Part shown: piece by piece, positions 1 to 36,205 of the stretch | Position numbering within the stretch: the stretch's first letter is position 1 | Layout: the number at the start of each line of letters is the position of its first letter | Assembly (NCBI GenBank): GCA_002731375.1 | Contig: PCBT01000049.1 | Location: 53,700-89,904 of the forward strand | DNA length: 36,205 nucleotides | Direction of reading: 5' to 3' | DNA from: Rhodospirillaceae bacterium | Lineage (GTDB): Bacteria; Pseudomonadota; Alphaproteobacteria; GCA-2731375 | The notes under the pieces: generated by a model | Seen by the model: the letters and a program-made list of their open reading frames with translations, nothing else | The model's database searches: none | What the model was told of the DNA's origin: nothing | Program-made: the position numbers and the translations under genes

Positions 1-941
1 GCCGTGTCCAGGGTCATGGATTTGCCTTTGGCATGGCCGTTGGCGAGGACCTTCGCCGCCTTCTTGTTTCCGAACAGACCTTTGACAACACCATAATGTA
101 GGCTCTCGGGCAGGTTAGCGCGCGATACCCAGAGCGCGCCCACGGCGACGGTCGCGACGTCCGTATCATTACCCTTGTAAGTGCCGCTCGGAATCACCGC
201 CTTCGAATAGAACGGTGCTTTCTTGATCAAAGCGTCACGTTGTGGGCCAGCCACTGCAACCAGCTCCGCACCCTGTGTCGCTGCCATTTCGACGATGGAG
301 GCATTGGGATAACCAGTTACAGTGATGAACGCGTCGAGGTGCTTGTCACGAATCATATCAGCACCGGTCTTAGACTTCACGTACTCCGCCTTAAAGTCCT
401 TCTTCTCTTTCAGACCGTAAGCGTCGACCACCAGGCGCGCACCGACCAAGGCCCCTGAGGCCGGCAATCCCATAGCGACACTCTTACCCTTCAAATCAGA
501 CACGGACTTGATGCCACGTCCCTTGCCGCTGACCACGTGCACGTGCTCTGGGTACAGGCTGGCCAACACACACAGCTTCTTGATCGGCTCTTTGCCTTTG
601 AACGGTCCAGTGCCGGTATAAGCCCAATAGGTGACATCCGACTGTGCGAAGCCGGATTCCACTTGATCGGACTTGATTGAGTTGACGTTAGCAACAGAAC
701 CGTGCGCGGACTGGGCGATAGCAACAAGGTTCTCCATGCCGCAATTGCCGCCCTTGGCGCAAGTTCGTGCGCCCGGAGGGTTGGAGACCACCTGCGCCAA
801 AAGACCTGCCATAGGGTAGTAGGTGCCCCCAGCACTGCCAGATGCAATGCGGAAGAACTGCATTTTCTGCGCTTCTGCGCCGCTGGCAAGGGCACACGCG
901 ACTACGGCCACTCCCGCGACCAGGGCTCTTGTGAGTTTCAT
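1..941 (-). CDS. TAXI family TRAP transporter solute-binding receptor, 3' end cut by window edge
   Basis: The reading frame is open for 313 codons from an ATG at 941 to the left edge, so the C-terminus is missing. Residues 1-24 form a Sec signal peptide (Lys/Arg start, hydrophobic core, Ala-Glu-Ala before Gln). The mature protein begins with the TAXI hallmark of a short strand followed by SGSAGGTYYPMAG, which is the ligand-binding start of these periplasmic receptors. Further on are the GxSVAMGLPASG and TVTGYPNASIVEMA segments typical of the family. Two Cys residues around 60-67 could form a disulfide. TAXI receptors deliver organic acids or amino acids to a fused TRAP permease; none is visible here, so it may lie beyond the edge. 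A strong AGGAGGG site (951-957) sits 9 nt before the ATG. Substrate unknown. Confidence 0.9.
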   Translation of the reverse strand, partial: MKLTRALVAGVAVVACALASGAEAQKMQFFRIASGSAGGTYYPMAGLLAQVVSNPPGARTCAKGGNCGMENLVAIAQSAHGSVANVNSIKSDQVESGFAQSDVTYWAYTGTGPFKGKEPIKKLCVLASLYPEHVHVVSGKGRGIKSVSDLKGKSVAMGLPASGALVGARLVVDAYGLKEKKDFKAEYVKSKTGADMIRDKHLDAFITVTGYPNASIVEMAATQGAELVAVAGPQRDALIKKAPFYSKAVIPSGTYKGNDTDVATVAVGALWVSRANLPESLHYGVVKGLFGNKKAAKVLANGHAKGKSMTLDT

Positions 942-1378
942 TTCCGGATTCCCTCCTGTCTTTTAAAACCTGATTGAATGAAAGGGCAACTTACCATCTG
1001 AGGCCGTGGTAAGCTACTGCCGGTGATCACTAAACCGGCCCTAAATGCGGAAAGGGTCCAAATATTGTGAAAATCGCTGTGATAGGGCTGGCGGTGACCG
1101 CCACCAACAAAAACAGCCATTTCATACGAAGCGGCCGTTCCTGATGGTTATGAGCGAGCCGGGGCAGTGTCCCCGCGCAATCCGAGCTCTTGCCGTCCGC
1201 CTCCCGAGCGCAGCAGATGCCCGGCCCGGTGCCAACCTTCCGGGTGCTGCTTGATCCCCCGGCCGTCGAAGCCTAGAGCCGTAGCGGTGACGCCGCCAGG
1301 CGGTTTGTCCTTGCGTGATGGGCCCCTATCGCTAGATTGGCCGCAAATGTAGCGTAATAATTCCATGAGGAAACGATA
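942..1378. other. Divergent intergenic region between the TAXI receptor and nitroreductase genes
   Basis: This 437-nt stretch holds the ribosome-binding site of the TAXI gene, an inverted repeat at 990-1013, and a GC-rich segment (about 1150-1330) with several short hairpins such as CGGGG/CCCCG near 1158-1175. A short run of antisense and sense ORFs exists but none resembles a protein I know. I looked for a tRNA, the SRP RNA core and RNase P motifs and found none. The last 40 bases carry the AGGAAA ribosome-binding site of the nitroreductase gene. Confidence 0.5.
990..1013. promoter_or_regulatory. 7-bp inverted repeat, possible operator of the TAXI receptor gene
   Basis: CTTACCA (990-996) and TGGTAAG (1007-1013) are perfect inverted copies separated by 10 nt, about 50 nt upstream of the receptor start codon. 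ACCA/TGGT dyads are common in operators of GntR-type regulators, which often control TRAP uptake genes. That link is inference from position and symmetry only; no regulator gene is visible in the window. Confidence 0.3.
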
Positions 1379-2053
1379 ATGGATTTCGAGACACTGGTTA
1401 AAGAACGCCGAAGCATCCGTGGCTATAAGCCTGATCCGGTTCCAAAAGAGGTCATCGAGGAAATCGTCGAGATCGCCAAGGGCGCGCCGTCATCGATGAA
1501 TACCCAGCCCTGGTTCTTGCACGTGATCACCGGCGAGCCGCTAGACCGCATCCGCGAGGGCAATACGGAACGCATGCTGGCGGGGGCCGAGGTTCACCGC
1601 GAGATCCCGGTGCATGACGCCTACAAGGGTATCCATCGCCAGCGCCAGATCGAAATCGCCGTCCAGCTGTTCGAAGCTATGGGCATCGAGCGGGACGATA
1701 AGGAACGGCGCCAGGACTGGGTGCTACGCGGCTTTCGCCAGTTCGACGCCCCGGTCTCCATCGTTCTGACATATGACAAGAGCCTGGAGCCCGCCACCAT
1801 CAGCCACTTTGATCTGGGCGCCATCGTCTATGGCCTGACATTGGCGGCCTGGACCCGTGGCCTGGGCACGGTGATCAACGGCCAGGGCATCATGCAGTCG
1901 GATGTGGTGCGCGAGCACGCCAAGATCCCCGATTGGCAGACCATCATGACCTGCGTCGCCATGGGCTATCCGAACGAGGATTTCTCCGCCAACAAGGTAA
2001 AGTCCCGGCGCACCCCGAACGAAGAGATCATCAGCTACGTCGGGTTCGACTAA
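1379..2053 (+). CDS. Nitroreductase family FMN-dependent oxidoreductase
   Basis: The 224-residue protein starts with the FMN-phosphate binding signature of the family (ERRSIRGYKPDPVP, residues 9-22) followed by the GAPSSMNTQPW segment (35-45) that contacts the flavin and the dimer partner. Near the end are the usual turn and GYP motif (MGYPNEDF). Family members are homodimeric NAD(P)H-flavin oxidoreductases acting on nitroaromatics, quinones or flavin-linked substrates, in the cytoplasm. Length is normal. The ATG is preceded by AGGAAA with good spacing. The gene stands alone: its upstream neighbour is divergent and its downstream neighbour convergent, so the substrate cannot be inferred from context. 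Confidence 0.93.
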   Translation: MDFETLVKERRSIRGYKPDPVPKEVIEEIVEIAKGAPSSMNTQPWFLHVITGEPLDRIREGNTERMLAGAEVHREIPVHDAYKGIHRQRQIEIAVQLFEAMGIERDDKERRQDWVLRGFRQFDAPVSIVLTYDKSLEPATISHFDLGAIVYGLTLAAWTRGLGTVINGQGIMQSDVVREHAKIPDWQTIMTCVAMGYPNEDFSANKVKSRRTPNEEIISYVGFD

Positions 2054-2189
2054 GCAAGGTTACACCGCAGGGATTGCGCGAGCGGTCCCGGTGGCGAAAT
2101 TTGGAGCTATTCTTGATAATGGTGCTTATCGAGAACGGCGTCATTTTTTCAGACAATCGAAGGACTGAATAAACTAATTTTCGCTTGAA

Positions 2190-3164
2190 CTAAAAAGCCG
2201 CAGCGCCACTGCTGGCCGTTGTAGCCTTGTATCGCCGGTCGGTTGTTTCCTGATGCAGCAACACCAACTCGTCGGCAAGGGCCTGGCGGCCTGCCTCGGC
2301 CTCCGGGTCGGATGGATTATAGGCGAATTCGGTTTCATCGCCCGCCACCCTGGTGCCAATCACGATCCGCGATTTGCTGTAATCATATGGCAACGCACAG
2401 TGCAGCAAGCTGCGGTTGTCCCAGAAAAGCAGATCCCCGGGCCGATAACTATGTTCATAGACGCGCGCCTCATCGGAAACGACAAAATCCAGCAGAGAGC
2501 GCAGCAACGCGCCACTTTCATCCCGCGTCAAACCCGGAATGGCAAAAGCGTGCCTGCCGATGAAAAGGTTCTTAATGCCGGTCTGCGGGTGCACCTTGAC
2601 CAGGGGGCGCAGATAGGCCTCGCCATGATAAATCGTGTCCGCCTGTTCGACTGGGAAATCCCCTACGTCATTGGCCTGGGAATAGCGGTTGGAATGGTAT
2701 GCGCTAAGATCCGCGATGCGTTTCTTTGTCGCCTGGTCCAAGGCCGCGTATCCCGACCGGGTGTCGGCCAGCGCCGTGCCGCCGCCATGTTCGGGGATCT
2801 CCACCGCCGCCAACATGGCGCATTTGCTGCTGTGGGGTTTATAGGTCGAATCCGTATGCCAGGCTTCGTTGCCAATAATCATCCGCATGCGCTGTGAATC
2901 GATATCAAGTATCTCTCCCCTCGAACCATCGTCGTTGACATCCTGGTTCGACAAAACAGATGTGGCTGCGAATTCAAGTTCGCCGAAGCGTTTGCCGAAC
3001 GCGATACAGTCTTCGTTTGACGGGAATAGTTCAGGAAAGACCAGGAAACCGTATTCCAGGAACGCCGCTTCCATCGCCACGAATTCATTGTCTGAGAGGC
3101 CACCCAGCTTCACATCCGTAACAACGGCGCCAAAGGTCTTATTCTTCACGGGCGTAATTTTCAT
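2190..3164 (-). CDS. TauD/TfdA family 2-oxoglutarate-dependent Fe(II) dioxygenase
   Basis: A 324-residue protein with the full iron triad of the family: His103 and Asp105 in WHTDSTY and the distal His255 in RSLLHCALPYD, with Arg266 as the likely 2-oxoglutarate anchor. The N-terminus (KNKTFGAVVTDV) and the PELFPSNEDCIAFGKRFGELE stretch match the TfdA/TauD fold. These enzymes hydroxylate and often cleave small acids such as taurine, alkylsulfates, 2,4-D or carnitine-like compounds; the actual substrate is not readable from the sequence. The gene is convergent with the nitroreductase gene and divided from the next minus-strand gene by about 230 nt with no recognisable content. Residues 285-324 form a variable charged tail. 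AGGGTGA lies about 8 nt before the ATG. Confidence 0.92.
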   Translation of the reverse strand: MKITPVKNKTFGAVVTDVKLGGLSDNEFVAMEAAFLEYGFLVFPELFPSNEDCIAFGKRFGELEFAATSVLSNQDVNDDGSRGEILDIDSQRMRMIIGNEAWHTDSTYKPHSSKCAMLAAVEIPEHGGGTALADTRSGYAALDQATKKRIADLSAYHSNRYSQANDVGDFPVEQADTIYHGEAYLRPLVKVHPQTGIKNLFIGRHAFAIPGLTRDESGALLRSLLDFVVSDEARVYEHSYRPGDLLFWDNRSLLHCALPYDYSKSRIVIGTRVAGDETEFAYNPSDPEAEAGRQALADELVLLHQETTDRRYKATTASSGAAAF

Positions 3165-3396
3165 TTTGCTTTCACCCTGCTACCACGAGCGGCAAGACTA
3201 CAAGAGGTAACCCTCAGAGGTCAAAGACCGTGCAAGCAAAACCGCCACCGTACCAGAGGCGCCACATGCCGGAGGGGTCGGAGTAGGTTGATTTTACCAC
3301 CAGCCGTATCCTTTCGCGCTAGCTTTGGCCCGCGTTCTTGTGCCCGGAGATTGGGGCCGGGTCTTGTATTTTGTATTATAAGGTGCGCGGTCACAC

Positions 3397-4002
3397 CTAT
3401 TTCTGCCGTTCTATCTCTTCCTCGATCTCGACCAGGCGGTCCTTGCCGAAAAATATCTCGTCGCCGACAAAGAATGTCGGGCTGCCAAAGGTGCCGCGTT
3501 CAACCGAGGCATTGGTGTTGGACAGCAGTTCATCCTTCACGGCCTGATCCTGGATCCCCACCAGCATGGCGGCGCCATCCAGGCCATCGGCGTCCAAAGC
3601 GTCCCTGATGACGTCCGGGTCATCCATTTTCAAGCCTTCTTCCCACATATGGCAATAGACCGCGTCCACGTAGGCCTCGAACTTGCCCTGGTTCCTGGCC
3701 CAAATGGCGCCGCGCATGATCTGCACCGTGTTGACGGGAAAGTATGGGTTGCGGCTATAGGCCGTCAGTTCATGCTTACGGACAAAACGGGCCATCTCCA
3801 ACTGGCCGTATTCGTTCTTGTTCCTGATGCCTTGGAATTGCTCCATCGGTGATTTGTTGTTGGTCAGCTTAAAAACACCGCCGAGCAGAACCGGGACATA
3901 GGTACAGGCGACGCCCGTGCGCTGAACAAGAGCCGGCAGGACCTTGTGGCAGAAATAGGCGTTGGGGCTGCCGAAATCGAAATGAAATTCAAAACTGGGC
4001 AC
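3397..4002 (-). CDS. DsbA-fold 2-hydroxychromene-2-carboxylate isomerase family protein
   Basis: 201 residues with the start FEFHFDFGSPNAYF, in which Ser12 replaces the thioredoxin Cys and is the glutathione-activating serine of kappa-class GST/HCCA isomerases. The central helical insert (roughly 70-165) and the late cis-Pro segment GTFGSPTFFVGDEIFFGKDRL (about 170-190) complete the fold. Known members isomerise a chromene carboxylate in naphthalene degradation using glutathione, but most relatives in alphaproteobacteria have unknown substrates. It reads away from the MFS gene at 4086 with a short shared upstream region, so the two may be co-regulated. I would not infer naphthalene degradation from this gene alone. 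Confidence 0.9.
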   Translation of the reverse strand: MPSFEFHFDFGSPNAYFCHKVLPALVQRTGVACTYVPVLLGGVFKLTNNKSPMEQFQGIRNKNEYGQLEMARFVRKHELTAYSRNPYFPVNTVQIMRGAIWARNQGKFEAYVDAVYCHMWEEGLKMDDPDVIRDALDADGLDGAAMLVGIQDQAVKDELLSNTNASVERGTFGSPTFFVGDEIFFGKDRLVEIEEEIERQK

Positions 4003-4085
4003 GGCGTGGCATCCTATTCATTTGGCTACTCGTTTGGTGATTTAATCGTTTTCAGTATTTGACATCAGCCCATACTATCCCGCCC

Positions 4086-5303
4086 ATGCATGAAAGCGAA
4101 ACCTCCCTGTGGCGCGATTACCCCGCATTGTCCTTTGTTGTCTGGCTGTCCATCGCTCAGACCGTGTCCTGGGGCATCATGTTCTATGGCTTCGCGGTCT
4201 TCATCAAACCCCTGACGACTGAGTTCGGCTGGAGCAAGGCGGACATCACCGGCGCCTTCACGCTCTCGCTACTGGTGGTTGGGCTGCTTTCGGTTAGTGC
4301 CGGAATTATTCTGGACCGTTTTGGCGGGCGCTGGCTGATGAGCGGGGCCTCGGCCCTGGGCGCCGTGATCCTGCTGCTCGCTGCTCATATCGAAACCCTG
4401 ACGGCCTATTATGTGGTCTGGATCGGGCTGGGCCTGGCCATGTCAGCGACCCTGTATCCAGCGGGCTTTGCCGTGGTGGTCGCCACCCTGGGCCCGCGGG
4501 CGCGCCAGGGCGTCACCATCATGACCTTGATCGCAGGGTTCGCTAGCACGGTTTTCATTCCCCTGATCAGCCTGTTGTTGGAGCTGATGGATTGGCGCGA
4601 AACTTTCACCCTATTGGGTTTGATCCTTGCGTGCATCTGCGTGCCCATCCATGCCTACGTGCTGCGCTTGGAAAGGGTGCCCGGCACCGGCCAAACGGGA
4701 CGGCCCAGGATATTCACCATCGATTTGCAAGATGGCCCCGTGGCCGCGGGCCTGCGCAATCCTGCGTTTTGGTGGATAGGAATCTGCTTCACCACCAACT
4801 CTCTGGTCATGGCCGGGGTTACGGTGCATATCATCCCGCTGATGCTTGAACGCGGCTTTGCCATGGCGGTGATCGTCGCCACCATCGCCATGATCGGTCC
4901 CATGCAAGTGGCAGGCCGGGTTGTCGTAACGGTATTCGAGAATTGGCTGGATTTCCGCAAGGCCGGACTGATGTCCGGGGTCTTCCTGTTGATCGGCTTC
5001 GGCCTTTTGTTCCTGGCTCAGCCGAACAATTATCTGAATTATCTGTTCCCCATATTCTATGGCAGCTCGCTTGGCATCATCACCATCGTGCGCGCCCTTG
5101 CGGTGCCCGAGTTGATCGGCCCGGAAGCCTATGGCGCCCTGAACGGCCTGTTGGGCCTGGCGTCATCCCTGGCCCTGGCAATTGCGCCGGTGCTGATTAG
5201 CTGGGTCTGGCTGCTCAGCCAATCCTACACCGCACCGCTGTTCGTCTTCTCGGCGGTTGGGTTGGTCTCGCTACTAAGTTTCATCATGGCGGTACGGCGT
5301 TGA
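4086..5303 (+). CDS. MFS permease, monocarboxylate-transporter-like
   Basis: A 12-helix major facilitator of about 405 residues. The first helix begins at LSFVVWLSIAQTVSWG, the loop after helix 2 contains LDRFGGRW, which is the degenerate MFS motif A, and a cytoplasmic central loop (RLERVPGTGQTGRPR) separates the two six-helix halves. The topology and the GWSKADITGAF element resemble the monocarboxylate/oxalate-formate branch of the MFS, which imports or exports organic acids. Neither candidate start has a clear ribosome-binding site: I chose ATG 4086; a TTG at 4059 would add nine residues (TSAHTIPP). It is divergent from the HCCA-isomerase-like gene. Substrate unknown. Confidence 0.88.
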   Translation: MHESETSLWRDYPALSFVVWLSIAQTVSWGIMFYGFAVFIKPLTTEFGWSKADITGAFTLSLLVVGLLSVSAGIILDRFGGRWLMSGASALGAVILLLAAHIETLTAYYVVWIGLGLAMSATLYPAGFAVVVATLGPRARQGVTIMTLIAGFASTVFIPLISLLLELMDWRETFTLLGLILACICVPIHAYVLRLERVPGTGQTGRPRIFTIDLQDGPVAAGLRNPAFWWIGICFTTNSLVMAGVTVHIIPLMLERGFAMAVIVATIAMIGPMQVAGRVVVTVFENWLDFRKAGLMSGVFLLIGFGLLFLAQPNNYLNYLFPIFYGSSLGIITIVRALAVPELIGPEAYGALNGLLGLASSLALAIAPVLISWVWLLSQSYTAPLFVFSAVGLVSLLSFIMAVRR

Positions 5304-5363
5304 AGCAGTTCCAACGAGGGCAATAATTGGTTACAGTTGCCAAGAAATCTGGGAGAGCACATA

Positions 5364-5468
5364 TTGGCCGGACTAGTAAAACGCATGTCAAAGGCCCATC
5401 GTTACGGCATTGCTGCCGTTATAGTGGCGCTGGTGGCCTATTATTCCTATCAGATCTGGTACGGCTAA
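5364..5468 (+). CDS. Small single-pass membrane protein, 34 residues
   Basis: A TTG codon at 5364 follows GGGAGA (5351-5356) at 7-nt spacing and opens a 34-codon frame: a basic start (AGLVKRMSKAHRYG), one hydrophobic helix of about 16 residues (IAAVIVALVAYYSYQI), and a WYG end. An internal ATG at 5385 gives a 27-residue version. It is too short for family assignment, and lies 60 nt after the MFS gene and 68 nt before msrB on the same strand. Good initiation signal, basic-then-hydrophobic layout and absence of overlap argue for a real gene; function unknown. Confidence 0.5.
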   Translation: MAGLVKRMSKAHRYGIAAVIVALVAYYSYQIWYG

Positions 5469-5536
5469 AGAGAGCACTTCAATGAGGCATTGAAGGAGAC
5501 ATAGAGGAACTTGGGGCAAGCTTAAGGGAAATGGGG

Positions 5537-5935
5537 ATGGACAAGATCAGCAAGACCAATGCGGAATGGCGGGCGCAGCTAACAGACGATGAATTTCATG
5601 TCGCCCGCAAGAAAGGCACCGAGCGCCCCTTTGGCCCCGGCTATAACAACTGCCATGAGGCGGGCATATACACCTGTGTCTGCTGTGGGCTGGAGTTGTT
5701 TTCGTCCGAGGCGAAATTCGATTCAGGCACCGGCTGGCCCAGTTTCCATACCCCCCTGGTGGCGGAGAATGTGGCCGAGGAAGCGGATAACTCCCTGTTC
5801 ATGCGGCGTACGGAGGTTTTATGCGCCCGCTGCGACGGCCACCTTGGCCATGTCTTTCCCGATGGCCCGGCGCCCACGGGCTTGCGCTATTGCCTGAATT
5901 CGGCTTCCCTGCGCCTGGTCGCAGGCGAGGTATAA
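5537..5935 (+). CDS. msrB: Peptide-methionine (R)-S-oxide reductase MsrB
   Basis: Reduces the R-epimer of methionine sulfoxide in proteins, with thioredoxin as electron donor. From the start chosen here the protein has 132 residues. It shows the SGTGWPSF motif, two zinc-binding Cys pairs (CVCC near 47-50 and CARC near 96-99), the LGHVFPDG motif, and the catalytic Cys at about 119 in RYCLNSASL. Length is normal for a free-standing MsrB. I chose ATG 5537 over ATG 5531 because AAGGGA (5524-5529) is 7 nt from the former and only 1 nt from the latter. The HAD gene follows 13 nt downstream, so the two are probably co-transcribed. No MsrA is in the window. Confidence 0.96.
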   Translation: MDKISKTNAEWRAQLTDDEFHVARKKGTERPFGPGYNNCHEAGIYTCVCCGLELFSSEAKFDSGTGWPSFHTPLVAENVAEEADNSLFMRRTEVLCARCDGHLGHVFPDGPAPTGLRYCLNSASLRLVAGEV

Positions 5936-5948
5936 GGATCGAAACCGT

Positions 5949-6617
5949 ATGAGTACGCAAAATGACCTCAACAGCTCTATTCGGGCCGTGTTGTGGGATT
6001 TCGGCGGGGTCTTCACCACTTCGCCCTTCGCCGCCTTTGCCCGTTACGAGGCAGAACACGGCCTGCCCAAGGATTTTATCCGTGGCATTAATGCCACCAA
6101 CCCGGACGCCAACGCCTGGGCCAAGATGGAGCGGAACGAAGTCAGCCACGCCGAATTTGGGGACCTGTTCGAGGCGGAATCCAGCGCCGCCGGCCACGCG
6201 GTCCACGGCAGCGAGATCCTGCCGCTGTTATCTGGCAACCTGCAGCCGGAAATGATCACCGCCTTGCGTATCGTCGCCAAAAGCTACAAGACGGCCTGTC
6301 TGACCAACAACATGCGCACGGGCCATGGCCCCTCCATGAGCCGGGACCCGGAAAAGGCGACACAGATCGACAAGGTCATGGAGATCTTTGAGAAAGTCGT
6401 GGAATCCAGCCAGGTCGGTATCCGGAAGCCGGAGTCCAAATTCTATCAGATCGCCTGTGAAATGCTGGGCGTAGAGCCGTCCCAGGCGGTCTTCCTCGAC
6501 GACCTGGGTGTCAACCTGAAACCGGCCAAGGCCATGGGCATGACCACCATCAAGGTTCTCGAGCCGAAGCAGGCGATCAGTGATCTGGAAGCAGTGCTGG
6601 GTATATCCCTGCGTTAG
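5949..6617 (+). CDS. HAD-IA family hydrolase, epoxide-hydrolase-N-terminal-like
   Basis: 222 residues. Motif I is DFGGVF (residues 17-22), where the second catalytic Asp of the usual DxD is replaced by Gly, as in the phosphatase-like N-terminal domain of soluble epoxide hydrolase and ACAD10-like proteins. Motif II is LTNN, motif III is the Lys in GIRKPESKFYQ, and motif IV is the acidic pair in VFLDDLGVN. The cap domain lies at about 28-95 (AEHGLPKDFIRGINATNPD). Family members hydrolyse small phosphate esters or haloacids; the missing second Asp makes ordinary phosphatase turnover uncertain. Starts 13 nt after msrB with AAGGA upstream. Substrate unknown. Confidence 0.88.
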   Translation: MSTQNDLNSSIRAVLWDFGGVFTTSPFAAFARYEAEHGLPKDFIRGINATNPDANAWAKMERNEVSHAEFGDLFEAESSAAGHAVHGSEILPLLSGNLQPEMITALRIVAKSYKTACLTNNMRTGHGPSMSRDPEKATQIDKVMEIFEKVVESSQVGIRKPESKFYQIACEMLGVEPSQAVFLDDLGVNLKPAKAMGMTTIKVLEPKQAISDLEAVLGISLR

Positions 6618-6725
6618 GCGCTAACAGACCCGCAAATGCTGTAGCGCGCCATTTGCTTGCCGTAGCCGGGCTTCTTGGCCGCCGCCGTTCTTTTTCAAAT
6701 CAGCAGCCCGTTTGGGTGGCGTTAA

Positions 6726-7124
<399 letters not shown>

Positions 7125-7149
7125 GACAGGCGTCTAGTGTAATGTGGCG

Positions 7150-7180
7150 CGGGATCGAAAAGTTAACCTTTTCGATCCCG
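7150..7180. repeat. Perfect 13-bp inverted repeat with 5-nt loop between nirS remnant and nirE
   Basis: CGGGATCGAAAAG (7150-7162) and CTTTTCGATCCCG (7168-7180) are exact reverse complements around the loop TTAAC. The RNA hairpin would be very stable. It follows the nirS stop by 25 nt and precedes nirE by 77 nt. No T-run follows in either direction, so it is not a classical rho-independent terminator; it may stabilise the 3' end of the former nirS message or act as an operator. Confidence 0.7.
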
Positions 7181-7257
7181 TCGTCCGCTACTATTCTGTT
7201 GACGATCTATTGAGACGACACTGTGAAGACGATGCGTGACCCTGGGGGACGCTCTAG

Positions 7258-8061
7258 ATGACCAAAGCGAGTACAGTATTTCTTGTTGGCGCCGGACCCG
7301 GGGATCCGGAGTTGCTGACGATAAAGGCGCACCGGTTGCTGCAGGCCGCCGAAGTGGTGGTTTATGATCGCCTGGTCTCGGCCGACGTTCTGGCCCTGAT
7401 CCCGGCTGGCGCAACCCTTATCAGCGTTGGCAAACAGCCCCATAACCATCGCATTCCCCAGCCCGAGATCAACCAGTTGCTGGTCCGCCTGGCCAAGGCC
7501 GGCCGCAATGTCATCCGCCTGAAGGGCGGTGACCCCTATGTATTTGGCCGCGGTTCGGAAGAGGCCATGGCTCTGGTCGAAAATGACGTTCCTTTTGAAG
7601 TCGTGCCGGGCATTACCTCGGCCTCGGCCTGTTCGGCGTCCGTGGGCATGCCCTTGACCCATCGCGGTCTTGCTACCGGGGTGCGCTACTTGACCGGCCA
7701 TTGCCGGGAAGACAGCGAGCTGAATTTTGACTGGCAGGGCCTGGCCGATCCATCAACCACGCTGGTAATTTATATGGGCATGGCCAATGTTGAACAGATT
7801 ACCGAGAATTTGATCAAGCACGGCGCCGATCCGAAATTGCCCGCCGCCGCCATCAACAATGGCAGCAGGCCCGCGCAAAGGCACATCGTAACCACGCTGG
7901 AAAGCCTTGCCGGCGATGCCAAGGCTGCCGATTTCAATGGACCGGTATTGTTCGTCGTCGGTCAGGTCGTGGCATTGCATGCCATATTGGGCGCGGAAGT
8001 GGATGCCAAGCAAGATCAGACCCAAGACGATGAACAGCCGAATTCCGCTGTGGGCAGCTAA
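7258..8061 (+). CDS. nirE: Uroporphyrinogen-III C-methyltransferase (SUMT), NirE type
   Basis: Transfers two methyl groups from S-adenosylmethionine to uroporphyrinogen III, giving precorrin-2, the branch point to heme d1, siroheme and cobalamin. The 267-residue protein is intact: VGAGPGDPELLTIKA (residues 10-24), VVYDRLVS, LKGGDPYVFGRG, VVPGITSASA and GMPLTHRG are all family signatures for SAM binding and the active site. It carries no CysG oxidase/chelatase domain. Position after nirS and before nirC matches the Paracoccus-type nirSECF order, hence NirE rather than CobA, although the two are the same enzyme. GGGGGA precedes the ATG. The last 32 nt overlap nirC. The C-terminal tail (about 250-267) is polar and unconserved. 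It is retained while d1-specific genes are gone, so it probably now serves siroheme or B12. Confidence 0.93.
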   Translation: MTKASTVFLVGAGPGDPELLTIKAHRLLQAAEVVVYDRLVSADVLALIPAGATLISVGKQPHNHRIPQPEINQLLVRLAKAGRNVIRLKGGDPYVFGRGSEEAMALVENDVPFEVVPGITSASACSASVGMPLTHRGLATGVRYLTGHCREDSELNFDWQGLADPSTTLVIYMGMANVEQITENLIKHGADPKLPAAAINNGSRPAQRHIVTTLESLAGDAKAADFNGPVLFVVGQVVALHAILGAEVDAKQDQTQDDEQPNSAVGS

Positions 8062-8389
8062 GGCCTGCCTGACCGCCGTCCTGCTTGCGACTTCGATCAC
8101 TCCGGTCTGGAGTGAAGACAGTATCCCGGCAACGCGGCAGAAGGAGTTGCTGTATCTCTTGCAACAAGATTGCGGTTCCTGCCGTGGCCTGACCTTCAAG
8201 GGTGGCCTGGGCACGCCTCTGTTGCCGGCAAATTTAGCGGATAAACCCGATGACGCCTTGGTGGAAATCATCATGCAGAGCCTGCCGGGCAGGCCCATGC
8301 CGCCCTGGCGCTTTCTGCTCGAGGAGAAGGAAGCCGCCTTTCTGGTACGGGCCATGAGGACGAGCCAGACGCTTAAAGTTGAACAATGA
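8030..8389 (+). CDS. nirC: NirC-like cytochrome c with a defective heme motif (CXXCR)
   Basis: NirC is a small periplasmic cytochrome c acting in heme d1 maturation or electron delivery to NirS. This 119-residue ORF starts at ATG 8030 inside the end of nirE, has a signal peptide (residues 1-27, ending around PVWSE), then the expected segment QQDCGSCRGLTFKGGLGTPL, and a late MPPW motif whose Met would be the sixth heme ligand. The heme-attachment motif reads C-G-S-C-R instead of CXXCH: the codon is CGT where CAT or CAC is expected, a single A-to-G change from CAT. Without the His, covalent heme c attachment and iron ligation should fail. The rest of the frame is open, so the lesion is recent or the protein is non-heme. 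Placed between nirE and the nirF leader, as in intact clusters. Confidence 0.75.
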   Translation: MNSRIPLWAAKACLTAVLLATSITPVWSEDSIPATRQKELLYLLQQDCGSCRGLTFKGGLGTPLLPANLADKPDDALVEIIMQSLPGRPMPPWRFLLEEKEAAFLVRAMRTSQTLKVEQ

Positions 8390-8399
8390 AAGACGAACG

Positions 8400-8642
8400 A
8401 TGAGAATTTTCGCCTTCATCACCTGTGCCTTGCTATGCCTTTCCGTCACGGCCAATGCACAGACGGAAACCCTGCGCGGGACCGGCAATTCGGACCTGGT
8501 ATCGATCTGGGACATGGATGGGGCCCTGGTGGTCTATGATGCCAAGACCTTGAAGGAAGTGAAACGCATCTCCATGGTGAAGCCGTCGGGAAAATACAAT
8601 GTCTTCAGCAAAATCACTCTGTCGGCGGGAACCTCCCATTAG
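8400..8642 (+). pseudogene. nirF-nirN deletion fusion: nirF leader joined in frame to the C-terminus of nirN
   Basis: An 80-codon ORF starting 10 nt after the nirC stop. Residues 1-21 are a signal peptide and ETLRGTG (24-30) matches the start of mature NirF, the periplasmic d1 biosynthesis protein. From about residue 31 the sequence jumps to NSDLVSIWDMDGALVVYD, then LKEVKRISMVKPSGKYNV, and ends with KITLSAGTSH, which is the end of NirN, the d1-binding dehydrogenase, not of NirF. In Paracoccus-type clusters nirF and nirN bracket nirD/L/G/H and nirJ, so one deletion removed almost all of nirF, all the genes between and almost all of nirN. The fusion is in frame, so a short exported peptide could still be made, but it has no d1-binding propeller. 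A TTG at 8379 would add seven residues. Confidence 0.8.
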
Positions 8643-9396
8643 ACATCAAGACGGTAATGGGGCTGGGAAGGACGATAGCCCGCTAATCGTGGTCGGTCAC
8701 GGTACGGGCAGTGCCGCTGGCGATGCCACCCTGCATGCCTTGGCCGCCAATTTGGCGGCGATGGGCAATTTTGATCAGGTCAGGGCAGCGGTGCTGCGCG
8801 GCACGCCGGCCCTGGCGGATGTTCTGCACCAGCTTGAGGCCGCGCCGGGCGGTCAATCGCTCTGCCTGCTGCCGTTCATGATGAGTGACGGCGTGACCTC
8901 CCGGCAGCACCTGATGGAGGCTATGGCGCATATTCCCGGTTCACGAAAGCCGTTTTTGTGGTCCCCCCTCGGCCTAAACCCCGGCCTGGCCGAATTGATC
9001 TCCAGGCGGGGTAAAAACTCGGCCCGGGCGGCGGCCTGGCCGGCGGCGGATTGCCGTCTGCTATTGATTGCCCATGGTTCGCTGCAAGATCCGGCCTCGG
9101 CCCTGGCCGCGCGGACGCACCAGGAACGCATCGCCGCCCAGCATGAATTCGCCGCCGTCGAGGTCGCGTTTCTAGATCAACCACCACATTTGGACGACGT
9201 TCTGGCCTGCTCCGGCCGTCCCTTGCTTGGTGTCGGCCTGTTTGCCGGCGAGGGACGTCATGGCGCGGAGGATATGAATCAGGCCTTTGCCCTAGCCACC
9301 TGTCCGGCCTGCTATTGCGGCACCATTGGCGGCGATGACGGTCTTGCCGCCCTGGCCCTTGAACACCTGAAATCCAAGCCCATGGCGAGCCTCTAG
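8599..9396 (+). CDS. CbiX/SirB-family sirohydrochlorin chelatase-like protein
   Basis: About 265 residues in two related halves, each with an HG chelatase motif: LIVVGHGTGSAAGD near residue 30 and LLIAHGSLQDPASALA near 150. This is the long CbiX layout, in which a two-domain protein inserts Co2+ or Fe2+ into sirohydrochlorin. The segment LPFMMSDGVTSRQHL matches the second metal-site region. A Cys-rich CPACYCG stretch lies near residue 235. The start is uncertain: ATG 8599 lies inside the nirF-nirN fusion and residues 1-25 do not look conserved, so the true N-terminus may have been changed by the deletion. No better in-frame start is present before the first motif. The gene is otherwise intact and with nirE would make a cobalt- or iron-sirohydrochlorin branch. 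Confidence 0.8.
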   Translation: MSSAKSLCRREPPIRHQDGNGAGKDDSPLIVVGHGTGSAAGDATLHALAANLAAMGNFDQVRAAVLRGTPALADVLHQLEAAPGGQSLCLLPFMMSDGVTSRQHLMEAMAHIPGSRKPFLWSPLGLNPGLAELISRRGKNSARAAAWPAADCRLLLIAHGSLQDPASALAARTHQERIAAQHEFAAVEVAFLDQPPHLDDVLACSGRPLLGVGLFAGEGRHGAEDMNQAFALATCPACYCGTIGGDDGLAALALEHLKSKPMASL

Positions 9397-9432
9397 TTCG
9401 CCTTACAATAAATACGTGCATTGTCCCGATCT

Positions 9433-9446
9433 TTGATGTGGGTCAA
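9433..9446 (+). promoter_or_regulatory. FNR/NNR-type binding box upstream of the hemerythrin gene
   Basis: TTGAT-GTGG-GTCAA matches the TTGAY-N4-RTCAA consensus of FNR, Dnr and NnrR regulators at all ten half-site positions. If it works as a class II site centred at -41.5, transcription would start near 9481, and TAGATT (9469-9474, 4 of 6 to TATAAT) sits where a -10 element is expected. This predicts induction under oxygen limitation or by nitric oxide. Confidence 0.65.
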
Positions 9447-9499
9447 GGCGTCAAACCGCGCTTATGAATAGATTTACCTTCGAATTAGGAGTTGGCGGG

Positions 9500-10093
9500 T
9501 TGGCTAGTAGTTTAAAAAATAAAGCGCCGCGCCAGCGGGAACCACTGGTCCTGGAGCTGATTCCAGAGAACCTTTTGCGCGAGCCCATCGAATATATTTT
9601 TGCCGATCATTACCGCTTGCGCCAAATCATAGCCACCATGGATCGCTTGCTGACGGAGGGCGTTTATGCCCAACCGCCAACGGACGAGGCTATCGCCGCC
9701 GACATGGCGGTCATCCATGCCTATCTGCGGGACGAACTGTCACCTCACATCGCCGACGAGGAAGACGATTTGTTTCCCCGTCTAGAGCTGCGCAGCCCGG
9801 CCGATTACGAGACCAAGCAGATTCTGGCCACCTTGCATCAGGAGCACGAGGAAGATCTTGCCTTGATACAGCCTCTTGTGTCGGGCCATGCCGATTTATT
9901 GGCTGGGAAGCCCGTGGCAAACAAGGAGCTGTTCGAAACTTCCGTCGTCCGCTTCGTGGAAACCCAGCGGCGGCATATTGTCTGGGAAAACAATATTATT
10001 TTGCCCCTGGCCCGGCGCCGTTTCAGCGTCGAGGACATGGAGGAAATCGGTCGCGACATGGCAGCCCGGCGAGGCCTCGAATACCCGGCCTAA
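9500..10093 (+). CDS. Hemerythrin (HHE) domain protein
   Basis: A four-helix di-iron protein. Counting from the upstream ATG 9464, likely ligands are His49 (FADHYRLR), His95 with Glu99 (PHIADEEDDLFPRL), His125 or His128 (LHQEHEED), His171 and Glu175 (RHIVWENNIILP). HHE proteins bind O2 or NO or repair iron centres, and are often co-regulated with denitrification genes. I place the start at TTG 9500 because AGGAG (9487-9491) lies 8 nt before it and because the FNR-type box at 9433-9446 predicts a transcript beginning near 9481, downstream of ATG 9464. ATG 9464 has no ribosome-binding site and would add 12 residues. It follows the CbiX-like gene by about 100 nt and was probably part of the nitrogen-oxide regulon. 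Confidence 0.88.
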   Translation: MASSLKNKAPRQREPLVLELIPENLLREPIEYIFADHYRLRQIIATMDRLLTEGVYAQPPTDEAIAADMAVIHAYLRDELSPHIADEEDDLFPRLELRSPADYETKQILATLHQEHEEDLALIQPLVSGHADLLAGKPVANKELFETSVVRFVETQRRHIVWENNIILPLARRRFSVEDMEEIGRDMAARRGLEYPA

Positions 10094-10154
10094 GAGACAG
10101 CTTCCGGCGGCGCGAGACTATATACCGGCCACCTGAAGTTATATAAATACAGAA

Positions 10155-10613
10155 ATGAACGAGATGTTGGCGAAAATCGCTGGGACGCTGGCCGGCGAAC
10201 TAAAGAATACAGGCGGCATGATAAAAATCGCCCATTTGCCGCCTTGCAGGGGCGATGCGGCTCATTTGCAGATGGGTTTCAGTAATCTTCTTGGCAATGC
10301 CATCAAATACCGCCACCCCGACCGTCCTCGCGCCGTAAAGGTATCGGGAGAGGTAATTGGAGGCCGCGCGGTCTATCAGGTCTCGGATAATGGCATGGGG
10401 TTCGCCGCTGAACATTACCAGCATGTTTGGGATCTGTTCCATCGCCGGGTTCTGATGGGCGAGACGGAGGGCCAAGCTCTTGATCTAACCCTGGTCCGGC
10501 GCATCGTGGAGCACCACCACGGACGGATATTCCTGGAATCGGAAGAAGGCATCGGCAGCCGGTTTATTGTCGCCCTGCCTCCCGCCACCGACGTTGGCGC
10601 GACTACAGAATAA
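10155..10613 (+). pseudogene. Headless histidine kinase: HATPase domain fragment with a degenerate G2 box
   Basis: 152 residues holding only the ATP-binding domain of a phytochrome/PAS-type sensor kinase. The N box is NLLGNAIKYRHP (44-55), the G1 box is DNGMGF (78-83) and the F region is WDLFHR (92-97). The G2 box, normally GxGLGL, reads GQALDL (106-111), then continues normally as VRRIVEHHHGRIFLESEEGIGS. No dimerisation/phospho-acceptor helix, sensor domain or His box is present: the frame is closed by a TGA about 21 nt before the ATG. There is no ribosome-binding site. The most likely reading is a kinase truncated by deletion and drifting. The 3' end overlaps the convergent hslU gene by 11 nt. 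Confidence 0.7.
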
Positions 10614-11916
10614 ACTTCGACAAATCGGCGTTTTTCGCCAGGTCGCCCATGTTGTCGCGCACGTAAGCGGCATCGATCATAACGGTTTCACCGGGCCGGT
10701 CCGTGGCGGTGAAGCTGATTTCATCCAGCACCCGCTCCAAAATCGTGTGCAGGCGCCTGGCGCCGATATTCTCCACGTTCTGGTTGACCTCCGCCGCGAC
10801 GGCGGCTATTTCGTCGATGGCATCATCGGCGAATTCCAGGGTCACGCCTTCGGTATCCATCAAGGCGACATATTGCTTGATCAACGACGTTTCCGGTTCC
10901 AGCAGAATGCGCTTGAAGTCATCCGCGCCCAGAGCAGACAGCTCCACCCGAATAGGCAGACGGCCCTGTAATTCAGGCAACAAATCCGACGGCTTGGCCA
11001 AATGGAAAGCGCCCGAGGCGATAAACAGCACATGGTCGGTCTTGATGGCGCCGTACTTGGTGGAGACAGTGGTACCTTCCAACAAAGGCAGCAGATCCCG
11101 CTGCACGCCTTCCCGGCTGACATCGCCGCCCGAGCGTTCGGAACGCGCAGTAACCTTGTCGATTTCGTCGAGAAAGACGATGCCGTTTTCTTCCACCGCC
11201 TTCAGGGCATCACGGACCAGGGCCTCTTCATCCAGCAGCTTGTCAGATTCCTCCGCCACCAGGACGTCATAGGATTCCGCCACGGTCAGGCGCCGGCGCT
11301 TGGTGCGCTCGCCACCCAGAGCCTTGCCCAGCATATCGTTCAGGTTCAGCATGCCCATCTGTGCCCCGGGCATTCCAGGCACCTCGAACGTGGGCAGGCC
11401 GCCGCCACCCGTATCGGCCAGGTCCAGCTCGACTTCCTTTTCCGCCAAGTCGCCCTCGCGCAACTTCTGGCGGAACGCATCGCGGGTGGATTCGGATGCG
11501 GTGTCGCCCACCAGGGCGTCAAGCACGCGTTCTTCCGCCGCCAGCTCGGCCTTGGCCTGAACCGTTTCCCGGCGCTTTTCCCGCATCATAGTCAGTGCTA
11601 TTTCCACCAAGTCGCGGACGATCTGTTCGACGTCCCGGCCAACATAGCCAACCTCGGTGAATTTCGTGGCTTCAACCTTGACGAACGGCGCGCCGGCCAG
11701 CCGCGCCAGGCGGCGGGCGATCTCGGTCTTGCCGACACCCGTGGGGCCGATCATCAGGATATTCTTGGGCATCACCTCTTCTCGCATGCTGCCTTCCAGC
11801 TGCATACGGCGCCAGCGATTGCGCAAGGCAATGGCGACGGCACGCTTGGCATCGTTCTGGCCGACGATAAAACGGTCAAGCTCGGAAACGATTTCCCGGG
11901 GGCTGAATTCGGTCAT
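10603..11916 (-). CDS. hslU: ATP-dependent protease ATPase subunit HslU
   Basis: AAA+ unfoldase that feeds proteins to the HslV peptidase in the cytoplasm. The 437-residue protein has the Walker A motif GPTGVGKT (57-64), the pore loop GYVGRDVE, the long I-domain insert (about 105-245, with the [15 protein letters not shown] stretch), Walker [10 protein letters not shown], sensor motifs, and the conserved C-terminus LSKFIL that docks into HslV. The start is ATG 11916, whose ATGA overlaps the hslV stop, indicating translational coupling; a TTG at 11934 is less likely. Full length and normal composition. Confidence 0.98.
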
Positions 11917-12482
11917 GTATCGCTCTCGGGGCAAAGGGATTCCAAGGTGACATTCTCGTTAGTGTACACGCAGATGCCGGCAGCGATCTGCATGGCGCGG
12001 CGGGCAATATCCTCCGACGCCATGTCATCCCGGTCGATCAGGGCGCGGGCCGCCGCCAGGGCGTAGGAACCCCCCGACCCGATACCGATCAGACCATCCT
12101 CGGGTTCCAGCACATCGCCGGTTCCGGTCAGCACCAGTGAGGTATCTACATCCGCTACCGCCATCATCGCCTCCAGGCGCCGCAGATAACGGTCGGTGCG
12201 CCAATCCTTGGCCATTTCCACAGCCGCACGGGTCAGATTGCCCGGATGTTGTTCCAGCTTGCCTTCCAGGCGCTCGAACAAGGTAAAGGCGTCCGCCGTG
12301 GCACCGGCGAAACCAGCAACGATCTTGCCGCCCGTGCCCAGGCGCCGCACCTTGCGGGCATTAGCCTTGATCACGGTCTGGCCCAGACTGACCTGGCCAT
12401 CGCCGGCCATCACCACCGTATCACCCTTGCGGACACATAAAATCGTCGTGCCGTACCAGGTTTCGCTGTTCGTATGATCCAC
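11913..12482 (-). CDS. hslV: ATP-dependent protease peptidase subunit HslV
   Basis: Threonine peptidase forming the double hexameric core of HslUV. 189 residues starting at a GTG (12482) with AAAGGA about 9 nt upstream. The catalytic Thr is the first of the pair in [11 protein letters not shown] (Thr12), so an 11-residue propeptide must be removed. Conserved [11 protein letters not shown], Lys44 in [24 protein letters not shown] and [16 protein letters not shown] are all present. It is the first gene of an hslV-hslU operon and is divergent from the his operon. A sigma-32-like promoter lies 33 nt upstream. Confidence 0.98.
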
Positions 12483-12514
12483 GTGTTCTGTATCCTTTGT
12501 GTCAGACCCCTCAT

Positions 12515-12541
12515 GTATGGCGAAACACGGTTCTATTCAAG
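12515..12541 (-). promoter_or_regulatory. Sigma-32 (RpoH) type heat-shock promoter of hslVU
   Basis: On the minus strand CTTGAAT (12541-12535) is separated by 12 nt from CGCCATAC (12522-12515). The RpoH consensus is CTTGAAA with 12-14 nt to CCCCATNT, so each box has six of seven fixed positions. The distance to the hslV GTG (33 nt) is right for a short leader. hslVU is a classic RpoH target, which supports the call. Confidence 0.65.
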
Positions 12542-12676
12542 CTTCACGAATTCCATACACGAAACAATCAAGGTTAACGAACACGTGCTGGCGATTGCCG
12601 CGCCGGACTGTTATACCGCGCTGTATATATAAAGCGGCCGGAAAATGGGTTCAGGCGGCAAAGAGGAGCAAGGGCC

Positions 12677-13276
12677 ATGCGCCAGGCCAAGGTGGAACGC
12701 AATACCAAGGAAACCCAGATTACCGTTGAGGTTAATCTGGACGGTACGGGCAGCTATGATGTGGAGACCGGACTTGGTTTTCTTGACCATATGCTGGAGC
12801 AGCTGTCGCGCCACAGTCTGATCGATCTAAAGGTGCGGGCAAACGGCGATCTGCATATTGACGGCCACCACACCACCGAGGATGCCGGCCTGGCCATCGG
12901 CGAGGCGATCCGCCAGGCATTGGGCGAACGCACGGGCATCGTCCGCTATGGCAATGCCGTGGTGCCCATGGATGAAACCCTGACTCGGGTGGCGCTGGAT
13001 TTGTCCGATCGGCCCTATCTTATCTGGAAGGTCGCCTTCAACCGTCCGAAACTGGGCGATATGGACACGGAGCTGTTCCGCGAATTTTTTCAGGCCATCA
13101 GCCAAGCCGCCGGCATCACCCTGCACGTGGAAGTGCTGTATGGCGAGAACAATCACCACATGATCGAAGGCTGCTTCAAGGCCCTGGCCCGTAGCCTGCG
13201 CCAGGCGGTAGAGATCGACTCCCGCCGGGCCGATGTAGTGCCCTCGACCAAGGGCGTCCTGGGCGGCAGCCTTTAA
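12677..13276 (+). CDS. hisB: Imidazoleglycerol-phosphate dehydratase HisB
   Basis: Catalyses the sixth-to-seventh step of histidine synthesis, dehydration of imidazoleglycerol phosphate to imidazole acetol phosphate, with Mn2+. The 199-residue single-domain form (without the histidinol phosphatase domain of enteric HisB) contains the metal-binding HHTTED motif (about 64-69), [13 protein letters not shown] near the start, and a second metal motif [20 protein letters not shown] near 156-175. The ATG follows GAGGAG with about 9-nt spacing. First gene of the his operon; the 194-nt divergent region to hslV presumably holds its promoter, but I see no convincing boxes. Confidence 0.97.
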
Positions 13277-13289
13277 AGCGGGGCTATCC

Positions 13290-13748
13290 ATGCGCCTCTA
13301 CACGGTTCAACACCGACCCAATGGGGACATCTCGGGCGACCCAGATGTGGTTTTGATCAAGGAAGGCTTTTGCTGGCCGGCGTTGTTCATCCCATTCCTG
13401 TGGCTTTTGTATCGTGTACAGTTCTGGGGTCTTCTGGCCTATCTGGGACTGACCGCTGGCCTGTCCGCCGTGGCCTATGGCGCCGGCCTGAACGAGACCG
13501 CCGTGCTGTTGCTCTCGCTGGTACTATCATTGCTGGTGGCGGCGCAAGCCAACGATTGGCGCCGCTGGCGCTTGAGCGCCAAGGGCTATGAACTGGTAAC
13601 GGTAGTTGCCGCCGGTAGTTTACGCCGGGCGGAAGAGATATTCTTTCACCACCAGTGGGAAACCCCCAATGCCGCGCCGGCGGCGGCGCCGGTTCCTCTG
13701 CCGGCAAGCGCGTTGACGCCTTTCGCCACACCCTTTGATCCCGTTTGA
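13290..13748 (+). CDS. DUF2628 membrane protein in the his operon
   Basis: 152 residues. The N-terminus MRLYTVQHRP and the segment VLIKEGFCWPALFIPFLWLLYRVQFWG are the DUF2628 signature. Two or three membrane helices follow (about 30-50, 50-65 and 70-85), then AANDWRRWRLSAKGYELVTVV, and a Pro/Ala-rich cytoplasmic tail from about 125. Function unknown. It is fixed between hisB and hisH in many alphaproteobacteria, which suggests a conserved but not necessarily histidine-related role. Gap to hisB is 13 nt and to hisH 18 nt. Confidence 0.88.
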   Translation: MRLYTVQHRPNGDISGDPDVVLIKEGFCWPALFIPFLWLLYRVQFWGLLAYLGLTAGLSAVAYGAGLNETAVLLLSLVLSLLVAAQANDWRRWRLSAKGYELVTVVAAGSLRRAEEIFFHHQWETPNAAPAAAPVPLPASALTPFATPFDPV

Positions 13749-13766
13749 TTGAGTTCGAGAACACCC

Positions 13767-14411
13767 ATGCGTATCGCAATCGTCGACTATGGCTCCGGCA
13801 ATCTCCGCTCCGCGGCCAAGGCATTCGAGCGCGCTGGCGTGGCGCATGACGGGGCGGTCGAGGTTCTGGTCACCTCGAAGGCGGATGTTGTGGCGGGCGC
13901 TGACCGCGTGGTGCTGCCCGGCGTCGGCGCCTTTGCCGACTGCCGGACCGGCCTTGGCGCGGTCGATGGCATGGTCGAGGCCTTGCAGGAATTCGTCCAT
14001 CAAAGCGGCCGGCCGTTCCTGGGCATTTGCGTCGGCATGCAACTGCTGGCCGATCGTGGCCTGGAACATGGCGAGCACACTGGCCTGGGCTGGATCGGTG
14101 GCGAGGTCCGCGCCATCACGCCAGGCGATCGGCGCATGAAGGTGCCGCATATGGGCTGGAACGCCCTGCGGATCAAGGAAACGCCGCCGACGTTGTTCGC
14201 TGGTATCAATGTAGGCGCGCATGTCTATTTCGTGCATTCCTTTGGCTTCGTGCCAACTGAACAAAGCTGTATTCTGGCCGAGGTTGATTACGGCCCGCCT
14301 ATCGTCGCCGCTATTGGCAAGAACAATATTGCCGGCACGCAATTCCATCCCGAAAAGAGTCAAGCCATCGGCCTGCGCTTCATCGCCAACTTCCTCTCCT
14401 GGTCACCGTAG
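13767..14411 (+). CDS. hisH: Imidazole glycerol phosphate synthase glutaminase subunit HisH
   Basis: Class I glutamine amidotransferase that supplies ammonia to HisF. 214 residues from ATG 13767 (MRIAIVDYGSGNLRS, the canonical start; the upstream in-frame TTG at 13749 is rejected). The catalytic Cys is Cys88 in FLGICVGMQLL, and the His/Glu pair is His194 and Glu196 in QFHPEKSQ. The oxyanion-strand sequence PGVGAF (51-56) is present. Length is normal. Lies 13 nt before hisA. Confidence 0.97.
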   Translation: MRIAIVDYGSGNLRSAAKAFERAGVAHDGAVEVLVTSKADVVAGADRVVLPGVGAFADCRTGLGAVDGMVEALQEFVHQSGRPFLGICVGMQLLADRGLEHGEHTGLGWIGGEVRAITPGDRRMKVPHMGWNALRIKETPPTLFAGINVGAHVYFVHSFGFVPTEQSCILAEVDYGPPIVAAIGKNNIAGTQFHPEKSQAIGLRFIANFLSWSP

Positions 14412-14424
14412 AGATAGACATATT

Positions 14425-15171
14425 ATGAATTTGTACCCCGCCATTGACCTGAAGGACGGTGACTGCGTCCGTCTGCTGCGCGGCGAAATGGCCGCTGCCA
14501 CGGTCTTCAACAACGACCCCGCCGCCCAGGCGCGTTCGTTTCAGGACGCGGGCTGCCAATGGCTACACTTGGTGGATCTGAACGGCGCCATCGAGGGCCG
14601 GCCCGTTAATGGCGAAGCAGTCAGCGCGATCCTTGCCGCCCTGAGCATTCCCGTGCAGCTGGGCGGCGGCATTCGGGACGAGGCCACGGCCCTGGCCTGG
14701 TTGGAGGCCGGCATTCGCCGCGTCATCATAGGTACCTTTGCCTTGCGCGAACCAGACCTGGTGGCCGATCTGTGCCGCCGTCATCCAGGCCGTGTCGCCA
14801 TCGGCATTGATGGCCGGGATGGCCGCGTCGCGGTCGAGGGCTGGGTGAAACAGTCCGATAGGCCGGTACTTGATCTGGCCCGCCATTTCGAAGGTGCCGG
14901 CGCCGCCGCCATCATCTACACCGACATTGACCGCGACGGTGCGATGCAGGGCCATAACGTCGCGGCGACCTCCACCCTGGCGGAAGGAATTTCGACGCCG
15001 GTGATTGCCTCGGGTGGGGTCACCGGTCTGGACGACCTGCATGCCTTGCGCGCCGCCGCCGACACGGGCATCAAGGGGGGCATCGAAGGCGTTATTGTTG
15101 GCCGGGCGCTCTACGATGGTGCTTTTGATGTTGCCGCCGCCCTGAATGCCTTGACCGGCGGGGAAGCCTAG
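14425..15171 (+). CDS. hisA: ProFAR isomerase HisA
   Basis: Amadori rearrangement of ProFAR to PRFAR in histidine synthesis. 248 residues in a TIM barrel from ATG 14425 ([17 protein letters not shown]). Catalytic Asp8 lies in PAIDLKDG and the second catalytic Asp in [12 protein letters not shown] (about 170). Phosphate-binding motifs are QLGGGIRD and [11 protein letters not shown]. The frame also extends far upstream through hisH, but that part is noise. Its stop is 2 nt before the hisF start. Confidence 0.97.
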
Positions 15172-15173
15172 AC

Positions 15174-15938
15174 ATGTTGACCAAGCGCGTCATTCCCTGT
15201 CTCGATGTCCAGGATGGCCGAGTGGTCAAGGGCGTCAACTTCGTTGATCTGGTAGATGCCGGTGACCCGGTGGAACAGGCCAAGATCTACGACAAGGCCG
15301 GCGCGGATGAGCTGACATTCTTGGATATTACCGCATCCTTGGACAACCGCGATATCATCTATGACGTGGTCAGCGATACGGCGGAACATTGCTTCATGCC
15401 CCTGACGGTGGGCGGCGGCGTCCGGGTGGTCGAAGACGTTCGCAAGCTGCTTCTGGCCGGCGCCGACAAGGTTTCCATTAACACCGCCGCTGTCAACCGG
15501 CCAGAATTCGTCGGTGAGGCGGCCCTGAAATTCGGCAATCAATGCATCGTCGTCGCCATCGACGCCAAGCGCAACGGCCACGGCGGCTTCGAGGTCTTCA
15601 CCCACGGCGGACGTAACCCCACAGGTATCGAGGTAATCGGCTGGGCCCAGCGCATGGTGGAGCTCGGCGCAGGGGAAATCCTGCTCACCTCCATGGACCG
15701 TGACGGCACCAAATCGGGCTTCGATGTAGAACTGACCCACGCCGTGGCCGATGCCGTCTCGGTGCCGGTCATCGCCTCGGGCGGGGTCGGTACCCTGGAT
15801 CATATGGTGCAGGGTATCGAAAGCGGCCACGCTGATGCGGTTCTGGCCGCTTCAATCTTCCATTTTGGCGAATATTCCATTACGGAAGCGAAACAAGCCA
15901 TGCGGGCAGCGGGGTTACCCGTTCGCTTGGAGACATAG
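15174..15938 (+). CDS. hisF: Imidazole glycerol phosphate synthase cyclase subunit HisF
   Basis: Uses ammonia channelled from HisH to convert PRFAR to imidazole glycerol phosphate and AICAR. The 254-residue TIM barrel has catalytic Asp11 in [14 protein letters not shown] and Asp130 in [15 protein letters not shown], the phosphate motifs VGGGVR and ASGGVG, and a normal C-terminus. The SD GGGGAAG lies in the end of hisA. Confidence 0.98.
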
Positions 15939-15939
15939 C

Positions 15940-16458
15940 GTGCCGACCCTGTACCTATTGCGCCATGGCAACGCCGGTTTCGGCGGCCCTGGAAAACAGG
16001 ACCGGGAGCGTTCGTTAAATCCAGCCGGTCGGCAAGCGTCAACGTTGGTGGGCCGGTACTTGGCGCAGTTGCCGGCGCGGCTGGACCTGATCTTGTGTTC
16101 CGCCGCTGAACGGACACGCCAGACCTGGGCTCTGGTGGCGGACGAGTTGGACAATCCGCCCGCGGCTGAATTCGACGAGGCGCTTTACCTTTGTTCGGGC
16201 GCAGCCTTGCGGCAGCGGTTGCGCGAACTGCCCCAGGGGGCCGAAAGCGTAATGATCATCGGCCATAATCCCGGGCTGCACGAGGCCGCGTTGTTTTATA
16301 GCGGCGCCGACAGTGGCGATATGCTAGGTCAGTCGCTGCTGGATTTTCCCCCCGCCACCCTGGCCGCCCTGAAATTCGAGCAACCTTGGGCGGGGGCGTC
16401 CCGGCAGGCCGGACAGTTGCGGTTTGTTATCACGCCCAGGGACCTAAGCGAGACCTAA
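15940..16458 (+). CDS. SixA-type phosphohistidine phosphatase (histidine phosphatase superfamily)
   Basis: 172 residues starting at GTG 15940, one base after the hisF stop, with GGAG (15929-15932) 7 nt upstream. The catalytic RHG is at residues 8-10 (LYLLRHGNAG), the conserved Ser/Arg region is LILCSAAERTRQTW, and the second His is in MIIGHNPGLHEAAL. SixA removes phosphate from His residues of Hpt domains or PTS-Ntr proteins. The position inside the his operon suggests co-expression with histidine synthesis. It could instead dephosphorylate a small metabolite such as histidinol phosphate, which is speculation: the single-domain HisB here lacks the enteric phosphatase domain, and no other histidinol-phosphatase gene is in this window. 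Confidence 0.85.
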   Translation: MPTLYLLRHGNAGFGGPGKQDRERSLNPAGRQASTLVGRYLAQLPARLDLILCSAAERTRQTWALVADELDNPPAAEFDEALYLCSGAALRQRLRELPQGAESVMIIGHNPGLHEAALFYSGADSGDMLGQSLLDFPPATLAALKFEQPWAGASRQAGQLRFVITPRDLSET

Positions 16459-16480
16459 CCTAAATCCAACGAAAGCTTCT

Positions 16481-16852
16481 ATGATGTCAAAGCAAGAAAC
16501 ACCGGCGCCGGCACGGGGCAGTGAAATCCTCGATCAGCTATATACAGTCATAGAACAGCGACGCAGCGCTGATCCTTCCGAATCCTGGACCGCCAAGCTG
16601 ATGCACAAAGGCTTGCCCAAGATCTGTCAGAAGGTCGGCGAGGAAGCCACGGAAGTCGTGGTCGCCGCCCTGGCGGAAAGCCGGGAAGAGCTGTTAGAGG
16701 AAAGCGCTGATCTGCTTTACCACCTACTCGTCCTCTGGGCCGCCAAGGGGGTACAGCCGGACGAGGTCTATGAAGTGCTGCACCGCCGCCGCATCGAAAT
16801 GGACATAAAGAAGAAGAAGCAGAAAAAGCTGGAAAAGAAGCAGGAGGGCTGA
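16481..16852 (+). CDS. hisE: Phosphoribosyl-ATP pyrophosphatase HisE
   Basis: Second step of histidine synthesis, hydrolysis of PR-ATP to PR-AMP and pyrophosphate. The 123-residue MazG-like all-alpha protein has KVGEEATEVVVAA (about 52-64) and EELLEESADLLYHLLVL (70-86), which supply the Mg2+-binding acidic residues. The C-terminus ends in an unusual Lys-rich tail (IKKKKQKKLEKKQEG). Two ATGs in tandem begin the gene. Next gene starts 6 nt after the stop. Confidence 0.96.
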   Translation: MMSKQETPAPARGSEILDQLYTVIEQRRSADPSESWTAKLMHKGLPKICQKVGEEATEVVVAALAESREELLEESADLLYHLLVLWAAKGVQPDEVYEVLHRRRIEMDIKKKKQKKLEKKQEG

Positions 16853-16858
16853 CGCGCT

Positions 16859-17227
16859 ATGGCCTATGACCAGAACAACATCTTCGCCCGTATCTTGCGT
16901 GGCGAAATCCCCTGCAAGAAAGTGCACGAGAACGAGCACGCCCTGGCTTTCCACGATATCAACCCGCAGATGCCCGTGCACGTCCTGGTGATTCCAAAAG
17001 GCCCCTATGCCAATTTGGCTGAATTCAACGCCAAGGCGTCGGTGGAGGAAATGAGCGCCTTCATGCAGGCCGTAGCCGAAACCGCCAAGATGGTTGGTGT
17101 TGAAGACAGCGGTTACCGCCTAGTCGCAAATAATGGCGAGGATGCGCACCAGGAAGTGCCGCATTTTCACATGCATATCTTCGGCGGCCGGCGCATCATG
17201 GGCCGGATGATCAAGGCGCAGGACTAG
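16859..17227 (+). CDS. HIT family purine nucleoside phosphoramidase (HinT-like)
   Basis: 122 residues with the histidine-triad motif HFHMHIFGG (about 102-110; the middle nucleophilic His is in HMH), preceded by VPHF. The N-terminus NNIFARILRGEIPCKKVHE and the HVLVIPKGPYANL segment match bacterial HinT, which hydrolyses AMP-lysine and AMP-NH2. The Cys-Lys-Lys near residue 18 is common in the family. Last gene of the his operon in this layout, conserved in many alphaproteobacteria; a hairpin follows directly. Confidence 0.95.
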   Translation: MAYDQNNIFARILRGEIPCKKVHENEHALAFHDINPQMPVHVLVIPKGPYANLAEFNAKASVEEMSAFMQAVAETAKMVGVEDSGYRLVANNGEDAHQEVPHFHMHIFGGRRIMGRMIKAQD

Positions 17228-17243
17228 TTGCCGGTTTCGGCAA
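17228..17243 (+). terminator. Hairpin after hinT, possible end of the his operon transcript
   Basis: TTGCCG-GTTT-CGGCAA is a perfect 6-bp stem directly after the hinT stop codon, followed by GATTGTTCATT, which is only weakly T-rich. A terminator or mRNA-stabilising hairpin is plausible; the lack of a proper T-run keeps confidence low. Confidence 0.4.
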
Positions 17244-17554
17244 GATTGTTCATTCAACGAGCTGAATATTGATATGAACATCATCCAGAAATTTCAGCAC
17301 TAAAACTAATCGAGCGCCTGGCTTCAAAGCCGCCTGGCAACGCCAGGGAGAGCTTGCTTGAATTTGGCCTTTCCCGGCGTTGTCGAATCAGATTCCTCCG
17401 CGCTCGTTAATACTAGTGAAGCACTATTCAGCTATATGTGAGTTCCCCATTTTTTGAATTGATCCATTGATGCTCGTCGGGGGGCGTTGGCTTCGTTCAT
17501 CCGCGAATATGTCGGCGACGAGATGGGGAGCAAGGAGGTAAGAATAGCCAAGTC
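17244..17554. other. Gene-free stretch between hinT and the CBS pseudogene
   Basis: About 310 nt. It contains a short hairpin CCTGGC/GCCAGG near 17335-17349. Near 17490 a reading frame reads ALASFIREYVGDEMGSKEV and then runs into the CBS gene out of frame. That piece looks protein-like and could be the tail of a deleted gene, but I do not recognise the family. An AAGGAGGT at 17532-17539 is 15 nt from the CBS ATG, rather far for use. Confidence 0.35.
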
Positions 17555-17934
17555 ATGCGAATTCAAGAGATCCTGGACAAAAAAGCACTTCTATCCACGC
17601 GGTTCCGCGAGACGTAACCGTTGGTGATATCGTCAAGTTACTGTTGGAAAAACGCATCGGAACAGTGCCTGTAGCGGAAGAAGGCAATAGATTGGCCGTG
17701 GAAGAGATCATGACAAAGCAGGCCTATTCTTGTACCGCCGATAGCAGGGTGGGGTCCGTATTGGAGCAAATGAGTGCGCGTTCAATCCACCACGTGCCGG
17801 TCGTGCAGAACAGGGTTCTGATCGGCATTGTCAGCACCCACGATCTGCTGTTCGCTCAAAGAAAAATCTTAGTGGAGGATAACAAGAGGCGGCAGCAAAT
17901 CGCGGACACGATCCTGATGTCACAGCTTGACTGA
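17555..17934 (+). pseudogene. CBS-domain-pair protein broken by a frameshift and an internal deletion
   Basis: The ATG frame gives MRIQEILDKK and then goes out of frame at a run of six A residues (17579-17584), ending at TAA 17615. The other frame continues with STSIHAVPRDVTVGDIVKLL, then EKRIGTVPVAEEGN. One extra A would join them into a normal CBS start. A second lesion is visible: after EEGN the sequence jumps to RLAVEEIMTKQAYSCTADS, skipping the second half of the first CBS domain. The second CBS domain (VGSVLEQMSARSIHHVPVVQ, then VLIGIVSTHDLLFAQR) is complete. CBS pairs bind adenine nucleotides and often regulate other proteins. A TTG at 17644 could initiate a 96-residue C-terminal product with one CBS domain. 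The homopolymer lesion could be a sequencing error; the deletion could not. Confidence 0.75.
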
Positions 17935-18002
17935 ATACGCCAGCCGCTGCTGGGACGGCGAACTTCCCGCAGCGGTTTATCTTCACAGAGAAACCGGAGA
18001 AA

Positions 18003-19043
18003 TCATAAGACAAGCGTGTCGCGGCTGGCTTCGAAGCCGCTCAGGAATGCCAGCAGATTATCGGCCATCTCGTCGCACAGATAGCCGCCCTCCTGCACGA
18101 TCAGGCTGGGCAGGCCCAGGGCGCCAATGGCGCCGCCCATGCGCTTGAAGCCATCGGTGGTGATGGACAGAATGCCCAGGGGGTCGTTTTCCTGGGCATC
18201 CAGGCCCAGGGAGACCAGCAGATAATCCGGCGCGAAATCATTGATCGTCGCCAACGCGGCGGTCATTGCGTTCAAATAGTCATCATCGCCTGTGTCCTTG
18301 GGCTGGGGCAGGTTCAGATTGTAGCCTTTGCCCGCGCCCGATCCCCGCTCGTCCGCATATCCCGCATAAAAGGGATAGAATATCGATGGATCGCCATGCA
18401 GGGAGCAAAACAACACATCCGCACGGTCATAAAATATCCCTTGGGTGCCGTTGCCGTGATGTACATCCACATCCAGGATAGCAACTCTCTCGGCCTGGCC
18501 GCGCATATGTTGGGCCGCGATGGCGACGTTGTTGAGATAACAGAAGCCGCCGGCAAGATCGGAATAGGCATGATGCCCAGGTGGGCGGCACAGGGCATAG
18601 GCTGCGTCCTCACCGGCCAGCACCAGATCAGCAGCGGTTAGGGCGATATGCGCCGATGTTACCGACGCGGGCCAGGTGCCGATACCAATGGGACAAGAGG
18701 TGCCGGCCACATAGTAGCCGACCTTGCCGACGATCGCTTCGGGCCGGGCTTGCATGTGACGGCCAGGATGCAGGTGAGGTATCAAGACCGGGCTGGAATT
18801 GGGTAGCTGCCGCCATTCGTCCAAGCCATGCTCCAGGAATTCCAGATAATCAGCGGAATGCACGGCGGTGATGGGCGCCATGCCATGATCCTGGGGCGAC
18901 AAAATCTCGTAGCCGGCTTTCTCGACCGCAGCAAACAACCGGTGTGCCCGCTCGGGACATTCAGGAAACGGCGCACTACGGCCGGTGATGACAAAATCCG
19001 CCGGATCATGCGCCTCGTGCGCGGTGCTATGAACGACACGCAT
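18003..19043 (-). CDS. Histone deacetylase family protein (class II HDAC/acetylpolyamine amidohydrolase-like)
   Basis: 346 residues from ATG 19043, with GGAG about 8 nt upstream (a TTG at 19046 would add one residue). The zinc site is Asp193 and His195 (LDVDVHHGNGTQ) and Asp282 (SLGLDAQENDPLG); the charge-relay His pair is His157-His158 in RPPGHHAYSD; the transition-state Tyr is in VQEGGYLCDEM. The start RVVHSTAHEAHDPADF resembles the alphaproteobacterial HDAC-like clade. These Zn hydrolases deacetylate acetylpolyamines, acetyl-lysine or related amides. Substrate cannot be fixed. Downstream of the SDR by 27 nt on the same strand, so the two form a probable operon. Confidence 0.93.
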   Translation of the reverse strand: MRVVHSTAHEAHDPADFVITGRSAPFPECPERAHRLFAAVEKAGYEILSPQDHGMAPITAVHSADYLEFLEHGLDEWRQLPNSSPVLIPHLHPGRHMQARPEAIVGKVGYYVAGTSCPIGIGTWPASVTSAHIALTAADLVLAGEDAAYALCRPPGHHAYSDLAGGFCYLNNVAIAAQHMRGQAERVAILDVDVHHGNGTQGIFYDRADVLFCSLHGDPSIFYPFYAGYADERGSGAGKGYNLNLPQPKDTGDDDYLNAMTAALATINDFAPDYLLVSLGLDAQENDPLGILSITTDGFKRMGGAIGALGLPSLIVQEGGYLCDEMADNLLAFLSGFEASRDTLVL

Positions 19044-19070
19044 CAATCATACTCCAAAATACAGGCCCCA

Positions 19071-19823
19071 TCATACATGTTGGCCGCCGTTAATATGGAT
19101 TTCCGCGCCATTGACGTAACTGGATTGCTCGGTGCACAGGAAATAGATCGTCTTGGCCACTTCCTCGGGCGTGCCCAGGCGGCGCATGGGAATGGTCGGG
19201 GCCAGCAGTTCCTCGGTATCGGGCGACAGAATTTCGGTTTTGATCTCGCCCGGCGCGATGGCATTGACGCGGATGCCTTGAGGGGCGAAGTCTGCCGCCA
19301 TCTCCCGCGTCAGCGAGGCCAGGGCCGCTTTCGAGGTGGCATAGGCGGTACCGGCGAACATGTGCACCCGGCTTCCGGCGATGGAGGTAACATTGACCAC
19401 CGAGCCCTGAGCCAGTCGCAATTCATCCAACAGCCCCCGCGCCAACGTGATCGGGGCATAAAAATTGACCTGGGTAACCTGCTGCCAGATCGCCATGTCC
19501 GTGGTCAGGCTGGACAAGCGGCTGCCGTCGGCGGCCTTGGGCGAAATACCTGCATTATTGACCAGGGCATGCAAGGGTCCGCCTTCCAGGCGGTTTTTCA
19601 ATTCCGTGATACCCGCATCCACATCCGCCGGGTCGGCCAAGTCGATCTGCAAATGATCCTCGGGGCCCATCTCCCACGGACAATCTTCCGGAAAGGCTTG
19701 GCGGGAACAGGTTATGACCCGCCAGCCGGCCGAGGAAAAGCGCTTTACCGTGGCATGTCCTATACCCCGGCTAGCCCCAGTCAGGACCAGGGTGCGGCGG
19801 CTATTTGATGTTGTTGTACTCAT
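19071..19823 (-). CDS. Short-chain dehydrogenase/reductase (SDR)
   Basis: 250 residues of a classical SDR. The cofactor motif is TGASRGIG (15-22), followed by NNAG (89-92), catalytic Ser147 and the YATSK motif with Tyr161 and Lys165. The loop SRQAFPEDC after the second strand has no Asp, suggesting NADP(H), with Arg41 as the likely phosphate contact. The PGEIKTEILSPD and GAEIHINGGQHV ends are typical of FabG-like reductases. Substrate unknown. Precedes the HDAC gene in a two-gene operon; the next upstream gene is 74 nt away. Confidence 0.92.
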   Translation of the reverse strand: MSTTTSNSRRTLVLTGASRGIGHATVKRFSSAGWRVITCSRQAFPEDCPWEMGPEDHLQIDLADPADVDAGITELKNRLEGGPLHALVNNAGISPKAADGSRLSSLTTDMAIWQQVTQVNFYAPITLARGLLDELRLAQGSVVNVTSIAGSRVHMFAGTAYATSKAALASLTREMAADFAPQGIRVNAIAPGEIKTEILSPDTEELLAPTIPMRRLGTPEEVAKTIYFLCTEQSSYVNGAEIHINGGQHV

Positions 19824-19897
19824 GGTCCGTAATACCTAACATCTTTCCCGGATAATACCAGCAAAGCCGGACCGTGCCTGCAAATTCTCTTCAGGAT

Positions 19898-20461
19898 CTA
19901 ATGGATCATTAGCACGAGGATCGTGGCGTCCAACAGCGCCTCCAGCGTCGCACCGCCAAAAACCAGTTCCTGGATGCGGTTATGGCTGCAGGCGCCCATG
20001 ACCAGCAGATCCGCGCCCTGATTGTGCGCTGTCAACAATAGATCATCGCCGATCGAGCCATGGCCATGGGCCTGGGTCACCGCCTTGGCCCGGCAGCCAT
20101 GGGCGGCCAGATAATCCACCGCGTCTTCGATGGGCGGTTCCTCGCCGGAGCCTTCATCGATCGCCAGGGCGCCATCCGGCAGCCGCAGCACGGGCTTGGT
20201 CCCAAGATAAAGGCTGGGTGTCGTACGTTGGTTCAGGCGCAATTCGTTTTCACAGGCCAGGCGGCGTTTCTCCACCCTGCAAAAATCAAGGTAAGGCAGG
20301 CACACATCGCGCTTCATCTTGTAAGCATGGCCGCCGGCCAGGAAAATCAGCGCGCCATCGGTTTCGATACGTTGCACGGTCTCACCCATTCCCAAGTCAT
20401 TACTTTGGAACGTCAGAAGTCCCTCCTCCCCAGACTCCCCAACTCCCACATTCCTTGTCAT
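19898..20461 (-). CDS. Chimeric ORF: AAA/aminoglycoside-phosphotransferase-like start fused to a UspA end
   Basis: 187 residues that join two unrelated families. Residues about 15-105 (VQRIETDGALIFLAGGHAYK, then RDVCLPYLDFCRVEKRRLAC, ELRLNQRTTPSLYLGTKPVL) match the start of a widespread ~500-residue protein with an aminoglycoside-phosphotransferase-like domain and a P-loop kinase domain. From about 110 (DAVDYLAAHGCRAKAV) the sequence is the second half of a universal stress protein, with GADLLVMGACSHNRIQELVF then GGATLEALLDATILVLMIH. The kinase catalytic part, its P-loop and the first half of UspA are all missing. An in-frame deletion between neighbouring genes explains this. The ORF is open and may be expressed; neither half should be active. 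No ribosome-binding site is clear, and the start at ATG 20461 is uncertain. Confidence 0.75.
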   Translation of the reverse strand: MTRNVGVGESGEEGLLTFQSNDLGMGETVQRIETDGALIFLAGGHAYKMKRDVCLPYLDFCRVEKRRLACENELRLNQRTTPSLYLGTKPVLRLPDGALAIDEGSGEEPPIEDAVDYLAAHGCRAKAVTQAHGHGSIGDDLLLTAHNQGADLLVMGACSHNRIQELVFGGATLEALLDATILVLMIH

Positions 20462-20470
20462 AATCCATGT

Positions 20471-20590
20471 ATGAGAAGATTGGCGTCAATCCTAATGGTC
20501 CTTGCTGTGCTTATTGGTTGCTCGTCCGCACCAAAGTACGTCGGTGAACTTAAGAATGGCAAAAGGCACGGACAAGGCACCCCAAAATAG
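20471..20590 (+). CDS. Truncated MORN-repeat lipoprotein, 39 residues
   Basis: MRRLASILMVLAVLIGC is a lipoprotein signal peptide with a lipobox (LIGC, Cys17). The mature part SSAPKYVGELKNGKRHGQGT is one MORN repeat (YxGELKNGKRHGQGT), which is then cut short by PK and a TAG stop. MORN proteins normally carry many repeats of this motif, so this is most likely the 5' end of a larger gene. A rho-independent terminator follows 14 nt later, possibly brought close by the same deletion. Starts 10 nt from the divergent chimeric ORF. Confidence 0.65.
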   Translation: MRRLASILMVLAVLIGCSSAPKYVGELKNGKRHGQGTPK

Positions 20591-20603
20591 GACCCAAAAA
20601 AAT

Positions 20604-20633
20604 TGGGGGAAATCGCAGTTTTCTCCCATTTTT
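20604..20633. terminator. Bidirectional rho-independent terminator
   Basis: TGGGGGAAA (20604-20612) pairs with TTTCTCCCA (20620-20628) in a 9-bp stem with one G-U pair, followed by TTTTT (20629-20633) on the plus strand. On the minus strand the same hairpin is followed by seven T residues (A-run at about 20596-20602). It can therefore end both the MORN lipoprotein transcript and the convergent cation efflux gene. Confidence 0.75.
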
Positions 20634-20717
20634 AGATTTCACCGATGAACTGTGTCGAGGCCATGACAAATCATTACGTTTCGGGCTGTTCCAGAAAGTC
20701 TATGATTTCCTGCTGTT

Positions 20718-21620
20718 TCACGGCTCAAAACTGGGGTGCAATTCTTCCAGCCCCGCGGGATCTTGATGAATGAGGACTTCGGCGCCGGGAAAAGCCCGGC
20801 AAATCTCGGCTTCCACTTCATCGGCGATGGCGTGGGATTTCAACAAGGTCAGTTCGCCATCCAGCTCCATATGCAGCTGGATAAAGGAATGCGTGCCCGA
20901 GGACCGGGTGCGTATGTCGTGGACGTCCACTACCTGATCCTGGGCCAGGGCGATGTCCCGGATGCGGTCGCGCTGATCCTCCGGCAGTTCCCGGTCCATA
21001 AGTTGATCCAGGGCGCCTTGGATGATGCCCCAGGCGCCGAACAGGATATAACCCGCCACCACCATTGCAATGATGGCATCGGCATAAATCCAGCCATAAC
21101 GCCCAGCCAGGATCAATGCGGCAATAATGCCCACATTGGCCAGAATATCACCCCGGTAATGCACCGAGTCGGCAGCGATGGCGACTGAATTGGTGCGCTT
21201 GACGACGTAGCGCTGGAACAAGACCACGGCGATGGTCAGAACCAGGGACAGCACCATGACGGCGATGCCAATCTCGTCGCGCATGATGGGGCGCGGATCG
21301 ATCAGGCGCTGGGCCGCCTCAGCCAGCAGGAATAGTGCCGAACCCGAAATAAAGGCCGTTTGCGCCAGCCCCGCCAGGGCTTCGGCCTTGCCATGGCCAA
21401 AACGGTGCTCCTGGTCCGCGGGCACCAAGGCATGGGCCACCGCGTACATATTGACCAAGGAGGCGCCCACATCCAGGACTGAATCCATCAGCGAGCTTAG
21501 AATGGCAACGGAATCGGTCAGAAACCATGCCGCCAGCTTGGCCAAGATCAAAAACCCCGCGACCGCCACGGCGGCATAAGTCGCCAGCCGCAACAGTCTG
21601 GCATTTGGATTGTTTTCCAC
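20718..21620 (-). CDS. Cation diffusion facilitator (CDF) family efflux protein, FieF/CzcD-like
   Basis: 300 residues from a GTG at 21620 (VENNPNARLLRLATYAAVAV); upstream ATGs in the frame lie in non-coding-looking sequence. Six membrane helices are present. The intramembrane metal site is formed by SLMDSVLDVG in helix 2 and HYRGDILANVG in helix 5 (D-D and H-D, the FieF/ZitB pattern), and the QEHRFGHGKAEALAGL loop is the usual signature. A cytoplasmic ferredoxin-like domain (about 210-300) carries a second metal-binding set (HSFIQLHMELDG and CRAFPGAEVLIHQDP). Exports Zn2+, Fe2+ or similar by proton antiport. The metal cannot be fixed from sequence. Confidence 0.93.
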   Translation of the reverse strand: MENNPNARLLRLATYAAVAVAGFLILAKLAAWFLTDSVAILSSLMDSVLDVGASLVNMYAVAHALVPADQEHRFGHGKAEALAGLAQTAFISGSALFLLAEAAQRLIDPRPIMRDEIGIAVMVLSLVLTIAVVLFQRYVVKRTNSVAIAADSVHYRGDILANVGIIAALILAGRYGWIYADAIIAMVVAGYILFGAWGIIQGALDQLMDRELPEDQRDRIRDIALAQDQVVDVHDIRTRSSGTHSFIQLHMELDGELTLLKSHAIADEVEAEICRAFPGAEVLIHQDPAGLEELHPSFEP

Positions 21621-21704
21621 GTCTTGGTCCCCACGGCAAGAATAATTTGGCGAATGATGACTAGGAATATTACCATATTGCCACAGTGCTGAGTTGAATC
21701 TAAT

Positions 21705-21735
21705 TTGGCGATTAGACGATTTTAGCCTATATATT
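21705..21735 (+). promoter_or_regulatory. Sigma-70-like promoter of the 17-kDa antigen gene
   Basis: TTGGCG (21705-21710) is 17 nt upstream of TATATA (21728-21733), with a one-register alternative TATATT (21730-21735) matching TATAAT at five positions with a 19-nt spacer. Transcription would start near 21740, at the edge of an inverted repeat, leaving a leader of about 90 nt. Confidence 0.5.
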
Positions 21736-21739
21736 AAGT

Positions 21740-21760
21740 CATCAATGTGCCGCATTGATG
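21740..21760 (+). promoter_or_regulatory. 8-bp perfect inverted repeat at the predicted transcription start
   Basis: CATCAATG (21740-21747) and CATTGATG (21753-21760) are exact reverse complements around TGCCG. Its position just after the -10 box fits an operator or a 5' mRNA hairpin. It lies in the divergent region between the CDF efflux and the 17-kDa antigen genes, so a metal-responsive repressor is one possibility. Confidence 0.5.
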
Positions 21761-21828
21761 TGGCGCGGTTTTGCAATGCGGGTGACGCTTGGGCGAATGG
21801 AGTTGCCCGCCATCGAATGGAAAAAACT

Positions 21829-22305
21829 ATGAAACGAAGAGCATGTTATCTGGCTATCGGGTTCATTGCCCTAGCCCTGGCAGCCTGTCAGCAAGGCGGT
21901 CAGAAACAGACACTGGGGACTCTTCTGGGCGCCGTCGGTGGAGCCGTGGCCGGCAGCCAGATCGGCAAGGGCCGCGGCCAGTTGGTGGCAGTGGCCGCGG
22001 GCACGTTGTTGGGCAGCTTTCTAGGCAGCGAAATCGGCAAATCCCTGGATCGCGCCGATCGCATTGCCATGGAAAACACCACCCAGCGGACCTTGGAATC
22101 CGCACCATCGGGTAATGCGGTCAGTTGGCGCAATCCCGATAGCGGCCATTCCGGCACGGTCACGCCACAGCCGTCCTACCAAAATGCTTCCGGAAATTAT
22201 TGCCGGGAATACCAGCAAACCATTACCGTGGGCGGTAGGACGGAGACGGCCTATGGAACCGCGTGCAGACAACCGGACGGAAGCTGGAAAATCGTCAACG
22301 GGTAG
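21829..22305 (+). CDS. 17-kDa surface antigen family lipoprotein (glycine-zipper 2TM)
   Basis: 158 residues with a lipoprotein signal (LALAAC, lipid Cys20). Residues about 29-62 ([20 protein letters not shown], then [20 protein letters not shown]) are the glycine zipper of Rickettsia 17-kDa antigens and Omp16-like outer-membrane lipoproteins. A C-terminal domain (about 110-158) has [19 protein letters not shown] and ends [14 protein letters not shown]; its two Cys residues may form a disulfide. These proteins sit in the outer membrane with an unclear structural role. I prefer ATG 21829; ATG 21817 would add four residues. The last 53 nt overlap the Sel1 gene. Confidence 0.92.
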
Positions 22306-23614
22306 CCCCTTCGCGCCTAACTTGGAGCGGTTGAAAAAACGGCGGCGGTTAGGGCCGGGCGCGGCCCCATGGGCCGTCACCTCCGTGCTGTGCCTGTTGT
22401 TCATTACCTGGGCCGGGGCGCCGGGCCGGGCCGATGAGCGGACAGCGGGGCAGATTCTGGCGCAAGAAGCCCCGCACCTGCCCTTTATCGACGGCGTCGA
22501 GGCCTTCGATCGAGGCGAATATGCGGTGGCGCAAAAGATCTGGCTGCCCCATGCCCACCGTGGTGACCCGGCGGCCCAGCGTAATCTCGCCCACCTCTAC
22601 CGCATGGGTCTTGGCGTGCCTCAGGATTTTGTCCGAGCCGCGTCATGGTACCGTTTAGCCGCCGACAGCGGCCTTGCCCGAGCCCAGGCCAATCTGGCGA
22701 CCATGTATCTGCGTGGACAGGGGGTGGCGGAGGATCCGCGCGAGGCCGCCTACTGGTTCACTGCCGCTGCCTACAATGGCCATGTCCTGGCACAGTTTAA
22801 TCTGGCCCTGCTGTATCTGCGCGGCGAGGGGGTGGAGCGGAACGAGGCCAAGGCAGCCGGCTGGCTGTATCTGGCCTCCAAGACCGGATACAAACCGGCA
22901 CTGCGGGCCCTAGGCAAATTGGTCAAGGTAATCTCCGGCCCGGCGGGGCCACCCAGCCCACCTAATCCGCCTGCCGTGGCGAAACCTGGGACGCCGATGG
23001 CCGAAAAATCAAAACCGGTCGCTAAAACCAAACTGGCCGTTGCCAAACCTATGTCCAAGGCTTCTATAGCGGACAAAACGGACGCTGCGGGAATTGCCCC
23101 GCAAGCGAGCAAGCCAGAACGGGTCAAAAACCAGCCGGCCAAGATTGCGACAGCTAAATCCCAGGCGTCGGCGGTGGAGACGGGCAAAACCGAAAACGAC
23201 ATCTCCTTTGCCGAAATCGTTGCCTTTTTCTCCGGCCAGGAGGATCTTGATCTTAGCCGCGACCGTGAGGACACCGGCACTATCGAGGAGGAGAGCAAGG
23301 AGAAGGAGGAAGACACCGCGCGGCGCGCCATGGCCGCGGGCCTGGTCGCTTTGCATGCGGCCAATTTCGCCGCCGCAAAGGCGCGTTGGCAGCCGCTGGC
23401 CAAGGATGGAATTGCCGAGGCGCAGTATCAATTGGGTAAGCTGTATCTGCGTAACGGCTTTGCCGGGGTTAGCCGCCCGCATGGGTTTTTCTGGTTGAGC
23501 AGAGCGGCGGCGCAAGGTCATGCGGGCGCCAAGGCTGGTAAACATCAGCTAGCCAATGTAATGAGTTCGGAGGAACATCTAGAGGCGCGGCGATTGTTGC
23601 AAGAAGCGGAATAG
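22253..23614 (+). CDS. Sel1-repeat (TPR-like) protein
   Basis: About 453 residues. A basic N-terminus is followed by a hydrophobic segment near 41-58 ([16 protein letters not shown]), so a signal anchor or late signal peptide. Sel1 repeats run from about 80 to 195: [61 protein letters not shown] low-complexity Lys/Ala/Pro linker (about 210-300) follows, then an acidic [10 protein letters not shown] stretch, and a final Sel1 pair ([16 protein letters not shown], then [19 protein letters not shown]). Sel1 proteins scaffold envelope processes; no specific role is evident. The ATG lies inside the upstream gene, with GGAGA at 22242-22246 6 nt away, implying coupled translation. The long Lys/Ala linker resembles histone-like tails. 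Confidence 0.85.
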
Positions 23615-23752
23615 GCTAATACCGCACTAAATCAATTCTATAGACCTGTTAACCTTTCTCTATCGTTACCATATTATTATTAGGCGGCAATGAAAGGCGC
23701 GGCCTGTTCGTGTTAATTTGCTATTTAAGAATGTCTTTGGGAATGGCTGAAA

Positions 23753-24673
23753 ATGCGTGATCCTTACAACGTATTGAGCGTGGCACGAGATGCCAGCGAT
23801 GGTGAGGTCAAGAAGGCATATCACCGTCTGGCCAAGGAGCTACATCCGGATTTGAACCCGGATGACACCGTTGTGGCGGAACGCTTCAAGGAAGTGTCGG
23901 CCGCCTATTCCTTGCTGGGCGATCCAGCCACGCGGAAACGATTTGACAATGGCGAGATCGGCGCCGATGGCCAGGAAAAGGCGCGCTATAGCTACGAATA
24001 TGCCGGCGGGCGCGGCGGGCCGGGCGGGGGCTTTGGCCATGGCCCCAATGGCGGTGCCGGTTTCAACGCGGACGATATTTTTGGAGAATTTTTCTCCAAC
24101 ATGCGCGGTGGGCGTGCCGGCCAGGCTCGGCAGCAAAAGGGCCCGGACCGTTCCTATAAAATTACGGTGGAATTTTTGGATGCGGCCAAGGGCTCAACCC
24201 GACGGATCACCCTGCCGGATGGCAGAATGCTAGATATCCGCATTCCGGCGGGGATAGAGGACGGCAAGCAAATCCGCCTGCGCGGCCAGGGAGACCCCGG
24301 ACCAGCCGGCGCGGGCGACGCCCTGGTGGAAGTCAGTGTGCACGGGCATCAGCAATTCCGCCGCGAGGGCATGGATGTCCATCTGGATCTGCCCTTGCAG
24401 TTGGCAGATGCCGTGCTGGGCGCACGGATCGAAGTGCCGACCATTCGCGGCTCGGTCAGCATTACCATTCCAAAAGGCACCAACAGCGGCAAGGTCCTGC
24501 GCCTGAAGGGCAAGGGCATCAAACTGCCCAAGACAGAGCAGGCCGGCAATCAATACGTCCATTTACAGGTAACCCTGCCCGAGCAGCCCGATCCAGAATT
24601 GACAGCGTTGTTGGAAGAGTGGGCAAAAGGTCAGGGCGATACCGGCGATGACGTGGAAACGGATGACGACTAG
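23753..24673 (+). CDS. CbpA-like DnaJ co-chaperone
   Basis: 306 residues. The J-domain (1-68) has the HPD motif at 31-33 (ELHPDLNP). Next is a Gly/Phe-rich linker (about 84-118), and then two C-terminal beta domains (SYKITVEFLDAAKGSTRRIT, QFRREGMDVHLDLPLQLADA, VLGARIEVPTIRGSVSITIP, GKVLRLKGKGIK). There is no cysteine-rich zinc domain, so it belongs to the CbpA/DjlA-like type II group rather than DnaJ. It stimulates DnaK ATPase and binds nonnative proteins. Its acidic tail (GDDVETDDD) is unusual. Upstream 138 nt hold an AT-rich stretch that could be a promoter. Convergent with the pentapeptide gene. Confidence 0.95.
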   Translation: MRDPYNVLSVARDASDGEVKKAYHRLAKELHPDLNPDDTVVAERFKEVSAAYSLLGDPATRKRFDNGEIGADGQEKARYSYEYAGGRGGPGGGFGHGPNGGAGFNADDIFGEFFSNMRGGRAGQARQQKGPDRSYKITVEFLDAAKGSTRRITLPDGRMLDIRIPAGIEDGKQIRLRGQGDPGPAGAGDALVEVSVHGHQQFRREGMDVHLDLPLQLADAVLGARIEVPTIRGSVSITIPKGTNSGKVLRLKGKGIKLPKTEQAGNQYVHLQVTLPEQPDPELTALLEEWAKGQGDTGDDVETDDD

Positions 24674-24685
24674 TCCGCAAATTCA

Positions 24686-25606
24686 CTAGCAGTCAGAATT
24701 ATCCATCCCGGTTGGCATTTTGGTTTTGCACAAGCGCGCCCCGGTCAGGATCGCACCGGTCAGATCGGCGCCGGATAGGTCGGCGCTGCCCAAATCTGCC
24801 TTGCTGAAGTTGACACCGGAAAGATTGGCATCAACCATGGTCGACCAGGTCAGGTTGGCGCCCTCGAAATTGGCGCCAGCCAGGTTGGCGCGGGTCATAT
24901 CAGCGGTCGGCAAGTTAGCCTTGCGCATATTGGCGCCCCGCATGTCCGCATCATGCAGTTTCGCCTCGCTAAGATTGGCGCCAGTCAGATCAGCGCCCGA
25001 AAGATTAACGCCGATCATGTTGGTCTCGGTCAGAGAGGCTCTGACTATGGTCGCGCCGGCGAAATTGGAACCGCTTAGGTTCACCGCATGAAAATTGGCT
25101 TCCGTCAAGTCGGTGCCGCTCAGGTCCACGTCCTGCACGATGGCCTGCAATAGATTAGCCCGCCACAGGCTGGCGCCCGGGAAACGCCCTCCTGTCAAGT
25201 TGGTGCCGGTAAGGCTGGCTATTTTCAACAACATCCCCGGGCCTTTGGTGCCGCGCAGATCGGCCCGGCCCAGTTCGGCGCCGCTCAAGTCCGCTTCCGC
25301 CAACCGCGCACCGCGCAGATCCGACCACCACAAATTGGCGCCAACGAATTTTGCCTGGCGCAGATCAGCGCGCTGTAGATCGGTCCACCACATGGTAGCG
25401 CCGCTCATGTCGGCACCTTTAAAATCCGCCTCGATCAGCTTGATCCACCACATGGAAGCTTCACGCAGATCGCAGCCCGGACAGCCGTTATCGGCCCTAG
25501 CCAGTCGCACGCGTGGTTCGTCATAACCGAACAGCCATACCGCAACGGCGCCAAGGATGACCAGGATAGCCAATACTATTTGGATTATTTTTTTGAACCT
25601 ACGCAT
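24686..25606 (-). CDS. Membrane-anchored pentapeptide-repeat protein with a Trp-Trp ladder
   Basis: 306 residues. An N-terminal helix (about 8-27, IIQIVLAILVILGAVAVWLF) anchors it, with the rest probably periplasmic, and a Cys pair CPGC (42-45) follows. From about residue 45 to 290 the protein is almost entirely A(D/N)LxX pentapeptides that build a right-handed quadrilateral beta-helix. Trp-Trp pairs occur at 53-54, 73-74 and 93-94, exactly one coil (20 residues) apart, so they stack on one face. The repeat register breaks at about 120-130 (KGPGMLLKIA), possibly a loop, and again near 160. Many such proteins are of unknown function; a few mimic DNA and bind gyrase. This membrane-anchored form is unlikely to do that. 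Confidence 0.92.
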   Translation of the reverse strand: MRRFKKIIQIVLAILVILGAVAVWLFGYDEPRVRLARADNGCPGCDLREASMWWIKLIEADFKGADMSGATMWWTDLQRADLRQAKFVGANLWWSDLRGARLAEADLSGAELGRADLRGTKGPGMLLKIASLTGTNLTGGRFPGASLWRANLLQAIVQDVDLSGTDLTEANFHAVNLSGSNFAGATIVRASLTETNMIGVNLSGADLTGANLSEAKLHDADMRGANMRKANLPTADMTRANLAGANFEGANLTWSTMVDANLSGVNFSKADLGSADLSGADLTGAILTGARLCKTKMPTGMDNSDC

Positions 25607-25683
25607 TTAAACCATTGGCGGGAAAGAAAGAGGCAAGTGACGCAGCTTAATACCAGGATTCACCTGTCTGGAAAGGTCTCATA

Positions 25684-27117
25684 TCATGCCTCCGCCATGA
25701 AGCCGTCAACGCTGGCCCGCAAAGTGGGTTCGGCCAAGGGTGTCGCCCTGGCTGCTTCGTAGGCGCGGGAGGCACGCAATACCAGATGATCGGCAAAGCG
25801 GGGGCCGACAATCTGTAAGCCGATGGGCAAGCCACTATTTGAAACACCACAGGGAATGGTCGCCGCCGGCTGGCCGGTCAGGTTGAACGGCACCGTGAAT
25901 GGTACGGCATGGCGCCAGCGGTCGAACTCCGGTGAATGATAGCGGGTTTCCACGGTGGGCGGCAGGGTCGGCTGGGTCGGCGTCAGCAACAGATCATAGT
26001 CCCGGTGCAGGGCAGCGAATTCAAGGCCAAGCACAATACGCTCAGCCTCTCCACGGAGATATTCCTCGACATCCACATCCAGTCCGGCCTCGGCCAGGGT
26101 GCGGAAATCCGGCTCCAGCAGGGCGCGTTTTTCCTCACTCATGCCGCGTAGGCGGGTCGCGAAGCCGGCGATCCAATAAGTTTCAAAACGCGGCTTGAGC
26201 GGCGCTATGACCTCGCCGGTCTGCTCGACCACGGCGCCCATATCCTGAAATACACTCACCGCCTGGTCCGTCGCGGCCAGAATTTCCGCCGCCACCTCCG
26301 CCCCACCCAGGGCGGGGGCATAGGCAATGCGCAGGCCGCGCACGCCGTCATCAAGACCGATGCGGTAATCCCGGCCATCGGGCGGCAGGGCCCGCCAGTC
26401 CCGGTCGTCGGGCTGAGTGATGACGTTCAGGAACAGGGCCGCATCAGTGACCGTACGGGCAATGGGGCCGCCCGATGAGATGGTCGAAAAAGGCCGGTCG
26501 TTGGGCGCATGGGGCACCCGGCCATAGGTCGGCTTGATACCGTAGACACCGCAATAATTGGACGGGATGCGGATCGACCCTCCACCATCGGTGCCATAGG
26601 CAATGGCGCCGATGCCAGCCGCTAGCGAAGCCGCCGCGCCGCCCGACGAGCCGCCAGAGGTATGGGCCGGGTTCCAGGGGTTGCGCGTGATGCCGGCCAA
26701 TGGGCTGTCGGTCATGCCCTTCCAGCCAAATTCAGGGGTCGTGGTCTTGCCCAGGATCACCGCCCCACCTTCACGCAGGCGGGCCACGGCAGGGGCGTCC
26801 TCATCAAACGGTCCGTTGGTATCGACAGTTTTCGAACCGCTTAACGTGGGCCAGTTCTTCATGGCGACGATATCCTTGATGGACAAAGGAATACCATCCA
26901 TGGGGCCCAGGGGGCGGCCTTCAGCCCAGCGCTTGGCCGAGGCGACAGCGGCTTCCCTAGCGCCGGCTTCGTCGACCAGCTGAAAGGCGTTCAAGGTTGG
27001 CTCCGTGGTCTTGATCCGGGCCAAAGCGGCCTCCGCCGCATCCTCTGGCGAAAGCCGCCCTTGGCGAAAGGCCTGGATTAACTCTGTTACACTCGGGTAC
27101 TCAAACGCATCAGTCAT
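25684..27117 (-). CDS. Amidase signature family hydrolase
   Basis: 477 residues with the complete Ser-cisSer-Lys triad: Lys81 in PLSIKDIVA, cis-Ser157 in the GGSSGGAAAS motif, and nucleophile Ser181 in TDGGGSIRIPSNYCG. It hydrolyses amide bonds in the cytoplasm; the family includes GatA, fatty-acid amide hydrolase, indoleacetamide hydrolase and aryl-amidases. The GatA-specific neighbours gatC and gatB are absent, so this is a catabolic amidase. It lies 36 nt downstream of the indolepyruvate oxidoreductase gene on the same strand, and an aromatic amide such as indoleacetamide is a conceivable substrate, though that is an inference from context. Confidence 0.93.
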   Translation of the reverse strand: MTDAFEYPSVTELIQAFRQGRLSPEDAAEAALARIKTTEPTLNAFQLVDEAGAREAAVASAKRWAEGRPLGPMDGIPLSIKDIVAMKNWPTLSGSKTVDTNGPFDEDAPAVARLREGGAVILGKTTTPEFGWKGMTDSPLAGITRNPWNPAHTSGGSSGGAAASLAAGIGAIAYGTDGGGSIRIPSNYCGVYGIKPTYGRVPHAPNDRPFSTISSGGPIARTVTDAALFLNVITQPDDRDWRALPPDGRDYRIGLDDGVRGLRIAYAPALGGAEVAAEILAATDQAVSVFQDMGAVVEQTGEVIAPLKPRFETYWIAGFATRLRGMSEEKRALLEPDFRTLAEAGLDVDVEEYLRGEAERIVLGLEFAALHRDYDLLLTPTQPTLPPTVETRYHSPEFDRWRHAVPFTVPFNLTGQPAATIPCGVSNSGLPIGLQIVGPRFADHLVLRASRAYEAARATPLAEPTLRASVDGFMAEA

Positions 27118-27153
27118 TCAAACCACTCCAGAAAAACTTTCTGCTTGTTATCG

Positions 27154-30100
27154 TTATTCCGCGGCCTCGGGCAGGGTGCTGCTGGGCAACCGCCATTCCG
27201 CTAGCAGGTTGGCCTTGAGGCTCATGGCCTCTTCAAGGTGCCGGGCCTTGATGTGTCCAAAGCCGGTAATCAATTCCGGCACCATCGCCAGGCGGACAGC
27301 CTGATCAAGGTTGCTGCTTTTCAGGCCACCCAAAATCTCCTCAATCATGGCCTCGTATTCGCCGATCAGGCGCCGTTCGGTGCGCCGTTCCTCGGTTCGG
27401 CCAAATATATCCAGGGGTCCGCCGCGCAGGAATTTCAGCCGCGCCAACCAGGTCATAGCGCTAGCCATCCAGGGCTTGAAGTCCCGCTTCATGGGCAGGC
27501 CCGTATCCGGATCCGTCTTGCTCAGGATCGGCGGGGCCAGATGAAAGACCAGCTCGTAAGCGCCCTCGAACTGCTGTTCCAGGGCGGCCATGAAGCGGCC
27601 ATCACTATACAGGCGCGCTACTTCGTATTCGTCCTTGTAGGCCATCAGCTTGTGCAGATTTCTCGCCACGGCCTGGGACAGAATCTCGCTACGCGGCGCC
27701 ACCGCGGTCTCGCCCGCCCGCACCTGTTCGACTAGGGCGCCATAGCGCCGCGCCAGGCGTTTGCTCTGATAGGCGGTCAGGTCCGCCTTGCGTCGCTCAA
27801 TCATGGCGGCCAGATCGTCAGCCGAAGCCGCCGTGCCGGCATCGGCAACAGCAACGGTGTTGACGGCATCAAGATCCAGCGCCGCACGCCGGCCCCAAAG
27901 GAAGGCCGCCTTGTTCATCGCCTGTGCCACGCCATTCATCTCGATGGCCCGTTCGATCGCCTCCCCCGTGACCGGGATCAGGCCCTGCTGATAGGCATGC
28001 CCCAGCATGAACAGATTGGCGCCGATGGCATCGCCCAGCAGCGCGGTCGCCAGGCGTGTGGCGTTCAGGAATGTGGCTTTACCGGCGCCGGCCTCGGCCT
28101 GGATGCGGATCTCCACATCGTCGCCGGGAAATTCCAGGCTGGGATCCAGGGCGAACTGCCCGGTGATCGCCTGGTGTGAGTTGACCAGAACGTGGCTGCG
28201 CCCGGCATCGATGGCGCCGAGACCCAGCTCGGATGCCGTGACTAGGCTGTCACAACCCAGAATCAGATCGGCGGTACCGCTGGATAGGCGGGGCGAGAGG
28301 ATATCGTCCTGGTTCAGCGCCAAGCGCACATGCGAGGACACCGGACCTCCCTTTTGCGCCATGCCGAATTGATCGATGGTCGAAAAGGCCTTGCCCTCCA
28401 TATGAGCCGCCATGGTCAAAAGCGCCGATATGGTCACCACGCCGGTACCACCGATGCCGGTGATCATGATGCCATAGGTCTCTCCCTCGGCGAGGACAGG
28501 CAGGGTCGGCTCGGGCAACAGGCGCAGCTTTTCCGGCACCTCGGCAATGGCGCCGGCCTTGCGAGGAATACCGCCCATGACCGAAACGAAGCTGGGGCAA
28601 AAGCCCTCGGCACAGGAATAGTCCTTGTTGCATGAAGATTGGTCGATCCGGCGCTTGCGGCCGAATTCGGACTGTAGCGGCAGCACCGACATGCAGTTCG
28701 ACGTGGTCGAACAATCGCCACAGCCCTCGCAAACCAGGTGATTGACGAACAGGCGCCGGGCCGGGTCCTCCATATCGCCTTTCTTGCGGCGGCGGCGCTT
28801 CTCGGCGGCGCAGGTCTGATCATAGATCAATACGGTGACACCTTCGATCTCGCTCAATTCCCGCTGCACCCTGGCGAGCGAACGACGGTGCTCGAACGTA
28901 ACGCCGGGGGCGAAGCCGGCGTTGGCGGGATATTTGTCAGGCTGGTCACTGACCACGACGATTTTCCTGGCACCCTCGGCATGAACCTGGCGGGAGATCG
29001 CCATGGGCGTCAATTCGCCGTCGATGGGCTGGCCGCCGGTCATGGCGACGGCGTCGTTAAAGAGGATCTTGTAGGTAATATTGACCTTGGCCGCGATACA
29101 GGCACGGATCGCCAGCAGACCGGAATGGAAATAGGTACCATCGCCAATGTTTTGGAAAACATGCCCGGCCTTGGAATAAGGGAAATGGCCGATCCAGTTC
29201 GCGCCCTCGCCGCCCATCTGGGTGTGGGCATCTGTATTGCGGTCCATATACGAGGCCATGTAGTGGCAGCCGACGCCGCTTTGCCCCCGGCTGCCCTCCG
29301 GCACCTTGGTGGAGCTGTTATGTGGACAGCCCGAGCAAAAATAAGGAATGCGGGTAACCGCCAAATCCTGGCGTTGCGCCATCCGCGCCGCCTTGGCATC
29401 AAGAAAAGCCAGGCGCGCCTCGATTTGCTCGCTGCAATGAAAATGCGTTATCCGGCCGGCCACGGCGCGGGCAATTTCCTCGGCCCCGAATTCACCGCAA
29501 CCCGGCAGCATCTCGTTACCGTCGCTGTCATGGCGGCCGACGACCCTTGGCCGCTGTCCATCAGGCAAGTCGTAGAGGACATCGCGGACCCGGCTCTCCA
29601 GAAAACGGCGCTTTTCCTCGACCACGATGATCTCTTCCAGGCCGGCGGCAAAGCCGAGCACGGCGTCCGTGTCAAAGGGGAAAGGCATGCCCATTTTCAA
29701 CATGACAATACCCAAATCAGACGCCTGCGCCCCATTGATGCCCAACTCCATCAGGGCCTGGCGCACATCGACCGACGCCTTGCCGCTGGAAATGATGCCG
29801 ATGCGGGGTTTAGGGCTTTGCATCACTACCTGGTTCAGGTTGTTGGCGCGGGCCAAGGCCATGGCGGCGGGCAGTTTGAAATTCCGCAGGCGTGGTTCCT
29901 GCAGGACCCAGCGGTCGCCGCCCCGAATATGAACACCATCATCGGGGAAGGTGAATTCAGGTATGACGATCTTCAAACGATGGGGATCGCCATCGACGGG
30001 GGCGGCAGCATCCACCGTATCGGCGACGATTTTCAACCCGGTCCAGGCGCCTGAGAAACGCGACATGGCCCAGCCATACAGGCTGTAATCGATGATCTCC

Positions 30101-30630
30101 TGCACCGAAGCTGGATACAGCATGGGCATCTGCAAATCGGCGAACATGGTTTCCGATGCCGCCGGCACATCTGTTGACTTCATGGCATGATCGTCACCGA
30201 CCACGGCGAGGGCGCCGCCGTGTTGCGAGGTGCCAAGCAGATTGTTGTGACGCATGCTGTCGATGGAGCGGTCCAGCCCCGGCCCCTTGCCGTACCACAT
30301 GGCGAAGACGCCATCATGGGTGCTATCGCCAAACATGGAGGATTGCTGGGTGCCAAGGCAGGCGGTCGCAGCCAAATCCTCGTTCACGCCCGGCACGAAA
30401 TGGATAGCGCGCTCGGCCAGGAAGCGGTTGGCGCGCCATAACTCCTTGTCGATATTATGCATCGGCGAGCCGCGGTAGCCAGAGATGAAACTGGCCGTGT
30501 TCAGTCCGGCGGCCTGGTCACGGAGGTACTGCATCATGGCCGCCCGTACCAGGGCCTGGCTGCCGGTCAGATAAACCTGGCCATGCTCGCTTTGATATTT
30601 GTCATCAAGAGAGACCGCCGCCAAGGTCAT
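27154..30630 (-). CDS. Fused indolepyruvate:ferredoxin oxidoreductase (IorAB-like)
   Basis: 1158 residues. The alpha-type part (1-630) has the core SGYRGSPMHNIDKEL near 49-63 and the TPP-binding FCSGCPHNSSTKVPEGS (431-447) and NIGDGTYFHSGLLAIR (494-508), with GGQPIDG. Next is a [4Fe-4S] Cys cluster CEGCGDCSTTSNC (634-646) and a second Cys group CNKDYSCAEGFC (667-678). The C-terminal beta-type domain starts at about 720 with GIGGTGVVTISALLTMAA and runs through GMAQKGGPVSSHVRL. This is the aerobic fused form that oxidises indolepyruvate and phenylpyruvate-type 2-oxo acids to acyl-CoA with ferredoxin as acceptor. No ferredoxin gene is adjacent. The frame has no lesions. Amidase and IOR form an operon. 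Confidence 0.95.
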   Translation of the reverse strand: MTLAAVSLDDKYQSEHGQVYLTGSQALVRAAMMQYLRDQAAGLNTASFISGYRGSPMHNIDKELWRANRFLAERAIHFVPGVNEDLAATACLGTQQSSMFGDSTHDGVFAMWYGKGPGLDRSIDSMRHNNLLGTSQHGGALAVVGDDHAMKSTDVPAASETMFADLQMPMLYPASVQEIIDYSLYGWAMSRFSGAWTGLKIVADTVDAAAPVDGDPHRLKIVIPEFTFPDDGVHIRGGDRWVLQEPRLRNFKLPAAMALARANNLNQVVMQSPKPRIGIISSGKASVDVRQALMELGINGAQASDLGIVMLKMGMPFPFDTDAVLGFAAGLEEIIVVEEKRRFLESRVRDVLYDLPDGQRPRVVGRHDSDGNEMLPGCGEFGAEEIARAVAGRITHFHCSEQIEARLAFLDAKAARMAQRQDLAVTRIPYFCSGCPHNSSTKVPEGSRGQSGVGCHYMASYMDRNTDAHTQMGGEGANWIGHFPYSKAGHVFQNIGDGTYFHSGLLAIRACIAAKVNITYKILFNDAVAMTGGQPIDGELTPMAISRQVHAEGARKIVVVSDQPDKYPANAGFAPGVTFEHRRSLARVQRELSEIEGVTVLIYDQTCAAEKRRRRKKGDMEDPARRLFVNHLVCEGCGDCSTTSNCMSVLPLQSEFGRKRRIDQSSCNKDYSCAEGFCPSFVSVMGGIPRKAGAIAEVPEKLRLLPEPTLPVLAEGETYGIMITGIGGTGVVTISALLTMAAHMEGKAFSTIDQFGMAQKGGPVSSHVRLALNQDDILSPRLSSGTADLILGCDSLVTASELGLGAIDAGRSHVLVNSHQAITGQFALDPSLEFPGDDVEIRIQAEAGAGKATFLNATRLATALLGDAIGANLFMLGHAYQQGLIPVTGEAIERAIEMNGVAQAMNKAAFLWGRRAALDLDAVNTVAVADAGTAASADDLAAMIERRKADLTAYQSKRLARRYGALVEQVRAGETAVAPRSEILSQAVARNLHKLMAYKDEYEVARLYSDGRFMAALEQQFEGAYELVFHLAPPILSKTDPDTGLPMKRDFKPWMASAMTWLARLKFLRGGPLDIFGRTEERRTERRLIGEYEAMIEEILGGLKSSNLDQAVRLAMVPELITGFGHIKARHLEEAMSLKANLLAEWRLPSSTLPEAAE

Positions 30631-30781
30631 GGCTCATCCTCGCTATCGGGTATTATCCACAAGCTGTAACCTTGATGATCCATCTAAAAGGCCGAACTGG
30701 CAAGTACAGGGATGGGTATTTAGCGCGGCAGCCTGGCATTGCGGACCGAGGTCAAGGTGGGTCTGGGGCCGCTCTTGCTTG

Positions 30782-30981
30782 TCAAATCTTGCCAGCCTTG
30801 CCCCTGTCAGAGACATGACCACGAACTTTCCAGGCCGACTTGACGCTTTCCAAGACATCTGCCGCCAAATCCAGCGCAACTTCATGGGCCTTTGCCTGGC
30901 GCCGATCTTGGATCGCAGCTTGTTCGGCAGTTCGAATATTTGATAATTGCCCGCCGCACCTCCTGCACTATTTTTAGCCAC
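30782..30981 (-). pseudogene. Possible decayed gene start in two frames
   Basis: From a GTG at 30981 one frame reads AKNSAGGAAGNYQIFELPNK then LRSKIG, which looks like the conserved start of a family of short alphaproteobacterial cytoplasmic proteins. A shift of one frame gives QAKAHEVALDLAADVLESVK then SAWKVRGHVSDRGKAGKI and a TGA at 30782-30784. Both halves have protein-like composition and each is poor in the other's frame, so a frameshift is likely. I do not recognise the family securely and give no function. Confidence 0.3.
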
Positions 30982-31011
30982 ACGGCCTAGTCTACGCCTC
31001 TAGACAACTCG

Positions 31012-31131
31012 CTAAGAAACCGGCGCTGCCCGGGGGTAGTGCGGGCCGGATGCGAAATCGCCCGGCGCCCCTGCCAGGAAATGCGCCCGAGGTTGCGTCA
31101 TCGTATGCGCTAGGACCACCTTGTCCTCCAT
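31012..31131 (-). CDS. Short ORF of unknown nature, 39 residues
   Basis: ATG 31131 opens MEDKVVLAHTMTQPRAHFLA then GAPGDFASGPHYPRAAPVS and TAG at 31012. The composition is protein-like with no low complexity, but there is no clear ribosome-binding site. It may be a real small gene or the C-terminal shred of a deleted one; no family is recognised. Located downstream of the CoA-transferase on the same strand. Confidence 0.25.
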   Translation of the reverse strand: MEDKVVLAHTMTQPRAHFLAGAPGDFASGPHYPRAAPVS

Positions 31132-31173
31132 GAGGCGGCGATGATCAATCCACAACCTCGTGAAAACTCAGGT

Positions 31174-32373
31174 CTAAGCTTTGGTTTCGATGACCTGGCC
31201 GGCGGCGATCAAATCCTCGATCTCGTCCATCGAGAGGCCGGCATCGGTCAGGACCTGGCGGCTGTGCTGGCCAATGGTTGGAGGATCGTCGCGCACGGAG
31301 AAATCGCGGCCAGCCATTTCCAAAGGCAGGCGCGGGGTCTTGATCCGCTTGCCACTGGGAATTTTCATCTCGCGGAGTTTGCCGTCCATGTTCAGATGGG
31401 GATCGTTCAGCAGATCCTCGGGCTTGTTGACGGGTCCAAATGCCAGTTGTGCCTTATCGCACTTCTCCAGCAGTTCCGCAGTGGACAGGCTCTTGCAGGT
31501 CTCGGCCACGGCGCCGACGAGCCATGACCTTTGATCAACCCGGTCACCGTTGCTTTGCAACCGTTCGTCGGCCAGCAGGTCAGGCCGTTCAAAAACCTCG
31601 CAAAACCGCAACCATTGAGTATCGGTGACCACGCCGATAAAGATCGGCTTGCCCTCGGCGCTTTCGAAAGTATCGTAAATGCCCCAAGCCCGGTTCGGCA
31701 CCGACATGGGCACCAGGGCTTCGCCGCTAATAGCGTGCTGCACGATGTGTTGGCCCACGGCGAAGACGGCTGTTTCAAACAGCGCCGCCTTGACCAATTG
31801 CCCCTCTCCGGTGCTGTCGCGCTCGCGCAGAGCCGCCAGAACCGCGATCACCCCGGCCATACCACCCATGATATCCACCACCGAAGCGCCGGCACGCAGC
31901 GGCTGTCCCGGCGGTCCGGTCATATAGGCCAGGCCACTCATCATCTGTACGATCTCATCCAGGGCCCGGCGTTCCTCGTAGGGGCCCGAGAGAAAGCCCT
32001 TTAGCTGAAGATAAATCAGGCCAGGGTTGAGAGTCTTGATAGCATCATAGCCCAGGCCCAGCCGGTCCATGGTGCCCAGGGCGAAATTCTCCAGCAGAAT
32101 ATCCGATTGCCGCACCAGGGCTTCCACAGCGGGACGGGTGCCGGGCGCCTTCAGATCGATCGCCAAGCTTTGCTTGTTACGGCAGAGCAAGGGGAAATAG
32201 CCGATCCCGACGCCTTGCAAATGACGGGTACGGTCGCCGTCGGGCACGGGTTCGATCTTGGTTACCGTCGCGCCCAGGTCGGCCAGGACCATGCCGGCAG
32301 TCGGCCCCATCACCGCATGGCTGAATTCCAACACCTTGATCCCCGCCAGGGGTAAACTCTCCGGATTACTCAT
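31174..32373 (-). CDS. Class III CoA-transferase (CaiB/BaiF/formyl-CoA transferase family)
   Basis: 399 residues. It begins PLAGIKVLEFSHAVMGPTAG, which is the family start, with ADLGATVTKIEP and LLCRNKQSLAIDLK. The catalytic Asp139 lies in ERRALDEIVQMMSG, and MTGPPGQPLRAGASVVDIMG (about 151-170) and QLVKAALFETAVF also match. These homodimeric interlocked enzymes move CoA between an acyl-CoA and a free acid through an aspartyl-CoA thioester. Substrates in the family include oxalate, carnitine, mesaconate, bile acids and phenyllactate. Divergent from the 2-hydroxyacid dehydrogenase, which could produce or use the acid. The pairing with a dehydrogenase and IOR hints at aromatic or short 2-hydroxy acids, but is not proof. 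Confidence 0.94.
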   Translation of the reverse strand: MSNPESLPLAGIKVLEFSHAVMGPTAGMVLADLGATVTKIEPVPDGDRTRHLQGVGIGYFPLLCRNKQSLAIDLKAPGTRPAVEALVRQSDILLENFALGTMDRLGLGYDAIKTLNPGLIYLQLKGFLSGPYEERRALDEIVQMMSGLAYMTGPPGQPLRAGASVVDIMGGMAGVIAVLAALRERDSTGEGQLVKAALFETAVFAVGQHIVQHAISGEALVPMSVPNRAWGIYDTFESAEGKPIFIGVVTDTQWLRFCEVFERPDLLADERLQSNGDRVDQRSWLVGAVAETCKSLSTAELLEKCDKAQLAFGPVNKPEDLLNDPHLNMDGKLREMKIPSGKRIKTPRLPLEMAGRDFSVRDDPPTIGQHSRQVLTDAGLSMDEIEDLIAAGQVIETKA

Positions 32374-32511
32374 GCTTTACCTCGTTCCCTCTTTCGGCTG
32401 TCTTGCCATGGAATAACGCGAAAGCCAACACCTGCGGCATCCTTGGTATAAGGTATAAGGTACACAGAAGTTACGAAATCTTCGAAAATTCCATACGGGG
32501 AGAGATGAGCC

Positions 32512-33480
32512 ATGAGCTCGAAAATTGTATTCGTGACAACATTTCCGGCGGCGGCAGATTTTGCCCGGGAACTGGCACCCACCGGCTATGAGTTGATAAT
32601 CACCGAGGCCCGTAGCGCCGAGTATAATACTGCTATGGCGACGGCCGAGTACCTGGTCGGCTTCGTCGATATGCTGGTGGACCACGAGTTGTATGCCGCC
32701 GCGCCCAATCTGAAGCTAATCCAGTTGCTCAGCGCCGGCTATGACCGGGCCGATATCCCTGCCGCGCAAAAAGCCCGCGTGCCGATTGCAAACAATGGCG
32801 GCGCCAATTCCGTAGCCGTTTCCGAACACGCCTTGCTGTTGATGCTGGCAACCTCACGCCAGCTGGTACGCCAGCACGGCGATGTGGCCGCGGGGCGCTG
32901 GCGCGGCAATAACCTGCTGGCGCTGCACGAACTGCGCAACAGGAGCCTGGGTATTATCGGCCTGGGCGCAATCGGCAAGAAAACAGCGCGCCTAGCGCAA
33001 GCCTTTGGCATGAGCATCACCTATTACGATATCGAACGCCTGAGCGAGGCGGAGGAAGATGCCCTGGGCGTGCGCTTTCGTCTGTTGCGGGAACTCCTCG
33101 CCGGGTCCGATCTGGTCAGTTTGCATGTGCCCCTGAACCCTTCTACCCAGCATATGATCGGCGCGGCTGAACTAGCCTTGATGAAATCGACCGCCACCTT
33201 GATCAATACCTCGCGTGGACCGGTCATTGACGAGGCGGCCTTACATGATGCCTTGAGCAACAGCCGCATAGCCGGCGCCGGCCTAGACGTCTTCGACGTT
33301 GAGCCGCCGGCGCCCGAGAACCCTCTGTTTGGCCTGAACAACGTCACCTTGACCCCGCACATGGCCGGCCCGACGTTCGAAAGCAATAAGGCGCGGGTCC
33401 GTAATGCCTTCGATAATGTGCAACGGGTCAACCGGGGCGCGGCGCCGCTTTGGGTTATTCCGGAACTCGAGGACGGATGA
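32512..33480 (+). CDS. D-isomer-specific 2-hydroxyacid dehydrogenase
   Basis: 322 residues. The NAD(P)-binding motif is GLGAIG (150-155), with Asp173 after the second strand (TYYDIERL), which favours NAD. The catalytic trio is Arg235 (NTSRGPVIDE), Glu264 (DVFDVEPP) and His283 (LTPHMAG). The family reversibly oxidises D-lactate, glycerate, 3-phosphoglycerate, hydroxypyruvate and similar. An ACT domain is absent, so it is not the long SerA form. GGGGAGAG is about 6 nt before the ATG. Divergent from the CoA-transferase through a 138-nt region that contains a tandem TATAAGG repeat (about 32450-32463). Confidence 0.93.
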   Translation: MSSKIVFVTTFPAAADFARELAPTGYELIITEARSAEYNTAMATAEYLVGFVDMLVDHELYAAAPNLKLIQLLSAGYDRADIPAAQKARVPIANNGGANSVAVSEHALLLMLATSRQLVRQHGDVAAGRWRGNNLLALHELRNRSLGIIGLGAIGKKTARLAQAFGMSITYYDIERLSEAEEDALGVRFRLLRELLAGSDLVSLHVPLNPSTQHMIGAAELALMKSTATLINTSRGPVIDEAALHDALSNSRIAGAGLDVFDVEPPAPENPLFGLNNVTLTPHMAGPTFESNKARVRNAFDNVQRVNRGAAPLWVIPELEDG

Positions 33481-33501
33481 ACACCGTTGATGAACACAGT
33501 T
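33476..33501 (+). repeat. 13-bp tandem duplication at the dehydrogenase stop and next start
   Basis: GATGAACACCGTT (33476-33488) is followed directly by GATGAACACAGTT (33489-33501); the copies differ at one position. The first copy contains the stop TGA of the dehydrogenase overlapping an ATG, the second holds the ATG used here at 33490. Confidence 0.8.
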
Positions 33502-33882
33502 GTCGCATTGCAATTCGCCTATGCGCTGACCGGCAGCCTCTATAATTTCTTCTCCATCGCGCGGCTGAAGTCTGGCCAGACGCCATTGTCAGCGACCAAT
33601 CCCTTCAAGGGCGTCGTGATTATGGCGGCCGTCGCCGGCGTCACCCTGACCCAGCCGTATCTGAACGGCATCCCATATACCCTTGGCTGGCTGTTTCTGA
33701 TTGTATTTCTGGGCCGGGGTGCGGTGACTAATCATTTCAGGGCGATCCGGCATGGCCGGGATCTACATCTGTATTCGTCCCGGACGGCAGCCCATGGCGC
33801 ATTCCTGATCAACGCATTTGGCCTCACCGCGGGCGCTATTGGCATCGTGCTAATGATTGGCTATTGGCTATTTCCCCATTAG
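33490..33882 (+). CDS. Small integral membrane protein of unknown function
   Basis: 130 residues, starting at ATG 33490 (a TTG at 33487 is in frame). Hydrophobic segments lie near 3-22 (VVALQFAYALTGSLYNFFSI), 40-55, 62-75 and 100-125 (AFLINAFGLTAGAIGIVLMI), so probably four helices. A basic loop FRAIRHGRDLHLYSSR separates the last two. I do not recognise a family. It follows the dehydrogenase with an ATGA-type overlap disturbed by a 13-bp tandem duplication, suggesting co-transcription. Role unknown. Confidence 0.75.
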   Translation: MNTVVALQFAYALTGSLYNFFSIARLKSGQTPLSATNPFKGVVIMAAVAGVTLTQPYLNGIPYTLGWLFLIVFLGRGAVTNHFRAIRHGRDLHLYSSRTAAHGAFLINAFGLTAGAIGIVLMIGYWLFPH

Positions 33883-33937
33883 AGATACGGTCACCGCTAC
33901 ATCCGCCCTGGCGGCGGAATGCAAGCCATCAAAATAG

Positions 33938-34021
33938 GGCGCTGATGACGAAATCGGCGCCGCCAACTATGTCACTCCAAGACAAGTGATGATGGCCGCA
34001 AAACTGGTAAAGAAGGGTTAG
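33938..34021 (+). pseudogene. Fragment of a cyclase family (kynurenine formamidase-like) protein
   Basis: The frame after TAG at 33935 reads GADDEIGAANYVTPRQVMMA then AKLVKKG and TAG at 34019. DEIGAxNYVTPxxVxxAAxLVKxG is the well-known N-terminal motif of cyclase-family metal hydrolases related to KynB. Nothing after this matches the family; the next gene is 100 nt away on the other strand. It is a short relic of a deleted gene. No start codon is visible for it. Confidence 0.6.
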
Positions 34022-34120
34022 AGCCATCCGCTTGCCATTGTTATCGATTCAATAACGCCAGCATTTCCAATGTGTTCTTGTTCATCGGTCTGTTCTCGCA
34101 AACAGCTAGCGCCAAATGTC

Positions 34121-35389
34121 CTAACGCCAAATAACGGCGCGCCATTTCAGTGCGATCCATCCTGTGCACAAAATGCCCAACAAGGTGTATATGGTCACGG
34201 CATTGGAAAAGCCGGTCCAATCAACCAGGGCGCCGGCAGCCAATAAGCCCACGGGCAGGCCATAAACCGCCAATATGCGCACACCCATAATACGGCCCCG
34301 GAATTGCTCCGGCGTGATCTGCAGCAGAATCACCGACATGGAAATCATGGCGGTGCTTTGCATGATGCCGACCAACAGCAATATGGCGAAGCCAGGCCAT
34401 TTCGTTTCCTGCCAGGCGAATATCACCATCAAGGCATACCAGGCGATGATGGAAAGTACCATGAAGCGTCCCGGACGCCGGGCACCGCCGCTCATGATCA
34501 TCGCGATGGAACCTATCAGGGCGCCACCAGAATAACCCGCCACCAGTTGGCCGAGGCCGTTTTGGTCCAAGTCGTAAATTTCTCTGGCCACATAAGGCAG
34601 CAGTCCCATGGAGATTGGATAAGCCGTCAGATTGACCCAGAAGGCCAGCAGCATCAAGGCCAACACCTCGGGCGTTTTCCAAACGTAGGCCAGACCGGCT
34701 TTCAGCTCCTGCCACGTCGTGGTTGGGCGCGTCGTCGGTTTTGCGGCCGCCGCCGCCGTGTGGTGCCCGGCGACGCCAAGGGTCAACAGCAGCGCGATAC
34801 CATACAATGCGGTGACGCCAATGTAGGCCGGACCGATGCCAAGGGTCGCGAACAGGCCCGCACCGGCAAGGGCGCCCGCGATGCGGGCCGAGTCCATGGT
34901 CGTGCGCGATAGGCCGATGGCATTGGCAAGCATGCCGCTAGGCACTGTATCGCCGATCAGGGAATTGCGCATGACCAGGTCCGAGGGCCGCACCAAACCG
35001 GCCAGCAAGGCAACAGCGAATACATAGTATACATTCAAGCTGCCGCCCCATGCCGGGATCATCACGGCCAGGGCCAGGACAGTGTATATGGTCCGCATGG
35101 TACACAGCACCGCCCGCCGTCCGACCCTGTCGGCGACCACGCCCAACAACGGCGAAATCAAGGTGCCCAGAAATTGCAGGGAACCGAATGCAGTCAGCAG
35201 CACCACCGAATCCGTTTCGACCAGCACGTACCAGCCCAGGATCAGGGTCTCCATCTCGAAGGCCCAAGAAGTCAACAAATCCGAAGGCCACTGAAAACGG
35301 AAACTGCGCACCGCGAATGGCGCCATGGCAGACGTTCGGGCGGCTGCGCGGGCGGTCGAGGTGCTGTTTGCTGGTTTGCCCGCGCTCAC
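34121..35389 (-). CDS. MFS transporter, enterobactin-exporter-like (MFS_3 group)
   Basis: 422 residues from a GTG at 35389 (31 nt after the NlpC/P60 gene's stop). Twelve helices: the first half starts AFEMETLILGWYVLVETDSV, with the LGVVADRVGRRAVL motif A after helix 2. A cytoplasmic middle loop (HHTAAAAAKPTTRPTTTWQE) separates the halves. A second motif-A-like FRGRIMGVRILAVYGLP lies late in the protein. This branch includes EntS, other siderophore exporters and drug exporters. The co-directional NlpC/P60 gene gives no hint about the substrate. The N-terminal 25 residues are Ser/Thr/Ala-rich and probably cytoplasmic. Confidence 0.9.
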   Translation of the reverse strand: MSAGKPANSTSTARAAARTSAMAPFAVRSFRFQWPSDLLTSWAFEMETLILGWYVLVETDSVVLLTAFGSLQFLGTLISPLLGVVADRVGRRAVLCTMRTIYTVLALAVMIPAWGGSLNVYYVFAVALLAGLVRPSDLVMRNSLIGDTVPSGMLANAIGLSRTTMDSARIAGALAGAGLFATLGIGPAYIGVTALYGIALLLTLGVAGHHTAAAAAKPTTRPTTTWQELKAGLAYVWKTPEVLALMLLAFWVNLTAYPISMGLLPYVAREIYDLDQNGLGQLVAGYSGGALIGSIAMIMSGGARRPGRFMVLSIIAWYALMVIFAWQETKWPGFAILLLVGIMQSTAMISMSVILLQITPEQFRGRIMGVRILAVYGLPVGLLAAGALVDWTGFSNAVTIYTLLGILCTGWIALKWRAVIWR

Positions 35390-35420
35390 GCCCTGCCGGT
35401 CCTTTGCAAACGTTGCCGGG

Positions 35421-36205
35421 TCAATGAGATGGCGTTATCCGCCTTATGGAACTCACCCCGGCGTTGTCGCGGTTGGCCCGGTCCAATACATCGGAGAAGC
35501 CATGCAGGGAAACCTGCATGTCGAACGCGTTGGCATGCAAAAAACGCCAGCCATTGACGAACAGGCCCACATGGCCGGGAAAGAACACCAAATCGCCCTC
35601 TTCAAGGCGGGAGAAATCTTGTTCGTCATCCATTTCAACCAAGCTGCCAACTGCGCCGGGGCCGGCCTCCTGCAGATCGCTATCCCGGGGCGCGGTGATG
35701 GCGGCCATGCGCAGGGCCAATTGCACCAGGGATGAACAATCAAGCCCAAAGGCCGTGCGTCCGCCCCACAGATAGGGCACGCCGATAAATTTCAGAGCCG
35801 TGCCGATAAAATCCTGAGTGCTGTAATCCAGGGACACCAGGTGTCTGGAATGCAGCCAATGACCCGATGCGATGCGGCAGAACTTCCCCTCCACATCAAC
35901 AATTTTCACCCGCGCCGACATGGAGATGATGCCGGCGACGGGCCGCTTCAAATCAGGCTCGGTATAGAGATGGCTGTGCAGGGCGGCTACCTGATGGTCG
36001 GGAGCGAAGACATTTTCGGTCAAATCCGCCGCTGGGACATAACCCACATAGTCATCGCTCAGGTTTTGCCCCCAGCACCAGCCGTCCCGTTCCTTGAAAA
36101 CCTGAAAATCCTCGCCGTAGATCAGCTGGCTTTCCAGGCCCGCATTGTTGTCGGGGGTGAAGCGTAGCGGCGCGCCGTCGCGGATCACCGTACGTGGAGA
36201 GCCCG
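35421..36205 (-). CDS. NlpC/P60 (C40) cell-wall endopeptidase with SH3-like domains, 5' end cut by window edge
   Basis: The frame is open through the right edge, so the N-terminus is missing; an internal GTG at 36188 is probably not the true start because the preceding codons (GSPRT) fit the family. Two SH3-like segments come first (PLRFTPDNNAGLESQLIYGE, then RDGWCWGQNLSDDYVGYVP; and VAALHSHLYTEPDLKRPVAG). The catalytic domain has the active Cys in WGGRTAFGLDCSSLVQLALR, the His in FPGHVGLFV and a third polar residue in FLHANAF. It resembles gamma-D-glutamyl-diamino acid peptidases that cut peptidoglycan stem peptides, of the DPP6/YkfC type that act on recycled or imported peptides. Stops 31 nt before the MFS start; probable operon. 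Confidence 0.92.
   Translation of the reverse strand, partial: GSPRTVIRDGAPLRFTPDNNAGLESQLIYGEDFQVFKERDGWCWGQNLSDDYVGYVPAADLTENVFAPDHQVAALHSHLYTEPDLKRPVAGIISMSARVKIVDVEGKFCRIASGHWLHSRHLVSLDYSTQDFIGTALKFIGVPYLWGGRTAFGLDCSSLVQLALRMAAITAPRDSDLQEAGPGAVGSLVEMDDEQDFSRLEEGDLVFFPGHVGLFVNGWRFLHANAFDMQVSLHGFSDVLDRANRDNAGVSSIRRITPSH

Follow-up and report, generated by a model that had tools for sequence, protein, structure and literature searches.

A nirF–nirN chimera as the deletion scar of a collapsed heme d1 cluster with retained nirE and cbiX in a Rhodospirillaceae bacterium

An 80-codon open reading frame (ORF) in the genome of a Rhodospirillaceae bacterium is a deletion scar in which the start of nirF is joined in frame to the end of nirN. 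It lies in the remains of a cluster for cd1 nitrite reductase and its cofactor heme d1, which has collapsed through three large deletions while sparing nirE and cbiX. We place the probability of this explanation as a whole, including that the protein encoded by the scar has no function of its own, at about 0.88; the scar itself is clear, and the sparing of the two genes is what we infer. The finding belongs to a known kind, the clean scar of a gene loss, and is instructive in which genes were spared. The window, i.e., the whole stretch of 36,205 nucleotides analyzed here, is G000:C49:53700-89904, where G000 denotes the source assembly of 4.55 Mb in 115 contigs, which is estimated to be 96.2% complete. 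We compared it with a genus set of 11 genomes including G000 itself, and used the cluster locus of congener G004 (L018) as a proxy for the ancestor, so that all deletion sizes are approximate. The nir genes of G004 are 100% identical to those of JABIWH010000018.1 from the Rhodospirillaceae metagenome-assembled genome (MAG) SI072_bin90. The features of the decayed cluster are as follows, in coordinates of the window:

6627–6758, minus strand: apbE C-terminal remnant, residues 308–351 of 351
6744–6760, no strand: junction region of deletion 1; GGCGGCGGC marks either end of the deletion in G004, and the sequence of the window has diverged there
6756–7124, plus strand: nirS 3′ remnant, residues 462–583 of 583, with one internal TAG
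7258–8061, plus strand: nirE, uroporphyrinogen-III C-methyltransferase (SUMT), intact; the sole SUMT found in G000
8033–8389, plus strand: nirC, frame open, CGSCR in place of the heme motif CGSCH and further genus-invariant residues altered
8400–8642, plus strand: chimeric nirF′::′nirN ORF, 80 residues, signal peptide and about one beta-propeller blade
8400–8494, plus strand: nirF-derived part (signal peptide, LRGTG), from nirF alignment and shuffles and a match to the start of G007 nirF
8495–8500, plus strand: deletion junction CCTGGT, found in nirF and nirN of both G004 and G007 in the same codon phase (Leu-Val twice)
8501–8642, plus strand: nirN-derived 3′ end, from blastn to the nirN of relatives and PDB 6rtd
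8599–9396, plus strand: cbiX, sirohydrochlorin ferrochelatase homolog, starting in the nirN tail and overlapping it by 44 nt, stop codon included
9464–10093, plus strand: hemerythrin-domain gene, retained from the same cluster
10155–10613, plus strand: histidine-kinase remnant, start codon joined in frame to the C-terminal HATPase domain at ATGAAC

The ORF runs from an ATG at 8400 to a TAG at 8640–8642, with a longer, 87-residue version from a TTG at 8379, and sits directly 3′ of nirC, the position of nirF in relatives. Its last 52 residues correspond to the C-terminal end of P. aeruginosa NirN (PDB 6rtd_A, residues 458–509 of 509, E = 5.6e-16), and its 3′ part also to the end of the Pfam Cytochrom_D1 domain (positions 323–367 of 368, 51.8 bits). 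At the other end, the first 33 residues align to the N-termini of congener NirF proteins with BLOSUM62 scores of 70 (G007) and 57 (G004). The NirF score was reached by none of 1000 protein shuffles for G004, G007, G002 and G009, by one for G010 and by 114 for G006, and a genome search matched query residues 2–55 to the start of G007 nirF (E = 4.9e-5). When the nirF-like 105 bases were subjected to plain DNA shuffling, the observed value was equalled or exceeded in 0, 1, 2 and 4 of 500 shuffles for G007, G004, G009 and G010, and in 45 and 62 for G002 and G006; two of the six congeners thus lend no support at the DNA level, which may be expected given that a signal peptide evolves fast. The sequence-only reading, which had described an 80-codon ORF with a NirF-like start and a NirN-like end, is borne out by these matches. 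It had also called for a search for microhomology at the breakpoint, and comparison with relatives uncovered the 6-bp repeat CCTGGT. The position of the breakpoint shifts: it had been set near codon 30 (8488–8495), and the actual junction lies just to the right, in codons 32–34.

The product of the ORF belongs to neither parental family. NirF is a single-domain, eight-bladed propeller of ~400 residues, of which the ORF retains ~32 N-terminal codons within its 80; NirN requires an N-terminal cytochrome c domain and an eight-bladed propeller, of which only the last ~48 of 529 codons are kept, without a CxxCH motif. With a signal peptide and about one of eight blades, the product is too short, as we infer, to form a heme d1 protein. 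The features that identify a scar are present instead: the two source genes are separate in relatives, the intervening genes are absent from the assembly, selection on the remnants is relaxed and no conserved family of such fusions was found in the genomes and loci searched.

Full-length NirS and NirJ are encoded by six of the 11 genus genomes (G002, G004, G006, G007, G009 and G010), and these six congeners have in common a collinear nir cluster, which in G007 is split over two contigs. At L018 it begins with apbE and a nosR-like gene, both on the minus strand, followed by nirS, nirE, nirC, nirF, nirD, nirL, nirG, nirH, nirJ, nirN, cbiX, the genes for the hemerythrin-domain protein and the histidine kinase, and hslU on the minus strand; the order nirS-E-C-F-D-L-G-H-J-N that had been predicted is thus seen in the relatives. 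The nosR-like protein scores under the curated NosR cut-off (750.7 vs. 1000 bits). A blastn alignment of the window with L018 shows three large gaps. Deletion 1, from the apbE tail to mid-nirS, is bounded by GGCGGCGGC at L018 positions 829 and 5484, 4,655 bp apart, and took most of apbE, the nosR-like gene and residues 1 to ~461 of the 583 of nirS, i.e., about four fifths of it. Deletion 2, from nirF to nirN, is bounded by CCTGGT at 7362 and 13082, amounts to 5,720 bp and left ~32 of the 400 codons of nirF and ~48 of the 529 of nirN. Deletion 3 lies within the kinase gene, where ATGAAC at 14730 and 16206 delimits an in-frame loss of 1,476 bp; G007 showed no ATGAAC at the left end of this deletion. 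A shared stretch of at least 6 bp occurs in 0.22% of random junction pairs (200,000 draws on L018). An extra 121 bp between nirE and nirC in G004 was not counted as a fourth deletion, being more likely an insertion in G004, as nirC of G002 overlaps nirE in the same way as in the window. The sequence-only reading had ascribed the end of heme d1 synthesis to a single deletion. This holds insofar as nirD, nirL, nirG, nirH and nirJ are gone, and is incomplete insofar as the fusion is one of three large deletions and nirE was kept. The fusion deletion need not have been the event that ended nitrite reduction, since deletion 1 cost the locus the nosR-like gene, the bulk of apbE and some four fifths of nirS.

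Between the nirS remnant and nirE, at 7151–7179, there is a perfect 12-bp inverted repeat, which is also found in G004, and in G002 with different paired bases; it probably acts as a conserved terminator of nirS, with nirE transcribed from a promoter of its own. FNR-type boxes, searched with consensus patterns, were found upstream of nirS in none of the five congeners examined, and the idea that deletion 1 freed nirE from FNR-type control is therefore unsupported.

The remnants have also decayed by point changes. We counted synonymous and nonsynonymous changes on the G000 and G004 branches with G007 as the outgroup, scoring a change to a stop as nonsynonymous and comparing the branches with a Fisher test. 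The nirS and nirN remnants together gave 7:8 (synonymous:nonsynonymous) in G000 vs. 15:0 in G004 (p = 0.0022), and the nirS remnant alone 4:5 vs. 12:0 (p = 0.006). The nirN tail taken alone showed no significant relaxation (3:3 vs. 3:0, p = 0.46), and there was no nonsynonymous excess in the whole of nirC (14:8 vs. 12:7, p = 1.0), the kinase remnant (24:20 in G000 vs. 10:9 in G004) or the hemerythrin gene (28:27 vs. 16:20). NirC nevertheless lacks a CxxCH heme attachment motif: it has CGSCR where all six congeners and PDB 6tp9 have CGSCH, and has thus lost the heme-ligand histidine, besides carrying substitutions (Leu→Phe, Gly→Ser and Thr→Arg) at residues invariant across the six congeners.

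As far as the assembly is complete, heme d1 synthesis and the cd1 nitrite reductase have been lost from G000. The established pathway, as described in PMC13168839, proceeds from siroheme by way of NirDLGH, NirJ, NirF/NirC and NirN; there, NirF is described as an eight-bladed propeller that introduces keto groups together with NirC, and NirN as converting dihydro-heme d1 to heme d1. A Cytochrom_D1 search of G000 returned nothing above the cut-off except the nirS and nirN remnants, and no other nirS, nirF or nirN was found in the assembly. The PF17805 search for nirD/L/G/H gave no match in G000 vs. four in each of the six nirS-positive congeners, and a NirJ ortholog is absent, the three matches having 36%, 30% and 29% identity and being of a type also found in nirS-negative congeners. 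The genome search suggested by the earlier reading thus came out as it expected, with nirD/L/G/H/J missing both between the two gene ends and elsewhere in the assembly. Given the established pathway, the absence of nirDLGH, a NirJ ortholog and any other nirS, nirF or nirN means that heme d1 cannot be made in G000, although a second nir cluster could be missing from the assembly. Replacement of nirS by a recognizable nirK is ruled out by the lack of any NirK above the curated cut-off in the 11 genus genomes.

G000 also encodes, at L126:6037-7788 (minus strand of G000:C57), a homolog of the clade III lactonase-type nitrous-oxide reductase that exceeds its cut-off (NF052460, 788 vs. 700 bits), on account of which the organism may reduce N2O despite an apparent inability to reduce nitrite by NirS or NirK. 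A COX1-family protein of ~579 residues with a CuA-type neighbor is present in all six nirS-positive genus genomes (G002, G004, G006, G007, G009 and G010; loci L109, L114, L115 and L117–L119) and in none of the five nirS-negative ones, which makes it a candidate for a nitric oxide reductase that disappeared together with nirS. Two divergent COX1-family matches in G000 (G000:C26:566-1891 and G000:C48:71784-73109) have identical scores and lie near contig ends, pointing to either a duplication or a contig end that is repeated.

A ctaD tree of the 11 genus genomes pairs G000 with G007 (UFboot 98) and sets G004 beside them (98), within nirS-positive lineages. By synonymous distance, G000 is nearer to G004 in nirE, cbiX, hslU and hslV, and nearer to G007 in the nirS remnant. 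Under either placement, these comparisons put the nir loss in G000 inside a group of nirS carriers. In G001 and G005, which have no nir genes, the same place reads msrB-HAD-...-cbiX-hslU; their cbiX without nir could mark either the final stage of the same process or a stage that preceded the arrival of the nir genes.

We searched for the fusion in 61 relatives (11 with a match) and 385 genomes of the class (22 with a match), two sets that overlap, and in a scan of GTDB r220 contigs that yielded 38 named loci and from which records of G000 itself were possibly excluded. The whole fusion (residues 1–87) is confined to G000 in the two genome sets and occurs in none of the 38 loci. ORF lengths were measured at 48 loci (L005–L014 and L024–L061, with at least four contigs counted twice), and in 45 of them the match lies within an ORF of at least 492 residues; the short exceptions are L036, L058 and L060. 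L036 and L060 are NirN genes cut by contig ends, the latter with a frame change as well. Three loci in which the match begins at residue 4 (L030, L039 and L055) were dismissed as further fusions, being the ends of NirN ORFs of 528, 949 and 693 residues, and so was a 169-residue open frame in G129, where a change of frame breaks NirN in two next to a nirJ frame. This split NirN (L132:1174-2645) is either a frameshifted nirN or a sequencing error.

L058 (JAJPEP010000026.1, a Thiobacillus sp. MAG) has a full-length nirS frame of 576 residues followed by a frameshifted nirC, after which the N-terminus of nirF is joined to nirF residues 248–366, ~40 bases and a nirN tail (L058:7420-10153). The ~40 bases resemble what follows nirF in L039 and L056; nirD/L/G/H/J were not found within the 18.75-kb locus. 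We rejected it as a second instance of the same nirF::nirN join, as the nirF piece and the ~40 bases precede the nirN tail; its layout reads as an independent, stepwise nirC-nirF...nirN collapse. In literature on nirF/nirN, heme d1 clusters and nirS loss, no nirF/nirN deletion scar is described in titles and the beginnings of abstracts, which is weak evidence that such a scar is so far unreported.

Of the genes that remain, nirE and cbiX look intact and constrained. NirE scores 306.3 bits against the SUMT model TIGR01469 (cut-off 185), and its gene has a dN/dS of 0.10 relative to G004, with a branch ratio like that of G004 (34:12 vs. 16:7). The other two SUMT matches in G000, at 28% and 34% identity, are accounted for by CobM and CobI, encoded in the cob cluster on the same contig as the window. 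A second SUMT (40–42% identity) is present in G001, G002, G003, G005, G008, G009 and G010, and was not found in G000, G004, G006 and G007, the last of which is only 84% complete. In G002, G009, G010 and G001 this second SUMT sits between flanking cob stretches; the same flanks, without cobA, are ~90 bp apart in G000 (L123:4360-4449) and ~107 bp apart in G007 (L135:10307-10414). With the cob-cluster copy missing too, nirE is the sole SUMT found in G000. The line of G000 and G007 has thus lost cobA. That it was not found in G004, where the nir cluster persists and whose corresponding cob flank lies outside the stretch compared, suggests that this loss preceded the nir collapse. For comparison, P. 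denitrificans is reported to have two or more SUMTs, one being nirE and another lying near the B12 genes, and to use CbiX as its siroheme ferrochelatase (PMC4063343). G000 has four matches to the siroheme-reductase family; the set differs from that of the congeners, and contamination is possible.

The cbiX product scores 42.3 bits against PF01903 (cut-off 22), and its alignment with 4ccs from Paracoccus (E = 8e-9) matches both essential histidines (His127 and His187; PMC4063343) by a hand count; it is predicted to make siroheme. Its selection regime is unchanged (26:21 on the G000 branch vs. 22:19 on the G004 branch). The sole in-frame ATG upstream of the CbiX core in the window is that at 8599, within the nirN tail, the only alternative being a GTG two codons before the GHGT motif. 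This embedded ATG is present in all seven genus loci and opens into cbiX in six of them; the exception is G004, where the embedded frame closes after 21 codons and cbiX has a closer ATG of its own at L018:13244. In G009, the cbiX frame also has possible starts farther upstream. We scanned 43 loci, of which 40 gave a row, for the Asn codon that builds the embedded ATG: it is AAT in 8/8 cases with a cbiX-like motif after nirN, these being the seven genus loci (four seen in both scans), which are not independent, and L011, vs. 12/35 other NirN ends. An overlap of cbiX and nirN, of 43 bp, has been described in Roseobacter denitrificans (PMC4063343); it is thus already known, and what is new is its retention by a deletion scar. 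As in the alphaproteobacterial CbiX represented by 4ccs, the gene in the window follows nirN with an overlap of ~43 bp and keeps the positions of the two histidines; unlike there, it has outlived the d1 genes and its start sits in the scar of a truncated nirN.

The overlap raises the question of whether the fusion is itself under selection as a translational leader, such that translation through the nirN tail would bring ribosomes to the embedded cbiX start. The conserved ATG, the bias toward AAT and the published overlap in Roseobacter speak for it. Against it, the overlap is no better conserved than the rest of the tail (4/44 vs. 8/98 mismatches to G004), the genus loci are not independent of one another, G004 and G009 have other possible cbiX starts, and an in-frame join has a 1 in 3 chance, which also makes it worthless as evidence of function in general. 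We consider such a leader role conceivable but rather unlikely. Doubtful, and a little more so, is the broader idea that heme d1 clusters repeatedly collapse between nirF and nirN, with an outcome shaped by the demand for tetrapyrroles: this would occur in lineages that have come to rely on nirE and cbiX as the sole source of precorrin-2 and siroheme, with the chimera kept as a leader for the cbiX start.

The MAG-like assembly, its 6.66% contamination and the single N positions in some of its contigs invite another explanation, in which the organism has an intact cluster and repeats were joined during assembly; yet the window has no N, the repeats at the junctions are just 6–9 bp long, and the cob cluster lies on the same contig, as in G004. 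Such an artefact would also leave aside the independent lesions, namely the TAG in nirS, the CGSCR of NirC and the nonsynonymous excess in the remnants, and the lack of NirJ orthologs and PF17805 from the entire assembly, and we regard it as highly improbable. The open frame with its plausible signal peptide could further be taken for a real small secreted protein with one NirF-like and one NirN-like end, and the sequence-only reading had held that homologs of the 80-residue protein in many genomes would make it a family rather than a scar. In the genomes and loci searched, no homolog of the whole protein turned up outside G000, and the partial matches are those of long ORFs, two contig-cut NirN genes and the separately decayed cluster of L058. 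Moreover, the DNA on either side of the junction aligns to two G004 genes 5.7 kb apart, and we give this possibility practically no weight.

The preferred reading, a deletion scar in a collapsed cluster, would start from an ancestor with a complete nirS-E-C-F-D-L-G-H-J-N-cbiX cluster. Illegitimate recombination at the 6-bp repeat would have removed 5.7 kb and joined nirF codons 1–32 to the last ~48 codons of nirN; both propeller genes read the repeat as Leu-Val in the same codon phase, and the frame would have been kept by chance. Of two more short-repeat deletions, one would have removed the nosR-like gene together with the greater part of apbE and roughly four fifths of nirS, and the other the greater part of the histidine kinase. 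The collapse would have halted at genes still under selection: nirE, as the last SUMT after the loss of cobA, would have to feed both siroheme and B12 synthesis, and cbiX would make siroheme and starts within the nirN tail that was kept. Thus, nirE and cbiX probably survived because the cell still needs both for siroheme and B12.

Set against the nirSECFDLGHJN clusters of proteobacteria, both ends of the ORF, the gene order and the neighbors match the intact cluster of the relatives; the window differs in having no nirD, nirL, nirG, nirH or nirJ, in keeping less than one tenth each of nirF and nirN, in its truncated nirS with a stop and in a nirC without the heme histidine. G000 also resembles the partial denitrifiers, i.e., genomes with only part of the pathway (PMC10359470, PMC12569097, PMC4250227), in that its nitrite reductase is gone and an N2O reductase homolog is kept. 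Unlike in those cases, the breakpoints and the spared genes are visible in G000, and the accessible portions of PMC10359470 and PMC12569097 contain no description at the level of breakpoints. Partial denitrification is usually inferred from the presence or absence of genes; here the deletions, the point decay and the spared genes can all be read. A match to nirE, nirC, cbiX or Cytochrom_D1 alone should not be taken as a sign of nitrite reduction. For the organisms themselves, the pattern suggests a rule: when the cd1 nitrite reductase is lost, nirE and cbiX would persist if they are the sole route to siroheme and B12.
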